Shown here: one piece after another, positions 1 through 64,000 of the stretch
How positions within the stretch are numbered: the first letter of the stretch is position 1
How the letters are laid out: every line of letters starts with the position of its first letter
NCBI GenBank assembly: GCA_002862755.1
Contig: PKDY01000046.1
Coordinates: forward strand, 62,001 to 126,000
Direction of reading: 5' to 3'
DNA length: 64,000 bases
Source of the DNA: Flavobacteriaceae bacterium
GTDB taxonomy: Bacteria > Bacteroidota > Bacteroidia > Flavobacteriales > Flavobacteriaceae
The notes under the pieces: model-generated
Seen by the model: the letters and a program-made list of their open reading frames with translations, nothing else
What the model was told of the DNA's origin: nothing
Database searches by the model: none
Translations under genes and position numbers: made by a program

Positions 1-41
1 AATTTTGCAACCCAATTTTCATGTCAATAAAAAATAATATA

Positions 42-1367
42 ATGAATATTACAAGAGAGCAAGTTGATGCTTTAAACGCAATTGTTACGGTTGCAGTTAC
101 TAAAGAGGATTATGCAGATAAAGTGCAAAAAGTATTAGCAGACTACAGAAAAAATGCTAACATACCAGGTTTTAGAAAAGGAGCTGTGCCAATGAGTTTG
201 ATTCAAAAACAATATGGTAAAGCAGTACTTTTAGATGAAGTAAATAAAATACTACAAGCTTCTTTAAATGATTATTTAGTAGAAGAAAAATTAGATATTT
301 TAGGAAATCCACTTCCAAAAGTAACGGAAGACTTCGATTGGAATAAAGACGATTTCACTTTTGAATTTGAATTAGGTTTAGCTCCAGAATTTGCGGTTGA
401 TTTAGATGCAAAGTCAAATGTAACTAAATTTGATATTGTTGCTGATGACAAAATGCTTGACGAACAAGTAGCGCGTATTCAAAAACAATATGGTAAAATG
501 ATTTCTCAAGATAAAGTGGAAGAAGATTATACTTTAAGAGGAACTTTTTCAAATGAAGAGAAAGGAATTCACAATAGCACTACTATTACTTTAGATATTT
601 TTAATGATAAAAAAACAGCAAAGAAATTTGTAGGTAAAAAAGTAGGTGATGTTGTTTCTTTAGAGACAAAAGGACTTTTCGATGACGACCATAAATTAAT
701 GGACTACTTAAAAGTTTCTCATGATGATGTCCATGGTTTAGATATTACAGTTGATTTTACTATTGAAGAGATTAATGCAGTTGAAAAAGCGGAATTAAAT
801 CAAGAATTATTTGATAAGTTATTTGGAGAAGGAAATGTAACTTCTGTTGAGGAATTAAAAGCTAAAATTAAGGAAGATGCTGAAGCACAGTTTGCTCAAC
901 AAGCCGATCAAAAATTCTTAAATGATGTTATTGAGTCGTTAATTGATAACACAAAATTTGATTTGCCAGCTGTTTTCTTAAAAAAATGGATTCAAACTGT
1001 AGGCGAAAATCCATTGTCTACAGAACAAGCAGAAGAGGAATATGCTAAATCGGAAAAAGGATTGCGTTACCAATTAATTGAGAACAAAATTATTGCTTCA
1101 AATAATTTACAAATTCAGTTTGAAGATTTAAAAGCACACACTGCGGAATTAATCAAGAAACAAATGGCTCAGTTTGGTCAATTGAATCCAACAGATGAAG
1201 AGGTGGATGGAATTGTGGCTAGAGTGCTTTCCAATCAAGAAGAAGTAAAACGTTTGTCTGAACAAGTAATGAGCGAAAAGATGTTGAGCTTATTCAAAGA
1301 AAAAATTAAAGCAAAATCTAAAAAAGTAAACTACCAAGAGTTTATTAAAGAGATGTACGGAGAATAA
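42..1367 (+). CDS. tig: Trigger factor (ribosome-associated chaperone); start probably at 42 rather than 21
   Basis: ORF with trigger-factor-like N-terminus (NITREQVDALNAIVTVAV...) directly upstream of clpP-clpX. Confidence 0.9.
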   Translation: MNITREQVDALNAIVTVAVTKEDYADKVQKVLADYRKNANIPGFRKGAVPMSLIQKQYGKAVLLDEVNKILQASLNDYLVEEKLDILGNPLPKVTEDFDWNKDDFTFEFELGLAPEFAVDLDAKSNVTKFDIVADDKMLDEQVARIQKQYGKMISQDKVEEDYTLRGTFSNEEKGIHNSTTITLDIFNDKKTAKKFVGKKVGDVVSLETKGLFDDDHKLMDYLKVSHDDVHGLDITVDFTIEEINAVEKAELNQELFDKLFGEGNVTSVEELKAKIKEDAEAQFAQQADQKFLNDVIESLIDNTKFDLPAVFLKKWIQTVGENPLSTEQAEEEYAKSEKGLRYQLIENKIIASNNLQIQFEDLKAHTAELIKKQMAQFGQLNPTDEEVDGIVARVLSNQEEVKRLSEQVMSEKMLSLFKEKIKAKSKKVNYQEFIKEMYGE

Positions 1368-1393
1368 ATTTCTCGTAAAAAATAATTATCTTT

Positions 1394-1419
1394 GAACGTC
1401 AAACTATGGTTTGACGTTC
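1394..1419. terminator. Stem-loop GAACGTCAAAC-TATG-GTTTGACGTTC between tig and clpP
   Basis: 11-bp perfect inverted repeat with 4-nt loop; only a weak T-run follows, so terminator or processing hairpin. Confidence 0.5.
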
Positions 1420-1448
1420 TTAGTTTATAAACCATTAATAAAGTTACT

Positions 1449-2108
1449 ATGAATTACGGGAAAGAATTTAAAAAATACGCTACTAAGCATCATGGAGTAA
1501 ACAGTTTATATTATGATAAAATTGTAAGCAGCATGACTCCTTATATTATCGAGGAACGTCAAATGAACGTCGCATCTATGGATGTTTTCTCACGTTTAAT
1601 GATGGATCGTATCATCTTTTTAGGTACAGGTGTTGATGATTATGTAGCCAATATTATTCAAGCGCAATTGTTGTTTCTAGAAAGTACAGATGCTTCTAAA
1701 GATATTAGTATTTATATCAACTCACCAGGAGGAAGTGTATATGCTGGTTTAGGAATATATGATACCATGCAATTGGTAAAACCAGATGTGGCTACCATTT
1801 GTACAGGAATGGCTGCTTCCATGGGAGCGGTTTTATTATGTGCTGGAGCAGATGGTAAAAGATCAGCTTTACCACACTCTAGAGTAATGATTCACCAGCC
1901 ATCAGGAGGAGCACAAGGTGTTGCTACGGATATGGAAATCAACTTGAGAGAAATGTTAAAATTAAAAGAAGAGTTGTATCGTATTATTTCTCAGCATTCC
2001 AAACAACCTTACGATAAAGTATATAAAGACAGTGAAAGAGATTACTGGATGATTGCTTCTGAGGCAAAAGAGTATGGAATGATTGATGAAGTTTTAGAAA
2101 GAAAATAA
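1449..2108 (+). CDS. clpP: ATP-dependent Clp protease proteolytic subunit
   Basis: GMAASMGAVLL and HQPSGGAQG motifs. Confidence 0.96.
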   Translation: MNYGKEFKKYATKHHGVNSLYYDKIVSSMTPYIIEERQMNVASMDVFSRLMMDRIIFLGTGVDDYVANIIQAQLLFLESTDASKDISIYINSPGGSVYAGLGIYDTMQLVKPDVATICTGMAASMGAVLLCAGADGKRSALPHSRVMIHQPSGGAQGVATDMEINLREMLKLKEELYRIISQHSKQPYDKVYKDSERDYWMIASEAKEYGMIDEVLERK

Positions 2109-2167
2109 AAAAACAAGATGCATCAGATTAAGTCTTTTCTTAATGTGTTGTATCTAAAAGAGTAAAA

Positions 2168-3400
2168 ATGGCAAAAGAAGTATTAGAGTGTTCTTTTTGT
2201 GGAAGAAAAAAGCCAGAAACTAATTTGTTAATTGCAGGTATCGATTCGCACATTTGTGATCGTTGTATTGAGCAAGCGCATGGAATAGTTTTAGAAGAAC
2301 TAAAACAAAGTGGTAAAACAGAATTATTGTCAGATTTAATTCTGTTAAAACCTAAAGAAATTAAAACGTTTCTAGATCAGTATATTATTGGTCAAGATCA
2401 AACCAAAAAAGTAATGAGTGTTGCAGTTTATAATCACTATAAACGATTAATGCAAGCTCAAACAGATGATGAGGTTGAAATTGAAAAAAGCAACATCATT
2501 ATGGTAGGACAAACAGGAACAGGAAAAACTTTAGTGGCAAAAACCATTGCAAAAATGTTAAATGTTCCTTTAGCTATTGTAGATGCTACTGTATTAACTG
2601 AAGCGGGTTATGTGGGTGAAGATGTAGAAAGTATTTTAACGCGTTTGTTACAAGCTGCAGATTATGATGTAGATCGCGCGCAAAGAGGTATCGTTTTTAT
2701 CGATGAAATTGATAAAATTGCTCGTAAAAGCGATAATCCTTCTATCACACGCGATGTATCGGGTGAAGGAGTACAACAAGCTTTGTTAAAACTTTTAGAA
2801 GGGACAGTTGTAAATGTACCGCCTAAAGGAGGAAGAAAGCATCCTGATCAAAAATTTGTAGAAGTCAATACACAAAACATCTTGTTTATTGCAGGTGGTG
2901 CTTTTGATGGGATTGAAAAAATTATATCTAAAAGATTAAACCGCCAAGCGGTAGGTTATAGTACTTCTAAGGACAATAACGAAATTGATAAAGATAATTT
3001 GTTGCAATATGTTATTCCAAAAGATTTAAAAGATTTTGGATTAATTCCAGAAATTATTGGTCGTTTGCCAGTATTGTCTTATATGAATCCTTTGGATGCA
3101 GAAACGTTAAGAGCCATTCTTACAGAGCCTAAAAATGCTTTGGTGAAACAATATAAAAAATTGTTTGAAATGGATGATGTGCATTTTGAAATGGATGAAG
3201 AAGCTTTACAATTTATTGTAGAAAAAGCTTTAGAATATAAGTTAGGAGCAAGAGGACTTCGTTCTTTATGCGAAGCCATACTAACTGATGCGATGTTTGA
3301 CTTACCAGGTTCATCTGAAAAAGAATTACGTGTAACCAAAGAGTTTGCAGAACATAGTTTGAACAAAAACCTGTTACAGCGTTTAAAAACGGCATCCTAA
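2168..3400 (+). CDS. clpX: ATP-dependent Clp protease ATP-binding subunit ClpX
   Basis: N-terminal CSFCGRKK zinc finger, Walker [17 protein letters not shown]. Confidence 0.97.
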
Positions 3401-3413
3401 AATTTAGATAAAC

Positions 3414-3447
3414 AAAAAATCCCGAGAATGACTCTCGGGATTTTTTT
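3414..3447. terminator. Bidirectional rho-independent terminator
   Basis: AAAAATCCCGAGA...TCTCGGGATTTTTTT. Confidence 0.85.
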
Positions 3448-3469
3448 ATCTGTTGTTTACCTGTTTATT

Positions 3470-5071
3470 TTAATTGTTAGTGGTAGCGTTTGTAAATTCA
3501 ATTGCTTTGTTGATTAAGAATTCTACACGTCTGTTTTCAGAATCTTGGATTTCGGTACAATTTTGCTTGCAATCATGTAAAGGTTTAGACTCTCCATAAC
3601 CTTTGTGTGCTAAACGAGATTTATCAATTCCTTTAGCAACTAAATAGTCGTAGGTTGATTTTGCTCTTTTTTGAGACAAGGCTAAATTATACTTATCAGA
3701 TCCTTTGTTGTCAGTATGTGCATTAATCGTTAAAGTCATGTCTGGCATTTCATTCATTACATTGACTACTTTGTTTAATGATAATTGTGACTCTTCTTTT
3801 AAAGTTGCTTTATTGAAATCAAAGAAAATGTTTTCCATAACAATCGCATCATTAGTAATTTCAGGTTTCTTTTGAGTCATCTTAATGGTTTCAGAAACAA
3901 AATTGTTTTCAGTTGATGCTGTTACTGCGTCTAAATTGGGTTCATACCCGTCTTTTGAAGTTGAGATTGTATAAGAGGTTAAAGGTTCAATGATTAATTT
4001 AATTTCACCTTTGTCGTTTGTTTTTGTTTCTTTGATTGTTTTACCAAATTCATCTGTGATAACAACATTTGCATTAGGTAATTTAATTTTTGAATCACTT
4101 TCAACAACCAAAATATTTAATTGTTGTTCCAATTGTTGAACGTCGAAACGATATACGTCGAAATTTTCTTTGTCATCTTCTTTATTGATGGAAATATAGC
4201 CTTGGTCTTTATTTACTAAAATATAGCCCACTTCATCTTTATTTGAATTCAATCCCGAACCAATATTTCTTCTGTTGATGTAAGCATTGTTAACAATTGA
4301 ACTTCTGAATACATCGTACCCACCATAAGTATCATGACCTGTTGATGAAAAATAAAGATATTTTGAATCGGGTGTAACAAATGGATATTTTTCATCTTTA
4401 GATGAATTTACCTCTTTGCCTAAATTTTGAATATTTTCTAAAGTTCCATTAGTGTTTATGTCTGCTACATATAAATCATAACCACCAAAACCACCAGGCA
4501 TATTAGAAGAAAAATAGATTTTATTCGTTCCGGCTGTGTAATAAGGAGTTTCTACAGAATATTCTGGAGTTGTAATTTCAATTTCTACTACATCTTTCCA
4601 ATACCCTTGTATTTCAACATCTAAATCGGCTTTATACAATTTAAAATTATCTGAGTTTTCAGTTGTATGCGTAAAATAAATGGTTTTATCTTCGTTAGAA
4701 AAAGTCATCGAACCTTCATTAAAGTCAGAATCTAATACAGTTGAAAACTGTAAAGGAAAAGATAAATTTCCGTTTTTATCTACATTTGTACAATAGATAT
4801 TGTTGTTGAATTGATTTAATTTTTCGTTAAAAGTAGTTTTAGTATGTCTTCTTTTTTTGTTTGAAACAATAAGAAATTTATCTTTAAAAAAGCTTGCGCC
4901 AATTTCTGATAATTCGGTGTTAATACCAGTATCTGTTAGGATGTATTTTAATAAGGAATCATTATTTAATGTAGTGTTGTTTTTAGCAATCGAGTCATCC
5001 ATAAATGAATCTTGACTCATGCCTAAAAAAGGAATGCAAAAAACACAAAAAAATAATTTTCTCATAATCAT
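3470..5071 (-). CDS. OmpA-family protein with PD40-like repeats and OmpA C-terminal domain
   Basis: YFSSNMPGGFGGYDLY repeats; C-terminal NAHTDNKGSDKYNLALSQKRA. Confidence 0.9.
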   Translation of the reverse strand: MIMRKLFFCVFCIPFLGMSQDSFMDDSIAKNNTTLNNDSLLKYILTDTGINTELSEIGASFFKDKFLIVSNKKRRHTKTTFNEKLNQFNNNIYCTNVDKNGNLSFPLQFSTVLDSDFNEGSMTFSNEDKTIYFTHTTENSDNFKLYKADLDVEIQGYWKDVVEIEITTPEYSVETPYYTAGTNKIYFSSNMPGGFGGYDLYVADINTNGTLENIQNLGKEVNSSKDEKYPFVTPDSKYLYFSSTGHDTYGGYDVFRSSIVNNAYINRRNIGSGLNSNKDEVGYILVNKDQGYISINKEDDKENFDVYRFDVQQLEQQLNILVVESDSKIKLPNANVVITDEFGKTIKETKTNDKGEIKLIIEPLTSYTISTSKDGYEPNLDAVTASTENNFVSETIKMTQKKPEITNDAIVMENIFFDFNKATLKEESQLSLNKVVNVMNEMPDMTLTINAHTDNKGSDKYNLALSQKRAKSTYDYLVAKGIDKSRLAHKGYGESKPLHDCKQNCTEIQDSENRRVEFLINKAIEFTNATTNN

Positions 5072-5250
5072 AGGTTAATTTAGACTTCGCAGGTGCAAAT
5101 ATTAAGTCTAAATACCGCATAAAAAAAGAATAATCGGTTAATTGTTAAAAAAACTCGTTATATAGCCATATGAACTTAGATTATAAATTTAACTTACTAA
5201 GAAAATGGTTAATAAATTAAAAATCAATTTCTTAAGTGGTAAAAAATGTT

Positions 5251-5397
5251 TTAACAAAGAATAACGTTACTTGGAGAATTTTGCGCGTTGAATTGCTCTA
5301 TTTGACATTTTCTATAGGGACCACATTTGTATCTTTTCGGTCCACAAGATGCTAAAAAGATACTTGCAAAAAGAAGTAGGATTAGTATTTTTTTCAT
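5251..5397 (-). CDS. 48-aa small lipoprotein MKKILILLLFASIFLASCGPKRYKCGPYRKCQIEQFNAQNSPSNVILC (not in ORF track)
   Basis: Complete ORF of 49 codons with signal peptide and lipobox LASC. Confidence 0.7.
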   Translation of the reverse strand: MKKILILLLFASIFLASCGPKRYKCGPYRKCQIEQFNAQNSPSNVILC

Positions 5398-5410
5398 TTG
5401 GGGTTCGTTT

Positions 5411-6934
5411 TTATACTTGATAAATTTGATGTTGTAATAACTCTTCTAAATATTTCCTTTCATTCGATAATCTAGGAATTTTATGTTGTCCTCCTAATTT
5501 GTCTTTTTCTTTCAACCAGTCATAAAATAAATTAGGTCTTGCTACATTTACTTTTAACGGGTTTAAAGTCATATTATTATGTCTTTTGGCTTCATAATCA
5601 GAGTTTAAGAGTTGTAGGTTCTTGTCTAAAACCGTAGAAAAAGTTTGTAAATCTTCTGGGTTTACTTTAAATTCAATAATCCATTCATGTGCGCCTTTTG
5701 TTCGTTCTTGCATAAAAATAGGGGCAACGGTATAATCGACTACTTCACAATTTAATTCCTGACATGTTTTAGCAATTGCTTTATCTGTGTTTTCAACCAT
5801 TAATTCTTCCCCAAAAACATTTATGTGATGCTTGGTTCTTCCAGTAACCATAATACGATAAGGGTTGATTGATGTAAAACGAATCGTATCGCCAATTAAA
5901 TACCTCCAAAGGCCTGAATTAGTAGAAATAACAATGGCGTAATTTTTATGAAGTTCCACTTCGTTCAAAGGAATGGCCTTTTGTTTGCTCGTGCCAAAAG
6001 TATCCATTGGAATAAATTCATAAAAAATACCATAATCTAGCATTAATAATAATTCATTGGAATCGTTCTGATCCTGAATCGCAAAAAAACCTTCAGAAGC
6101 ATTATAAATTTCATAATACCTAAAATTATCTTTTGGAAATAATTTTTTATAGGGTTCGCGATACGGTTCAAAATTAACACCGCCATGAAAATAAACTTCA
6201 GCATTAGGCCAAATGTCTAATAAGTTATTTTTACCTGTGGTTTCAAGGGTTTTGTTTAAGAGAACCATCATCCAGCTAGGCACTCCAGCTAAACTCGTTA
6301 CATTTTCCTGAATGGTTTCGTTAATAATCGCAGGTAATTTGGTTTCCCAATCTCCCATAAGAGAAACTTTATTGCTTGGAGTAGAACTAAACTCAGCCCA
6401 AATAGGCATATTGTCAATTAAGATAGCAGATAAATCACCAAAAAAAGTATTGTTATCTTCATACAATTGTTTGCTACCTCCTAAACGTAAGCTTTTCCCG
6501 GTAAATAATTGGGAATCTTCATTATTATTTAAATACAAACACAATAAATCTTTGCTGGCTTTATAATGGCAAAGGTCTAAAGTTTCATTACTTACAGGTA
6601 TAAATTTACTTTTTGCGTTAGTAGTTCCGCTCGATTTTGCAAACCATTTTATAGGGGTATTCCAAAAAACATTTTGTTCTCCTTTGCGTGTTTGTTCTAT
6701 AAGAGGTTCTAATTCTTCATAAGTTGAAATAGGAATTCGTTCTGAAAAAGCACGATAATTTTTGATAGAGGCAAAATCATATTTTTTACCCAAATGCGTA
6801 TTCTCAGCTGACTTTATCAAATTTAAAAGCAACTCTTCCTGAACCTCATGCGGGTATTTTAAAAACAACTCCATTTGATGAATTCGCTTTTTTAAAATCC
6901 ACGAAGCAATTGAATTGATAATAGGAAATGCCAT
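5411..6934 (-). CDS. GH3 auxin-responsive promoter family protein (acyl-adenylate-forming)
   Basis: AKSSGTTNAKSKFIPVS and YNASEGFFAIQD motifs. Confidence 0.85.
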   Translation of the reverse strand: MAFPIINSIASWILKKRIHQMELFLKYPHEVQEELLLNLIKSAENTHLGKKYDFASIKNYRAFSERIPISTYEELEPLIEQTRKGEQNVFWNTPIKWFAKSSGTTNAKSKFIPVSNETLDLCHYKASKDLLCLYLNNNEDSQLFTGKSLRLGGSKQLYEDNNTFFGDLSAILIDNMPIWAEFSSTPSNKVSLMGDWETKLPAIINETIQENVTSLAGVPSWMMVLLNKTLETTGKNNLLDIWPNAEVYFHGGVNFEPYREPYKKLFPKDNFRYYEIYNASEGFFAIQDQNDSNELLLMLDYGIFYEFIPMDTFGTSKQKAIPLNEVELHKNYAIVISTNSGLWRYLIGDTIRFTSINPYRIMVTGRTKHHINVFGEELMVENTDKAIAKTCQELNCEVVDYTVAPIFMQERTKGAHEWIIEFKVNPEDLQTFSTVLDKNLQLLNSDYEAKRHNNMTLNPLKVNVARPNLFYDWLKEKDKLGGQHKIPRLSNERKYLEELLQHQIYQV

Positions 6935-7032
6935 TTTTAGAATTACAAATTATGAATTATAAAATACGAATGATAACTTTACCAAAAATAACATTTTTTT
7001 TAAATCTAAACTCATTAAAAAGTAAAAAGCAC

Positions 7033-7824
7033 ATGACATACCAAGGTGTACTTCAAAAAATGCAAACCGAATTTGCGCAACCTATTCAATATTATTTAGT
7101 TTTTGACGATAGTTTTTTAAATGTTAATCAGTTATTAAACAAAGAAATAGAATTGCAATTTCAAGGTTACCAATGTTTAAATTGTGGACAACCGAAGAAG
7201 ATTTTTAGACAAGGTTTTTGTTATGATTGTTTTATGAGTAGTCCTGCTGTGGGGGATTGGATTATGAAACCGGAGTTAAGTACGGCACATTTAGATATTG
7301 AAGATCGTGATTTAGAATATGAAAAGAAAGTACAATTGCAACCTCATATTGTTTATTTAGCACTGTCTAGTGAAGTAAAAGTTGGGGTCACCCGAAAAAC
7401 GCAAGTTCCCACACGATGGATTGATCAAGGTGCTGTGCAAGCAGTTCCAATAGTTGAAGTCCCGAATCGTTATTTAGCAGGAATTACGGAAGTAGCTTTG
7501 AAAAATCATTTTGCCGATAAAACCAGCTGGCAAAAAATGCTGAAAAATGAAGTATTACCTGTAGATTTACAAGCGGAAAGACAAAAAACTATTGATTGGA
7601 TTCCAGATGAAGTAAAACCGTATTTTGCTACGCAAGAAAGAATTTATGATTTAGAATTTCCGGTGTTGCACTACCCTAAAAAAGTGAGTAGTCTTAACTT
7701 AGATAAGACACCTAATTATACAGGAAAGATAATAGGAATTAAAGGACAGTATCTTTTATTTGAAGATGGAACCGTTTTTAACATACGAACCTATGAAGGA
7801 TATGTGGTAAAAATGAGTGTATAA
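7033..7824 (+). CDS. DUF2797 family protein; likely start at 7033
   Basis: CLNCGQPKKIFRQGFCYDCF zinc-binding motif, KVGVTRKTQVPTRWIDQGA. Confidence 0.8.
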   Translation: MTYQGVLQKMQTEFAQPIQYYLVFDDSFLNVNQLLNKEIELQFQGYQCLNCGQPKKIFRQGFCYDCFMSSPAVGDWIMKPELSTAHLDIEDRDLEYEKKVQLQPHIVYLALSSEVKVGVTRKTQVPTRWIDQGAVQAVPIVEVPNRYLAGITEVALKNHFADKTSWQKMLKNEVLPVDLQAERQKTIDWIPDEVKPYFATQERIYDLEFPVLHYPKKVSSLNLDKTPNYTGKIIGIKGQYLLFEDGTVFNIRTYEGYVVKMSV

Positions 7825-7862
7825 AAAAAATCCCTAATAGTTAATTGCTATTAGGGATTTTT
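7823..7862. terminator. Bidirectional terminator
   Basis: AAAAAATCCCTAATAG...CTATTAGGGATTTTT. Confidence 0.8.
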
Positions 7863-7876
7863 AATTGGTTACTATA

Positions 7877-8368
7877 TTATTCTAAACAATCACCTTTGGT
7901 TAAAGGCATGGTCGAAGAGTAGGAAAGTTGGTCTACGTTTTTAAACTTAATACCTTCAATCATGTCACCATATCCTTCAATGAGTTGGTTGTCTTTTACT
8001 AAAAACGCCATATCTCTTTTGCTTACCGCACCTTCAGATGAAAAAGTGTAACTTCCAATAAGTTTGTCTTCTTGTAATGTTCCTGCAAATGTACCTTCAT
8101 TTCCGTCTTTTTCTGCAAGTGCTATTTTTAAATTTCCTTTAACGCTGTCGCCAACGGTAGTAATCTTCATTTCAATAGCATTCCCATTTTGATTATAGGT
8201 ATAACACCCTTTTTCTAACAATGCAACAGGATTTGCTTCAGAAGCGATGTCATCTTCTATAATTTGTTCATCACTAGGTTGAGCCACAGTTGTAGCGTCT
8301 TCTTCTGTTTTTTCTTTACAGCTAATACATAGCGTTAGGGCTAAAAATAAATACGATACTCTTTTCAT
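7877..8368 (-). CDS. Hypothetical lipoprotein
   Basis: Signal peptide with lipobox LCISC. Confidence 0.7.
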   Translation of the reverse strand: MKRVSYLFLALTLCISCKEKTEEDATTVAQPSDEQIIEDDIASEANPVALLEKGCYTYNQNGNAIEMKITTVGDSVKGNLKIALAEKDGNEGTFAGTLQEDKLIGSYTFSSEGAVSKRDMAFLVKDNQLIEGYGDMIEGIKFKNVDQLSYSSTMPLTKGDCLE

Positions 8369-8396
8369 AGTGTGTTGTTTATTTGTTAAAAAAATA

Positions 8397-8424
8397 AATC
8401 CCTATTTTTTTGAAATAGGGATTT
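8397..8424. terminator. Terminator hairpin
   Basis: AAATCCCTATTT...AAATAGGGATTT. Confidence 0.7.
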
Positions 8425-8444
8425 CAATATGTTAGATAAATTAT

Positions 8445-11063
8445 TTATTCTTTCTTTTTCTTACCACCTAATAAACCACCTAATACATTTTTCACACCTT
8501 CTTTGATATCTTCTTTTGGTGTTTGTGTGGTTGTTTTCGTTGTATCGGTAGTAGTAGCATTGTCTTTAGTACCATTGAATAAATTGCTTAAAGCACTCGT
8601 TCCTTCATTAACCAATTTTTCTTTTTGCAGTTTTACAATTTGAGTAGCCAAATTAGTAGTCGCTTGTTTTAAATCGGTTTTAATATTTGGATTCGTAAAA
8701 TTACCTGTTAAATTAGCAGTTATCGGAACCCTTTCCAGTTTTTGTTGGTCTGCAGGCGTTAATTTATTCAATAAGCTCGTTACTTCAGTACCTAAATATT
8801 TAGCAGGTACATCAAATTGAACATCATAATTCATCGATTGATCAAAACCATGCGTTCCGCCCACCGTTATGTTGATATCTTGATAGGTTAAATCAATAGG
8901 TTTTACAGCCACTTTTCCATCTTTAAAAGATAAAGCAGCTTTAATGTCATTTAAATTCAACTTGCTTACATCTAAAAATTTTACATTCGAACTTAAAGCC
9001 GTTAATAAAGTCGAATTTTTCTCATTCACAGTAGTCGATAACAATTGCCCTACTAAATCACCGGTAAGTGTTTTTAAATTGGGAGTCATATCATCTGTTA
9101 AATCTCCAGATAATTTAATGGTCGAATTTAACTTTCCGTTAATTACATTCGCAATAGGAGCAATACTTTTCAGCATTTCCACTTGAGTAAATGATTCGGC
9201 AATATTAACTGCATTTAAACCTAAATCCATGTTGAAAATGGGTTTAGCACCTTTGGTTGAAACCATTCCGTTTAACCCAATACTTCCGCCAAATACATCC
9301 ATTTTTAGATTACTTAATGAAATGGCTTCATCTTTAATGGCTAAGTTACCACTCACATTTTTCAAATCTAAATTATCGTATACCACATTTGTTGCTTTAG
9401 CAGAAATACTACAATCTAAGAAATCTGGTATTTTTACTGCTTCTGTGGTTGTTTTTTTACCATCATCAGAAGTGGATGTTGTAGGAGCCATAAAATCGGA
9501 GACTACTAAACGAGAAGAATTCATATCAAAGCTTCCTTTTAAAACTTGTTTTTTAAATAAGAAACCGTATAAATTGTCTAAACCACCTGTAATTTGAAGG
9601 TCAGACGAACCTGTTTTAGCGTCAAACTCATTCAAACGAATTTGATTAGGATTGAAAGCTAAAGACGTACTTTTAATTTCAAAAGGTTTTGCCATTTCTG
9701 GACCTTCGTATTTGAATCCGGTTAAAGAAAGCGTTCCCGCATTTTGAATGTTTTGGTACTGACTTGTTTCTACCGATTTCATATCAAATTTAGTCGTTAC
9801 ATCTGCTTTTAAAATCCCTGTTAGCGGTTTGTCTAACTGCACTGGATAGGCTTTGGTAACATTCGCAAGATTAATAGTACCTTTTAAAGCAGCATCTACC
9901 AGAGGGTTTTCCGCTACATTTTTAATTGTTGCTTTTGCATTGAATACATCTTGGTCAATCGAGAAAGAAAGTTGGTCTAAATTAACATAAGTATCATTCA
10001 TTAAACCCGTTTCGTTTACAATGTGCGTATCGATAATAATATTACGAACCGCTTTTGGTAAATCAGGATATTGGAAAGAAGCATTGTTAGAAGCTAATTC
10101 TATATTGAATTTCGGAATCGTAGTTTCTGTTAATTTACCGTCTACTTTACCACTTACTTTAAATTCTCCTGTTGTTTTTACTTGGTTGATATTTCCTGCA
10201 TAGGCTTCTGGAACAAGTCCTAAGAAATTTTTAAAATCGGAAGTAGGTGTTTTAAACGTTAGGTTATACAATTGTCCGTCTTCTAACATTTGAATAAACC
10301 CATTGAATTCTAAAGGCAATTGGTTGATTAGAGCCTTATTGTCTTTAAATTCATATTTACTATTGTCTAAGTCGATCCCTAATACCGCATCTAAAGATAG
10401 CGTAACATTCTTCATGAAGTTCGTACTATCCATTTCAAAGGATACTTTGGTAGTCGTTTTGGTTTCCAAATCTAATTTTTGTTGGGCAAAGTTTCCTTTA
10501 CCGGTATGGTTCAAACTATCCAATACCATTTTCATATTCGCACCTTCATCTAAGAATGTAAATCGTAAATTGTTAATGGCATATTCTTGAATATTTAAAG
10601 CAAAAGGTTTGCTTTCACTGGTACTAGTATCTTCTTCCTGGTCTTTTAAGGCAATATCAAAGTTGCCTAAACCGTCTTTATTGAAAATTACATTTACAAC
10701 GGCATTAGAACTACTAAAACCTTGTAAGTTCATCGGTTCATCATCACCTTTGAATAATTCTTTAATGCTCATTCTTAAATTAACATCACCTGCATAAAAA
10801 AGCGTATCTCCTTCAAAAGGCACTTTGTTGATAATGCTTAATTTATCAATGTTAACCGTGGCATTTGGAAAATTTCGGAACAAACTCAAATCTACATCTT
10901 CAAATGCTACGGTAGCATCTACACTTTCATTAATTGATTTTAAGACCAAAGCTTTAATTTTATCTTTAAAAAGAAAAGGAGCAGCTGCTAAAGCAATAAT
11001 AACTACGAGAAGAAATATACCTACAATTTTAAGTACTTTCTTGAATGTGAACTTTTTAGCCAT
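8445..11063 (-). CDS. AsmA family protein
   Basis: N-terminal TM, AsmA-like N-terminus and long beta-rich body. Confidence 0.8.
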   Translation of the reverse strand: MAKKFTFKKVLKIVGIFLLVVIIALAAAPFLFKDKIKALVLKSINESVDATVAFEDVDLSLFRNFPNATVNIDKLSIINKVPFEGDTLFYAGDVNLRMSIKELFKGDDEPMNLQGFSSSNAVVNVIFNKDGLGNFDIALKDQEEDTSTSESKPFALNIQEYAINNLRFTFLDEGANMKMVLDSLNHTGKGNFAQQKLDLETKTTTKVSFEMDSTNFMKNVTLSLDAVLGIDLDNSKYEFKDNKALINQLPLEFNGFIQMLEDGQLYNLTFKTPTSDFKNFLGLVPEAYAGNINQVKTTGEFKVSGKVDGKLTETTIPKFNIELASNNASFQYPDLPKAVRNIIIDTHIVNETGLMNDTYVNLDQLSFSIDQDVFNAKATIKNVAENPLVDAALKGTINLANVTKAYPVQLDKPLTGILKADVTTKFDMKSVETSQYQNIQNAGTLSLTGFKYEGPEMAKPFEIKSTSLAFNPNQIRLNEFDAKTGSSDLQITGGLDNLYGFLFKKQVLKGSFDMNSSRLVVSDFMAPTTSTSDDGKKTTTEAVKIPDFLDCSISAKATNVVYDNLDLKNVSGNLAIKDEAISLSNLKMDVFGGSIGLNGMVSTKGAKPIFNMDLGLNAVNIAESFTQVEMLKSIAPIANVINGKLNSTIKLSGDLTDDMTPNLKTLTGDLVGQLLSTTVNEKNSTLLTALSSNVKFLDVSKLNLNDIKAALSFKDGKVAVKPIDLTYQDINITVGGTHGFDQSMNYDVQFDVPAKYLGTEVTSLLNKLTPADQQKLERVPITANLTGNFTNPNIKTDLKQATTNLATQIVKLQKEKLVNEGTSALSNLFNGTKDNATTTDTTKTTTQTPKEDIKEGVKNVLGGLLGGKKKKE

Positions 11064-11162
11064 AGTAATTGTTTTTGAAGATTTATAGGTTAGATATACA
11101 AATGTACTACCAAATTAAAAAATAATGTATTAAGATTCTGATAATTTTTTATATAATTTTGA

Positions 11163-11870
11163 TTAATCGATACTTAATTCTTCATTCATTTTCAACTGAA
11201 ATCTTTTTCTAAAAAAGTACACGGCAAGATACATAAAGGGAGTGTCTAACAAAGCAACACCCACTTTAAAAAGGAATCCACTTACAAACAGTGGTAAAAA
11301 TAAATCCCAAGTTAGAATTTTAAAGCTACACAATAATAACAAAACTGAAAACGTATCGACTGCTTGTGAGGTAATGGTTGAAAAATTATTACGCACCCAC
11401 AATTTTTTACCTTTTGTAAGTCTTTTCCAAAAGTGATACACCTGAATGTCGATATATTGAGCAAATAAATAAGCGAGCATTGAAGCGATAACTGCTAAAG
11501 CTGTTTGTCCAAATACTTTGGTAAACAAAGCATCCGTAACCGGAGAATTATCAATCGCAGGAACTGCATTTGAAATATAAATTATCCCTAACGAAAAAAC
11601 GGAAGCAAAAATTCCTGTGGTAACTACTTGGTTCGCTTTCTTTTTGCCATAGATTTCCGAAATAATATCGGTAATTAAAAACGTAATAGGATAAGGAATA
11701 ATACCTACTGAAATCTGGAATAATTTGGCTCCAAAAATTTCCACATCCCCAAAAGGATACCAGTAAAAAAACTTTTGAAAAATTAAATTGGAAACCACTA
11801 AAGAACAAATAAATAAACTCGCAAGAATTAAATAAATGCGTTGTGCCAAAAGTTTGTCTTGTATGCTCAT
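11163..11870 (-). CDS. Queuosine precursor transporter (YhhQ family)
   Basis: Multi-TM protein with FLITDIISEIYGKKKANQVV motif. Confidence 0.85.
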   Translation of the reverse strand: MSIQDKLLAQRIYLILASLFICSLVVSNLIFQKFFYWYPFGDVEIFGAKLFQISVGIIPYPITFLITDIISEIYGKKKANQVVTTGIFASVFSLGIIYISNAVPAIDNSPVTDALFTKVFGQTALAVIASMLAYLFAQYIDIQVYHFWKRLTKGKKLWVRNNFSTITSQAVDTFSVLLLLCSFKILTWDLFLPLFVSGFLFKVGVALLDTPFMYLAVYFFRKRFQLKMNEELSID

Positions 11871-11898
11871 GGAGTAAAATTAAGAATACAAGTTTACA

Positions 11899-11938
11899 AA
11901 AAAAAGCTATTTCTCTCTTTAGAAAGAAATAGCTTTTT
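11899..11938. terminator. Terminator hairpin
   Basis: AAAAAGCTATTTCT...AGAAATAGCTTTTT. Confidence 0.75.
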
Positions 11939-11960
11939 AAACTAGCTTAATAAGAAAAAC

Positions 11961-13727
11961 TTATTTGATCTTCAATTCAAAAGGCATCATGGCTTGAACC
12001 CCTTTCAATTGGTTGGCTCTTTTAATTTGCTCTAATAACTGGAAATTCTCTTCTCCAATTTGCTCTTTTAATAAAGCCTCTCTCGATTGGAACATAGAAA
12101 TACCTGTAAAATTAGCAATCAAATCTTCCAGTTTTTTATCATATTCTGGATAATTTTCAACGCGGTAATCCTCTACTTTAGCCACTTTAGCAGCATATTT
12201 TAAAGCATCATCTAATCCACCTAATTCATCCACTAAACCATTTTTTAAAGCATCTGTACCTGTCCAAACGCGTCCTTGTGCAATAGCATCCACTTGTTCG
12301 GTAGTCATTTTTCTACCTGTAGCTACTCTGGTTAAGAAAGTCGTATAAATATTTTCAATACTTTCTAGTGTAAACGCTTTAAAGTCTTCGCTAACTGGTT
12401 CAAATAAACTATAACCCGCTGCATTGTCATGTGTTGCTACTTGTTCGGCATTAATACCAATGTTTTTCCCTAATTCGTTCATGTTAGGCAACATTCCAAA
12501 AACACCAATCGAACCGGTAATCGTACTAGGCTCTGCAAAAATGCGGTCTGCGTTACAAGAAATATAATACCCACCCGAAGCGGCTACATTCCCCATAGAA
12601 ACGATAACAGGTTTATCTTTCTTTGTAATTTCAATTTCTCTCCAAATCAGTTCTGAAGTTAAAGCACTTCCACCAGGGCTATCCACACGCAATACAATGG
12701 CTTTTACATCTTCATCTTCTCTAGCCGCTTTTAAAGCTCTTTTTACCGCACCTTCACCTATAATGTTTACATCACCTTCACCCCCTTGAATTTCACCTTG
12801 TGCATACACAACCGCAATCACATCTTTCACCGAATAATCTACAGCAGAAGTTGCTACTTTTTTAGCATAATCTAAGATGTCAACCGTTTTGTAATCTTCG
12901 TCATCTTTTACTTTTAACTGTTTTTTAATCGCATTGTGGTACTCATCCTCATACGCAATTTTATCAATCATGTGTTTCGATAAAGCTAATTCTGGAGTAC
13001 GCGCTCCTAAAGAATTGGCTATACTGTTCAAACTGTCTACTGAGATGTTTCTACTTTTTGAAATATCAGTCACTACCGTGTTCCAAACCCCATTCAATAA
13101 CACCGAAATTTGCTCTCTGTTTTCTGGACTCATTTCTTGTGCTAAGAAAGGCTCAACAGCACTTTTGTATTTTCCATGACGAATAACTTCCATTTTAATA
13201 CCCGTTTTCTCCTGTAATTCTTTTAAGTATAAGATTTCAGAAGACAACCCTTTAAATTCTAACTCTCCAATAGGATTCAAATACAATGAATCGGCAACCG
13301 AATTCAAATAATAATCACGTTGTGAAATATAATTGGAATACGCAACAACAAATTTCCCCGATTTTTTAAAATCTTCTAATTTATCGCGCAACGCTTTACT
13401 TTGCGCCATCCCTAATTGTGATTCGTTATTTAAAATAGAAATCCCTTTAATTTGGTCGTCGGCTTTGGCTGCGTCTATGGCATTAATCACATCGATTAAA
13501 CCATCGTGTTTGGTTTCAAAATAATTAAATTCTTTAAAGTTTACTTTTCCACCATAGTCGAGTGTTACTTTAGACAAGTCCAATTCAATAACCGAATTAT
13601 CTTTTACCCTAACGGTGTCTTTGTCTCCACCCATGATAGCTCCTAAAAATAGAAGTCCAAAAAAGAACACCATACAGAATACAAAAATTCCAATTACGGT
13701 GGCGAATACATTTCCTAAAAATTTCAT
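11961..13727 (-). CDS. sppA: Signal peptide peptidase SppA (67K type)
   Basis: RVDSPGGSALTSELIWREI, MGNVAASGGYYIS, TITGSIGVFG. Confidence 0.93.
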   Translation of the reverse strand: MKFLGNVFATVIGIFVFCMVFFFGLLFLGAIMGGDKDTVRVKDNSVIELDLSKVTLDYGGKVNFKEFNYFETKHDGLIDVINAIDAAKADDQIKGISILNNESQLGMAQSKALRDKLEDFKKSGKFVVAYSNYISQRDYYLNSVADSLYLNPIGELEFKGLSSEILYLKELQEKTGIKMEVIRHGKYKSAVEPFLAQEMSPENREQISVLLNGVWNTVVTDISKSRNISVDSLNSIANSLGARTPELALSKHMIDKIAYEDEYHNAIKKQLKVKDDEDYKTVDILDYAKKVATSAVDYSVKDVIAVVYAQGEIQGGEGDVNIIGEGAVKRALKAAREDEDVKAIVLRVDSPGGSALTSELIWREIEITKKDKPVIVSMGNVAASGGYYISCNADRIFAEPSTITGSIGVFGMLPNMNELGKNIGINAEQVATHDNAAGYSLFEPVSEDFKAFTLESIENIYTTFLTRVATGRKMTTEQVDAIAQGRVWTGTDALKNGLVDELGGLDDALKYAAKVAKVEDYRVENYPEYDKKLEDLIANFTGISMFQSREALLKEQIGEENFQLLEQIKRANQLKGVQAMMPFELKIK

Positions 13728-13847
13728 TTTCTATTCATTTAATTTTATCTGCCCTATAGGTCTGCTAAAATGTTAAAATGTTACATGTTCATAAAAAAAT
13801 AGAAAATAGAAATTATAAGTCTAAAATTGTTTGTTATTTTGTCCCCG

Positions 13848-14981
13848 ATGAAAAAGCAACATCAAATAGTAGTTTCCATAGGGAGTAATGTAGGCAATCG
13901 GTTAGAGCACCTTACACAGGCCATTCATGCCATTCATGAACAAGTAGCGAGTGTGGTTAAAGTGTCTCCGCTATATGAAACTCCTGCTTGGGGCTTTGAG
14001 AGCGCTGCTTTTTATAACGGAGTGGTAGTCTTGCATTCCTATAAAAGTGCACAAAAGATTTTAGCACAATTGCTAAAAATTGAAAAGCAAATGGGTCGGG
14101 TGCGTACCCAAGATAAAGGCTATCAAGCGCGAATAATTGACCTGGATATCATTGGTTACGACGAAGAACAAATTGCTACCGACACTTTACAAATTCCGCA
14201 TCCACAACTGCAACATCGCAATTTTGTACTGTTGCCTTTAAAAGACGTAGTGCCTAATTGGGTGCATCCTGTTCTTAAAAAATCGGTTACTGAATTGCTA
14301 GCTACCACTAGCGATGCGAGTGTGTGTACCAAAGTACATAATATGACTTCACCAGTAAAAAGCTTAGGCTTGCAACAATACAATTATATTGCAATTGAAG
14401 GCAACATTGGGGCAGGGAAAACCACTTTGGCGACTAAAATTGCGGAAGATTGCAATGCGAAATTGGTATTGGAACGTTTTGCCGACAATCCGTTTTTGCC
14501 TAAATTTTACAAAGATCAAAACCGCTATGCGTTTCCTTTGGAAATGTCTTTTTTAGCCGATAGGTACCAACAACTCACTGATGATTTGGCGCAATTTGAT
14601 TTGTTTAAAGACTTTATCGTAGCCGATTATCATATTTTTAAATCATTGATTTTTGCTAAGGTTACCTTGCAAGAAGATGAGTTTCGCTTGTATAAAACCA
14701 TGTTTGACATTATCCATCGCGAAACGGCTAAACCTGATTTGTATATTTACTTGTACCAAAATACCGAACGCTTGTTAGCCAATATTAAAAAGCGCGGCAG
14801 AAGTTACGAACAAGAAATTCCGGCAGAGTATTTAGAGAAAATCAACCGTGGGTATTTGGATTATATTAAAACGCAAACCGACTTAAACGTACTAGTAATT
14901 GATGTTTCCGATCTAGATTTTGTAAAACGCCAAGAGGATTATGTTTTTTTATTGGCGCGTATTAAAGAGAAGTTGGGGTAG
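13848..14981 (+). CDS. folK: Fusion of 2-amino-4-hydroxy-6-hydroxymethyldihydropteridine diphosphokinase (FolK) and deoxynucleoside kinase
   Basis: N-terminal SIGSNVGNRLEHL, RTQDKGYQARIIDLDIIGYDE; C-terminal IAIEGNIGAGKTTLATKI P-loop and FLADRYQQL. Confidence 0.88.
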   Translation: MKKQHQIVVSIGSNVGNRLEHLTQAIHAIHEQVASVVKVSPLYETPAWGFESAAFYNGVVVLHSYKSAQKILAQLLKIEKQMGRVRTQDKGYQARIIDLDIIGYDEEQIATDTLQIPHPQLQHRNFVLLPLKDVVPNWVHPVLKKSVTELLATTSDASVCTKVHNMTSPVKSLGLQQYNYIAIEGNIGAGKTTLATKIAEDCNAKLVLERFADNPFLPKFYKDQNRYAFPLEMSFLADRYQQLTDDLAQFDLFKDFIVADYHIFKSLIFAKVTLQEDEFRLYKTMFDIIHRETAKPDLYIYLYQNTERLLANIKKRGRSYEQEIPAEYLEKINRGYLDYIKTQTDLNVLVIDVSDLDFVKRQEDYVFLLARIKEKLG

Positions 14982-15012
14982 TTTTCAGTTTTCAGTCTCA
15001 GTTTTCAGTTTC
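14981..15012. repeat. Short TTTTCAGT-type direct repeats
   Basis: gttttcagttttcagtctcagttttcagttt. Confidence 0.7.
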
Positions 15013-15033
15013 CATTTATCATTTAGTGGATTT

Positions 15034-15897
15034 TTAGCTTCTAACTTGTGCTTCCTTAAAATAGTTGGCTTTATAATAGCGATACAAATGGTCGTAAATA
15101 ATTAGTTCGTATTCGCGTTGGCGTGAGGTGAATTGGCGGTTGAGGAGCATGTGAATATGACTGCTTAAGAAAGAAAAGAGATCTATTTCTAAGTTTTTTT
15201 CTAAAAATACAGTACCCTCTTTAATTTTTTCAGTTTTATAAAGAATGGCTTCATATAAAGGGTTGAAAAGTTCTTTTTCTTCCCAATGTAGAAAAGAAAA
15301 AATAGATATTTCCATGTCGCGATACTGTTTATCTAATTCTTTTTTCAGTATTTTATCCGCTTGAAATTCATTTTTAAACGAAAGTTGCATGCGGTCTAAG
15401 AGATTGTATTTGTCTTCTAAAGTCAATGAAAAAAGAGATAAAAATTGGTCCACAGCCAAAAAACTAAATAATAAAGCTGTTGTATCATTTTCAAAGTAGG
15501 GTTTTAAAGCAATGTATTCTAAAATCAATTCACTGTCTGCTTGAAAGATATTTTCCGATATTTCATACGTATTGGAACCATATCGTTCCAATTCTCTAAC
15601 GTATGTATCGGTTTGAATTTTCCAAATCAAGTTTTGTTTTTGTAAAGATTCTAAAATAGGATGTAAGGTTGTAATTACTTTTCCTAAATTTTCAGGATTG
15701 TCTATTTTGAAACGCAATCGCAGATGAGCATCTGAATCATTATAACGAATGAAAAACCATTTAGAGATGTATTGTTGTGCTAACAGTTGTTCGATAGTAT
15801 CTTTAAGATAATCTACTAAAATGAAATCAGCGGTTTTTACACCACAGTAAATTTTAAAATATAACCATTCGCTTCCTAAATTAAATGTTCTTTTCAT
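15034..15897 (-). CDS. Thiopeptide-type bacteriocin biosynthesis / LanB elimination (SpaB C-terminal-like) domain protein
   Basis: WLYFKIYCGVKTADFIL...WFFIRYNDSDAHLRLRF; C-terminal HIHMLLNRQFTSRQREYELIIYDHLYRYYK. Confidence 0.88.
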   Translation of the reverse strand: MKRTFNLGSEWLYFKIYCGVKTADFILVDYLKDTIEQLLAQQYISKWFFIRYNDSDAHLRLRFKIDNPENLGKVITTLHPILESLQKQNLIWKIQTDTYVRELERYGSNTYEISENIFQADSELILEYIALKPYFENDTTALLFSFLAVDQFLSLFSLTLEDKYNLLDRMQLSFKNEFQADKILKKELDKQYRDMEISIFSFLHWEEKELFNPLYEAILYKTEKIKEGTVFLEKNLEIDLFSFLSSHIHMLLNRQFTSRQREYELIIYDHLYRYYKANYFKEAQVRS

Positions 15898-15921
15898 AAA
15901 TAAATTTTAAAGATAACTTCA

Positions 15922-18099
15922 CTATTCTCGGAAGAAAGAAACAATAAACTGATTGGCATAATTATTATTTTCTTCATCTTTTACGACACTTTCATTGGTA
16001 AACAAAAATTCTTCTAAAATAACTTTACCATTTGTTTTAATGGTTTTTTGTAGAATATCAAAACAAATTTCAACCTCTAAATCGAGTAATAATGTATTGT
16101 CACCACTTACGATAGTCACATATTGTGGGATTCTTTTATTGGTTTTCCAATTTGGGAAAGTGGTTGAGAATTGCAAATCTTTGATGTCTTTTTCAAACAA
16201 ATACCATTTGGCTTTCGCTAGAATAACCTCTTTATAAACCACTCTGGGAAAAGTTGTATAATGATGCGGTAAATTTCCCCAGTCCATTTTATAAACGGGG
16301 TTGAGATTTTGACCCTGCAAATCGGCTAAAAACTGATAAATGGGTAAGGAGTTGTTGCTGTAGTTATGCGCGTTAGACAAACAAGGAACGACGATTTGAT
16401 TCTGTTTTTTAGATTTTAAAATAAGGGTATTATTTACTACCGAAATCCATAAATCTGCAATGTCAATTTGTTTTTCTTTAGGTGTAATACTATTTGCTAA
16501 ATATGGAATTTCGTAGTCTCTTAAAACGGGTCTTCTTAAAATATTACCGGTTCTTGATTCTGGAATATGCGCAATTTCAGCAAAAAGAACATCTTTTGAT
16601 AGTGTCGCTTCTTTAGTAGTTATTTCATTTGCAAGTTGTTGAATTTTAGCCTCTCCATTACTAAAACGCCCGATTAATTTGGCAGCACTAAAATTTCCTA
16701 AAGATTCTAAAACAAGTGTTTCTTTATTGTCAATTTGGACCACTTCAATCATAGCAGAAAAAGTAGGAGGTAAGAGTTTGTTTTTAGTTTCAAAAGTTGC
16801 AATATCCTCGTCTTTTAATTCTATAATTGTAGCTTTTTTCACCAGGGCATTTTTTAATTTGGTCTCTAAAATGTAATCCCATCGCGACCAATTTTCATTT
16901 TTTGAATTACTGTTGTTGTGTTTGTTAATGGATAACCGATCCAAAATAGGATGGGAGTCATTCATTCTTACGTCTTGTAGGTAACCAATCCCAACTTCAG
17001 TGTCTAAAACTACTGTTAAAGGCATTTCTTGCGTTTCATATCGGTTTAAAAACGCTTTTTTAAAGGCGTCTAGGTTTCGATTAGGAGTAGATTCCTGAAT
17101 GCGTTCCAAAAAAGAAATGGCTTGTTGTAATTGTTTTTTTGTTTTGTATTGGAGTGTAGCCGTATTGGTTTTTAAATACAAATCGGTTTGTAAAAGATAT
17201 TTTTCTTCAAAATCAACCTCTAAACGGCTTACATTTTCTTTGATTTTTTGAGAAAGCGTAAAATGGTTGTTGAGGTTAACTTCTTTTAAATGCGCTGTTA
17301 TTTCTTTTAGAAGCGACTTTTTAGCATCCACTGTGTCCATTTTTTCTAAAATTGCCAATACTCGTTCAATTTCAGAATTTCCCGTTACAGTTGCTTCTAG
17401 GTTGCTCACTAAAAACTGGTTATCAATCAATTCGTTTACAAATGCTTGGGCTTCTTCCAATTCAGAATTATCTTCAATGATAGCATTTGCCAATTCTGTT
17501 ATGGTTTTACCAAAGGTTGCTTGTTCATAAATAATATCTATAAAAGGATTTTTACGAATAGCAGCTAAGGTATGTTCGCGTCTTTTTTTAATAAAACGGT
17601 ATTCTACATAGCGGTAGAAGTCACCAATACTGTAGAGTGAAGAATTAGGGTAATAGACTAATTGTTCTCGTATAGTCGCTGTTTTTCCTAATTCGAGTAA
17701 CCAATGCGTCCAAAACTGCATGTCGAATTGTGTATGCGTTGTAAACGTTTCTTTGTTTGCTAGTTGTATTGCGGTTTCTGAAGAAAATTCGCCAGTAGTA
17801 CAACCTGCAAAAAGTCCGAATGGAGTGGCTCTAGAACTGATTCGGGCGATGTATTTGAATAAGCTTTGTTCTAAATGCTTGGCCTTTTCTGGGTTGTAAG
17901 TAGCGGGTTGATCTTTATACTTTTCTAATTCTTTGAACAATTCGGGAGAAGCTAAAGCAAGCGCACTTTTAATAACGGGTTCCTCTAGAGTGGCAAATAA
18001 TTTTTCCCTATTATATTCTTTCAATAATGTAGTGTAAAAAGAAACCGGTAATAAAGGGGTTCTTAGTACAAAAGTTGAGAAAGCGGAAAAAGGGTTCAT
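15922..18099 (-). CDS. Lantibiotic dehydratase, N-terminal glutamylation half (split LanB)
   Basis: TFVLRTPLLPVSFY, YIARISSRATPFGLFAG, RISVND-like VRMNDSHPIL region; adjacent to the elimination-domain gene. Confidence 0.9.
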   Translation of the reverse strand: MNPFSAFSTFVLRTPLLPVSFYTTLLKEYNREKLFATLEEPVIKSALALASPELFKELEKYKDQPATYNPEKAKHLEQSLFKYIARISSRATPFGLFAGCTTGEFSSETAIQLANKETFTTHTQFDMQFWTHWLLELGKTATIREQLVYYPNSSLYSIGDFYRYVEYRFIKKRREHTLAAIRKNPFIDIIYEQATFGKTITELANAIIEDNSELEEAQAFVNELIDNQFLVSNLEATVTGNSEIERVLAILEKMDTVDAKKSLLKEITAHLKEVNLNNHFTLSQKIKENVSRLEVDFEEKYLLQTDLYLKTNTATLQYKTKKQLQQAISFLERIQESTPNRNLDAFKKAFLNRYETQEMPLTVVLDTEVGIGYLQDVRMNDSHPILDRLSINKHNNSNSKNENWSRWDYILETKLKNALVKKATIIELKDEDIATFETKNKLLPPTFSAMIEVVQIDNKETLVLESLGNFSAAKLIGRFSNGEAKIQQLANEITTKEATLSKDVLFAEIAHIPESRTGNILRRPVLRDYEIPYLANSITPKEKQIDIADLWISVVNNTLILKSKKQNQIVVPCLSNAHNYSNNSLPIYQFLADLQGQNLNPVYKMDWGNLPHHYTTFPRVVYKEVILAKAKWYLFEKDIKDLQFSTTFPNWKTNKRIPQYVTIVSGDNTLLLDLEVEICFDILQKTIKTNGKVILEEFLFTNESVVKDEENNNYANQFIVSFFRE

Positions 18100-18143
18100 G
18101 GAGTATATTAATATAAATTTTTATGAAGTAGTTTGTAAGAATT

Positions 18144-20333
18144 TTATTTTTTTAATTTAAAATCAGGATGATTTAACTGCCAATAAAAAAATGCAAACAT
18201 ATCTGTCAAATGTTTATAAGATTTTTCAATATTTTGAGATGCACCGTGACCTCCATTAATATCTGCATAAAAAAAAGTTGAATTTAAATCTAAACTATTT
18301 GCTTGTAATTTTGCAGCAAATTTTGCAGGTACCCAAGCAATTACTCTAGAATCATTCATTCCTGCAGTCACAAGAGTTACAGGGTATTTAATTCCTTTTT
18401 TAATATGGTGATAAGGATCCATTTCTAACAATGAATTGAACTCAGCTTCATTTGTAACTGTACCAAATTCTTTTACGTTATTTTGTCCATTTGGAGTGGT
18501 TTCAAAGCGTAGGGTGTTTAATACACCAACGTCAATATAAGCTGCTTTAAATAAATCTGGTCTTTCGGTAATAGCTCTACCTATTAAAATTCCTCCTGCA
18601 CTTCCACCATAAATTGCAATTTTTTCTGGATTAGTATAACCAGCATTAATTAAATATTCAGTTGATGAAATAAAATCTTTCCAAGAGTTTGGTTTTGTTT
18701 CTTTATAACCTCCTTTATGCCATTTGTCACCTTTTTCTCCTCCACCTCTTACATGGGTATAAACAATAATACCTCCATCTATTACCCATTGTAGCATATA
18801 TGGATTAAAATATGGGGAATTAGAGGAACCGTAGGCCCCATAACCAGTTATGTAAGTTCTGTTATGACCGTTTTTAACAATATTTTTGTTGTGAATAATT
18901 GTAACAGGTAAATCAATACTATCGTGAGATTTAATTTCTAATTCTTGTACAACTATATCATTAAAAGAATCATTGTATTTATTAGTATTGAGGTCTTGTA
19001 AGTTGAATTCGTTTTTATCAATGTCAAATTTGTATCTCTCCCTAGATTTTGTCCATCCAGAAATATAAAACCACATATCATCTTTATCACTACCTGATAT
19101 TTTAGATATACTTAATGAACCAGCAACTGATGGAAGTTTAATTTCAGAATACTGATTATTTATATATTTGTATACTTTTGATATAACTCCATTCTTTTTT
19201 GTAGTAAAAATAAATCCATTTTTAATAGAAGTTATTGATCTAAAGTTTTCATTTTCTATTTCATTAATAATAATATTATTACCTGAGAAATTAGGATTGT
19301 CTAAATTGGTTTTACATATTACACTTTTGTTAGACTTTTCTGTGATGTATATAATATCTCGATTTTCTAAAATTACAAAATATTGAATTTTATCTTCTTT
19401 TTTATAAAAAGGCTTCCATGTTAATTTAGATGATATATTATCAGTTTCTGCATAGTAATTATCAACAAATGTTGTTGCCCCACTAACTTTTCCAATTATA
19501 ATTTTATGTTTTTTTGATAAGTAATTAATTAAAGGGAAGTCTTCTTTTTTAATATTTAGTTCAGGGTTGTTTTCTTTAGAAAAAATATCTAAATGCTTAT
19601 TAGTTGAGTCTCCTATTTTATAAAATACAGACTTTGTGTTTTTAATAAAATCTTCTGATTTGTTATCAATATTAGGAATATGAGTATATATAATACCAGA
19701 ATCATCTTCAAGCCACCTTATGCCCCCTAGATCACTTGGCCATGTATTAGTAATTACATAAGGTAAGATCTTTTCAGTTTTAATATCTAGAAAAACTATT
19801 TCAGCAATTTCTTTTCCTCCTTCTGTTAAGGCTAAAGCAATCTTTGTTCCTGTGTTGTTTGGTGCATATGTTGAGATGACCTTCTCAGTTTTATTTTTTC
19901 GGTTATATTCATCTATGTCAAAAACAACTTTTTCTTCTCCATTAAATCCTTTTCTCAGACAGATAAGGTTTTTATTTGATCCAGAGATGAATTTTGTATA
20001 AAAATGTAAATTATTTTTAAGTACCAAAATAGATGAATAAAAATCACCATCATTATCAATGTTTTTGAAACGTTTATATAAACTATCTCTGTTAGATATA
20101 GAATTTAAAATATTTTCAGTATAGTTTGAGTTTTGTGTCATCCAATTTATAACTGATGAATCTTTTAAATTTTCCATGTTTCTATATTCATCAATAATTT
20201 CAATACCATAATACATTTCTTTTTCAGGTATTGATTTAGCATAAGAAATTTGATTTTGACTATAGAGTCTATTGTGATTAATAAAAATAAGTATTAGAAT
20301 TAATATTTTTTGAGACTTATGTTTAATTGACAT
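18144..20333 (-). CDS. Prolyl oligopeptidase family serine peptidase (S9), exported
   Basis: Signal peptide; IYGGSAGGILIGRA nucleophile, MNDSRV and NGGHGA for catalytic Asp/His. Confidence 0.92.
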   Translation of the reverse strand: MSIKHKSQKILILILIFINHNRLYSQNQISYAKSIPEKEMYYGIEIIDEYRNMENLKDSSVINWMTQNSNYTENILNSISNRDSLYKRFKNIDNDGDFYSSILVLKNNLHFYTKFISGSNKNLICLRKGFNGEEKVVFDIDEYNRKNKTEKVISTYAPNNTGTKIALALTEGGKEIAEIVFLDIKTEKILPYVITNTWPSDLGGIRWLEDDSGIIYTHIPNIDNKSEDFIKNTKSVFYKIGDSTNKHLDIFSKENNPELNIKKEDFPLINYLSKKHKIIIGKVSGATTFVDNYYAETDNISSKLTWKPFYKKEDKIQYFVILENRDIIYITEKSNKSVICKTNLDNPNFSGNNIIINEIENENFRSITSIKNGFIFTTKKNGVISKVYKYINNQYSEIKLPSVAGSLSISKISGSDKDDMWFYISGWTKSRERYKFDIDKNEFNLQDLNTNKYNDSFNDIVVQELEIKSHDSIDLPVTIIHNKNIVKNGHNRTYITGYGAYGSSNSPYFNPYMLQWVIDGGIIVYTHVRGGGEKGDKWHKGGYKETKPNSWKDFISSTEYLINAGYTNPEKIAIYGGSAGGILIGRAITERPDLFKAAYIDVGVLNTLRFETTPNGQNNVKEFGTVTNEAEFNSLLEMDPYHHIKKGIKYPVTLVTAGMNDSRVIAWVPAKFAAKLQANSLDLNSTFFYADINGGHGASQNIEKSYKHLTDMFAFFYWQLNHPDFKLKK

Positions 20334-20343
20334 ATAAATTATA

Positions 20344-21999
20344 TTATTTGTTTTTTGTTAATTCCTCTGCCATTTTCATAGCATTATAGGTGTTTAAAAT
20401 TTTACCCGATTTACATAATTCAGAAAAAGGCACCATTTCGTTTTTAGTTCCAGGTTTAACCACTTTTTTATCGATAGTAATCCCTGATTCTACTATTATT
20501 TTTTTTACTTCTTGTACTGTTAGATTGGGGTAGTATAACCAGATTAAAGCAGCCGTTCCTGAAACCATAGGAGCTGCTAAAGATGTTCCAGAATCATATG
20601 TATATTGATTATCCGGAATAGCGACGTAAATGTCTTCTCCAGGAGCAAATATATCTACATTGTTTTTTCCATAATTCGAATAAGGAGTAACCAAAGTACT
20701 ATCTATTCTTTTGGAAGTAGAACCAACCGTGATTAGGTTTTGAGTTAATTCAGTATTATTTAGATAACTAAAATCGGTAGGATAAAATGGGGTTACGTCA
20801 ATATTAGACGATGCATTGCCAGAAGTGTGTACTACTAAAACATTTCTTTTTTCTGCATATTGTAAGGCTTGTGTTACAATATCTTGATCTAAGGAAAATT
20901 GTTTTGAAAAAGACATGTTGATTACCTTGGCACCATTATCAACAGCATAATAAATTGCGTTTGCGATATCCTTATCATATTCATCGCCAAATGGAGAAAT
21001 GATTAAAGGCATGATATAGATGTTATTGTGAAATCCTTTTACGCCTTTGTAATTATTTCGATTTCCAATAAGCACACTAGAAACTTTTGTATTATGAGAG
21101 TTTAACCTTTGATCAGAATTTAAATTGTTATTACCATATCCTTTTTCTAATTGATAATTTTTAATTTTTTTCCTGTCATCATAATTTAAATTTAATAATT
21201 TATGTACAATAGAATCATTATGCTGGCTAGAACTTTTCATTCCTTCAATGGTAAAGTTGTACCTTTTTATCATTCTCATATAATAAATTAAATCTGAAAA
21301 AGTTCTTTCAGAGGGTACATCATAATCTACTCTTTCTGCAAAGCGTTTTTCAACGCCTTTATGTAATTGATATAAACTGTCTAATTGTTTAAAAGTATAG
21401 TCATCATTAGGGAAATAGTAATGTAAAGTATCTTTTGCAGGGTAATAGGCAGAAATAAGTACATTTTCTTCTTTCAAATATCTTTCGTAATATTTTTTAT
21501 CGTCTAAATATTTTTCAAAGGCTCTCTTATACTCTCTATAGATTGGTTTGTTTTGTAATTGGATTGTATCTTTATTTTCAAAATCATATTTATATTTTTT
21601 AAGAATCCGTACAAATTCAAAATTTACAAAGGCTTGTAAATTACTATCACCAACTCCGATAAAGTTCCATCCATTCGTGTCATCAATATAACCATTTTTG
21701 TCGTCGTCTAAACCATTATTGGGAATTTCATTTTGATTGACCCAAAATTTCCCTTTTAAATCTTCATGATTGATATCAATTTGTGAATCGATAGTTGCAA
21801 CTATAATTTTATTTTTTGTATTCTTAAAATCTTCTTGATACCATTTGTTTAAAGAAATACCGTATACGGAGTCTTGGATGTAATCTTTATGTTGCCATAA
21901 GATTAAAGTATCTGCATTTTTTTTTACTTCATGTTGTATTTTTAAAGGCTTACAGTTACAAAATAATAGAAGCATAATTAAAATTACAGATACTTTCAT
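20344..21999 (-). CDS. S8 family (subtilisin-like) serine peptidase, probable lipoprotein
   Basis: TIDSQIDINHEDLKGKFW (Asp), LNSHNTKVSSVLIG (His), DSGTSLAAPMVSGTAAL (Ser); N-terminal LLFCNC. Confidence 0.9.
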   Translation of the reverse strand: MKVSVILIMLLLFCNCKPLKIQHEVKKNADTLILWQHKDYIQDSVYGISLNKWYQEDFKNTKNKIIVATIDSQIDINHEDLKGKFWVNQNEIPNNGLDDDKNGYIDDTNGWNFIGVGDSNLQAFVNFEFVRILKKYKYDFENKDTIQLQNKPIYREYKRAFEKYLDDKKYYERYLKEENVLISAYYPAKDTLHYYFPNDDYTFKQLDSLYQLHKGVEKRFAERVDYDVPSERTFSDLIYYMRMIKRYNFTIEGMKSSSQHNDSIVHKLLNLNYDDRKKIKNYQLEKGYGNNNLNSDQRLNSHNTKVSSVLIGNRNNYKGVKGFHNNIYIMPLIISPFGDEYDKDIANAIYYAVDNGAKVINMSFSKQFSLDQDIVTQALQYAEKRNVLVVHTSGNASSNIDVTPFYPTDFSYLNNTELTQNLITVGSTSKRIDSTLVTPYSNYGKNNVDIFAPGEDIYVAIPDNQYTYDSGTSLAAPMVSGTAALIWLYYPNLTVQEVKKIIVESGITIDKKVVKPGTKNEMVPFSELCKSGKILNTYNAMKMAEELTKNK

Positions 22000-22020
22000 A
22001 AAATTAAATTTTAAAGTTTA

Positions 22021-22224
22021 TTATCTTGGATTACATAAAATACCTGAATCACTATCTGGATCAACTGGTATATTGGGATCATTAGTGTCGATAGGTTTTT
22101 GAGGAGGTTTAGTATCTGTATTAGTGTTAGCTCCATTTGAACCACCATAGATTTTATTAGCATTATTTAATTTAGCTAATTGAAATTTTTCAAAATCAAA
22201 TTTTTTTAATTTTTTTTCTTTCAT
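22021..22224 (-). CDS. Candidate RiPP precursor peptide (67 aa), GG-type leader
   Basis: MKEKKLKKFDFEKFQLAKLNNANKIYGG|SNGANTNTDTKPPQKPIDTNDPNIPVDPDSDSGILCNPR; Bacteroidota GG-leader style, first gene of the LanB operon. Confidence 0.82.
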   Translation of the reverse strand: MKEKKLKKFDFEKFQLAKLNNANKIYGGSNGANTNTDTKPPQKPIDTNDPNIPVDPDSDSGILCNPR

Positions 22225-22250
22225 TTTTTTTAATTTTTATTTTTGATTCA

Positions 22251-22258
22251 CAAATATA
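22251..22258 (-). promoter_or_regulatory. -7 box TATATTTG of the RiPP operon (CAAATATA on + strand)
   Basis: Perfect match to Bacteroidota TAnnTTTG, 26 nt upstream of the precursor ATG; no TTG at the usual -33 spacing. Confidence 0.55.
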
Positions 22259-22302
22259 AATTAGAAATATAATCCTATAATATAAACAATTTGAAAACGT
22301 TG

Positions 22303-22322
22303 TCGATATTCATGAATTACGC
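22303..22322 (-). promoter_or_regulatory. Dyad element copy C (GCGTAATTCATGAATATCGA on minus strand)
   Basis: Matches copies A/B at 16-17 of 20 positions; 44 bp upstream of the TATATTTG box. Confidence 0.55.
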
Positions 22323-22331
22323 GTTTTTCTT

Positions 22332-24047
22332 TTAATTAATTATTTGATTTTCAGTCTCTTTCATGTTTTTTATTTCTTTTATAAAATAGGAAGGTTTTAT
22401 ACCTGTTCTTTTAAAAAATGCTTTGGAAAACGATTCAGAGGTATTAAAACCAGCTTCTTCTGCTATCGCTGCAATGGTAAATTTTCTCAAATCTTTATTG
22501 TTTTTTAATTCTTCAATAATGAAATCAACTCTCAAGTCATTAATATAATTAGAAAAGCTTTTACCTTTTTCAGAATTTATTACAACTGAAAGATATTTTG
22601 AATTTGTATTAAAAATTTTAGATAAACTCTGAATAGTAATGTTTGCTTTTAAAAAATATTTGCCATCTTCAAAAGAAATTAACTGTTTTGAAATATTCGA
22701 TAGTATTTCATCAGAAATTATAGAATTACTACTTTCTCTAATTATGTTTGTATCTGGAATTTTGTTATTTTTTTCAAAATCAGATTTTTCTAACATGAGT
22801 TTTTTAAATCGGTTTTTATATTCCTTTTTTAATTTTTGTTGCTTATATATAAATATAAGACATAGAATTGTAATTATTATAAAAATAATTAGGATCCAAT
22901 TGTTTTTTTTATTTATGCTGTTAAGTTCGTTAATGATTGTTTCTTTTTCTCTTATTAAGTTAGGAATATCATATTCTTTGCTTAGTTTTTTTGATAATCC
23001 TTTGTAATTCACCTGAAAAATGCTATCTATACTCATTAGCGTATTAAGATAAGTTAACTGTTTTTCAGTATTTCCTTTTTCTTTATAATAATTTATTAAA
23101 TAACGATATCCATCTACAAATTCTGGATTTATGTATTTTATTTGTTTATGTATGCTATCTATTTTTTCATAATAAATGGTAGCAGTGTCTTTTTTGTTTA
23201 ATCCTTCATAAGATTTTCCATAATAATAATAAGATGCTATTTGGTTCATTTTATTATCGAAGTTAATCATAATATGTAAAGCTTTATTAATACTGTCTAT
23301 TGCAGCATTATAATCTTTCTTTAAACATAATGTTGCACCTTCATTTAAAATGAAACAACCTTTAAGTCTTTCATTATTATTTTTAATAGACTCTTTATAC
23401 CCTAATTTGTTATAGTATGAAGAAGAATCTAATTGCGTTAATGCTCTATGAGCATCTGCAATAGCAAATGTGAGGTTTAGATATGTTGCATAATATTTTT
23501 TTTTCTTTTCTTTATTTCTTTTGTAAAAGGAGTAACATTGTTTATATAATTGTAGAGCCTCAGCAATTTCTCCCATATCTTCAGATTTAATTAGAGCAAT
23601 TGAAAATTTAGCTTCATAAAAATAGTTGGTATCATTCGTTTTTTTTGACAAATTTTCAAGATTTATATAGGTTTCAATTGCTTTTCCAAAATCTCTTGTA
23701 TTATCTAATTTATTAGCTTTTTCGAAATAAGCTATTTTTAAATCTTTTATATTATTGACTTTCTTTGAATATAAAATGACACTATCTAAATATTTTATTG
23801 ATTCATAAGGATCACTAATTAAAGATTTCATGTAATAACCTTTAGGTCGTAATGAATCATTATTTTCAAGTTTAGCTTTGAGTAAATATAAATCTGAAAA
23901 TTTTCTTTGTGATTTTAAATCTTTAGAATTTTGAAGAAATCCTTTTTTTAACTCATCATAACTCATTTTTTTTAAATCCATTTCACTTACTTGTCCAGAA
24001 GACAATTGAAATAAGAATAATAAACTAAGTAGAATGATTTTTTTCAT
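22332..24047 (-). CDS. Membrane-anchored TPR protein with C-terminal AraC-type HTH DNA-binding domain
   Basis: Signal sequence, TPR-like region, TM NWILIIFIIITILCLIFIY, C-terminal FTIAAIAEEAGFNTSESFSKAFFKRTGIKPSYFIKEI. Confidence 0.88.
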   Translation of the reverse strand: MKKIILLSLLFLFQLSSGQVSEMDLKKMSYDELKKGFLQNSKDLKSQRKFSDLYLLKAKLENNDSLRPKGYYMKSLISDPYESIKYLDSVILYSKKVNNIKDLKIAYFEKANKLDNTRDFGKAIETYINLENLSKKTNDTNYFYEAKFSIALIKSEDMGEIAEALQLYKQCYSFYKRNKEKKKKYYATYLNLTFAIADAHRALTQLDSSSYYNKLGYKESIKNNNERLKGCFILNEGATLCLKKDYNAAIDSINKALHIMINFDNKMNQIASYYYYGKSYEGLNKKDTATIYYEKIDSIHKQIKYINPEFVDGYRYLINYYKEKGNTEKQLTYLNTLMSIDSIFQVNYKGLSKKLSKEYDIPNLIREKETIINELNSINKKNNWILIIFIIITILCLIFIYKQQKLKKEYKNRFKKLMLEKSDFEKNNKIPDTNIIRESSNSIISDEILSNISKQLISFEDGKYFLKANITIQSLSKIFNTNSKYLSVVINSEKGKSFSNYINDLRVDFIIEELKNNKDLRKFTIAAIAEEAGFNTSESFSKAFFKRTGIKPSYFIKEIKNMKETENQIIN

Positions 24048-24127
24048 TGGAATTAGATGGCGTATTTGTTTGAATTTTGAAGTTGTAAATATCTACTTTT
24101 TCCTTTATATGAAAATAATATTCTCTA

Positions 24128-24179
24128 TAAATTCCTGAAATACCAGTCGAAATTCACGAATGTCGAGTTACATTGCTTG
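24128..24179 (+). repeat. 52-bp direct repeat copy A, containing dyad TCGAAATTCACGAATGTCGA (24147-24166)
   Basis: 46/52 identical to 28392-28443. Confidence 0.85.
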
Positions 24180-24199
24180 CACACCTTAAAAAACACTGT

Positions 24200-24207
24200 T
24201 AGATTTG
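24200..24207 (+). promoter_or_regulatory. -7 box TAGATTTG, 33 bp downstream of dyad copy A
   Basis: Matches TAnnTTTG; same spacing as at copy B. Confidence 0.5.
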
Positions 24208-24406
24208 AATCAGAGAAATAAGGAAATTTTAGCACCTCATTTTTTCAAAGGTAGTTGGCCACTATATTGGGATTGATTCAGCTGATAGTAACCCATAAAA
24301 AAGACGAGCAAAATAGGAATGGATAGATTTTCTAAAACAAAACTATCAAACAAGAATAAAGAAAGAGTTGGCTTTTTCTTGTTTTACGAAGTACCAACTA
24401 AAAAAA

Positions 24407-24451
24407 ACAGTCCTGCCTAATTATGTTTTGACGAACACCTAGTAGGACTGT
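24407..24451 (+). other. Inverted repeat ACAGTCCT...AGGACTGT in the 5' leader of the mini-protein cassette
   Basis: 8-bp perfect stem, 29-nt loop, 26 nt before ATG; preceded by AGTTGG...CCAACT pair. Confidence 0.45.
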
Positions 24452-24477
24452 GATTAATTTAATTAAAGAACAAATTT

Positions 24478-24708
24478 ATGAAAAAAGTAATTTTTAGTTT
24501 AGTATTTTTAATGATGACTTCATTGTGGTCATTTGCAAATACAAATAGTGGACAAATTTTGGATCCAAGTTGTGAAGAAGCTATGTTTGATGCTATGGAG
24601 TGGGCTTTGGAAGAAAACTTTGATGATCAAACTGTAAGTTATATTGGAAACTGGGCGTATGCGAATTGTTGGTTAAGACAAAATTCGGAATTAAACCCTT
24701 CTTTTTAA
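24478..24708 (+). CDS. Small secreted 2-Cys protein, paralog 1 (76 aa)
   Basis: Signal peptide; C-x3-MFDAM-x-WA-x-E-x3-DDQ-x5-GN-x-AYA-x-CWL. Confidence 0.75.
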   Translation: MKKVIFSLVFLMMTSLWSFANTNSGQILDPSCEEAMFDAMEWALEENFDDQTVSYIGNWAYANCWLRQNSELNPSF

Positions 24709-24719
24709 TTTATTAGGTC

Positions 24720-24965
24720 ATGATTATGAAAAAAATAGTTTTAAGTACGCTTATTTTTGTTTCGTTGTCTTCTTTTACTACAAGATTAACATCACAACAA
24801 GTAGCGGTAGGTTATTGTGATGATAGGATGTTTGATGCTATGGATTGGGCCGCAGAGGCTGGATTAGATGATCAACAAATTGCAAATGCTGGAAATGCTG
24901 CATATGCAGAATGTTGGTTAATGAATAGAAACCTAATAAGAGATTCTGGTCAAGGAGTTGATTAA
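24720..24965 (+). CDS. Small secreted 2-Cys protein, paralog 2 (81 aa)
   Basis: Signal peptide; 20/35 identity without gaps to paralog 1 across the Cys-Cys segment. Confidence 0.75.
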   Translation: MIMKKIVLSTLIFVSLSSFTTRLTSQQVAVGYCDDRMFDAMDWAAEAGLDDQQIANAGNAAYAECWLMNRNLIRDSGQGVD

Positions 24966-25003
24966 AATGAAAACAGGGGGCAATGTCCCCTGTTAAATAA
25001 AAT

Positions 25004-25687
25004 ATGATGAAAAATAAATTTATACTACTATTTGTACTATTTGCTATAACTACTGTTGTTTCTCAAAATAATGTAGCAAAATATAATGTTCTTTTTAAAG
25101 TTCAAAATCCAAAAAGAGAGTCGGCTTTTTTTGATAAAATTACTGAGGCTTCTAAAAATCTTGAATTTGAATTAGTTTTTAATGATAGTGTTTCGTTTTT
25201 TTCAATTTCAAAAAAAATGATTTTAGATGACAGAAGTTTTGAAAAAGCTGCTTCTAAAATAATAAGTAAAGGAGATTATTTATATAAAAAAGATAACTCT
25301 TCATTTTATGTTATAAATGATAATCTTTATTATGAAAAGAAAAAAGACTCTTCAGATTGGAATATAACTACTGAAGCTAAGGTAATACAAAATTTAACCT
25401 GTTATAAAGCGACTAAAATTAAAAAAGTGACCAATCAGAGAGGAACTTTTAATCATGAAATTACAGCATGGTTTTGCCCTGAAATTCCTTTTAGTTATGG
25501 GCCTAACGAGTATAATGGTTTGCCTGGTTTGATAGTTGAATTAATTGAAATGCCTGCCACTCATTTTGTGTTAAAATCAATTACTTTTCATAAAGACAAT
25601 ACAGAAATTCTTCAATTGAATAAATTGAAAGAAATTGATGAAAAAGCCTATTATGATGCTATTAAAGCTAATTTGCCTGAAAGATAA
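25004..25687 (+). CDS. GLPGLI family protein
   Basis: Signal peptide and literal YNGLPGLIVEL motif. Confidence 0.9.
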   Translation: MMKNKFILLFVLFAITTVVSQNNVAKYNVLFKVQNPKRESAFFDKITEASKNLEFELVFNDSVSFFSISKKMILDDRSFEKAASKIISKGDYLYKKDNSSFYVINDNLYYEKKKDSSDWNITTEAKVIQNLTCYKATKIKKVTNQRGTFNHEITAWFCPEIPFSYGPNEYNGLPGLIVELIEMPATHFVLKSITFHKDNTEILQLNKLKEIDEKAYYDAIKANLPER

Positions 25688-28354
25688 ATGAATATTAATT
25701 TTTTTTGGTTGTTAATTTTAAGTGTTTCTTTTTCTTTCTCTCAAACCATTACAGGAACGGTAAAAGATAGTTTACAAAATCCATTAGCCAATGCCAATGT
25801 AATAGCCAAACCTTTACTAGAAAACAAAGGACTTAAATTTGCAATTGCCGATCATTTAGGGAGGTATAAACTGGAACTGGAAAAAGAAGTACCTTATGAA
25901 ATTAAAGTTTCCTATTTAGGATATAAGGAATCTTTGTTAAAAGTAGATACCAATAGCAATCTTAAAGAGCATCATTTTGTATTACAAGAAAGCGGGCAAC
26001 AATTAAAGGAAATTGTAATCGACTATGAGTATAAACCTATAGTGGTAAAAAAAGATACCTTAATTTATAATGTGGCTTCTTTTGCAAATGGCAATGAGCG
26101 CAAAATGAAAGAAGTGCTAGAAAAGATGCCAGGTGTAGAAGTCGACAAAGATGGAACTGTTACGGTACAAGGTAAAAAAGTGACTCAAATGATGGTGGAA
26201 GGCAAATCCTTTTTTGGTGGCGGTTCTAAATTAGCCGTAGAAAATATTCCAGCCGATGCATTAGACAAAATTGAAGTAATTGACCATTTCAATAAAGTGG
26301 GTTTTCTAAAGGAAGTGTCAGATAGCGATGAACTGGCCATGAATGTAAAGCTCAAAGAAGAGAAAAAGAAATTTGTGTTTGGAGATGTGGAAGCGGGTGC
26401 TGAGGTGGCAAACGATAATGGATTTCATTTGTTGCACACGGCTTTGTTTTATTACAGTCCAAAAACCAATGTAAGTTTTATTGGAGATGCGAATAACATA
26501 GGAAAAAGAACCTTTTCTTTTCAGGACTTGATGCGTTTTCAAGGAGGTGTGAGTAGTTTTTTAAATGATAGAAAACAATTGACTAATTTGTACGCTTTTA
26601 CAACTGATAATACCGATGTTATTGAAAATAAATCGCAATTTGGAGCTTTAAATTTTCAACACGATCTTAATTCAAAACTGGCAGTTGAAGGTTTTGCCAT
26701 TTTTTCAAAACTATTTAGCGCTTCTTTAACGGAAAGCAATAACGAATATTTGCAAAATAGCGCTTTTACTTTTGAAAATAGAACGACCCAAAAAGAAAAT
26801 AAAACGGTTTTAGGTATTGCAAATGTTAAGCTCGATTACAGCCCAACTGACCATTCTAAATGGTTTTACAATGCGCAATTGCAATCGAGTGCCAACGATG
26901 CTGCGTCTATGTTGAACTCCATTAGAGATGGACAACAAAGTGTTTTTGAAACCCTAAACGAAGCAGAAAACAATCAAATCAAGCAATTTATAGAATGGCA
27001 CAAACAGTATAAAAATACCAAGCATACCACGACTTTTGTAGTAAATCAAAGTTATGAGAACAACACTCCTACGAATACCTGGTTAACCGATACCGAATTT
27101 TTAGCAGGGTTGATTCCTTTGGAAAATGATAGTTTTTATGAAATTCAGCAAGTTAAAAAAGTAAAAAATAACACTATAGATGCTTTGTTCAAGCATTATT
27201 GGATTGTCAACAATTACAATCATTTGTATACCAATGTAGGAAATAATTTTGGCACCACTCATTTGCAAATTTCAGAAAAGCAGTTCGTGTCAGACGGTAC
27301 GGTTAACGATTTTGCCAATGGTGGTTTTGGAAATGATTTGGAGTATGTCCTGAATGATTTTTATGTAGGCTTGGAATACAAATTCAAAATAGGAAAATGG
27401 ATCAATAAACCGGGAATCTATGCTCATAAGTATCATTTACAAACCCATCAAATTGCAGCTACCTATACTGTAAGAAAAACGTATTTGGAACCGCAATGGG
27501 ATAGTGAGTACGAGTTCAACCAATCGGAAGCACTGACTTTTAAGTATCAATTGGCAAATGATTTTCCAGATGCAACCCAACTATTAGAACGCTATACGTT
27601 GCAAAGCTATAATACTGTTATTAGAGGAAATGCTTTATTGAGTAATGAGCGTTTTCATACGGCTAGTTTGCGTTATAAAAAAAACAGTATGTATCGCGGT
27701 TTAATGCTTTTTGCAAACATTAATTTCAATAAAAAGATAAGAACCATTAGAAATAAAGTAGAACTGGACGGAATCAATCAGTTTAACACGCCTATTATTA
27801 CAGACAATCCAGAAACCAATTGGAGAGCCTACGGAACGCTTAGTAAAAAAATCCACCGTTTTCGATTGCAGTTCAATTCCAGCCTAAGTAGGTTCAGTTA
27901 TATTCAAACCTTAAACAATCAAACGACTACTAATAATAGAAACAATCAGGTTGTAGGTGTAAAGATAAGTACAGCTACTAAAAAATGGCCTAGTGCCAGT
28001 GTAGGGTATAACAAAAGTTTCAGTCAGTTTAGCGGTTTAACTTCGTCCCAATTTACAAATGACGTTTTTTCTTTCAGTTGGGATATCGACTTCTTAAAAT
28101 CCTTTACTTTTAAAACCGATTATGAAGTGACGTTTAATGAAAATAGTCAAAATCAAAAAACAACCTATCGCATTGGTAATGCCTATTTGAGTTATCAAAA
28201 GAAAGATCATCCGTTGCGCTTCGAACTTTCAGCACGCAACTATTTGAATAATGGAACAATAATTAATAATTCCTTTTCAGATTTTTTAATTTCCAATTCC
28301 ACAACTTTTACTTTGCCAAGAATTGTCTTATTATCAATAAGTTATAAATTATAA
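25688..28354 (+). CDS. Outer-membrane beta-barrel protein with carboxypeptidase-like regulatory domain (TonB-dependent receptor-like)
   Basis: ITGTVKDSLQNPLANANV N-terminal domain, plug-like region, long beta-barrel; abuts the GLPGLI stop codon. Confidence 0.85.
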   Translation: MNINFFWLLILSVSFSFSQTITGTVKDSLQNPLANANVIAKPLLENKGLKFAIADHLGRYKLELEKEVPYEIKVSYLGYKESLLKVDTNSNLKEHHFVLQESGQQLKEIVIDYEYKPIVVKKDTLIYNVASFANGNERKMKEVLEKMPGVEVDKDGTVTVQGKKVTQMMVEGKSFFGGGSKLAVENIPADALDKIEVIDHFNKVGFLKEVSDSDELAMNVKLKEEKKKFVFGDVEAGAEVANDNGFHLLHTALFYYSPKTNVSFIGDANNIGKRTFSFQDLMRFQGGVSSFLNDRKQLTNLYAFTTDNTDVIENKSQFGALNFQHDLNSKLAVEGFAIFSKLFSASLTESNNEYLQNSAFTFENRTTQKENKTVLGIANVKLDYSPTDHSKWFYNAQLQSSANDAASMLNSIRDGQQSVFETLNEAENNQIKQFIEWHKQYKNTKHTTTFVVNQSYENNTPTNTWLTDTEFLAGLIPLENDSFYEIQQVKKVKNNTIDALFKHYWIVNNYNHLYTNVGNNFGTTHLQISEKQFVSDGTVNDFANGGFGNDLEYVLNDFYVGLEYKFKIGKWINKPGIYAHKYHLQTHQIAATYTVRKTYLEPQWDSEYEFNQSEALTFKYQLANDFPDATQLLERYTLQSYNTVIRGNALLSNERFHTASLRYKKNSMYRGLMLFANINFNKKIRTIRNKVELDGINQFNTPIITDNPETNWRAYGTLSKKIHRFRLQFNSSLSRFSYIQTLNNQTTTNNRNNQVVGVKISTATKKWPSASVGYNKSFSQFSGLTSSQFTNDVFSFSWDIDFLKSFTFKTDYEVTFNENSQNQKTTYRIGNAYLSYQKKDHPLRFELSARNYLNNGTIINNSFSDFLISNSTTFTLPRIVLLSISYKL

Positions 28355-28391
28355 TCATTTAGTGCTTCTTAAAGTGATAATGTATTTTATC

Positions 28392-28443
28392 TAAATTCCT
28401 GAAAAACCAGTCGAAATTCACGAATATCGAGTAATATCGTTTG
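28392..28443 (+). repeat. 52-bp direct repeat copy B, containing dyad TCGAAATTCACGAATATCGA (28411-28430)
   Basis: 46/52 identical to copy A. Confidence 0.85.
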
Positions 28444-28463
28444 TCTGGGTCAAAAAAGCCCAG

Positions 28464-28471
28464 TAGTTTTG
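28464..28471 (+). promoter_or_regulatory. -7 box TAGTTTTG, 33 bp downstream of dyad copy B
   Basis: Matches TAnnTTTG; spacing identical to copy A. Confidence 0.5.
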
Positions 28472-28476
28472 ACTCA

Positions 28477-28651
28477 TCAATTGGAAGCGCTTATTAATTT
28501 CTTTACAAAAGGTTTTAAAAACAACATTTCAATTTTTGAATAAACTTCTTATTGCCTGTTCCTAATAAGGTTTATTAATATTGTATACGCCATGTAGTTA
28601 GTTGTGATTGTATGCCACAAAAAAAGCGTTCTTTGTTGAGAACGCTTTTTT
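28477..28651 (+). ncRNA. Candidate ~175-nt small RNA
   Basis: Promoter-like element B upstream, stem-loop AATAAAC-TT-CTTATT/AATAAG-GTTTATT (28539-28576), terminator at the end, no convincing ORF. Confidence 0.35.
28619..28651. terminator. Bidirectional terminator
   Basis: AAAAAAAGCGTTCT-TTGTTG-AGAACGCTTTTTT. Confidence 0.85.
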
Positions 28652-28683
28652 CATACACAAACCGTAGTCTTTGTTTTTATGGA

Positions 28684-28827
28684 CTAGTGTTTTTGCTGTT
28701 GTTTTTTAATGGTTTTTTTATCAATATCAAATTGATTGGTTTTCTGATCCACATTTCCCGTTGGATTCGTTGGATTGGTCTGTTCTTTAGTTCTTTTAAA
28801 TTTCTTTGAATCTTTAATAATTCCCAT
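28684..28827 (-). CDS. 47-aa small protein MGIIKDSKKFKRTKEQTNPTNPTGNVDQKTNQFDIDKKTIKKQQQKH (not in ORF track)
   Basis: Complete 48-codon ORF with plausible hydrophilic composition. Confidence 0.5.
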   Translation of the reverse strand: MGIIKDSKKFKRTKEQTNPTNPTGNVDQKTNQFDIDKKTIKKQQQKH

Positions 28828-28988
28828 AATATGTGTGTTTTAATGTTATAGGAAGAATATAAAAAATATAAATTCAAATGCTCTTAAAGTTATCTTAAAG
28901 TATTGTAAATGAGCGTTAAAATAGGGGTTGTTATTGTTTTATAGTGGAGTAAAACGAAAGCCTTTCTTTTTCCCTTTTCCTTTTCCTA

Positions 28989-29513
28989 CTACATCTTCTG
29001 AAACAAATCCCAAACCACAATTCCAGCACTTACCGAAATGTTTAAAGAATGTTTGGTACCCAGTTGAGGTATTTCAATAACCCCATCACTTTTATTAATC
29101 GCTTCTTGTGCCACGCCTTTTACTTCGTTTCCAAAAATTAAGGCATATTTTTTAGTAGCATCTACTTTAAAATCGTTTAGCATAATTGAGTTTTCGGTTT
29201 GCTCAATAGAATACACCACAACTTGTTCTTGGTGCAAACGGTCTACCACTTCTAATACATCTTTGGCATATTCCCAAGCTACTGTTTCAGTTGCACCCAA
29301 AGCGGTTTTATGAATTTCTTTATTAGGCGGCACAGCAGTAATACCACACAAATAAATTTTTTCTACTAAAAAGGCATCGGCTGTTCTAAAAACCGAACCA
29401 ATGTTATGTAAACTTCTAATGTCGTCTAATACTAAAATGAGCGGTGTTTTCTCTGCTTCTTTAAAGCCTTCTTTGTCTAATCGCTCTAGTTCTGCGTTGG
29501 CTAATTTTCTCAT
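28989..29513 (-). CDS. SpoU-type TrmH family RNA methyltransferase
   Basis: LVLDDIRSLHNIGSVFRTADAF, FGNEVKGV, IPQLGTKHSLNISVSAGI. Confidence 0.92.
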   Translation of the reverse strand: MRKLANAELERLDKEGFKEAEKTPLILVLDDIRSLHNIGSVFRTADAFLVEKIYLCGITAVPPNKEIHKTALGATETVAWEYAKDVLEVVDRLHQEQVVVYSIEQTENSIMLNDFKVDATKKYALIFGNEVKGVAQEAINKSDGVIEIPQLGTKHSLNISVSAGIVVWDLFQKM

Positions 29514-29661
29514 AGGGCAAAAATAGAGATAATGCGGCAATTTGACAATGCGTCAATGGGTCAATTTGAACGCGTAAGGGAAATTAAAATTGTTCTTGTT
29601 CTTCCACTTGAAATTATTCTTGATTTTATTACCTTCGCAACGATACTAAAATTTAAGAATT

Positions 29662-32283
29662 GTGGCTAAGAAAGAAGCAACGAAAACCAAAGAGAAAAAG
29701 GAAACTCCTTTAATGAAGCAGTACAATGAAATCAAACGCAAATATCCCGATGCTTGTTTGTTGTTTCGTGTAGGTGATTTTTACGAAACCTTTGGAGAAG
29801 ATGCCATTCGTTCGGCTGGAATTTTAGGAATAACGCTAACCAAAAGGGGAGCGGGTTCTGATAGCGAAACGGCTTTAGCGGGTTTTCCACACCACTCTTT
29901 AAATACCTATTTGCCTAAATTAGTTAAGGCAGGACTTCGTGTGGCTATTTGCGATCAATTAGAAGATCCAAAAATGACGAAAACCATTGTGAAGCGAGGC
30001 GTTACCGAATTAGTAACACCTGGAGTAGCAATGAATGATGAGGTACTGCAAGCGAAATCCAATAACTTTTTGGCATCGGTACACTTTGGTAAAAAGAACC
30101 TAGGAATTGCTTTTCTAGATGTTTCAACGGGTGAGTTTTTAACCGCACAAGGAAATGAAGAATACATCGACAAACTCTTGCAAAACTTTAATCCTAGTGA
30201 AGTTTTAGTACCAAAGCACCATAAGAATCAATTTAAAGAAGTTTTCGGTGATGATTTACACTCCTTTTTTCTAGAAGATTGGGTGTATAAGGAAGATTAT
30301 GCGATGGAAACCTTAACCAAGCATTTTCAAACCAATTCCCTAAAAGGCTATGGTATAGAAGAATTGCAAGAAGGTATTGTAGCCTCGGGTGCCATTTTGT
30401 ATTATTTGTCGGAAACCCAACATAATAAAATCCAACATATTACAAACATTCAGCGTATTGCGGAAGATGCCTACGTGTGGATGGATCGCTTTACCATTCG
30501 CAATCTCGAATTGTACCATTCAACCAATGTAAATGCGGTTACACTTTTAGATGTGATTGACAAAACCTTGTCGCCTATGGGGTCGCGTTTGCTGAAACGT
30601 TGGTTGGCTTTACCACTTAAAGATGCCGCACGCATTAAAAGTCGCCATGAAGTGGTAGCGTATTTAAAAGAGAATACAGAAACCTTACAAAAGATTCAGT
30701 ACCAAATTAAGCAAATTTCCGATTTAGAGCGTTTGATTTCTAAAGTGGCAACAGGGAAAGTTTCTCCAAGAGAAGTGGTGTATTTGAACGACTCTTTAAA
30801 TGCGATTATCCCAATTAAGGAAGTAGCCTTGCAAAGTAAGAATGAAGCTTTAAAAGCGATAGGCGATAGTTTGCATGCCTGCGAATTGTTGCGTGAAAAA
30901 ATTCAAACGACCTTAAATCCAGAGGCACCTGTACATGTCAATAAAGGAAATGCGATTGCAACAGGAGTGCATGCAGAATTAGACGAATTAAGAGCCATTT
31001 CTTCCAAAGGGAAAGGCTATTTAGAAGATTTAGAAGTGAGAGAAAGTGAGAAAACAGGAATTTCTTCTTTAAAAGTGTCGTTTAATAATGTGTTTGGTTA
31101 TTATATAGAAGTTCGAAATACGCATAAAGATAAAGTTCCAGCGGATTGGATTAGGAAGCAAACGCTAGTAAATGCAGAGCGCTATATTACAGAGGAGCTG
31201 AAAGAATACGAAAGTAAAATTTTAGGTGCAGAAGATAAAATTCAGCAATTGGAAAGTCAGTTGTTTGAACAATTGGTCAACTGGATGGCAACCTATATTA
31301 AACCCGTGCAACACAATGCCAATTTAATTGCACAGTTGGATTGTTTGAATTCGTTTACCCAATTGGCCATAGAGCATAAATATGTACAGCCTGTAATCGA
31401 TGATAGTTACGATTTAGAAATCAAAGAAGGAAGACACCCTGTCATTGAAAAACAATTGCCCGTAGGAGTGCCTTATATTTCCAATGATGTTTTCTTAGAT
31501 AATGTGAGCCAACAAATTATTATGATTACCGGACCGAATATGTCGGGTAAATCGGCCATATTAAGGCAAACCGCTCTAATTGTATTATTGGCACAAATGG
31601 GAAGCTTTGTGCCTGCAGAAAGTGTACGTATGGGAATCGTAGATAAGATTTTTACTAGAGTAGGAGCTAGCGATAATATTTCTATGGGCGAATCGACCTT
31701 TATGGTGGAGATGAACGAAACCGCTTCAATCTTGAATAACATTTCGGATAGAAGTCTGGTCTTATTAGACGAAATTGGTAGAGGAACATCAACTTATGAC
31801 GGAATTTCGATTGCATGGGCCATTTCCGAATATTTACACGAACATCCCAACAAACCCAAAACGCTTTTTGCTACCCATTACCACGAATTGAATGAAATGG
31901 AAGCGATTTTTGAACGCATTCAGAATTTTAATGTTTCGGTTAAAGAATTAAAAGATACGGTTTTATTTATTCGTAAATTGGTTAAAGGAGGAAGCGCGCA
32001 TAGTTTTGGTATTCATGTTGCGAAAATGGCGGGAATGCCACAAGTGGTGATTCAAAAAGCACAAAAGTTATTAAAGAAATTAGAAAAAGAACATTCAGGT
32101 GATGCCTTAAACGGAACCAAATTAGAAAAAGAAGCCGAAATGCAATTGAGTATTTTTAATTTAGACGATCCTTTATTAGAAGAAATTAAAGATGAAATTT
32201 TAAATATCGACATCAATACGTTAACGCCTGTTGAAGCTTTAATGAAGTTAAACGAGATAAAAAGAATGTTAACGAAAAAATAA
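29662..32283 (+). CDS. mutS: DNA mismatch repair protein MutS (GTG start)
   Basis: [39 protein letters not shown]. Confidence 0.97.
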
Positions 32284-32349
32284 TTTAAAAAATAAGGTAT
32301 TCGTTACCAAATGGTTATAAAAAACTTTAATTTTTTTTACCAAAAGTAC

Positions 32350-32379
32350 TTGCAGAATATAAAATATGTACTATATTTG
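32350..32379 (+). promoter_or_regulatory. Bacteroidota promoter TTG-N19-TATATTTG for the tRNA pair
   Basis: Exact -33 TTG and -7 TAnnTTTG at 19-bp spacing upstream of tRNA-Gly. Confidence 0.7.
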
Positions 32380-32435
32380 CACTCGCAATACGGAACAAGA
32401 GTGAGTGTTGCTAAAGTTCTTAAAAAGACGCAAAC

Positions 32436-32508
32436 GCGAAAATAGCTCAGTTGGTAGAGCGCAACCTTGCCAAGGTTGAGGTCGCGGGTTCGAACCCCGT
32501 TTTTCGCT
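32436..32508 (+). tRNA. tRNA-Gly (GCC)
   Basis: Cloverleaf: GCGAAAA/TTTTCGC acceptor, TTGCCAA anticodon loop, GGTTCGAACC T-loop. Confidence 0.96.
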
Positions 32509-32534
32509 CAACACTACCAAATAAAAATATTTTT

Positions 32535-32620
32535 GCTCGAGTGGTGGAATTGGTAGACACGCTGGACTTAAAATCCAGTGAACAGTAATGTTCGTGCGGG
32601 TTCAAGTCCCGCCTTGAGTA
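32535..32620 (+). tRNA. tRNA-Leu (TAA)
   Basis: Cloverleaf with long variable arm, CTTAAAA anticodon loop, GGTTCAAGTCC T-arm. Confidence 0.95.
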
Positions 32621-32635
32621 CAAAAAGCTTCTAAC
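32596..32635 (+). repeat. tRNA-Leu 3' end plus terminator start, copy 1
   Basis: gcgggttcaagtcccgccttgagtacaaaaagcttctaac. Confidence 0.8.
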
Positions 32636-32656
32636 TTTGTTAGGAGCTTTTTTTGT
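32621..32656 (+). terminator. Terminator after tRNA-Leu
   Basis: AAAGCTTCTAAC-TTT-GTTAGGAGCTTTTTTT. Confidence 0.85.
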
Positions 32657-32670
32657 TTAAAATAGTTTTT

Positions 32671-32955
32671 ATGTATTTTGTTTATATAATTTATTCGACA
32701 TCCTTAGATAAATTTTATGTTGGAACTACTGATAATGTCGAAAGACGTTTGATTGAACATAATTCTAAAGAATACTTAAATTCATTTACTTGTAAAGGTG
32801 TACCATGGGTATTAAAATTGTCTTACTTATGTGATTCTAGCGAGAAAGCTTATAAACTAGAAAGGTTTATTAAAAAAATGAAATCTAGAAAATTTATTAT
32901 TAAAATTATTGATGATAAAAAAATACTAGATGCTATTTGTTTAAATAAATTGTAG
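32671..32955 (+). CDS. GIY-YIG nuclease family protein
   Basis: YFVYIIYS...FYVGTTDNVERRLIEHN. Confidence 0.92.
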   Translation: MYFVYIIYSTSLDKFYVGTTDNVERRLIEHNSKEYLNSFTCKGVPWVLKLSYLCDSSEKAYKLERFIKKMKSRKFIIKIIDDKKILDAICLNKL

Positions 32956-32958
32956 GTA

Positions 32959-33024
32959 GCGGGTTCAACTCCGAAGCTTCGGAGCCGCCTTGATTCCGAT
33001 TCTTCGGAACAAAAAGCTTCTAAC
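32959..33024 (+). repeat. Interrupted second copy of tRNA-Leu 3' end and terminator start
   Basis: gcgggttcaactcc[hairpin]ccgccttga[hairpin]acaaaaagcttctaac. Confidence 0.8.
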
Positions 33025-33043
33025 ATCTCCCGACTCTTCGGGA
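32970..33043. repeat. Three CCGA-N4-TCGG mini-hairpins (32970-32983, 32994-33009, 33028-33043)
   Basis: TCCGAAGCTTCGGA; TTCCGATTCTTCGGAA; TCCCGACTCTTCGGGA. Confidence 0.85.
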
Positions 33044-33084
33044 AGGAGCTTTTTTTGTTTCTACTAGTTTCTCTTATAGGTTTA

Positions 33085-34053
33085 TTATCGTAGCTTAAAA
33101 ACGTTCTTTTTATTGGGAAATAAAGCTTGTACAATCATTTTCTTGTCAGTAACTAAGCTCGTATTTTCTTCAAAATAAAAATTGGTTAAATTCCAAACAA
33201 TCATAATCGCAGAAAAGTAATATAAATTTAAAACTAAAGCGATTCCTATGTGCATGGAAATGGTTAAAATAACCCATAATTTTCGGGTTTTTGGAATCCA
33301 TACAAATATAGGGTAACACATTTCTATTACTATAGTAGACCATCCGATAAGCACAAGAATAAAACTATGGTCTGCCATCCAGCTAAAATCAAAATTAAAA
33401 TCTCGGTTGGCATAAGGCAGATTTATAGCTTTCCATATCGATTCACCATCCCACCAATTAAATCCTAATAATTTATCAAAACCGGAAAAGAAATAAGCGA
33501 TGCTAACGTGAATTTGAAAAAGACGCTTCACAGGCATATAATTGGTGAATTTCTTTTGTTTGGAACGGAATAGATTTCGAATTGAAAAAACAGTATCGGC
33601 AGGAAATAAAATCAAATAGAAAAGCGACATGCTGGTGAAAAAATCAGCACCATAAATAAAAAAGCTACTGCCTTTCATTAATAGTATTTGAAGGAATAGG
33701 AGTAAGAAGGCACTCATTCTAGAATAGCAACCAAGAATAATAGTGATTCCTAAGGTAATATAAGTTATTTTGGTTAACCCAATAGTAGTGGCTTCGGAAA
33801 TTCCAATAGTTTCCAATTGTTGTATAACAACTGGGAAGGTAAGTTGCCAATCTTGATTAAAAGTAGCCATGATGTCCATAGGAATGATACTTTTAGTAGA
33901 AAAGAATTGGTTGAAATCACCAAAAATGGATAAGAAGTGCAATATTATAATTATTCCAGCTGCCACTCTGAAAAACAATAGAAACTCATGGTTGTTTGAG
34001 GGAGCAAAGAAAAAATGTTCGATTTTAGAATAGATTTTGGATAGTTTTTTCAT
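33085..34053 (-). CDS. HTTM-domain membrane protein (vitamin K-dependent carboxylase-like)
   Basis: Multi-TM, LFFRVAAGIIIILHFL, YMPVKRLFQIHVSIAYFFSGFDKLLGFNWWDGESIW. Confidence 0.75.
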   Translation of the reverse strand: MKKLSKIYSKIEHFFFAPSNNHEFLLFFRVAAGIIIILHFLSIFGDFNQFFSTKSIIPMDIMATFNQDWQLTFPVVIQQLETIGISEATTIGLTKITYITLGITIILGCYSRMSAFLLLFLQILLMKGSSFFIYGADFFTSMSLFYLILFPADTVFSIRNLFRSKQKKFTNYMPVKRLFQIHVSIAYFFSGFDKLLGFNWWDGESIWKAINLPYANRDFNFDFSWMADHSFILVLIGWSTIVIEMCYPIFVWIPKTRKLWVILTISMHIGIALVLNLYYFSAIMIVWNLTNFYFEENTSLVTDKKMIVQALFPNKKNVFKLR

Positions 34054-34061
34054 TGGTATGA

Positions 34062-34637
34062 TTATTTATATTCGCCAATAAGAATTAATTGTTCCGACTT
34101 TTCGCCCTTTTGATAGCTTTTTAAATCAGGATAATGGTAGAGGTACAATCGAGCTGTTATAGAGGCGGTGTCCGGACTTTCATTTTTTACGGAAACCGCA
34201 ATTTGTTTCACGATGATGTCTAAATATTGTTGGTATTTATTGTCTTTTAGGTTTCCTCCTTCAGCGGATATTTTGTCTAAAAACATATTGTATACCGAAG
34301 TATAGCGTGTAATGCTTTCTTTGTTTTTAAAAGCAGGCATAATTTTATTTTCAATGACATTGCCTTTGTCATCTTTTAATTCGAATAACAAAACAAAATC
34401 ACTAGCTACATTGGGTGCAAAAAAACTATATCCTGTATCAAAACCTGTATAGGATAAAAAAATACTGACCGGTTTTAGTTTGATGATTTCTTCTGAAAGA
34501 GCGTATATAACGGGTTTGTTGTATTCTTTTTCAGCATAATAAAAGCCATAATACCCATCAAATGTTCCTTTTAAGCCTACGGTGAAGACCAAGAAAAGAA
34601 CTGTAAAAATACCAAGCAGTTGTAGTTTCTTTTTCAT
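34062..34637 (-). CDS. Hypothetical membrane-anchored protein, companion of HTTM protein
   Basis: N-terminal TM; 8-bp gap to HTTM gene. Confidence 0.6.
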   Translation of the reverse strand: MKKKLQLLGIFTVLFLVFTVGLKGTFDGYYGFYYAEKEYNKPVIYALSEEIIKLKPVSIFLSYTGFDTGYSFFAPNVASDFVLLFELKDDKGNVIENKIMPAFKNKESITRYTSVYNMFLDKISAEGGNLKDNKYQQYLDIIVKQIAVSVKNESPDTASITARLYLYHYPDLKSYQKGEKSEQLILIGEYK

Positions 34638-34691
34638 TGTACTAAACTTTTAAAAAGACAAGACCGATAGTAAACCAGTCTTGTCTTGTGT

Positions 34692-35342
34692 TTAACGATA
34701 TTGTTGAATAACTCCTTCTAAACGCGTTTGTAATTCTTTATCTGGAGCCACATTGTTTACTCGGAATAAAACTCTAGAATATTTATTTACACCCATAAAA
34801 TCGCCACAAATATTAGCGTCATCAAGACCGTAAACGCTTAATTTTGATAAGGTATTAATGTCTTTATCGCTCATTCTAACCGCTTTTGTTGCAATCTGAT
34901 TATTACTAATTGCTACATTGCCGTTTATTAAAGTAGGATTGTATTTGTTTAAAATTTCGTCTAATTGACTTTTCAAATCACCAAATTGAGACCAGTCGAT
35001 TTGTGCGGTTTCAAAACATCCTTTGTGAATAAAGTTGATTCTTTGAATTCTAGATATTCGATCTAAGTTTTGAATTCTTTGGATAAACTGAATTTGCTGC
35101 GTGTTTACCAAATACGAAAGAAAAGCCTTCCCTTTAATTTGATCCGCATACTCTTTGTTTAACGCTAGTAGCTTTTCAATATCTCCTGAGGAGATTTCTT
35201 TTGTACTTTGGATGAGGAAATTTCCATCAACCAAATAATTTCCCGCTTCATTATACAATAATGATTTCCTTGGCTTGCATTGTGAGAGTATGAATACACC
35301 CAAAGCAAGACATGCAATTAAGCTGATTGTTTTTAGTTTCAT
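34692..35342 (-). CDS. Hypothetical lipoprotein
   Basis: Lipobox LSQC, same strand upstream of 34062-34637. Confidence 0.6.
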   Translation of the reverse strand: MKLKTISLIACLALGVFILSQCKPRKSLLYNEAGNYLVDGNFLIQSTKEISSGDIEKLLALNKEYADQIKGKAFLSYLVNTQQIQFIQRIQNLDRISRIQRINFIHKGCFETAQIDWSQFGDLKSQLDEILNKYNPTLINGNVAISNNQIATKAVRMSDKDINTLSKLSVYGLDDANICGDFMGVNKYSRVLFRVNNVAPDKELQTRLEGVIQQYR

Positions 35343-35598
35343 GTTTTATTTTTTTAAATGCCTACTCTATTGTTGACTTTTCGGCTTACGTCAATAAAAG
35401 CATAAAATTAATTCTATAATATATTGATTGAAAGGGGTTTATACCTGAAATCGCAAAGGAAATTTCCCCTTTTTTTAGCTAAAAACAGATTTTAGGATAT
35501 AGGAATGCGATGATTTTCTTGATAACTTATTTTTAATATTGTTTTGTAGTTAATTTCAAAATAGTATTTTGCGACACTGCAATTAACAAACAAGAAAC

Positions 35599-35952
35599 AT
35601 GGCTACTTTTGTAATTACAAAACGATTGAATGGGGAGTATAAGTACGAATTAACCTCTCGTAAAGGAAAGACGATTTTTACGAGTAATAGTTTTGAATTG
35701 CGCTTTGAGTGTGAAGAGCATATTTTACATTTGCAAGAGAATATCGAAAAGTTGATTTTTATGCGCTTTAGATCAGGAAATGGTAAGTTCTTCTTTCGGA
35801 TTATTTTAGATGATAAACAAATCGCGGTAAGTAGAAAATATTCCACACAATTATTACTTCAAAAAGGAATAGACGAATTTGTAAAATATGGTGTTTTAGC
35901 GGAAATTTTAGATTTTTCTTCGGATGAAGATATTTTTGCAACTTTTGAATAA
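35599..35952 (+). CDS. DUF1508 (YegP-like) protein
   Basis: KRLNGEYKYELTSRKGKTIFTSNSF. Confidence 0.8.
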   Translation: MATFVITKRLNGEYKYELTSRKGKTIFTSNSFELRFECEEHILHLQENIEKLIFMRFRSGNGKFFFRIILDDKQIAVSRKYSTQLLLQKGIDEFVKYGVLAEILDFSSDEDIFATFE

Positions 35953-36128
35953 ATATTTTTTTACAAAGTTAAAGTGTAAAAATTTTACACACTTGTTTTA
36001 CACAGTGTTACTTTTTATTTTGGTAAAAAAAACCAATTTGTGGGAAGAAAAACTATTTTTAGAAGGAATAAGGGTGTTTTTTTATGGGGTGTAAAAAAAT
36101 ATAATACTCTTTTTCAAAAAATAGGGCA

Positions 36129-36165
36129 TAAAAAAAGCTCCACCGTGTGGAGCTTGATTTTTTTG
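36129..36165. terminator. Terminator hairpin
   Basis: AAAAAAGCTCCACCGTGTGGAGCTTGATTTTTTT. Confidence 0.7.
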
Positions 36166-36180
36166 CTAGTTAGCAACTAA

Positions 36181-36399
36181 TTACTTAGCTGGAGTTTCAG
36201 CTGGAGTTTCAGTAGCTTCTTCAACAGCAGCAGTAGCTGAGTCAGCAGCAACTTCAACAGATTCTACAGCTTCTTCTGCAGTAGCCTCAACAGCTTCAAC
36301 AGCTTCAACAGCAGTTTCTTCTGTAGTTTCAGCGTTATTTTCTTTACAAGAAACGAACATCATAGCAACTAATGCTAAACTTAAAACAACTTTTTTCAT
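36181..36399 (-). CDS. Low-complexity Ala/Glu/Val-rich small lipoprotein
   Basis: Lipobox FVSC; EAVEAVEATAEEAVESVE. Confidence 0.65.
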   Translation of the reverse strand: MKKVVLSLALVAMMFVSCKENNAETTEETAVEAVEAVEATAEEAVESVEVAADSATAAVEEATETPAETPAK

Positions 36400-36553
36400 C
36401 TTACTAAATTATAAAAGGTTAATTATTAATTCGGAGCAAAGATATAAATTTTTTGACTTGACAAAATATTTTTTGAATTTTTTTTTAAAAATTTTTATTC
36501 TTCACTCTGTTGTTCATTATGAGCAAATTACATGCCAAAAAAATTAAAAAATC

Positions 36554-38740
36554 TTATCTTTTTTTCTTCGATTTCTTAGTTGAATTTTTAGGATGCACCA
36601 ATTTCATTTCTTCAATCAAATTTGTAGCATTCGCATACTTGTCTACAATGAATAAAACATAACGAATATCTACCATGATATTTCTACAAATTGAAGGGTC
36701 GTAATGAATGTCACTCATGGTACCTTCCCAAACGCGGTCAAAATTTAATCCTATCAAATTTCCTGATGCATCAATAGCAGGACTACCTGAATTTCCACCA
36801 GTTGTATGATTGGTTCCTATAAAACAAACAGGCATTTTCCCGTTTTCGCCATAGATGCCATAATCTTTAGTATTATATAGTTCTATTAATTTTGCAGGTA
36901 CATCAAATTCATAATCTCCAGGAATGTATTTTTCAATAATTCCTTCTAAGTGCGTTACAGGTTGGTAATAAACAGCATCACTCGGACTGTAGCCTTTTAC
37001 CTTTCCATACGTTACACGAAGTGTACTGTTTGCATCTGGAAAGAAACGCGCATCTGGAAAGAGTTCCAATTGTGCTTTCATATATTCTCTTTGTAAAGCA
37101 TTAATTTTTAAATTAAGCTCATTATAAGTTCCAGCTACATTAGTAGCATAATAATCGGCTAGTAATTTTACTAATTGATACCCTTTATCGTTATTTAATT
37201 GCTCTATTACTAAGTTACTATCACCTTCTAATAATTCTTGAATCCCTTTGTAAGAAGTTAATTTTGAATTCGCGTAAATCGTTTTAGCTAAAGTGCTACT
37301 ATCTTCCGATTTTAAACTTGGAGGTATAAAAGGAGATTTCGTACTGTATAAACGCATTAATTGTTCAAAAACACGTTCGTCTACAGTAGGATTGAAATCT
37401 TTATAAGCATCTTCAAAACGTTGTAAAGTGTTTTGTTTGCGATCTGTAAAGGCTTGTTCACCTCTAGCGTTGAAAATTTGTTCCAATTGATACAATTGGA
37501 AACCAAAACTTAATAATTCTGTATTTCTTAAAACGACTTCATTAAAATAATCTCGAGCTAAGGCATAATCATTTATTTTAGTATAACTCTCTTTGAAATC
37601 ACTTAATAAAGTTCCATATTCTTTACTTTTTCCTGCTTTATCAACTCTTTTAGAAAATTCAGTTTCAAAATCTTGTTTAATTTTAATGGCATTTGACTTT
37701 TCTAAACCTTGTTTTTCACCAATCCATTTTTTCCAGTAATTGGCTACACTAGCATATTTAGAAGCATATTGGATCTTAATGGCTTTGTCTTTTCTCATAA
37801 AACCATCTTGTACTTTTAAAGCCGCATCACGAATTTCGATTTTTGCAGGATTTAATGTGTTTACAAGTTGTTCTATAGCAAAAGAAGGTAAATATTCTTG
37901 TGTTCTTCCTGGAAAACCAAATACTAATGTAAAATCGTCTTCACTTATTCCGTCAATGGAAATAGGTAAGAAGTGTTTAGGAGTATACGGAATATTATCA
38001 GTTGCATATTCAGCAGGCTTATTGTCTTTATTGGCGTAAATTCTAAAAATAGAAAAGTCACCTGTGTGTCTTGGCCATACCCAGTTGTCAGTATCTGATC
38101 CAAATTTACCAATGGAACTTGGAGGCGCACCCACAAGGCGAATGTCTTTAAAAGTTTCCGTTACAAAAAGAATATATTGATTGCCTTCATAAAACGTTCT
38201 GATTTTAGCTTCTTGCCAAGACTCTTTAGTAAAAGTATTTTGTACTTTAGTTATGTTTTCTTGAATTTTCTTTTGTTTTTCTACTTCTGAAGAAAGGCTA
38301 GCTAAACCTTCTAGTACTTGTGTAGTTACATCATTAATACTTACAATTAAGGTAGCTACCATGCCTGGATTCGGTAATTCGGCTTGTTTGTTTTTGGCCC
38401 AAAAACCATCTTGTAAATAATCATGTTCTACAGAGGAATGACTTTGAATCGCATCATATCCACAGTGGTGATTGGTTAAGATAAGTCCTTGGTTTGAAAT
38501 AATTTCAGAAGTACAGCCACCGTTAAAGTGTACAATGGCATCTTTTAAACTGGATTTGTTTACATCATAAATGTCTTCCGCAGTCATTTTCATGCCCAGA
38601 TTCTTCATTTCGGTTTCATTCATTCCTTTTAATAAAGAGGGAATCCACATACCTCCTTGTTGTGAAAAAATAGGAATTGTGAATAATAAGATCAGTAATT
38701 TTAAAAACTTCATAATTGATAGGTTTATTATAGCGCGCAA
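36554..38740 (-). CDS. S46 family peptidase (DPP7/DPP11-like)
   Basis: FNGGCTSEIISNQGLILTNHHCGY, TTGGNSGSPAIDASGNLIGLNFDRVWEG. Confidence 0.93.
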   Translation of the reverse strand: MRAIINLSIMKFLKLLILLFTIPIFSQQGGMWIPSLLKGMNETEMKNLGMKMTAEDIYDVNKSSLKDAIVHFNGGCTSEIISNQGLILTNHHCGYDAIQSHSSVEHDYLQDGFWAKNKQAELPNPGMVATLIVSINDVTTQVLEGLASLSSEVEKQKKIQENITKVQNTFTKESWQEAKIRTFYEGNQYILFVTETFKDIRLVGAPPSSIGKFGSDTDNWVWPRHTGDFSIFRIYANKDNKPAEYATDNIPYTPKHFLPISIDGISEDDFTLVFGFPGRTQEYLPSFAIEQLVNTLNPAKIEIRDAALKVQDGFMRKDKAIKIQYASKYASVANYWKKWIGEKQGLEKSNAIKIKQDFETEFSKRVDKAGKSKEYGTLLSDFKESYTKINDYALARDYFNEVVLRNTELLSFGFQLYQLEQIFNARGEQAFTDRKQNTLQRFEDAYKDFNPTVDERVFEQLMRLYSTKSPFIPPSLKSEDSSTLAKTIYANSKLTSYKGIQELLEGDSNLVIEQLNNDKGYQLVKLLADYYATNVAGTYNELNLKINALQREYMKAQLELFPDARFFPDANSTLRVTYGKVKGYSPSDAVYYQPVTHLEGIIEKYIPGDYEFDVPAKLIELYNTKDYGIYGENGKMPVCFIGTNHTTGGNSGSPAIDASGNLIGLNFDRVWEGTMSDIHYDPSICRNIMVDIRYVLFIVDKYANATNLIEEMKLVHPKNSTKKSKKKR

Positions 38741-38848
38741 TTTACGGAATTTTTAATCGCTTTAAAAAAAATGTACGCGCAGATTTGTACTACTAAAAGG
38801 GAATAATAGGTCAGAATATTATTAATAGGGAATTATGTATTATTTGCG

Positions 38849-40108
38849 CTATTTCAAATAACGAAGAATGGCTTGCGTAGCACCTTGATTCATTTGTACA
38901 AATGTGCTGCAAATATGCCCCTTTTCATAGCGTTCGTCTTCATTTTGAAGTAATAAGTCGAAAGCATTTTTTAAAGTATCAAAATTAGAAATGGAAATAC
39001 ATCCTTCTAAATTAACTAAAGCTGAGGCTTCAGCAAAATGAATATAGTTAGGACCAATAACGATAGGTACTCCAAAAGTAGCAGGTTCTAAAATATTATG
39101 CACACCAGGATTTCCAAAACCACCACCTACATAGGCAATGTCGGAATAAGAATAAATCTTTGTCAGTATTCCAATAGTGTCTATAATGAAAACCGTATAT
39201 TCAGAAAGAGATTTTTTATTTTCTTTCTCAGAAAATAAAATTGTTTTTTGTTGTATTTGGGATTTCAATTGCGCAATTTGTTCCGATTTAATATTATGAG
39301 GTGCAATAATAAATTTTACATTTTCTGGAGCTTGATTGATATAATTCACAATTAATTGTTCGTCTTTAGGCCAAGAACTTCCAATAACAATAATCGTAGC
39401 TTTCTCATTTTTAGAAGTATTCAGTGTAAACTGTTCAATGAAGTCTAAGGTGTTATCTCTTTCTAAAATAGATTGTACACGATCAAAACGCGTATCACCT
39501 GAAAGCGTAACATTAGTAAAACCTAAGGATTGTATTAATTGTTTTGATTTTTCATTTTGAACAAAAAAATGTTCAAAGCTATGTAGTGCAGCTCTGTAAA
39601 AACCGCCATACCATTTAAAAAAGGCTTGTTTTTCTCTAAAAATACCAGATATTAAATAGGTTTTTATTTGTCTTTGCTGTAATTGTTTTAAATAATTAGG
39701 CCAAAATTCATACTTGATAAAAAAAACCATTTCTGGATGTGCCAAGGTGATAAATTCAACTGCATTTTTTTGGCTATCTAAAGGTAAATACACCGTAAGG
39801 TCAGCGATGGTGTTGTTTTTTCGTACTTCATACCCAGATGGGGAGAAAAAAGTAAGCAAGATTTTATGATGAGGATACTTTGCTTTTACAGCTTCCATTA
39901 CTGGTAATCCTTGTTCATACTCCCCCAAAGATGCCGCATGAAACCAAATTACGTTATCGGAAGGCTGAATTCCTTCTTTTAGAGTTGCGAAAACAGTTGC
40001 TCTACCGTTTACAAATAATTTTATTTTTGGGCTAAAAAGCGCAATTATTTTTAGTAAAAAGCCTGCAAAAATAACGAGAAGATTATATAAAAAAAACATG
40101 AATATCAA
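38849..40108 (-). CDS. waaA: 3-deoxy-D-manno-octulosonic acid transferase
   Basis: WFHAASLGEYEQGLPV, FGNPGVHNILEPATFGVPIVIGP. Confidence 0.93.
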   Translation of the reverse strand: MIFMFFLYNLLVIFAGFLLKIIALFSPKIKLFVNGRATVFATLKEGIQPSDNVIWFHAASLGEYEQGLPVMEAVKAKYPHHKILLTFFSPSGYEVRKNNTIADLTVYLPLDSQKNAVEFITLAHPEMVFFIKYEFWPNYLKQLQQRQIKTYLISGIFREKQAFFKWYGGFYRAALHSFEHFFVQNEKSKQLIQSLGFTNVTLSGDTRFDRVQSILERDNTLDFIEQFTLNTSKNEKATIIVIGSSWPKDEQLIVNYINQAPENVKFIIAPHNIKSEQIAQLKSQIQQKTILFSEKENKKSLSEYTVFIIDTIGILTKIYSYSDIAYVGGGFGNPGVHNILEPATFGVPIVIGPNYIHFAEASALVNLEGCISISNFDTLKNAFDLLLQNEDERYEKGHICSTFVQMNQGATQAILRYLK

Positions 40109-40192
40109 TTTTACGGCTAAAATACGTTTCTTTTTGGTTAACCGAAAAAGTAGCGTATAATTTCTTACTTTTGTGTTACCAAATTTATGCGA

Positions 40193-41320
40193 ATGAAAAA
40201 ATTACAAATGGTTGACTTGAAAAGTCAATACGAAAAAATAAAAATGGAAGTTGATGCTTCTATTCAGGAAGTTTTAGATACTAATACTTATATAAATGGA
40301 CCTTTGGTTCACCAATTTCAAGCTGATTTAGAAAAATATTTAGGAGTAAAGCATGTTATCCCCTGTGCAAATGGTACGGATGCTTTACAAATAGCCATGA
40401 TGGGATTGGATTTAAAACCTGGTGATGAAGTAATTACTGCCGATTTTACTTTTGCTGCTACTGTAGAAGTAATTGCCTTATTACAATTAACACCTGTTTT
40501 AGTAGATGTAGATATGACGAATATGAACATCTCATTAGAAGGAATTAAAAAAGCAATTACTCCTAAAACTAAAGCTATTGTACCTGTTCATTTATTTGGA
40601 CGTGCAGCCAATATGGATGCTATTATGGAAATTGCAAACGAGCATGATTTATATGTAATTGAAGATAATGCACAAGCCATTGGAGCGGATTATACCAATT
40701 CAAAAGGTGAAAAAATAAAAGTAGGAACGATTGGTCATGTGGGTGCCACTTCTTTTTTTCCATCAAAAAACTTAGGTTGTTATGGAGATGGAGGAGCTAT
40801 TTTTACCAATGATGATGCATTAGCACATACACTTAGAGGTATTGTAAACCATGGAATGTATGAGCGTTATCATCATGATGTGGTCGGTGTAAACTCACGT
40901 TTAGATAGTATTCAGGCAGGAGTTTTAAAAGCAAAACTACCTCATTTAGATGCCTATAATAAAGCACGTCAGGATGCGGCAAGAAAATATTCTGCTGCTT
41001 TAGGTGTAAATGAACATATTGTAGTGCCTGTTATTTGCGATACTTGTGATTGCCATGTGTTTCATCAATATGTAATTCGTATTACAAACGGAAAACGAGA
41101 TGGGTTGCTGGCTCATTTACAAAGCAAACAAATTCCTTGTGCTATTTATTATCCAATTCCTTTGCACAAACAAAAAGCGTATGCTGACTCCCGTTATAAA
41201 GAAGAAGATTTTCCAGTAACCAATCAATTATGTGAAGAAGTGATTGCGTTACCAATGCATACCGAATTAGATGATGAACAAATTAAGTTTATTACGGATG
41301 CCGTTTTAGAATTTGTGTAA
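40193..41320 (+). CDS. DegT/DnrJ/EryC1/StrS aminotransferase
   Basis: CANGTDALQIAMMGLDLKPGDEVI, TSFFPSKNLGCYGDGGAI. Confidence 0.93.
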   Translation: MKKLQMVDLKSQYEKIKMEVDASIQEVLDTNTYINGPLVHQFQADLEKYLGVKHVIPCANGTDALQIAMMGLDLKPGDEVITADFTFAATVEVIALLQLTPVLVDVDMTNMNISLEGIKKAITPKTKAIVPVHLFGRAANMDAIMEIANEHDLYVIEDNAQAIGADYTNSKGEKIKVGTIGHVGATSFFPSKNLGCYGDGGAIFTNDDALAHTLRGIVNHGMYERYHHDVVGVNSRLDSIQAGVLKAKLPHLDAYNKARQDAARKYSAALGVNEHIVVPVICDTCDCHVFHQYVIRITNGKRDGLLAHLQSKQIPCAIYYPIPLHKQKAYADSRYKEEDFPVTNQLCEEVIALPMHTELDDEQIKFITDAVLEFV

Positions 41321-41392
41321 TTATGTTTTTTGGATTAATAGATTAGTAAGAAAATCTAACAATCCAGCAATCGAATAATCGAATAATCAAAA

Positions 41393-42406
41393 ATGAAGAT
41401 ATTAGTTACAGGAGGTTTAGGTTTTATAGGTTCTCATACCGTTGTTGAATTACAAAATGAAGGATTTGAAGTTGTTGTTGTAGATAATTTGTCTAATTCT
41501 TCAGAACAAGTTGTAGACGGTATTTTTTCCATTACAGCTAAAAAACCACTTTTTGAGAAAATAGATTTACGGGATAAGAAATCGGTTCAGGAATTGTTTC
41601 AAAAATATAACGATATTTTAGGTGTCATTCATTTTGCAGCATCAAAAGCTGTAGGTGAAAGTGTTGAGAATCCGTTATTATATTATGAAAATAATGTAAC
41701 CACTTTAGTGTATTTGTTGCAAGAATTACAAAAGCTACCTAAAGCGCACTTTATTTTTAGTTCTTCATGTACAGTATATGGTCAAGCAGAAAAAATGCCA
41801 ATAACTGAAAATGCTTCTGTCCAAAAAGCTATGTCTCCTTATGGAAATACCAAGCAAATCGGAGAAGAAATAATTGAAGATGTTACCAAAGTTTCAGAAA
41901 TTGATGCAATTCTTTTACGCTATTTCAATCCTATTGGAGCACATCCAAGTGCTGCTATTGGGGAGTTGCCAATAGGTGTGCCTCAAAATTTAGTGCCTTA
42001 TATAACTCAAACAGCTATTGGTTTAAGAGAACAACTTTCTGTATATGGGGCTGATTATCCTACTCCAGATGGAACGGCTATTCGTGATTATATTCATGTG
42101 GTTGATTTAGCAAAAGCACATGTGCTGGCGTTAAAACGTTTATTACAACATAAAAATGAAGATAAAGTAGAGGTGTTTAATTTAGGAACTGGAACGGGAA
42201 GTTCGGTTTTAGAGGTGATTACTGCCTTTGAAAAGGTAAGTGGAGAAAAATTAAATTATAAGTTAGTTGATAGAAGAGATGGCGATGTTGTAGCTGCTTA
42301 TGCCAATACTGATAAAGCGAATTCTGTTTTAGGATGGAATGCAAAACATTCCCTTGAAGATGCTTTACAAAGTGCTTGGAAATGGGAACAGAAAATTAGG
42401 AAGTAA
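41393..42406 (+). CDS. galE: UDP-glucose 4-epimerase
   Basis: VTGGLGFIGSHTVVEL, FSSSCTVYGQ, DYIHVVDLAKAH. Confidence 0.94.
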   Translation: MKILVTGGLGFIGSHTVVELQNEGFEVVVVDNLSNSSEQVVDGIFSITAKKPLFEKIDLRDKKSVQELFQKYNDILGVIHFAASKAVGESVENPLLYYENNVTTLVYLLQELQKLPKAHFIFSSSCTVYGQAEKMPITENASVQKAMSPYGNTKQIGEEIIEDVTKVSEIDAILLRYFNPIGAHPSAAIGELPIGVPQNLVPYITQTAIGLREQLSVYGADYPTPDGTAIRDYIHVVDLAKAHVLALKRLLQHKNEDKVEVFNLGTGTGSSVLEVITAFEKVSGEKLNYKLVDRRDGDVVAAYANTDKANSVLGWNAKHSLEDALQSAWKWEQKIRK

Positions 42407-42424
42407 AAACATAGAAATTCAAAT

Positions 42425-42462
42425 AAAAAACACCAAATTAGTATAGTTTGGTGTTTTTTTTT
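42425..42462. terminator. Terminator hairpin
   Basis: AAAAAACACCAAATTA...TAGTTTGGTGTTTTTTTT. Confidence 0.8.
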
Positions 42463-42552
42463 GACAATTTTAATAATCTATTTTTAACAATCGGGTAATC
42501 TGTTATTTGAAAAAAAGATGCTGTTTTGCATTTCAAACAAACAAATTATGAC

Positions 42553-43743
42553 ATGATTTTTAAAAACACATTCTTTGCAATTACTGCAGTATTGGTTATG
42601 GGATGTAACCAAGATGACAGCGCTTCAGAAGTAACGCCTACTTCTAAATACCCTACTTTAACGGGAAAAAATCCTTTAATTGTGGCTCATCGTGGAGCTT
42701 CAGGATATTTGCCAGAGCACACTTTAGCTGCTTACACCAAAGCTATTGAATTAGGTGCCGATTTTATCGAACCCGATTTAGTTATGACACAAGATGGTGT
42801 ATTAGTAGTCAGACATGAACCTATGTTATCTGGAACTACCAATGTTTCAGAAATTGCAGCATTTGCTTCAAAAAAAGCTACCAAAGATATTGATGGGGTA
42901 CTTGTTGAAGATTGGTTTGTTTCGGATTTTACTTTGGCCGAAATTAAACAATTGCGTGCCAAACAAGCTTTTTCAGAACGCTCTCAAGCATACAATAATC
43001 TTTATGAAATTCCTACATTTAATGAAGTGATTGCTTTGGTGAAGGAAAAATCTGCACAGTTAGGAAAAACGATTGGAATTTATCCAGAAACCAAACACCC
43101 TGCTTTTCATGAAGCTCATAATTTACCTATCTCTGATAAATTGTTAGAAGCATTAACAACTGCGGGTTGGAATGATAAATCAGCTCCGGTATTTGTGCAA
43201 TCTTTTGAAGTAAGTAATCTGCAATATATTCGATCTAAATCTACCGTTAAAATTATTCAATTACTCAGTTGTTATGATGTTGCTTTAAATGGGGATTTAA
43301 TTTTTGAAGTTCCTAATGGAGAAACCGTTTCTTATGGAAAGCCTTATGATTGGCATTTGCAAGGAGATTCAAGAGATTATAGTTATTTTACCACAGAAGC
43401 TGGATTGAATTTTGTGAAAACCTATGCAGACGGAATTGGACCTTGGAAACCTTTTATCATCTCTTACAAGGGTACAGATGCAAACCAAGATACCTTTGCT
43501 GATGATATGAATGCAGATGGTAAAATAAATGATGCTGATAAATCGGCTTTAGAGCCTAGTGATTTAATTGAAAGAGCACATGCTAAAGGTTTACAAGTGC
43601 ATGCTTATACTTTTAGAAACGAAAGTAGAAGGTTGTTAAGTAATTATCATAATAATCCTATTTTAGAATACCAAGCCTTTTATAATTTAGGTTTAGATGG
43701 TTTGTTTACCGATTTTACGGATACCGCTTTATTAGCAAGATAA
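42553..43743 (+). CDS. glpQ: Glycerophosphodiester phosphodiesterase lipoprotein
   Basis: VAHRGASGYLPEHTLAAYTKAIELGADFIEPDLVMTQDGVLVVRHEP. Confidence 0.93.
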   Translation: MIFKNTFFAITAVLVMGCNQDDSASEVTPTSKYPTLTGKNPLIVAHRGASGYLPEHTLAAYTKAIELGADFIEPDLVMTQDGVLVVRHEPMLSGTTNVSEIAAFASKKATKDIDGVLVEDWFVSDFTLAEIKQLRAKQAFSERSQAYNNLYEIPTFNEVIALVKEKSAQLGKTIGIYPETKHPAFHEAHNLPISDKLLEALTTAGWNDKSAPVFVQSFEVSNLQYIRSKSTVKIIQLLSCYDVALNGDLIFEVPNGETVSYGKPYDWHLQGDSRDYSYFTTEAGLNFVKTYADGIGPWKPFIISYKGTDANQDTFADDMNADGKINDADKSALEPSDLIERAHAKGLQVHAYTFRNESRRLLSNYHNNPILEYQAFYNLGLDGLFTDFTDTALLAR

Positions 43744-43797
43744 ATAAAAAAGAAAAAGCTCCAGAAATGGAGCTTTTTACTACTATAAGGCTGAAAA

Positions 43798-44031
43798 TTA
43801 TTTTTCAACGTGTTCGTTAATTTCTTCTTTTACATTATCTACTCCATTTTCGATATCGTTACCCACTTCTGTAGCTGTAGAATCGATAGCGTCAATAGTG
43901 TTTTCAGTTGCTGTTTGAATGTCTTCACCTACAGCTTCTGTTGCTTCTTCTACTTTGTCTTGTGTAGACTCTTTACATGAAACTACTAGTAAAGTTGCTA
44001 CGCATGCAAATGTTAAAAATAATTTTTTCAT
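43798..44031 (-). CDS. Small low-complexity lipoprotein
   Basis: Lipobox VVSC; acidic/Thr-rich. Confidence 0.65.
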   Translation of the reverse strand: MKKLFLTFACVATLLVVSCKESTQDKVEEATEAVGEDIQTATENTIDAIDSTATEVGNDIENGVDNVKEEINEHVEK

Positions 44032-44073
44032 ATTGTTTATTTTAAATATTATCCTTTCAAATGTAACTAAAAT

Positions 44074-44748
44074 TTAAATCTTTAGCAAGAAATTTGGATC
44101 AGGGCAATTGGACATATAAAAAGAGAGGTCTTTACTACTGCAAACTCCAGGATAATCTCCTTTTTTTTCTTCCATATCTAGGATGATTTGAAAATGCAAA
44201 TGTGGTGCATAATCTCCATTAATTGGTGGTGACCCAAGGGTAGCAATGCAGGTTCCTTTTTTTACAGTTTGACCAATACTTTTGTCGTCGAGACTTTCTA
44301 AGCTAAGATGACCGTATAAGGTATAAAAAGTTATTCCTTCAATTTGATGTTTCAAAATAATAGTGGGGCCATAATCTCCTAATGCTGTATTGTTTTGAAA
44401 ACTATGTATTGTTCCATCTAAAGCAGCTAAAACAGTTGTTCCTGCTTTAATCCATAAATCCAAACCAATATGAATATTCCGTTCCTCTGTAACAGTATCA
44501 TTAAAAACGGTGCTTCTTTTATAAAGATTGCGTGTTTCTAAATAACCACCATAAGCGACTTTTGCTTTATTTTTGGATAAATGATTTTCAATGTATTGTT
44601 CAAAAGCAGCTGCATCTTTTAGTACTGAGGATGTCAAATCGTTATTAGATGCAGACAGTTGAATAGGTGTATATAAAGAATAGTCAATTGAGGCATCGAT
44701 TACTTTGACATCCTGTACGTTTTTTAAAATCTCTAAAAAATGGGTCAT
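44074..44748 (-). CDS. M23 family metallopeptidase-like protein
   Basis: NIHIGLDLWIKAGTTVLAALDG, YGHLSLESL, YAPHLHFQI. Confidence 0.85.
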   Translation of the reverse strand: MTHFLEILKNVQDVKVIDASIDYSLYTPIQLSASNNDLTSSVLKDAAAFEQYIENHLSKNKAKVAYGGYLETRNLYKRSTVFNDTVTEERNIHIGLDLWIKAGTTVLAALDGTIHSFQNNTALGDYGPTIILKHQIEGITFYTLYGHLSLESLDDKSIGQTVKKGTCIATLGSPPINGDYAPHLHFQIILDMEEKKGDYPGVCSSKDLSFYMSNCPDPNFLLKI

Positions 44749-44753
44749 ATTAA

Positions 44754-45572
44754 TTATTTCAAAGGTACTACAATTGTGTTTTTTGGTTTACTAAAAAGAC
44801 TATCATTTGTTTTTGAGAAAGTTATATTTGATAAAGTAGCCGTACCAATTTTTTCTCCAAATCCCGTTTCATTGGTCCACATATGATACGTCCAATCTTT
44901 AGCAAAAGGAATTCCGTCTACTTCTGAAAAATTAGTATACTTTACTGCATGAGGTTCTTTTTCAGCGGCTTCTTTTCCTTTGCCAAAACTTACAATATAA
45001 GCGGCTCCAACTAAATAATTAGCGTTGTCTTTATAAACAATATACCAATCATCCGGAGCATCACCTACATTTGCCTCAAAAGATAATTTTCCTGTATGTG
45101 CAATAGTATCATAAAACGGTTTGTCTTGGAAATCAGACCAAATAGTGCCGTTGTCATTTAACTTATAGGGAATAGTTACAAAATAAGGCCAGGTAAAAAT
45201 GTCGAAACGGTCTTTTGGAAGATTAGCATCTTTTTTATTAGTAAACACATTATTGCCATCATAAATAACAATTTCTCCATTGGTTCTTTCCATCTTTATT
45301 TTGCTTCCAGATACCGTTTGCGTAAATCTTGCAGCTAAATAATCTTTACCACCAAATTTAACTATTAAATCGTAACCTACTACTTCATGACTCATAAAAG
45401 CGGTCTTTTTGTGTGTAATTTCGATTCCTTTAGTGAATTCAGGAATTTCTTTGATAGCCTCTTCTGAAACTTCAGATACTGCTGTTTTTACTTCCTCTTT
45501 TTTAGTGTTTTCCTGACAAGAAAAGAAGAATAAGCTTAAAATAGTGCCAGAAAATAGGATTTTATTTTTCAT
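44754..45572 (-). CDS. Hypothetical lipoprotein (possibly DUF6503-like)
   Basis: Lipobox FFSC. Confidence 0.6.
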   Translation of the reverse strand: MKNKILFSGTILSLFFFSCQENTKKEEVKTAVSEVSEEAIKEIPEFTKGIEITHKKTAFMSHEVVGYDLIVKFGGKDYLAARFTQTVSGSKIKMERTNGEIVIYDGNNVFTNKKDANLPKDRFDIFTWPYFVTIPYKLNDNGTIWSDFQDKPFYDTIAHTGKLSFEANVGDAPDDWYIVYKDNANYLVGAAYIVSFGKGKEAAEKEPHAVKYTNFSEVDGIPFAKDWTYHMWTNETGFGEKIGTATLSNITFSKTNDSLFSKPKNTIVVPLK

Positions 45573-45668
45573 TTTATATTGTTTTTTTTAATACTTTATA
45601 AAAGTAATAATCAGAAAGTAAAATGTAGTGTAGTTGTTTTGTTTTGACCTTTTATTAACAGACATATG

Positions 45669-46052
45669 TTAGGTAACTAACTCATTGTACAATTTATCAA
45701 ATGTGAGGTCTAAATTAGCGCTAAATCCAGCATGTGGTCGAGAAGTTTGTATACTAGAACTTTTAACAGCACTAATCCATCTGAATCGTTCCTCTTTTTC
45801 AAATTGAGCTACAGGACCACCTTCTTTTTTGCCTTCACAAATAGTAACCAAAGCTTCTAAATTTACGTGTAATTGTTCCAAGTCAAATTTGGGACAAAAA
45901 GCAATTATTTTTTCTTTTGGAATTTGATATTGAATGCGCAAGTATTTTTGACGTTTACAAAATAGCATCAAACCTACATTGATAAATTCTTCGCGCTCTA
46001 CTCTTGGTACTACACGAATTATCGTATAATCATATAAATGTTTTTCGTGCAT
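45669..46052 (-). CDS. DUF3037 family protein
   Basis: YTIIRVVPRVEREEFINVGLMLFCKRQKYL. Confidence 0.8.
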   Translation of the reverse strand: MHEKHLYDYTIIRVVPRVEREEFINVGLMLFCKRQKYLRIQYQIPKEKIIAFCPKFDLEQLHVNLEALVTICEGKKEGGPVAQFEKEERFRWISAVKSSSIQTSRPHAGFSANLDLTFDKLYNELVT

Positions 46053-46839
46053 CTTGAGCTTGTTTTAAAAATAATTCTGCATGCTGTAAACGAATCGTCA
46101 AAAACTGAAAATAAACGTTTTTTATGGCTTCTGGTGTTATAGATGGGTCTTCCCATTGTAACCAATCTTCTGGAATTTGATTTACAATTTCTTTTAAAAT
46201 ATCGGAATTTAAAGTGGTAGTACAAAATTCATGAGCAACCTCTAATTGTGAGGCTTTGGGCAACAAAACGTGATCTTTAATGAGAGCAAAAGGGGTTTTA
46301 GCAGTGGTTTCCCAATGGGTCCAAGAATGATGAAAATAAAAAGATGCACCATGATCAATAAGCCAAAGTTCTTTTTTCCAAAGGAGTAGATTCGTGTTTT
46401 TGAAGGTGCGATCTACATTGGTAATAAAAGCATCCAACCAAACAATTTTTGATGCCAATAAAGCTTCACAATCGTTTGCTGCTGCATCATAGGTTAAAGC
46501 ACCTGATAAAAAATGCAACCCTAAATTTAAGCCTTGACTAAATTTTAATAAATCTTGAATCTCTTCATCGGCTTCTGTTCTTCCAAAAGCTTCATCTAAA
46601 TTCGCAAAAACCAATTCAGGAACGGGTAAACCGATAACTTTTGCGATTTGGCCACCCAAAAATTCAGCGATTAATGCTTTCACTCCATGTCCTGCACCTC
46701 TAAATTTTAATACATATTTAAAATCATCATCAGCTTCAGCTAAAGCAGGTAAAGAACCTCCTTCTCGAAGCGGAGTAATATATCGGGTAACATTTACAGT
46801 TCGTAACTTTAAATTCATTACTAAAAAACTTTTAAACAA
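46030..46839 (-). CDS. HipA-like kinase family protein
   Basis: YVLKFRGAGHGVKALIAEFLGGQIA, WLDAFITNVDRTFKNTNLLLW, LIDHGASFYFHHSW; overlaps DUF3037 gene. Confidence 0.82.
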   Translation of the reverse strand: MFKSFLVMNLKLRTVNVTRYITPLREGGSLPALAEADDDFKYVLKFRGAGHGVKALIAEFLGGQIAKVIGLPVPELVFANLDEAFGRTEADEEIQDLLKFSQGLNLGLHFLSGALTYDAAANDCEALLASKIVWLDAFITNVDRTFKNTNLLLWKKELWLIDHGASFYFHHSWTHWETTAKTPFALIKDHVLLPKASQLEVAHEFCTTTLNSDILKEIVNQIPEDWLQWEDPSITPEAIKNVYFQFLTIRLQHAELFLKQAQDARKTFI

Positions 46840-46847
46840 AGGTAGCT

Positions 46848-46881
46848 AAAAAAAAACTCCGATATTTTATCGGAGTTTTTT
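46848..46881. terminator. Terminator hairpin
   Basis: AAAAAACTCCGATATTTTATCGGAGTTTTTT. Confidence 0.8.
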
Positions 46882-46894
46882 AGGTTTGTTTTTT

Positions 46895-47767
46895 TTAAGC
46901 GGAATGAGTAGCTACTTCTTTATTGATTTTATTGACTAAACCAACCAGTACTTTTCCTGGACCTACTTCAGTAAAACTAGTGGCACCATCCGCTATCATT
47001 TGATTAACAGATTGTGTCCATTTTACTGGAGCAGTCAATTGGATGATTAAATTTTTCTTTATTTCTTCTGGATCTGAAACGGCATTAGCGGTTACATTTT
47101 GATATACTGGACAAACAGGTTTTGAAAAAGTAGTTGCTTCAATTGCTGCTGCTAACTCTTCTCTTGCAGGTTCCATCATAGGTGAATGGAAAGCACCTCC
47201 AACAGGTAAAATTAAAGCTCTTTTTGCACCCGCTTCTTTCATTTTTTCACAGGCCACTTCAACAGCTTTGTATTCTCCAGAAATGACTAACTGTCCAGGA
47301 CAATTGTAATTTGCAGCAACAACAACCCCATCGATGCTAGCGCAAATATCTTCTACTATTTTATCTTCTAAATTTAAAACAGCAGCCATAGTGGAAGGTG
47401 TTATTTCGCAGGCTTTTTGCATAGCTTGTGCTCTTTGAGATACTAATTTTAAACCATCTTCAAAAGATAAAGCTCCATTAGCAACTAATGCTGAAAATTC
47501 ACCTAAAGAATGTCCAGCAACCATTTCTGGTTTGAAATCTTCTAAAGTTTTTGCTAAAATTACAGAATGTAAGAAAACTGCTGGTTGCGTTACTTTGGTT
47601 TCTTTCAGTTGATCTGCTGTTCCTTCAAACATGATATCGGTAATTCTAAAGCCTAAAATTTCGTTCGCTTTTTCAAATAATTCTTTGGCTATTGCCGAAT
47701 TTTCATATAAGTCTTTTCCCATTCCTGTAAATTGGGCTCCTTGACCTGGAAATACGTATGCTTTCAT
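46895..47767 (-). CDS. fabD: Malonyl CoA-acyl carrier protein transacylase
   Basis: FPGQGAQFTGMGKDLY, AGHSLGEFSALVANG. Confidence 0.95.
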   Translation of the reverse strand: MKAYVFPGQGAQFTGMGKDLYENSAIAKELFEKANEILGFRITDIMFEGTADQLKETKVTQPAVFLHSVILAKTLEDFKPEMVAGHSLGEFSALVANGALSFEDGLKLVSQRAQAMQKACEITPSTMAAVLNLEDKIVEDICASIDGVVVAANYNCPGQLVISGEYKAVEVACEKMKEAGAKRALILPVGGAFHSPMMEPAREELAAAIEATTFSKPVCPVYQNVTANAVSDPEEIKKNLIIQLTAPVKWTQSVNQMIADGATSFTEVGPGKVLVGLVNKINKEVATHSA

Positions 47768-47946
47768 TTGTTTCGTTTAATTTTTAATGCGTTATGTTTT
47801 TTTATGTATTCATAATCGGTAACAAAAATAGACTTTTTTAAGCATAATTAGGTCTTGTGAAACCTAAAATCTATCTAGTATTTTTTATTTATAGGAAGGA
47901 TGAAAGCTTTAATTTTAATAAGGAAGCATACTTTAAAGAGGTAAAT

Positions 47947-48687
47947 TCAATGCTTTATTTTTTTTTGAATAAACTTATCCAATATTTCTATTGCTAAATC
48001 ACTTTTTGGAAGATTAGGAACAAATAGGATAATTTTTCCATAAGAATCTATCACATAAAAATAAGGAAAAGTATTATTGGTAGCCAGCATTTCTGTATTC
48101 TCAATTGTATAAATATTGGTGTTTTTTTTAAGAGTTTGATTATTGAAAAAATTACTTAAAGTAGCATTGTCTTTTGATTGAGTGATTATGAAGTCTAGCT
48201 CTGGATTCGCAACAATAAGATTTGTGACCTCTCGTTTAATTGTAGTCCATGATTCTTTATTTGTAAAAATAAGAATGCTATAATTGGATTTTGGATGTTC
48301 TTTTCCTTTGCAAATACTTTGGTTATGAATATTATAAGCGCAAATTGAGGCAATCGTATCACCTAATTTATATTCAGGAGAAAACTTTGAAAGCCCGTAA
48401 GTAGAAATGAGTTCCTCTTTCCCAGAATATACTTGATATTTATCATCTTCAGCGCTAGTACTATTCCTTTTTCGAACTAAAAACTCCATTTCTTTAATAG
48501 GATCTAGTAATGGGATGGAGATATATTCTCCCGTTTTCATTAATTCTAAAAATTGTTGATGATTGATTACATTTCCAATGGAATCTTTGTAGTAAATTCT
48601 TTTCTCTGGATTCTTTTCTGTTGTTATGCTTTGTGATATTCCTTGGAAAAAAAGGAATAAAAAAAGAAGGACTAATTTCTTTTTCAT
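47947..48687 (-). CDS. Hypothetical secreted protein, possibly thioredoxin-like fold
   Basis: Signal peptide; no clear family recognised. Confidence 0.5.
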   Translation of the reverse strand: MKKKLVLLFLFLFFQGISQSITTEKNPEKRIYYKDSIGNVINHQQFLELMKTGEYISIPLLDPIKEMEFLVRKRNSTSAEDDKYQVYSGKEELISTYGLSKFSPEYKLGDTIASICAYNIHNQSICKGKEHPKSNYSILIFTNKESWTTIKREVTNLIVANPELDFIITQSKDNATLSNFFNNQTLKKNTNIYTIENTEMLATNNTFPYFYVIDSYGKIILFVPNLPKSDLAIEILDKFIQKKIKH

Positions 48688-48857
48688 TTGAATTCAATTA
48701 AAAAAACGTAAAAAATGATGTGAAACCCATACAAGAGTTGCTATAAAGTTACGAATAAATTTTATGTCAATTAATTTGATATTCAGTTGATTATAAAAAA
48801 ATAAAAAGCCTTGCAAATCCTAAAATCTGTAAGGCTTATTTTTTTTGAAAGTTTAAA

Positions 48858-49388
48858 TTAGGCTTTAACCAATTGTAATTCGATGATTAGTTTAACTTCT
48901 TCACCTACTAATACACCACCGGTTTCTAATGCTGCATTCCAGTTTAATCCCCAATCTTTTCGGTTGATTTTACCTTCAATGTTTAAACCTACTTTTGTAT
49001 TTCCCCAAGGATCTTGCATTAATCCACTAAATTCAACTGGTAATTTCACTTCTTTGGATGTTCCTTTAATCGTTAAAATACCCGTTAATTCATAATTATG
49101 ATCGGATATTTTAGAAAAAGAGTTGCTTGTAAACGTTAAATTTGGGAAGTTTTCAGCATCAAAAAAATCACCGCTTTTTAGGTGGTTATCTCTATCTGTA
49201 TTACTAGTATTAATAGAGTTGATTGCTGCTGAGAAAGAAATTTTAGCCGTTGAAAAATCATTTTCTTCTGTTTCAATTACGCCTTCATAAGAGTCAAATT
49301 TCCCTGAAACATTTGTAAACATCATGTGTTTTACTTTAAAACCTATTTCTGAATGTGTGGAATCTATTGTCCATTTTGTAGTTGCCAT
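48858..49388 (-). CDS. YceI family protein
   Basis: WTIDSTHSEIGFKVKHMMFTNVSGKFDSYEG. Confidence 0.93.
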   Translation of the reverse strand: MATTKWTIDSTHSEIGFKVKHMMFTNVSGKFDSYEGVIETEENDFSTAKISFSAAINSINTSNTDRDNHLKSGDFFDAENFPNLTFTSNSFSKISDHNYELTGILTIKGTSKEVKLPVEFSGLMQDPWGNTKVGLNIEGKINRKDWGLNWNAALETGGVLVGEEVKLIIELQLVKA

Positions 49389-49423
49389 ATTTTTTATTTT
49401 AAATTATGTTTTTAATTACACTA

Positions 49424-49471
49424 CAAATTTACAATCAGATGGTTAGAGTGTCACTTAACCTAGATTAAGAA
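49424..49471 (-). promoter_or_regulatory. yceI promoter: TTCTTAATCTAGGTTAAG site (49454-49471) plus -7 box TAAATTTG (49424-49431)
   Basis: 18-bp site identical to that before the pirin gene, with identical 28-nt CTAG-to-box spacing. Confidence 0.7.
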
Positions 49472-49476
49472 GTAAC

Positions 49477-50010
49477 TCAAATGTTTATTTTTTTTACTTT
49501 TTCTTTTAATTCGTTATCCAAAGCGGTATTGGTAATCACACCTTTTTTAGTATCGAAATTATCATTAAAACTAGGCAATGAAAAAGTAGCTTCAATAACG
49601 CCATCATGTCTTGGAAATCTTCCTTCAGCAATTTCTAAAACAGAACTACCGCCACGAGCTCCTGGAGAAGTTGCTAAAAGGAATATGCTTTTCCCTTGAA
49701 ATAGTTTTACATTGATGCGAGACATCCAATCGAAAAGACTTTTGAAAGCGGCTGTATAATTTCCATTATGTTCTGCCATAGAAATAACGAGTAAATCGGC
49801 TTCTGCAATTTTGTTTAAAAAAGCGTGAACCGATTGAGGAAAACCTTCTTCTTTTTCAATGTCTATGGAATATGTTGGTACAGGAAAATCATTTAAATCT
49901 AAAACTTCTGTTGTAGCATTGGTAAAAAGACCCGCAGCATAAGTGGCTAATTGTTTATTAATTGATTTTTTACTGTTTGATGCACCAAAAGCAATAATTT
50001 TTTTCGCCAT
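49477..50010 (-). CDS. NADPH-dependent FMN reductase
   Basis: IIAFGASNSKKSINKQLA, ISMAEHNGNYTAAFKSLFDW. Confidence 0.9.
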   Translation of the reverse strand: MAKKIIAFGASNSKKSINKQLATYAAGLFTNATTEVLDLNDFPVPTYSIDIEKEEGFPQSVHAFLNKIAEADLLVISMAEHNGNYTAAFKSLFDWMSRINVKLFQGKSIFLLATSPGARGGSSVLEIAEGRFPRHDGVIEATFSLPSFNDNFDTKKGVITNTALDNELKEKVKKINI

Positions 50011-50013
50011 TAT

Positions 50014-50238
50014 TTATTTGTTTTTATAATAGGTTAATGCTCCTGATGGACATTTCTCAACAGTTGCAATAATTTTTTCAGTAGTTGAATTTTCGGGTGT
50101 AATCCAAGGTTTTTCTTTAGGTTTAAAAACATCGGGATTGTTTCGTACGCAATTTCCAGAATGAATGCACTTTCCAGATTGCCACACTATGGTTACTTCA
50201 CCATTTGTGTATTCTTTTGTAATGTCTTTCGGGTTCAT
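50014..50238 (-). CDS. (4Fe-4S) mono-cluster ferredoxin-like protein
   Basis: VTIVWQSGKCIHSGNCVRNNPDVFKP, VEKCPSGALTY. Confidence 0.85.
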   Translation of the reverse strand: MNPKDITKEYTNGEVTIVWQSGKCIHSGNCVRNNPDVFKPKEKPWITPENSTTEKIIATVEKCPSGALTYYKNK

Positions 50239-50268
50239 ATGTTGTGATTTAGTTTGTTAAAAATACAA

Positions 50269-50676
50269 TTAAATTGTGGTTTCTATAACAACTTTGTTTT
50301 TCAAAATTTTAGATACGGGACATTTTTCTGCGATTAGTAATAGTCGGTTTTTAATATCTTTTTCAATATTTTCTGAAAAAGTAATGGTACGTGATATTGT
50401 TGTTGTTAATTCAGGAGTGTTTTCCTGATATAAATTTAAGGAAATATTTATTTCTGGAATATTCCAGCCTTTTCTATCGATATACATTCGTAAAGTAGAC
50501 AAAGTGCAACCTGCTAAAGATGCTAAAAGAGTGGAGTAGGGATCTGGACCTAGATCTTTACCTTCAATACTTTCGGGTTCATCCATTATAAATGTACCAT
50601 TTCGCCATGAAATGGTACATTTGTATTTTTGTAAACCAATATGTCCTAATACATCATTTTCTAATAATTTTTCCAT
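50269..50676 (-). CDS. OsmC family protein
   Basis: DPYSTLLASLAGCTLSTLRMYIDRKG, EKCPVSKIL. Confidence 0.88.
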   Translation of the reverse strand: MEKLLENDVLGHIGLQKYKCTISWRNGTFIMDEPESIEGKDLGPDPYSTLLASLAGCTLSTLRMYIDRKGWNIPEINISLNLYQENTPELTTTISRTITFSENIEKDIKNRLLLIAEKCPVSKILKNKVVIETTI

Positions 50677-50678
50677 AA

Positions 50679-50963
50679 TTACAATACGTCTTGATATTCT
50701 GGTGTTTTTTCAAAAACTTTTTTCGCAAAAGGACACAAAGGGATAATTTTTAAGTTTTTCTCACGAGCAAAAGCAACCGCTTGAGCTACCATTTGTTTTC
50801 CAAAGCCTTTACCATTGTATGCTTCATTTACTTCGGTGTGATCGATGATTATTTTGTCACTACCGGCATAAACAAAAGTCATTTTTGCGGCTAATTTTCT
50901 GTCTACTTCAATGTAGAAGTAACCGTTTTTGTCGTTGGTTTCTAATTGGACTGTTGGTGTCAT
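50679..50963 (-). CDS. GNAT family N-acetyltransferase (YidJ-like)
   Basis: IIDHTEVNEAYNGKGFGKQMVAQAVAFAREK, IIPLCPFAKKVF. Confidence 0.9.
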   Translation of the reverse strand: MTPTVQLETNDKNGYFYIEVDRKLAAKMTFVYAGSDKIIIDHTEVNEAYNGKGFGKQMVAQAVAFAREKNLKIIPLCPFAKKVFEKTPEYQDVL

Positions 50964-50974
50964 AATTTGTATTA

Positions 50975-51691
50975 TTAATGTTCCATTGGAATTTCCATTA
51001 CTAAAAATTTAGCTGCAGTTACGGCCTTAATTTCGAGTGTATTGGTATTCCAAATTCCGATAGCATCTCTAGTATTTAGCTTTTCACCATTTACTTCAAT
51101 CTCTCCTTCAATTGTCATGATATAAAAACCATTACCTTCTTTTTTTAGAGCCAATTGTTTGGTAACATCTTGCTCAAAATCACTTAAATAAAACCACGCG
51201 TCTTGATGAATCCAAACGCCTTCATCTTCTGGATTAGGAGACAATATTTGAGCGAAATTATTTTTTTGTAACGATTGATCTAATGTTATTTGTTGGTAAC
51301 GAGGTGTTACATTTTCTTTGTTAGGAAATAACCAAATTTGGAATAATTTTGTTTGTTGGTCCGCATTAGGATTAAATTCGCTATGTCTGATGCCACTTCC
51401 TGCACTCATTACTTGAACGTCACCTGTTTTAATTGTAGCGGCATTTCCCATACTATCTTTATGTGCCAAATCGCCTTCTAAAGGAATAGTGATAATTTCC
51501 ATATTATCGTGGGGATGTGTTCCAAAACCCATTCCAGCAGCTATGGTGTCATCATTTAATACGCGTAATGCTCCAAAATGTACGCGTTCTGGATTGTACC
51601 AATTTGCGAAACTAAAACTATGCCATGCATTTAACCAACCATGATTTGCATTTCCTCTTGTGTTTGCTCTATGAATTACTGAATTTTTCAT
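50975..51691 (-). CDS. Pirin family protein
   Basis: GNANHGWLNAWHSFSFANWYNPERVHFGALRVLNDD, GTHPHDNMEIITIPLEG. Confidence 0.95.
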   Translation of the reverse strand: MKNSVIHRANTRGNANHGWLNAWHSFSFANWYNPERVHFGALRVLNDDTIAAGMGFGTHPHDNMEIITIPLEGDLAHKDSMGNAATIKTGDVQVMSAGSGIRHSEFNPNADQQTKLFQIWLFPNKENVTPRYQQITLDQSLQKNNFAQILSPNPEDEGVWIHQDAWFYLSDFEQDVTKQLALKKEGNGFYIMTIEGEIEVNGEKLNTRDAIGIWNTNTLEIKAVTAAKFLVMEIPMEH

Positions 51692-51774
51692 TTGTAAGAT
51701 TTTTTGTTAGGATAAAATGAAACAGTCTGAACGATTTCTTTACTGCTTCATTGTTGATTTTCAACTTATTTATA

Positions 51775-51822
51775 CAAATTTACAACCAACACACCTCTTT
51801 TGCCCTTAACCTAGATTAAGAA
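51775..51822 (-). promoter_or_regulatory. Pirin-operon promoter: TTCTTAATCTAGGTTAAG site (51805-51822) plus -7 box TAAATTTG (51775-51782)
   Basis: Same 18-bp site and spacing as the yceI promoter. Confidence 0.7.
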
Positions 51823-51827
51823 AAGAA

Positions 51828-52736
51828 TTATGGTTTTTTTTCAGTTCCATTGCTAATTTGAATGGGTACTTCATTGAGTGGTAAACCGCCTTTAATTCCA
51901 AAATCTAAGGTGCGAATAGGGAACGGAATCACAATCTCATTTTTATCATATGCTTTCTTAATTCTAATGATTGCCTCGCTACCTACTTTATTGTAAGCCG
52001 ATTGTTCAGGGGTATTTACCCACATGCGAACCGATAAATTGATAGAGCTGTCACCAAATTCGGTAAAAAATACTTTTACTTCATCTTCTTCCGATAAGTC
52101 GGGTATATCTTTAACAGCATCATACGTAATTTTTTGAACCTTTTCTAAGTCTTCACCATAAGACACTCCAACAGTTAAATCAAAGCGTCTTTTTCGGATG
52201 TGTGAATAATTTTCAATGGGATTTTGAAATACTTCTTTATTAGGAATAATAACAACCTGTCCTTTAAAAGTTTCCATTACTGTATCCCTAAGGTTTACTT
52301 CTGTTATTTTTCCCATATAATCTTTCACTTCAACAATATCACCTACTCGTAAAGGTTTTCGGAAAGAAATAAAAATACCCGACATAAAATTTGCTGCGAT
52401 ATCTTGGAAGGCAAAAGCCAATGCTAAACCTAAAATACCAGCACCCGCTAAAATAGAAGTCACCGCTTTGTCGAGTTTTAAAATACTCAAAACCGTAAAA
52501 ATCACGATTCCTATTACCGTTAAGTAGACAATAGAACTGAACAAGTTATTTAAAGTAATGTTTTTAGAAACCTTAGCAAAGAGTTTGTGTGCAATTTTGC
52601 GAATGAATTTTGCTATAAATAAGCCTAAAACTAACACAACAACTGCCAAAAAGATATTGGGTAATAATTTAATTAAACTTTCTAACCAATAGGTTAATTT
52701 TTCAGAAATTAAATCAGAAATTTTTTTGATATCCAT
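51828..52736 (-). CDS. Small-conductance mechanosensitive channel (MscS family)
   Basis: GAGILGLALAFAFQDIAANFMSGIFI, RKPLRVGDIVEV. Confidence 0.93.
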   Translation of the reverse strand: MDIKKISDLISEKLTYWLESLIKLLPNIFLAVVVLVLGLFIAKFIRKIAHKLFAKVSKNITLNNLFSSIVYLTVIGIVIFTVLSILKLDKAVTSILAGAGILGLALAFAFQDIAANFMSGIFISFRKPLRVGDIVEVKDYMGKITEVNLRDTVMETFKGQVVIIPNKEVFQNPIENYSHIRKRRFDLTVGVSYGEDLEKVQKITYDAVKDIPDLSEEDEVKVFFTEFGDSSINLSVRMWVNTPEQSAYNKVGSEAIIRIKKAYDKNEIVIPFPIRTLDFGIKGGLPLNEVPIQISNGTEKKP

Positions 52737-52945
52737 TTGTTTTCAATAAATAATTAAAGGAATAGAAATGTACAATTGATTTACTTTTTATAATGTAAAC
52801 CAACTCTAGTATTCAAATTTATATAAAATGTTTCTAAGTTAGAGGAAGACCTAGTAATTATGTAAAAGATTTCGAAAGTATTGAAACCGAAACGCTTGGC
52901 GAAAGGCTAATTTCGTGGATGACTAATACATTAAATAAACCTCTA

Positions 52946-53830
52946 ATGCCACACTTTAATAAGTTATTGATTGTAATGATGTTGTTCGTTTCTAAAACTT
53001 TTGCACAACAAACTTTTCACAACCCCATTATTAAGAAAACGATTTCTCAGCAATGGGAATTAGATAGTATCGATAGAAAAGGAACTTTTCGATTGGTATC
53101 GTATAGACCTATCTATTTTGCAGCTGCCCGATGGTCTACAAAAAAAAATGAAGCACCTTTTAATGAAAGTGGTGAATTTGCAACAGATGACACCAATATA
53201 TTTGATAATATAGAAGCGAAATTTCAAATTAGTTTTAAGACAAAAGTAGTGGAAGGTTTATTCTTTGGTAAGGGCGATTTATGGGTAGCTTATACACAAA
53301 AAGCACATTGGCAAGTATACAATAAAAAACTATCTCGTGCTTTTAGAGAATTGAATTATGAACCTGAAATTATTTTTAACTTCCCTATGTGCATCAGTTT
53401 AGGTGGCGGAAAAATTAGAAATTTTGGTTTTATTTTAAATCATCAATCCAATGGCAAAGATATTCCTACTTCTAGGAGCTGGAATCGTGTTATTTTTAAT
53501 ATTGGTTACGAATATAAAAACTGGAATGTTAATTTCAGACCTTGGTATCGCATGCCAGACAAAGAAGATGAAAATCCAGGAATTACAAAATTTATTGGAG
53601 ATGCGGAACTAGAAATAGGAGCAAATTTTGGCAAACATGAATTTTATACGATTATGTCGCATTCTTTTTCTACACTTAAAAAAGGGAATATTCAATTGAA
53701 TTATGTCTTTCCTATTCGCGGACATTTAAGAGGACATGCACAAGTTTTTCATGGTTATGGAGAAACGCTAATCGATTATAATGTGCGTCAAACTACTTTA
53801 GGTATCGGAATTTCTTTTGCCAATTGGTAA
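52946..53830 (+). CDS. pldA: Outer membrane phospholipase A
   Basis: FILNHQSNGKDIPTSRSWNRV catalytic motif. Confidence 0.85.
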   Translation: MPHFNKLLIVMMLFVSKTFAQQTFHNPIIKKTISQQWELDSIDRKGTFRLVSYRPIYFAAARWSTKKNEAPFNESGEFATDDTNIFDNIEAKFQISFKTKVVEGLFFGKGDLWVAYTQKAHWQVYNKKLSRAFRELNYEPEIIFNFPMCISLGGGKIRNFGFILNHQSNGKDIPTSRSWNRVIFNIGYEYKNWNVNFRPWYRMPDKEDENPGITKFIGDAELEIGANFGKHEFYTIMSHSFSTLKKGNIQLNYVFPIRGHLRGHAQVFHGYGETLIDYNVRQTTLGIGISFANW

Positions 53831-53865
53831 CATTTTAAAAGATTACCTATTGTCATTCGTTTTTG

Positions 53866-54060
53866 AGCTTCCAAAAAATACCTTGAAGCTTTGAATTATT
53901 AGCTTTAGGCTACTTATTTTAAGCAAAAAGGTATTAAATATCAGCAAAAAGGTATTTCTTTTAAGCTTTTTGCTCTGAAATAGCAGCTAAAAGGTATTCA
54001 TTATAATGTAAAAGCTATTTGTTTTAACCTTTTAGCTATTTGATAGCAACTTTGAGGTTA
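53866..54060. repeat. Degenerate intergenic repeat array (AGC-WAAAAGGTATT-type units, mainly 21 bp)
   Basis: AGC at 53866, 53887, 53901, 53922, 53943, 53964, 53985, 54013, 54034: all spacings are multiples of 7. Confidence 0.75.
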
Positions 54061-54078
54061 TTAATTGAAGGTATAACC

Positions 54079-54654
54079 TTATTTTCTCAACAAACGACTT
54101 TTCATTTTGCTGAAAAATTCTGGGGTTACCCCAATGTAAGATGCAATTTGTTTTTGCGGTACATTTTGAATTAAACTCGGATATCGATTGCAAAATTTTT
54201 CGAATCGTTCTTCGGCTGACAAACTCAAATTATCCATTAATCGCTCTTGGTGGGCAACCAATGATTTTTCCATTAAAATGCGAAAAAAACGTTCTAATTT
54301 TGGAATTTCATGATATAAAATTTCCTGATTTTCTTTGGATAACAAAACCACTTCCGCATCTTCTAAAACTTCAATAAATAAATTGCCTGGTTTTTGGGAA
54401 AGTAAACTGTACATGTCTCCAATCCACCAACCTTCGCAGGCAAAATGCAACACATGTTCGACAATATGATCATTAATATTAAAACTTCTTACAATACCCG
54501 AATTGACAAAATAAGAATGTTTGCATATTTCACCAGCACTATGCAGTAAGGTCTTCGCTTTGTATTCTTTGACTTCCGTTTTGGAAAGAATGAACTCTTT
54601 TTCACTATCGGTAAGCGGCGTTATTTTGGAAATATTGTCTAAAATTAAAGCCAT
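54079..54654 (-). CDS. Crp/Fnr family transcriptional regulator
   Basis: Cyclic-nucleotide-binding-like fold; C-terminal PQKQIASYIGVTPEFFSKMKSRLL. Confidence 0.88.
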   Translation of the reverse strand: MALILDNISKITPLTDSEKEFILSKTEVKEYKAKTLLHSAGEICKHSYFVNSGIVRSFNINDHIVEHVLHFACEGWWIGDMYSLLSQKPGNLFIEVLEDAEVVLLSKENQEILYHEIPKLERFFRILMEKSLVAHQERLMDNLSLSAEERFEKFCNRYPSLIQNVPQKQIASYIGVTPEFFSKMKSRLLRK

Positions 54655-54977
54655 TATTTTGTTGATTTGGGAAGCAGTTTAAATTGAGTCACTACAAAAA
54701 CAGTATCTTTTATAGTGCCAACAACTTCTGCTTTGCGAATTGCTTGACAAAAACCATCTTCGGCATGAGCGTCTCCATGTTTGTCGATATCAGTGCCTTC
54801 TACAAAATACGCTTTTCCGTCTATTCTAACAGCTAAATCACAACCGTTGCCTTTCATTCCAAATTGGCATTGCCCACAAGACGCTTCTACAATTTGTTTT
54901 TTTGGAGTTGTTTTTTTCTCTTGTGCATAGGTGAAAATGCATGTAAAAAATAGTAATACTAAATATGTTTTTTTCAT
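54654..54977 (-). CDS. DUF6370-like secreted Cys-containing protein
   Basis: VEASCGQCQFGMKGNGCDLAVRIDGKAYFVEG. Confidence 0.75.
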   Translation of the reverse strand: MKKTYLVLLFFTCIFTYAQEKKTTPKKQIVEASCGQCQFGMKGNGCDLAVRIDGKAYFVEGTDIDKHGDAHAEDGFCQAIRKAEVVGTIKDTVFVVTQFKLLPKSTK

Positions 54978-54980
54978 TTT

Positions 54981-56150
54981 TTAAGAATTTACAGTGATTA
55001 ATTTTGCTGTTTCTTTGGCTCTTTCTATAATCGTTTCAATAGGAATTTCTAAAGTGTCATGCGTTAAAACGACACCCATTCTTCGATACGGTCTAGAGGT
55101 GGGTTTTCCAAAAATTCTAAAATCAGTTTTGGATAATGCTGCTACTTTTTCAATACCGCTATAGGTGGGTTGACTTGAATTTTCTGAAGCTAAAATAACC
55201 GCGCTAGCCCCTTTTCTATCTAATGTAATTTCTGCAATTGGTAAGCCTAAAATCGCGCGCAGATGTAATTCAAATTCGTTGAAATTTTGCGTGTTGGCTA
55301 AAGTTACCATACCTGTATCATGGGGTCTTGGCGATAATTCAGAGAAATACACACCTTCTTTAGTTAGAAAAAATTCTACTCCAAAAAGACCCGCACCACC
55401 CAATGCTTCGGTAACTTTTCTTGCCATGTCTTGTGCTTCAGCAAGTGCCGCTTCAGAAATGTTTGCAGGTTGCCAACTTTCTTGATAATCACCTCTTTCT
55501 TGTCTGTGACCAATGGGCGCACAAAATAGAGTAGGCAAACCGTGATTTTGAGTTACAGTTAAAAGTGTAATTTCTGAATCAAAGGTTACAAAGGCTTCAA
55601 CAATTACTTCAACCACATCTCCACGAGAACCTTCAACCGCATAATTCCAAGCTTTTTCAATATCTTCTTTTGTTTTTACAGTAGATTGTCCTTTACCAGA
55701 CGAGCTCATCAAAGGTTTTATCACACAAGGAATACCAACTTCTTTTACGGCTTCTTCTAATTCTTTTGCAGTTGTAGCATAACGATAATTGGCAGTACGA
55801 AGGCTTAATTCTTTTGCTGCTAAATCACGAATGGCTTTTCGGTTCATCGTAAAATTTGCAGCTTTTGCTGAAGGAACCACAGTTATACCTTGTTTTTCAT
55901 AATCGTAAAAGCGTTCGGTACGAATAGCTTCTATTTCTGGAACAATAAAATCTGGTTGGTGTTTGGCAACAATTCGATCTAATTCTGCTCCATCCAACAT
56001 ATTTATTACTTCAAATTGGTGTGCCACTTGCATTGCAGGAGCATTTTCGTAGTTGTCCACTGCGATTACATGCTGTCCAATGCGTTGCGCGGCAATTACA
56101 AACTCTTTTCCAAGTTCTCCAGAACCAAGAAGTAAAATTTTTTTAGTCAT
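54981..56150 (-). CDS. purT: Formate-dependent phosphoribosylglycinamide formyltransferase
   Basis: [35 protein letters not shown]. Confidence 0.95.
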
Positions 56151-56259
56151 TGTAGTGTGTGTTTCAGTTTAAGTTGAAACAAAATTAAGTTTTTAAAACG
56201 TAAAAAAAAATTGAACTCCTTTTTTTAAAGAGTTCAATTTTTTAGAAGATTGAATGAAA

Positions 56260-56601
56260 TTATTCTAGATTTTTAGCAATTTTAAAACCAGCTAACAATC
56301 CTAAACCAGCACAAATAAAAATGAAACTTGGGTAAATAGGTCCGTTTTCTATTTTAAACATATTATCAGCTACTAAAGCTAATAGTATTCCCGTACCAAT
56401 GCCAATCATTAAACAAGCCAGATTAATAACAATAATCTTCCAAATAGGGACACCTGAAGTGCTATTTGAAAAAAAGATGTTGGCATCAACTCCTTTTTCA
56501 ATAAGTGCTAATCGTTCTTTGTTGCGCGTGTTTAAGAACAAATAAAAGATTCCAAAAATGGATAAAAACATAACTGGCACAATAATAATTTCTGATCCCA
56601 T
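56260..56601 (-). CDS. DUF6249-like membrane protein
   Basis: TM segments, RNKERLALIEKG. Confidence 0.7.
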   Translation of the reverse strand: MGSEIIIVPVMFLSIFGIFYLFLNTRNKERLALIEKGVDANIFFSNSTSGVPIWKIIVINLACLMIGIGTGILLALVADNMFKIENGPIYPSFIFICAGLGLLAGFKIAKNLE

Positions 56602-56737
56602 AACTTTTCGTTTTTTAATTGATTAAATTGAATGTGTTTTTAGTCTATGACGACAAGAGTTAAATTCAGGTTACACTTTTTTTGATTTTTTTTAAAATGT
56701 TGTAACCAAAATAAGCAAATAGCAGTCTTACCTAAAT

Positions 56738-57328
56738 ATGATTCATACGGAAGATCAAATTTATATACAAAAAGTATTACAAGGAGATACACAATCTTTT
56801 ACTGTTTTAGTAGACAAGTATAAAGATTTGGTATTTACTATTGCTATAAGGATGCTTAAAAATAGAGATGAAGCAGAAGAAGCAGCTCAAGATATTTTTA
56901 TAAAAGTGTATAAATCGTTGCCAAAATTTCAAGGCAATTCAAAATTTTCCACTTGGGTATATAAAATTGCATACCATACTTGTTTGGATGTTTTAAAAAA
57001 ATATAAAAAAGAAAAATTAGCCGTTTCGTTGGAAGATTACAAAGGAAATGAAGTGTCAGAATTAGAAAGTGCGTTTCATGTATTAGTCCAAAAGGAACAG
57101 CAAGAAATAATTCAAAAATGTCTTACGATATTGCCTTATGAAGAAAGTATATTGTTAACTTTATATTATTATGAGGAGCAATCTTTAGAAGAAATAGCAA
57201 GAGTACTAAACATTAGTTCGAATAACGCTAAAGTGAAACTATTTAGAAGTAGAAAAAAATTGGAGACAATTTTAAGAATGCAATTACCAACAGAAATTAT
57301 CGAGAATTATGAAAGAAGAAATAAATAA
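56738..57328 (+). CDS. RNA polymerase sigma factor (ECF, sigma-70 family)
   Basis: DEAEEAAQDIFIKVYKSLPKFQGNSKFSTWVYKIAYHTCLD; SLEEIARVLNISSNNAKVKLFRSRKKL. Confidence 0.95.
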   Translation: MIHTEDQIYIQKVLQGDTQSFTVLVDKYKDLVFTIAIRMLKNRDEAEEAAQDIFIKVYKSLPKFQGNSKFSTWVYKIAYHTCLDVLKKYKKEKLAVSLEDYKGNEVSELESAFHVLVQKEQQEIIQKCLTILPYEESILLTLYYYEEQSLEEIARVLNISSNNAKVKLFRSRKKLETILRMQLPTEIIENYERRNK

Positions 57329-57713
57329 TGAAGATTTTATCAAGGAATTGATACGTAAATCCCATTTAGAATCACCGTCTGAGGGATTTACATTACAAGT
57401 AATGCAACAAATTGAAAAAGAGGTAGTTGTTCAAAAACTGTATACGCCATTAATAACTAAAAAAATGTGGCTAATAATTACTGTTTTATTTGCCTTTTTC
57501 TTAAGTATAGCCTTTTATTTTTTAGGAAATCTAGAAACTAAAAATACAACTGCATCCCTTTTTCAAAATATATTTCAAAATAGCTGGGATCAATTATTTT
57601 TGAGCATTAGATTTTCAAAAACCCTTACTTTTTCTCTAGTCCTATTTTTTATATTTAGTCTTTTACAAATGTTTTTTATTACGTCTTATTTTAATCGAAA
57701 GACAAAATTATAA
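57309..57713 (+). CDS. Putative anti-sigma-like membrane protein
   Basis: Overlaps ECF gene by 20 nt; two TM segments. Confidence 0.6.
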   Translation: MKEEINNEDFIKELIRKSHLESPSEGFTLQVMQQIEKEVVVQKLYTPLITKKMWLIITVLFAFFLSIAFYFLGNLETKNTTASLFQNIFQNSWDQLFLSIRFSKTLTFSLVLFFIFSLLQMFFITSYFNRKTKL

Positions 57714-57736
57714 AGTAAAACAAATCGATAATAAAT

Positions 57737-57764
57737 GAAAGCGAACTATTAGTTCGCTTTTTTT
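57737..57764. terminator. Terminator hairpin
   Basis: AAAGCGAACTATTAGTTCGCTTTTTTT. Confidence 0.85.
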
Positions 57765-57823
57765 GTAACCAAAATACGTTTCTTAAAGTCTAAAAAAGTA
57801 ATCATCATCAATCAAAAATATAT

Positions 57824-58882
57824 ATGAGAACAGTTACAAGCCTTTTTCTAATTGCTTTTTTGGTAATTCAGAGGAATAGTTATTCGCAAGTTGCTACATC
57901 TAAAATAGATAGTATTATTGGTCAGACATTTAATGAAAATGAGCCTGGAGGTGTTTTTTTGGTAGCAAAAGGTCAAGAAGTTCTCTATAGAAAAGCTTTT
58001 GGTAAAGCCAATTTAGAATTAGATGTTAGGATGCAACCTGATTTTGTTTTTGAAATCGGTTCCATGACAAAACAGTTTACAGCAGTTGCAATTGCCATGC
58101 TAGAAGAGCAAGGAAAATTAGATTTTGAAGATGAAATTGTAAAATATATTCCAGATTACCCCACTCAAGGTAATAAAATTACGATTCATCATTTGTTAAC
58201 ACATACTTCAGGAATTAAAGATTTTACAAAGATAAAAGCCATCCATGAAATTGCTAAAAAAGAAGTAGCACCTCAAGAATTGATTGCCTTTTTTAAAGAA
58301 GAACCAATGGATTTTAAACCAGGAGAAATGTATAAATACAATAACTCAGGTTATGTTATTTTAGGTTCTATTATTGAAATTATTTCGGGTCAATCCTATG
58401 CTGAATTTATTCAAGAAAATATTTTTAAGCCTTTAAATATGAGTTCTTCCTCGTATGGGAGTCATGAAAAAATAATTAAAAAAAGAGCTTCGGGTTATCA
58501 TCTAAAAGAAGAATTCGTCAACAATAGATTCATTAGTTTTAGTTTGCCATATGCTTCAGGATCTTTATTGTCTACTGTAGATGATTTACTGAAATGGCAA
58601 ATTGCTCTTGAAGCACATACATTGGTAAAACAAGAAACAAGCGAGAAGATTTTTAAAAATTATACGTTAAATAACGGAGAAGCAATAGCGTATGGATATG
58701 GTTGGCATATTATCAAAACAGAGGAAAGACTTTCCTTTGAACATGGTGGTAGTATTTTTGGTTTTAAGTCGATGGCTGTGTATTTGCCTGAAGAAAAAAT
58801 GTATGTAGTAGGATTAAGTAATTGTGATTGTCATTCTCCTACAACAATTGTGAAAGATATTGCTTCTTTATATAGAAATTAA
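57824..58882 (+). CDS. Serine hydrolase, beta-lactamase class C family
   Basis: FEIGSMTKQFTAVAIAMLEEQGKLDFED, YNNSGYVILG, HGGSIFGF. Confidence 0.92.
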   Translation: MRTVTSLFLIAFLVIQRNSYSQVATSKIDSIIGQTFNENEPGGVFLVAKGQEVLYRKAFGKANLELDVRMQPDFVFEIGSMTKQFTAVAIAMLEEQGKLDFEDEIVKYIPDYPTQGNKITIHHLLTHTSGIKDFTKIKAIHEIAKKEVAPQELIAFFKEEPMDFKPGEMYKYNNSGYVILGSIIEIISGQSYAEFIQENIFKPLNMSSSSYGSHEKIIKKRASGYHLKEEFVNNRFISFSLPYASGSLLSTVDDLLKWQIALEAHTLVKQETSEKIFKNYTLNNGEAIAYGYGWHIIKTEERLSFEHGGSIFGFKSMAVYLPEEKMYVVGLSNCDCHSPTTIVKDIASLYRN

Positions 58883-58895
58883 TTCTTCTTAAATG

Positions 58896-58925
58896 AAAAA
58901 GGAAACCTAAATCGGTTTCCTTTTT
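58896..58925. terminator. Terminator hairpin
   Basis: AAAAAGGAAACCTAAATCGGTTTCCTTTTT. Confidence 0.85.
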
Positions 58926-58949
58926 ATATATCTATTATCTATTACAATA

Positions 58950-60134
58950 TTAAGATAAAGCTTCTTTTATTCTACGTAAAGCTTCTTTTAATAAATCTTC
59001 GCTAGTTGCATAAGAAAAACGAATACAATTTGGATTTCCAAATGCTTCACCAGTTACAGTCGCAACATTGGCTTCTGCTAAAAGATACATAGAGAAATCG
59101 GTTGCGTTTTCGATTTTAGTTCCTTTTAATGTTTTACCAAAGAATTCAGACACATCTGGAAATACGTAAAATGCACCTTCAGGAACATTAATTTTTAAAC
59201 CTGGAATTTCACGAATTAATCCTACTACTAAATCTCTTCTTTTGTGGAAGGCATCTACCATATGGTTTAATACTTTTGGATCTGCTTCCACAGCTGTAAT
59301 AGTTGCTCTTTGTGCAATACTATTAGCACCGCTGGTTACTTGTCCTTGAATTTTAGTACATGCTTTCGCAATAAATTCGGGAGCACCAATGTAGCCAATT
59401 CTCCATCCTGTCATCGCAAATGCTTTTGCTACTCCATTAACGGTAATTGTTCTTTCTTGCATACCAGGGATAGAACCAATACTACAAAATGTTCCAGAGA
59501 AATTAATGTGTTCGTAAATTTCGTCAGAAACGACATAAATATTAGGATGTTTTTCTAAAACCTTACAAATGGCTGTTAATTCTTCTTTGTTATAAACAGA
59601 ACCGCTTGGGTTACAAGGAGAACTAAACCACATCATTTTTGTTTTCGGAGTAATTGCTTTCTCCAATTGTTCTGGAGTTATTTTAAAATCGCTTTCGACT
59701 GAAGTGGGTACTTCAACTGGTGTACCACCCGAAAGTTTGATAATTTCAAAATACGATACCCAATAAGGAGCGGGTAAAATAACTTCGTCTCCTTCGTTTA
59801 ACATTACCTGAGCAATATTATATAAGGATTGTTTTGCTCCTGTTGAAACCACAATGTTTGCAGGTTTATAATCTAAATCATTATCACGTTTGAATTTTTT
59901 ACAAATCGCTTCTTTTAATTCAACATAACCGTCAACAGGACTGTAGGTGCTGTAATTTTCGTCAATTGCTTTTTTGGCTGCCTCTTTAATGAAATCAGGT
60001 GTGTTAAAATCAGGTTCACCTAAACTTAAGCTAATAATATCTTTTCCTTGTGCTTTTAATTCTCTAGCTAAAGCGGCCATTGCTAGTGTTTGCGATGTAG
60101 ATAAATTGTTAATTCTATCTGATAATGCGTTCAT
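58950..60134 (-). CDS. Pyridoxal phosphate-dependent aminotransferase (aspartate aminotransferase-like)
   Basis: SLGEPDFNTPDFIKEAA, GVAKAFAMTGWRIGYI. Confidence 0.93.
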   Translation of the reverse strand: MNALSDRINNLSTSQTLAMAALARELKAQGKDIISLSLGEPDFNTPDFIKEAAKKAIDENYSTYSPVDGYVELKEAICKKFKRDNDLDYKPANIVVSTGAKQSLYNIAQVMLNEGDEVILPAPYWVSYFEIIKLSGGTPVEVPTSVESDFKITPEQLEKAITPKTKMMWFSSPCNPSGSVYNKEELTAICKVLEKHPNIYVVSDEIYEHINFSGTFCSIGSIPGMQERTITVNGVAKAFAMTGWRIGYIGAPEFIAKACTKIQGQVTSGANSIAQRATITAVEADPKVLNHMVDAFHKRRDLVVGLIREIPGLKINVPEGAFYVFPDVSEFFGKTLKGTKIENATDFSMYLLAEANVATVTGEAFGNPNCIRFSYATSEDLLKEALRRIKEALS

Positions 60135-60189
60135 TGTGTAGTTTGTTATTATAGTTTATAGAAAAGACGCGATTGCTCGCGTCTCAATT

Positions 60190-61287
60190 TTATGCTAATT
60201 GTGGTTGTTGACCTAGTTGTTTGAGATGCTTGAAATGTGCAATAATCGCACTTCTCGTGGTCTTGTATTCATAATAAGGTAAGTTACATTCTTTAGCTGT
60301 TTGTTTGACTATTTCTGCAATTTTACCATAATGAATATGACTGATATTTGGAAAAATATGATGTTCGATTTGATGATTTAATCCACCAGTATACCAATTT
60401 ACAATCCAATTTTTTGGAGCAAAGTTAGTAGTAGTAAACAATTGATGAATGGCCCAAGTGTTTTCAATTTCTCCGGTTTCAGCTGATGGAATTGGATTCG
60501 TAGTTTCCTCTACAACATGAGCTAACTGAAAAATAATACTTAAGATTAATCCAGCTGTATAATGCATCACGAAAAAACCAATTAATACTTTCCACCAAAC
60601 AATTCCCATTACCATTGGAATTACGAGCCAAACAGAAAAATAAATAATTTTAGTAATAACTAGAGTTGTCCATAAGATTTTTGGACTTTTTAATGTGCCA
60701 TATGAAAGATTTCTCTTTAAGTAGGCACTCATTTGTTTGAAATCGGTAGTTAATGCCCAATTGAAAGTCAGTAAACCATATAAAAAAACAGAATAGTAAT
60801 GTTGGAACTTATGAAATTTATACCATTTGGCTTCATTGGTAAAACGAATAATTCTTCCTGCATCTAAATCTTCATCATGACCGGGTATATTGGTATAAGT
60901 ATGATGTAAAACATTATGTTGTACTTGCCAGTTGTATACATTTCCAGCTAAAATATAGATACTTCCTCCCATAAATTTATTTACCCAAGATTTGGTTGAA
61001 TACGATCCATGATTGCCATCGTGCATTACATTCATACCAACTCCAGCCATTCCAACACCAATAGTGATGCTTAAAAGTAAATAAACCCAAAAAGGCATTT
61101 CTAAAGAAATTAAAAAGAAATAGGGTGCTAAAAATAAAGTAAACATTATAATTGTCTTTAAATGCAACTTCCAGTTACCCGTTCTTTTTAAGTTCCTTTC
61201 TTTAAAATAATCGTTAACTCTTTTATTTAAAGTTCTGAAAAACTTAGCATTATCTGTTTTTGAGAAAATAGGGGTTTTTGTATTCAT
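60190..61287 (-). CDS. Fatty acid desaturase (acyl-CoA desaturase)
   Basis: HDGNHGSY, HNVLHHTYTNI, HQIEHHIFPNISH histidine boxes. Confidence 0.94.
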   Translation of the reverse strand: MNTKTPIFSKTDNAKFFRTLNKRVNDYFKERNLKRTGNWKLHLKTIIMFTLFLAPYFFLISLEMPFWVYLLLSITIGVGMAGVGMNVMHDGNHGSYSTKSWVNKFMGGSIYILAGNVYNWQVQHNVLHHTYTNIPGHDEDLDAGRIIRFTNEAKWYKFHKFQHYYSVFLYGLLTFNWALTTDFKQMSAYLKRNLSYGTLKSPKILWTTLVITKIIYFSVWLVIPMVMGIVWWKVLIGFFVMHYTAGLILSIIFQLAHVVEETTNPIPSAETGEIENTWAIHQLFTTTNFAPKNWIVNWYTGGLNHQIEHHIFPNISHIHYGKIAEIVKQTAKECNLPYYEYKTTRSAIIAHFKHLKQLGQQPQLA

Positions 61288-61400
61288 TTTTTTTAATCTA
61301 AAGCTTTGTTTGTGACCAAAGATAATAATTATCTCTATTAGACTTTGTATTTTAACCTAATTGTTTGTTAAAAAATGTATTTTTGCAACAAAAAAAAGCA

Positions 61401-62030
61401 ATGGAGTTAATTTTAAAATATTTCCCTAATCTTACCGAGCATCAAATGAAGCAATTTGAGATGCTAAAAGAGTTGTATGAAGATTGGAATGCCAAAATAA
61501 ATGTAATTTCAAGAAAAGATATTGAGGAGTTGTATGTAAGGCATGTGTTGCATTCTTTAGGGATAACTAAAATTTTAGAATTTAAAAAAGGAAGCAAAAT
61601 TATGGATGTAGGAACAGGAGGTGGTTTCCCTGGAATTCCTTTGGCAATTATGTATCCGGAAGTTGAATTTTATCTTATTGATGTAATTGCAAAGAAAATA
61701 AAAGTCGTTCAAGAAGTAGCAAAAGCTTTAGAATTGAAAAATGTGATTGCAGAACAAAAAAGAGCCGAATTGGTGAAATGGAATTTTGATTTTATTGTAA
61801 GTCGTGCCGTTACCAATATGCCTGATTTTGTAAAATGGGTTGCCGATAGAACGGTGAAAGATTCAAAACACGAATTAAAAAATGGAATATTGTATTTAAA
61901 AGGTGGTGATTTAACAGAAGAATTGGCAGCTTTTCCCAATGCGGTACAATATAATTTATCTGATTTTTTTGAAGAAGATTTTTTTGAAACTAAAAAAGTA
62001 GTCTATTTGCCTTTAAAACATAAGAAATAA
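61401..62030 (+). CDS. rsmG: 16S rRNA (guanine527-N7)-methyltransferase
   Basis: NAKINVISRKDIEELYVRHVLHSLGI, MDVGTGGGFPGIPLAI; start at 61401 likely. Confidence 0.95.
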   Translation: MELILKYFPNLTEHQMKQFEMLKELYEDWNAKINVISRKDIEELYVRHVLHSLGITKILEFKKGSKIMDVGTGGGFPGIPLAIMYPEVEFYLIDVIAKKIKVVQEVAKALELKNVIAEQKRAELVKWNFDFIVSRAVTNMPDFVKWVADRTVKDSKHELKNGILYLKGGDLTEELAAFPNAVQYNLSDFFEEDFFETKKVVYLPLKHKK

Positions 62031-62044
62031 GATATTTTAAATAC

Positions 62045-62077
62045 AAAAAACGCTATCGTATAAGATAGCGTTTTTTT
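62045..62077. terminator. Terminator hairpin
   Basis: AAAAAACGCTATCGTATAAGATAGCGTTTTTTT. Confidence 0.85.
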
Positions 62078-62092
62078 ATATAAATAGTTCTT

Positions 62093-63721
62093 TTAATTTC
62101 CTAAGAAAGGATATCTGTAATCTTCTGGAGTAACAAAGGTTTCTTTAATTGTTCTTGGAGAAACCCAACGTAATAAGTTTAACACAGAGCCTGCTTTGTC
62201 ATTTGTTCCAGAAGCTCTAGCGCCTCCAAAAGGTTGACAACCTACAACAGCACCAGTTGGTTTGTCGTTGATATAGAAGTTTCCTGCGCAATTTTGTAAT
62301 GCTACAGTCGCTTCTTCAATAGCAAATCTATCTGTACTAAACACGGCTCCAGTTAAAGCGTATTCAGAAGTTTCATCCACTAATTTTAGAGTTTCTGACC
62401 ATTTTGCATCTTCGTATACATAAATAGTAACTACAGGACCAAATAATTCAGTCTCCATAGTAGTATATTTTGGATTGGTAGTCAAAATAACCGTTGGTTC
62501 AATAAAATATCCTTTTGATTTGTCATAGTTACCACCAAAAATTACTTCTGCATCAGTATCTTTTTTAGCTTGATCAATGTAAGAGGTTAATTTGTCGAAA
62601 GAACCTTCGTGAATTACTGCGGTTATAAAATTTGACATATCTTCTGGAGAACCCATTTTCATTGATTTTAAATCTGTTTCCAATTGATTCTTTACAGCTG
62701 GCCACAAACTTTGTGGAATATAAACTCTAGAAGCGGCACTACATTTTTGACCTTGAAACTCAAAAGCGCCTCTTGTAATACCTGTAGTAACTTGTTTCGC
62801 ATTCGCAGATGGGTGGGCAATGATGAAATCTTTACCACCAGTTTCACCTACGATTCTAGGATAGGTTTTGTAGGTGGTAATGTTGTTCCCAATTTTAGCC
62901 CAAATATCTTTAAATACGTGGGTAGAACCCGTGAAATGAATACCTGCAAAATCTGGACTTGCTAAAATAGTATCTGTAATCATAATCGCATCACCAAAGA
63001 CAACATTGATTACACCATTTGGTAATCCAGCTTCTTTGAAAACATCTATAATTACTTTAGCAGAAAATACTTGGCTATCACTTGGTTTCCAAACGACTAC
63101 ATTCCCCATCATAGCAGCACTAGCGGGTAAGTTGGCAGCAATAGCTGTAAAGTTAAAAGGAGTAATGGCATAGATAAAACCTTCTAAGGGTCTGTGTTCT
63201 AGTCTATTCCAAGTTGAAGAATCAGAATTAGGTTGTTCCTTGTAGATTTGTGTCATGTATTCCACATTGAAACGTAGGAAATCGATTAATTCACATGCTG
63301 CATCAATTTCTGCTTGATGAATCGTTTTTGATTGTGCAATCATCGTTGCAGCATTAATTTTTGCACGGTAAGGTCCAGCAATTAATTCGGCAGCTTTTAA
63401 AAAGATGGCTGCTCTATTTTCCCATGACATGGCTGCCCATTTTTTTCTAGTTTCAAGAGCATTGTCTATAGCTTGTGTAATATGTGTTTTTTCTGCTAAA
63501 TGGTAAGTTCCTACAATATGTTGGTGGTCATGAGGAGCCGACATGTTACGGGTATTGCCTGTTTTTATTTCTTGATTACCAATGTATAACGGAACTTCAA
63601 TTTTGGAATTCCACATTTCTTTGTAAGCATTTGCAACTGCTTCTCTTTCTTTTGAGCCTACTGCATATGCTTTAACAGGTTCATTTACTGCTTTTGGAAC
63701 GTTAAAAAATCCTTTTAACAT
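62093..63721 (-). CDS. pruA: L-glutamate gamma-semialdehyde dehydrogenase
   Basis: RPLEGFIYAITPFNFTAIAANLPASAA, VGETGGKDFIIAHPSA, GAFEFQGQKCSAASRVYIP. Confidence 0.96.
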   Translation of the reverse strand: MLKGFFNVPKAVNEPVKAYAVGSKEREAVANAYKEMWNSKIEVPLYIGNQEIKTGNTRNMSAPHDHQHIVGTYHLAEKTHITQAIDNALETRKKWAAMSWENRAAIFLKAAELIAGPYRAKINAATMIAQSKTIHQAEIDAACELIDFLRFNVEYMTQIYKEQPNSDSSTWNRLEHRPLEGFIYAITPFNFTAIAANLPASAAMMGNVVVWKPSDSQVFSAKVIIDVFKEAGLPNGVINVVFGDAIMITDTILASPDFAGIHFTGSTHVFKDIWAKIGNNITTYKTYPRIVGETGGKDFIIAHPSANAKQVTTGITRGAFEFQGQKCSAASRVYIPQSLWPAVKNQLETDLKSMKMGSPEDMSNFITAVIHEGSFDKLTSYIDQAKKDTDAEVIFGGNYDKSKGYFIEPTVILTTNPKYTTMETELFGPVVTIYVYEDAKWSETLKLVDETSEYALTGAVFSTDRFAIEEATVALQNCAGNFYINDKPTGAVVGCQPFGGARASGTNDKAGSVLNLLRWVSPRTIKETFVTPEDYRYPFLGN

Positions 63722-63821
63722 AAGATATTATTTTAATGAATTAGTATATGTTGATGGGCAAATTTAAGAAAAAAATAATGGATAGTAGGCAACAATTGTT
63801 GCAGAAAAAAGAGCGCTAAAA

Positions 63822-64000
63822 TTAATTTAAGGCAAAAGGAGCACTAAACTTAAAAGTAGGAATGATTACTCTAAAACTTTTTGTAGTTGTAAAGTTAATC
63901 ATGTTGTAAAATCCTTTCATGGCTCCAATTGGAGAGGATAACAAACACCCAGAAGTATATGTGTGTGTTTCGCCTGGTTTTAAAACTGGTTTTTTTCCAA
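63822..64000 (-). CDS. apaG: ApaG family protein (C-terminal part, truncated by window edge)
   Basis: Reverse translation ...KPVLKPGETHTYTSGCLLSSPIGAMKGFYNMINFTTTKSFRVIIPTFKFSAPFALN*. Confidence 0.88.
   Translation of the reverse strand, partial: GKKPVLKPGETHTYTSGCLLSSPIGAMKGFYNMINFTTTKSFRVIIPTFKFSAPFALN

Follow-up and report, generated by a model that had tools for sequence, protein, structure and literature searches.

Products of LanB dehydratases commonly have antimicrobial activity, and nisin acts as an inducer of the operon that encodes it. The RRNPP proteins of Gram-positive bacteria (Rap, PlcR, Rgg) are cytoplasmic and require re-import of their peptides. Pinensin-type class I lanthipeptides of Bacteroidetes employ a split LanB and precursors with leaders of the form LxLxKx5L..GG, as catalogued in a lanthipeptide survey that was anchored on LanC and applied a Cys filter (PMC7268733). 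TPR proteins have also been recorded near graspetide loci, where their role is unclear (PMC8939145). In the literature searched, we found no description of a LanB system lacking LanC or of a TPR-AraC pheromone receptor, nor of a peptide pheromone in Flavobacteria whose receptor and operator are identified. Here we describe an operon, within a 64-kb stretch of flavobacterial DNA (the window), that is probably an autoinducing pheromone system; its predicted signal is a Ser/Thr-dehydrated RiPP made independently of LanC, and its predicted receptor a membrane TPR-AraC protein.

The locus shares with the pinensin type the separate LanB glutamylation and elimination proteins and a Bacteroidetes-type leader ending in GG, but cores of its family contain 0-2 Cys, and LanC is absent across the loci of its clade and from 29 whole genomes. 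A LanC-anchored survey with a Cys filter would by design leave out most of this family. With RRNPP systems it has in common an autoinduction logic and a TPR receptor for a processed peptide, the domain being supported by PF13424, a structural model and TPR folds in the PDB, and the binding predicted. In place of a cytoplasmic location and an Xre-type HTH or phosphatase output, the regulator features a signal peptide, a TM helix and an AraC domain; its TPR domain would be extracytoplasmic on a membrane-anchored protein, and the peptide would be LanB-modified. As in the pheromone-controlled class II bacteriocin regulons of lactic acid bacteria, that of plantaricin among them, and in nisin autoinduction, the inducer is of the double-glycine type, and a common operator sequence precedes the inducer operon as well as, in relatives, operons for bacteriocins and exporters. 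Here, however, the conserved regulatory partner is a single TPR-TM-AraC protein, a one-component membrane regulator rather than a histidine kinase with a response regulator, the host is Gram-negative, and the inducer would be a dehydrated RiPP.

Five intact genes occupy positions 15034-22224 of the minus strand, with intergenic gaps of 21, 10, 44 and 24 bp, in agreement with the same-strand spacing of roughly 10-45 bp given in a preliminary description. Domains were assigned by scanning ten locus proteins with Pfam/NCBIfam profiles. The 67-aa precursor (22021..22224), divided into leader KKFDFEKFQLAKLNNANKIYGG and core SNGANTNTDTKPPQKPIDTNDPNIPVDPDSDSGILCNPR (one Cys) by profile and alignment with relatives, is followed by an S8 subtilase with a lipoprotein-like N-terminus and an intact D/H/S triad (20344..21999; PF00082, E 7e-41), and by an S9 prolyl oligopeptidase with a signal peptide (18144..20333; PF00326, E 4e-46; PF02897, E 2e-28). 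The last two genes encode the LanB glutamylation half (Lant_dehydr_N, 15922..18099; PF04738, E 7e-139), which aligns to NisB, and the elimination half (Lant_dehydr_C, 15034..15897; PF14028, E 1e-65; TIGR03891, E 3e-60). The split LanB proposed earlier is upheld, as both domains belong to known Pfam/NCBIfam families and retain their catalytic residues. Across the family, the YxxR and RxTPFG motifs are kept in 47-50 of 50 LanBN proteins, and the key Arg/Glu/His residues in 48-49 of 49 LanBC proteins. The hallmarks of thiopeptide loci were not found: none of the ten scanned proteins is a YcaO, and the locus encodes one PF14028 protein with no second, [4+2] cyclase-type copy, the only other PF14028 domain in the genome being fused within a LanB on contig C3.

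The locus LanB falls in a single clade (50 rows, SH-aLRT 98), none of whose members has LanC nearby; the nearest branches outside this clade do carry LanC. No LanC was found in about 60 loci of the family, and 29 near-complete genomes (at least 98% complete) possess LanB with PF05147 LanC absent genome-wide. The lack of an in-cluster cyclase, first remarked on for this locus, is thus a property of the whole clade. Searches with collected LanC/PCAT sequences and profiles found neither LanC nor an ABC exporter in the window. The rest of the host genome, which the preliminary description had suggested searching, does contain both: two LanC genes and a C39 transporter on C3, and a further C39 transporter with HlyD on C48. 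The LanC genes, however, both belong to a separate, complete lanthipeptide cluster. Taken together, the LanC-less clade, the 29 LanC-less genomes and the occurrence of Cys-free cores place LanC outside the system; judged from sequence, the pathway differs from standard lanthipeptide biosynthesis.

The atypical dehydrated product envisaged earlier agrees with these data, and the peptide is probably Ser/Thr-dehydrated. Cores of the family are short, polar and fast-evolving, often with the pattern DDPxDTN..SSxxC; that of the window resembles the core of Flavobacterium sp. J27. It is conceivable, if somewhat doubtful, that the product is a one-ring lanthipeptide in which a Dha/Dhb-x-x-Cys ring forms spontaneously or through a LanC acting in trans, which would be compatible with signalling. 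Such a ring fits the 35 Cys-containing cores, where position -3 is Ser/Thr in 31 and position -4 in 30 (base rate 0.21), and the host has its two LanC genes, yet these sit in a cluster with Cys-rich precursors of its own, LanB occurs without any LanC in the 29 genomes, and of 44 cores 9 contain no Cys (30 contain one and 5 two). Dehydration itself may not be obligatory in every family genome, since a few (G282, G288 and G204) retain regulator, precursor and protease without an intact split LanB, the LanB being broken in G288 and G204.

A sixth gene (22332..24047, minus strand) and the operators around it did not feature in the preliminary description. The gene encodes the proposed receptor-regulator, with a signal peptide, TPR-like helical hairpins, a TM helix and an AraC DNA-binding domain (PF13424/PF12833; AlphaFold2 mean pLDDT 84), and nearly every family precursor has a TPR-AraC gene about 81-155 bp away on its 5' side. 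Upstream of the precursor, the -7 promoter box TATATTTG (TAnnTTTG; 22251..22258, minus strand) ends 26 nt before the ATG, where it had been placed at the outset; the box precedes 45 of 56 family precursors (3.1 expected). A candidate operator palindrome, CGATATTCATGAATTACG (22304..22321), is centered about 53-54 bp from this box and, with a PWM score of 20.1 bits, is among the weaker sites, which reach up to 31. The 18-bp palindrome is found in 49 of 56 precursor upstream regions at no more than 4 mismatches, 29 of them exact, and its spacing to the -7 box is 52-54 bp in 40 cases and 43-44 bp in 52, against about 0.2 expected per distance. Exact operator and promoter combinations occur in 33 of 400 genus genomes (reversed control, 0/400), 32 of which are among the 51 genus genomes with the precursor. 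The adjacent TPR-AraC regulator and these operators suggest a signaling function. A reading of the palindrome as the terminator of the regulator gene was rejected given its 2-nt loop and constant spacing to the promoter.

A second candidate operator, CGAAATTCACGAATGTCG (24148..24165; 25.4 bits), lies between the regulator and a divergent operon, 43 bp from the box TAGATTTG (24200-24207, plus strand). The operon behind it (24478..28354, plus strand) is a probable target and encodes two small secreted Cys-containing proteins (24478-24708 and 24720-24965), a GLPGLI protein (25004-25687; TIGR01200) and a TonB-receptor-like protein, or TBDR (25688-28354; PF13715). Directly after the TBDR gene is a third candidate operator, CGAAATTCACGAATATCG (28412..28429; 23.3 bits), again 43 bp from a box, TAGTTTTG (28464-28471, plus strand). 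In Flavobacterium profundi (L123), a homolog of the target operon has this operator too. Operons behind 43-bp sites encode class IIb-like double-glycine bacteriocins, HlyD exporters, TBDR and GLPGLI proteins, and in the host genome such sites also precede a grasp-with-spasm graspetide cluster on C6 (TIGR04192/TIGR04193). Clusters of this Bacteroidetes type are a likely regulon target in the host, the graspetide being the proposed target and not the signal; the link consists of two sites in one genome. These data bear on whether the dehydrated peptide is itself an antibiotic that the TPR-AraC protein merely autoregulates. Regulator and operator would suit autoregulation, for which nisin offers a precedent, but this reading is unlikely given the presence of this operator ahead of distinct operons for bacteriocins, exporters, TBDR proteins and the graspetide, short, polar and rapidly diverging cores that co-vary with the sensor domain, and scanned operon proteins that match no immunity family known so far (Pfam/NCBIfam).

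The co-variation between core and sensor was assessed with partial Mantel tests, whose significance may be overstated among related sequences. Core and TPR divergence remain correlated given LanBN, S8, LanBC and the DNA-binding domain (partial r 0.36, with a p of 0.002, the lowest value attainable in 499 permutations), and the core's correlation with every other protein or domain given TPR is about zero or negative. Leader divergence is not tied to TPR. Along the regulator, the core signal falls from 0.43-0.50 at TPR residues 20-230 to 0.11 at the DNA-binding end. Nearest neighbors by TPR outperform those by LanBN (18:6, p 0.011); the comparison with the DNA-binding domain alone is not significant (10:7), and has less power as this domain evolves more slowly. 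By these measures, core divergence follows the TPR domain and not LanB, the S8 protease or the DNA-binding domain. Physical linkage was considered as a source of this co-variation and rejected, as the gradient runs opposite to gene proximity, with the signal lowest at the DNA-binding end adjoining the precursor. TPR domains are generic binding scaffolds, and a fold search with the regulator returned generic TPR proteins in the PDB, with the peptide-binding RapI and Rap-pLS20 at ranks 38-48 only. The regulator could thus answer locally to another cue, such as other envelope peptides, unrelated to the core; we consider this quite improbable, since the core-specific co-variation is strongest in the N-terminal TPR repeats and regulator-precursor pairs are duplicated together in L049.

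The export signals ascribed to both proteases are confirmed, and the S8 lipoprotein start is kept in relatives. Pairing of S8 with S9, by contrast, is not the defining feature it had seemed: relatives have one to three S8 proteins, S9 alone, S15 or mixtures, so we rejected the pair as a hallmark. The claim that no exporter is present stands for this locus and window but not in general, as C39 transporters are present in 20/20 relatives searched and near the operon in 12/18, often as PCAT/HlyD; a missing exporter was accordingly discarded as a distinctive trait. A neighboring PCAT was also rejected as the dedicated exporter of the dehydrated peptide, having double-glycine bacteriocin precursors of its own, which makes shared export merely possible. 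That the operon is what is left of a typical class I lanthipeptide cluster in decay, its LanC and transporter already gone, is very improbable: LanBC is reduced to its last 39 codons in L122/L123 and LanB is broken in two genomes, yet catalytic residues persist in 50 LanBN, 49 LanBC, 51 of 51 S8 and 11 of 11 S9 proteins, within a single deep LanC-less clade with operators conserved at fixed spacing.

For the pheromone system that we favor, the LanB pair, from its family and intact active sites, would bind the leader and dehydrate Ser/Thr in the core, and a C39 transporter encoded in trans in the host genome would cut the double-glycine leader during export. The S8 lipoprotein and S9 protease would trim the peptide extracytoplasmically, and the periplasmic TPR domain would bind the mature core, as the co-variation suggests. 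The AraC domain would then activate from the palindrome both the precursor operon (53-54 bp) and effector operons (43-44 bp), here the adjoining small-secreted-protein/GLPGLI/TBDR operon and the graspetide cluster, and in relatives double-glycine bacteriocins and HlyD/PCAT exporters. We lean slightly towards a broader reading, in which Flavobacteriaceae possess a class of LanB-dehydrated, LanC-independent RiPP pheromones with cognate membrane-anchored periplasmic-TPR/AraC receptors. Peptides and receptors would together govern a set of interchangeable effector operons, antimicrobial or outer-membrane in function, by way of a shared palindromic operator, to which many effectors would add a conserved, structured RNA leader at the 5' end. 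If so, these bacteria of soil and water would gain a peptide pheromone, a hitherto undescribed kind of bacterial chemical messenger, and LanB would serve to make a signal in the absence of the cyclase that normally accompanies it, which would explain the family's escape from LanC-anchored mining. It would also provide a handle on the induction of bacteriocin and graspetide production, with receptor, signal, operator and promoter each named.

The 5' leader of the target operon (24216..24480, plus strand) is conserved and contains a pseudoknot-like motif at 24269. It matched no Rfam family, and aligning two distinct leader elements together gained nothing. Two similar copies of this leader are found on C6 of the host genome, and further copies in relatives.

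The five same-strand, closely packed genes of the preliminary description are borne out by their coordinates: precursor (22224-22021), S8 protease (21999-20344), S9 protease (20333-18144), the LanB glutamylation half LanBN (18099-15922) and the elimination half LanBC (15897-15034) lie on the minus strand with gaps of 21, 10, 44 and 24 bp, and the TAnnTTTG box placed 26 nt before the precursor ATG is indeed there as a -7 box, TATATTTG. Its split-LanB and protease identities also hold; domain assignments are unambiguous, LanBN can be aligned with NisB and LanBC with structurally solved elimination domains of other LanB proteins, and catalytic residues are invariant or near-invariant in relatives (50 LanBN, 49 LanBC, 51 S8, 11 S9). 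The operon is real and conserved, and probably functional. What had been overlooked is its partner regulator gene (22332-24047), directly 5' of the precursor; this gene's product combines a signal peptide with TPR hairpins, a TM helix and an AraC domain (structure model pLDDT 84). A fold search matched its TPR part to peptide-binding TPR proteins in general, Rap proteins among them but ranked lower.

The locus is best read as a pheromone operon and not a cryptic lanthipeptide, and is accordingly classed with peptide-pheromone regulation. In the proposed pathway, the LanB pair would dehydrate the precursor in the cytoplasm, and a C39 transporter would export the peptide and cleave it at the GG; the leader, read directly and unscored, has the spaced hydrophobic residues typical of double-glycine leaders. 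S8 and S9 would trim the peptide outside the cytoplasm, the periplasmic TPR domain would sense it, and the AraC domain would activate the operons of precursor and effectors. Genes present, operator sites and statistics are direct observations; the chemistry, transport, binding and activation are inferred.

The preliminary description had seen no cyclase or exporter between 13.8 and 28.9 kb, and searches with LanC and PCAT sequences and profiles detected neither LanC nor an ABC exporter within the 64-kb window. The proposed search of the rest of the 3.7-Mb genome (window on contig C11; nearest named relatives Flavobacterium) found two LanC, both with a PCAT inside one separate, complete class I lanthipeptide cluster on contig C3, and a second C39 transporter on C48, accompanied by an HlyD-like protein and two peptides of the double-glycine type. 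The C3 cluster (264.3-273.9 kb; L008/L009) comprises four tandem Cys-rich precursors, a fused 1025-aa LanB, the PCAT and LanC genes, and a further ORF resembling a luciferase-type monooxygenase (L009 500-1444).

LanBC relatives are present in 38/200 genus genomes, and the precursor profile matches 51/400 genus and, more weakly, 23/400 family genomes; 68 relative loci were taken from named genomes. The usual order runs from the TPR-AraC regulator through precursor, protease(s) and LanBN to LanBC; in some other genera the regulator comes after the LanB genes. Protease complement varies (one to three S8, S9 alone, S8 with S9, or S15), and S8 proteins have lipoprotein-like N-terminal starts. Two regulator-precursor pairs adjoin each other in L049. 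A lanC in a conserved syntenic extension, envisaged earlier, was not found: none of the relatives' operons in the LanC-less family contains LanC. Regulator-precursor-S8 units in L220-L223 and L226 lack a local LanB; elsewhere in those genomes LanB is split (G236, G319, G378), only fused (G282) or only a fragment (G288). In L122 and L123 (F. profundi, Flavobacterium sp. NRK F7) LanBC is reduced to its last 39 codons (87-92% identity), representing locus loss in close relatives; L123 also retains the regulator and GLPGLI genes.

The LanC-less family forms a single clade (98% SH-aLRT) when 110 LanB proteins are placed in one tree (short search, midpoint root), and because the branches nearest outside it have LanC, LanC loss at the base of the clade is suggested. 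Whole-genome searches found LanC absent from 10/18 and 21/37 good precursor-carrying genomes, and 29/31 LanC-less precursor-bearing genomes carry LanB (LanB genome search plus the split-LanB set from a 200-genome screen). The family is not a standard LANTHIPEPTIDE pathway. Among 44 cores, nine have no Cys, 30 have one and five have two; of the 35 with Cys, 31 have Ser/Thr at -3 and 30 have it at -4, so the constant feature is dehydratable Ser/Thr close to the C-terminus (Ser at -4 and -6 in the window core). A spontaneous one-ring product is possible in Cys-containing members. An L062 core (5840-6000, Flavobacterium sp. J27) homologous to the window's (GTGNDTNTDTKPIKP..DSDSGVLCGCNSN) has ATA at the expected start codon, whether a non-standard start, an error or a pseudogene. 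Class I precursors carrying LxLxKx5L/GG leaders, together with split LanB, are already on record for Bacteroidetes from a survey that used LanC as anchor and discarded Cys-free candidates (PMC7268733), and earlier work had remarked on TPR proteins close to RiPP loci, their role unclear or signalling conjectured (PMC8939145; PMC10352776). No description of a LanC-less LanB/TPR-AraC system was found in the literature searched.

That the TPR domain may read the core is supported chiefly by co-variation. Core and TPR distances correlate at 0.49-0.55 controlling for LanBN (30-34 loci), and at 0.36 controlling for LanBN, S8, LanBC and the AraC DNA-binding domain (DBD) together (p 0.002, the lowest value that 499 permutations allow), in partial Mantel-type tests that are imperfect for related sequences. 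Reverse partial correlations are about zero or negative, and in the same analysis the leader showed no TPR-specific link. Nearest-neighbour tests gave 18:6 for TPR vs LanBN (p 0.011) and a non-significant 10:7 for TPR vs DBD. When the regulator is divided into 60-residue segments, residues 20-230 give a core signal of 0.43-0.50, which drops to 0.11 at the DNA-binding end; hitchhiking with the neighbouring precursor was rejected, since this gradient runs opposite to that expectation.

A palindrome, CGRAATTC-NN-GAATTYCG, lies upstream of precursors (exact in 29/56, at most four mismatches in 49/56), its centre 52-54 bp from TAnnTTTG in 40 cases. A second class, one helical turn shorter, has 43-44 bp in 52 cases; chance expectation is about 0.2 per distance. 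The 43-bp class is predicted to drive the genes that follow it, namely double-glycine peptides (one passing TIGR03949, E 6e-9, others weak), HlyD (L195, L197, L220), TonB-receptor-like proteins (L052, L056, L194, L198) and GLPGLI or small secreted proteins (L123, L208, window). The exact operator-promoter pattern occurs in 33/400 genus genomes vs 0/400 for a reversed control, a count excluding the window's own sites, which have mismatches; 32 of the 33 fall among the 51 precursor-positive genomes. Predicted window operators lie at 22304 (precursor operon, 54 bp), 24148 (facing 24478, 43 bp) and 28412 (43 bp). By position, two paralogous small secreted proteins at 24478-24965 (76 and 81 aa, two Cys each, no assigned family) are putative regulator targets. 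Near-identical 40-bp direct repeats (24125-24170 and 28390-28435), each with an operator, bracket the small-protein/GLPGLI/TBDR segment, as if it had been inserted or duplicated through recombination. On contig C6 the operator occurs twice more with a promoter at 43 bp: at 85.6-91.0 kb (L238) an operator and a 37-aa single-TM protein precede a grasp-with-spasm graspetide cluster, and a second operator copy lies 5.4 kb away with a degenerate effector.

Effector transcripts share a conserved 5' leader of ~250 nt (window 24216-24480; L238 5119-5393 and 10486-10760; many relatives), for which an Rfam search returned no match. It has hairpins with apparent compensatory changes and a pseudoknot-like motif, GGG..CAGCTG..GTAACCC-(A-rich)-GAGC, present at 15/52 effector vs 0/40 precursor promoters.
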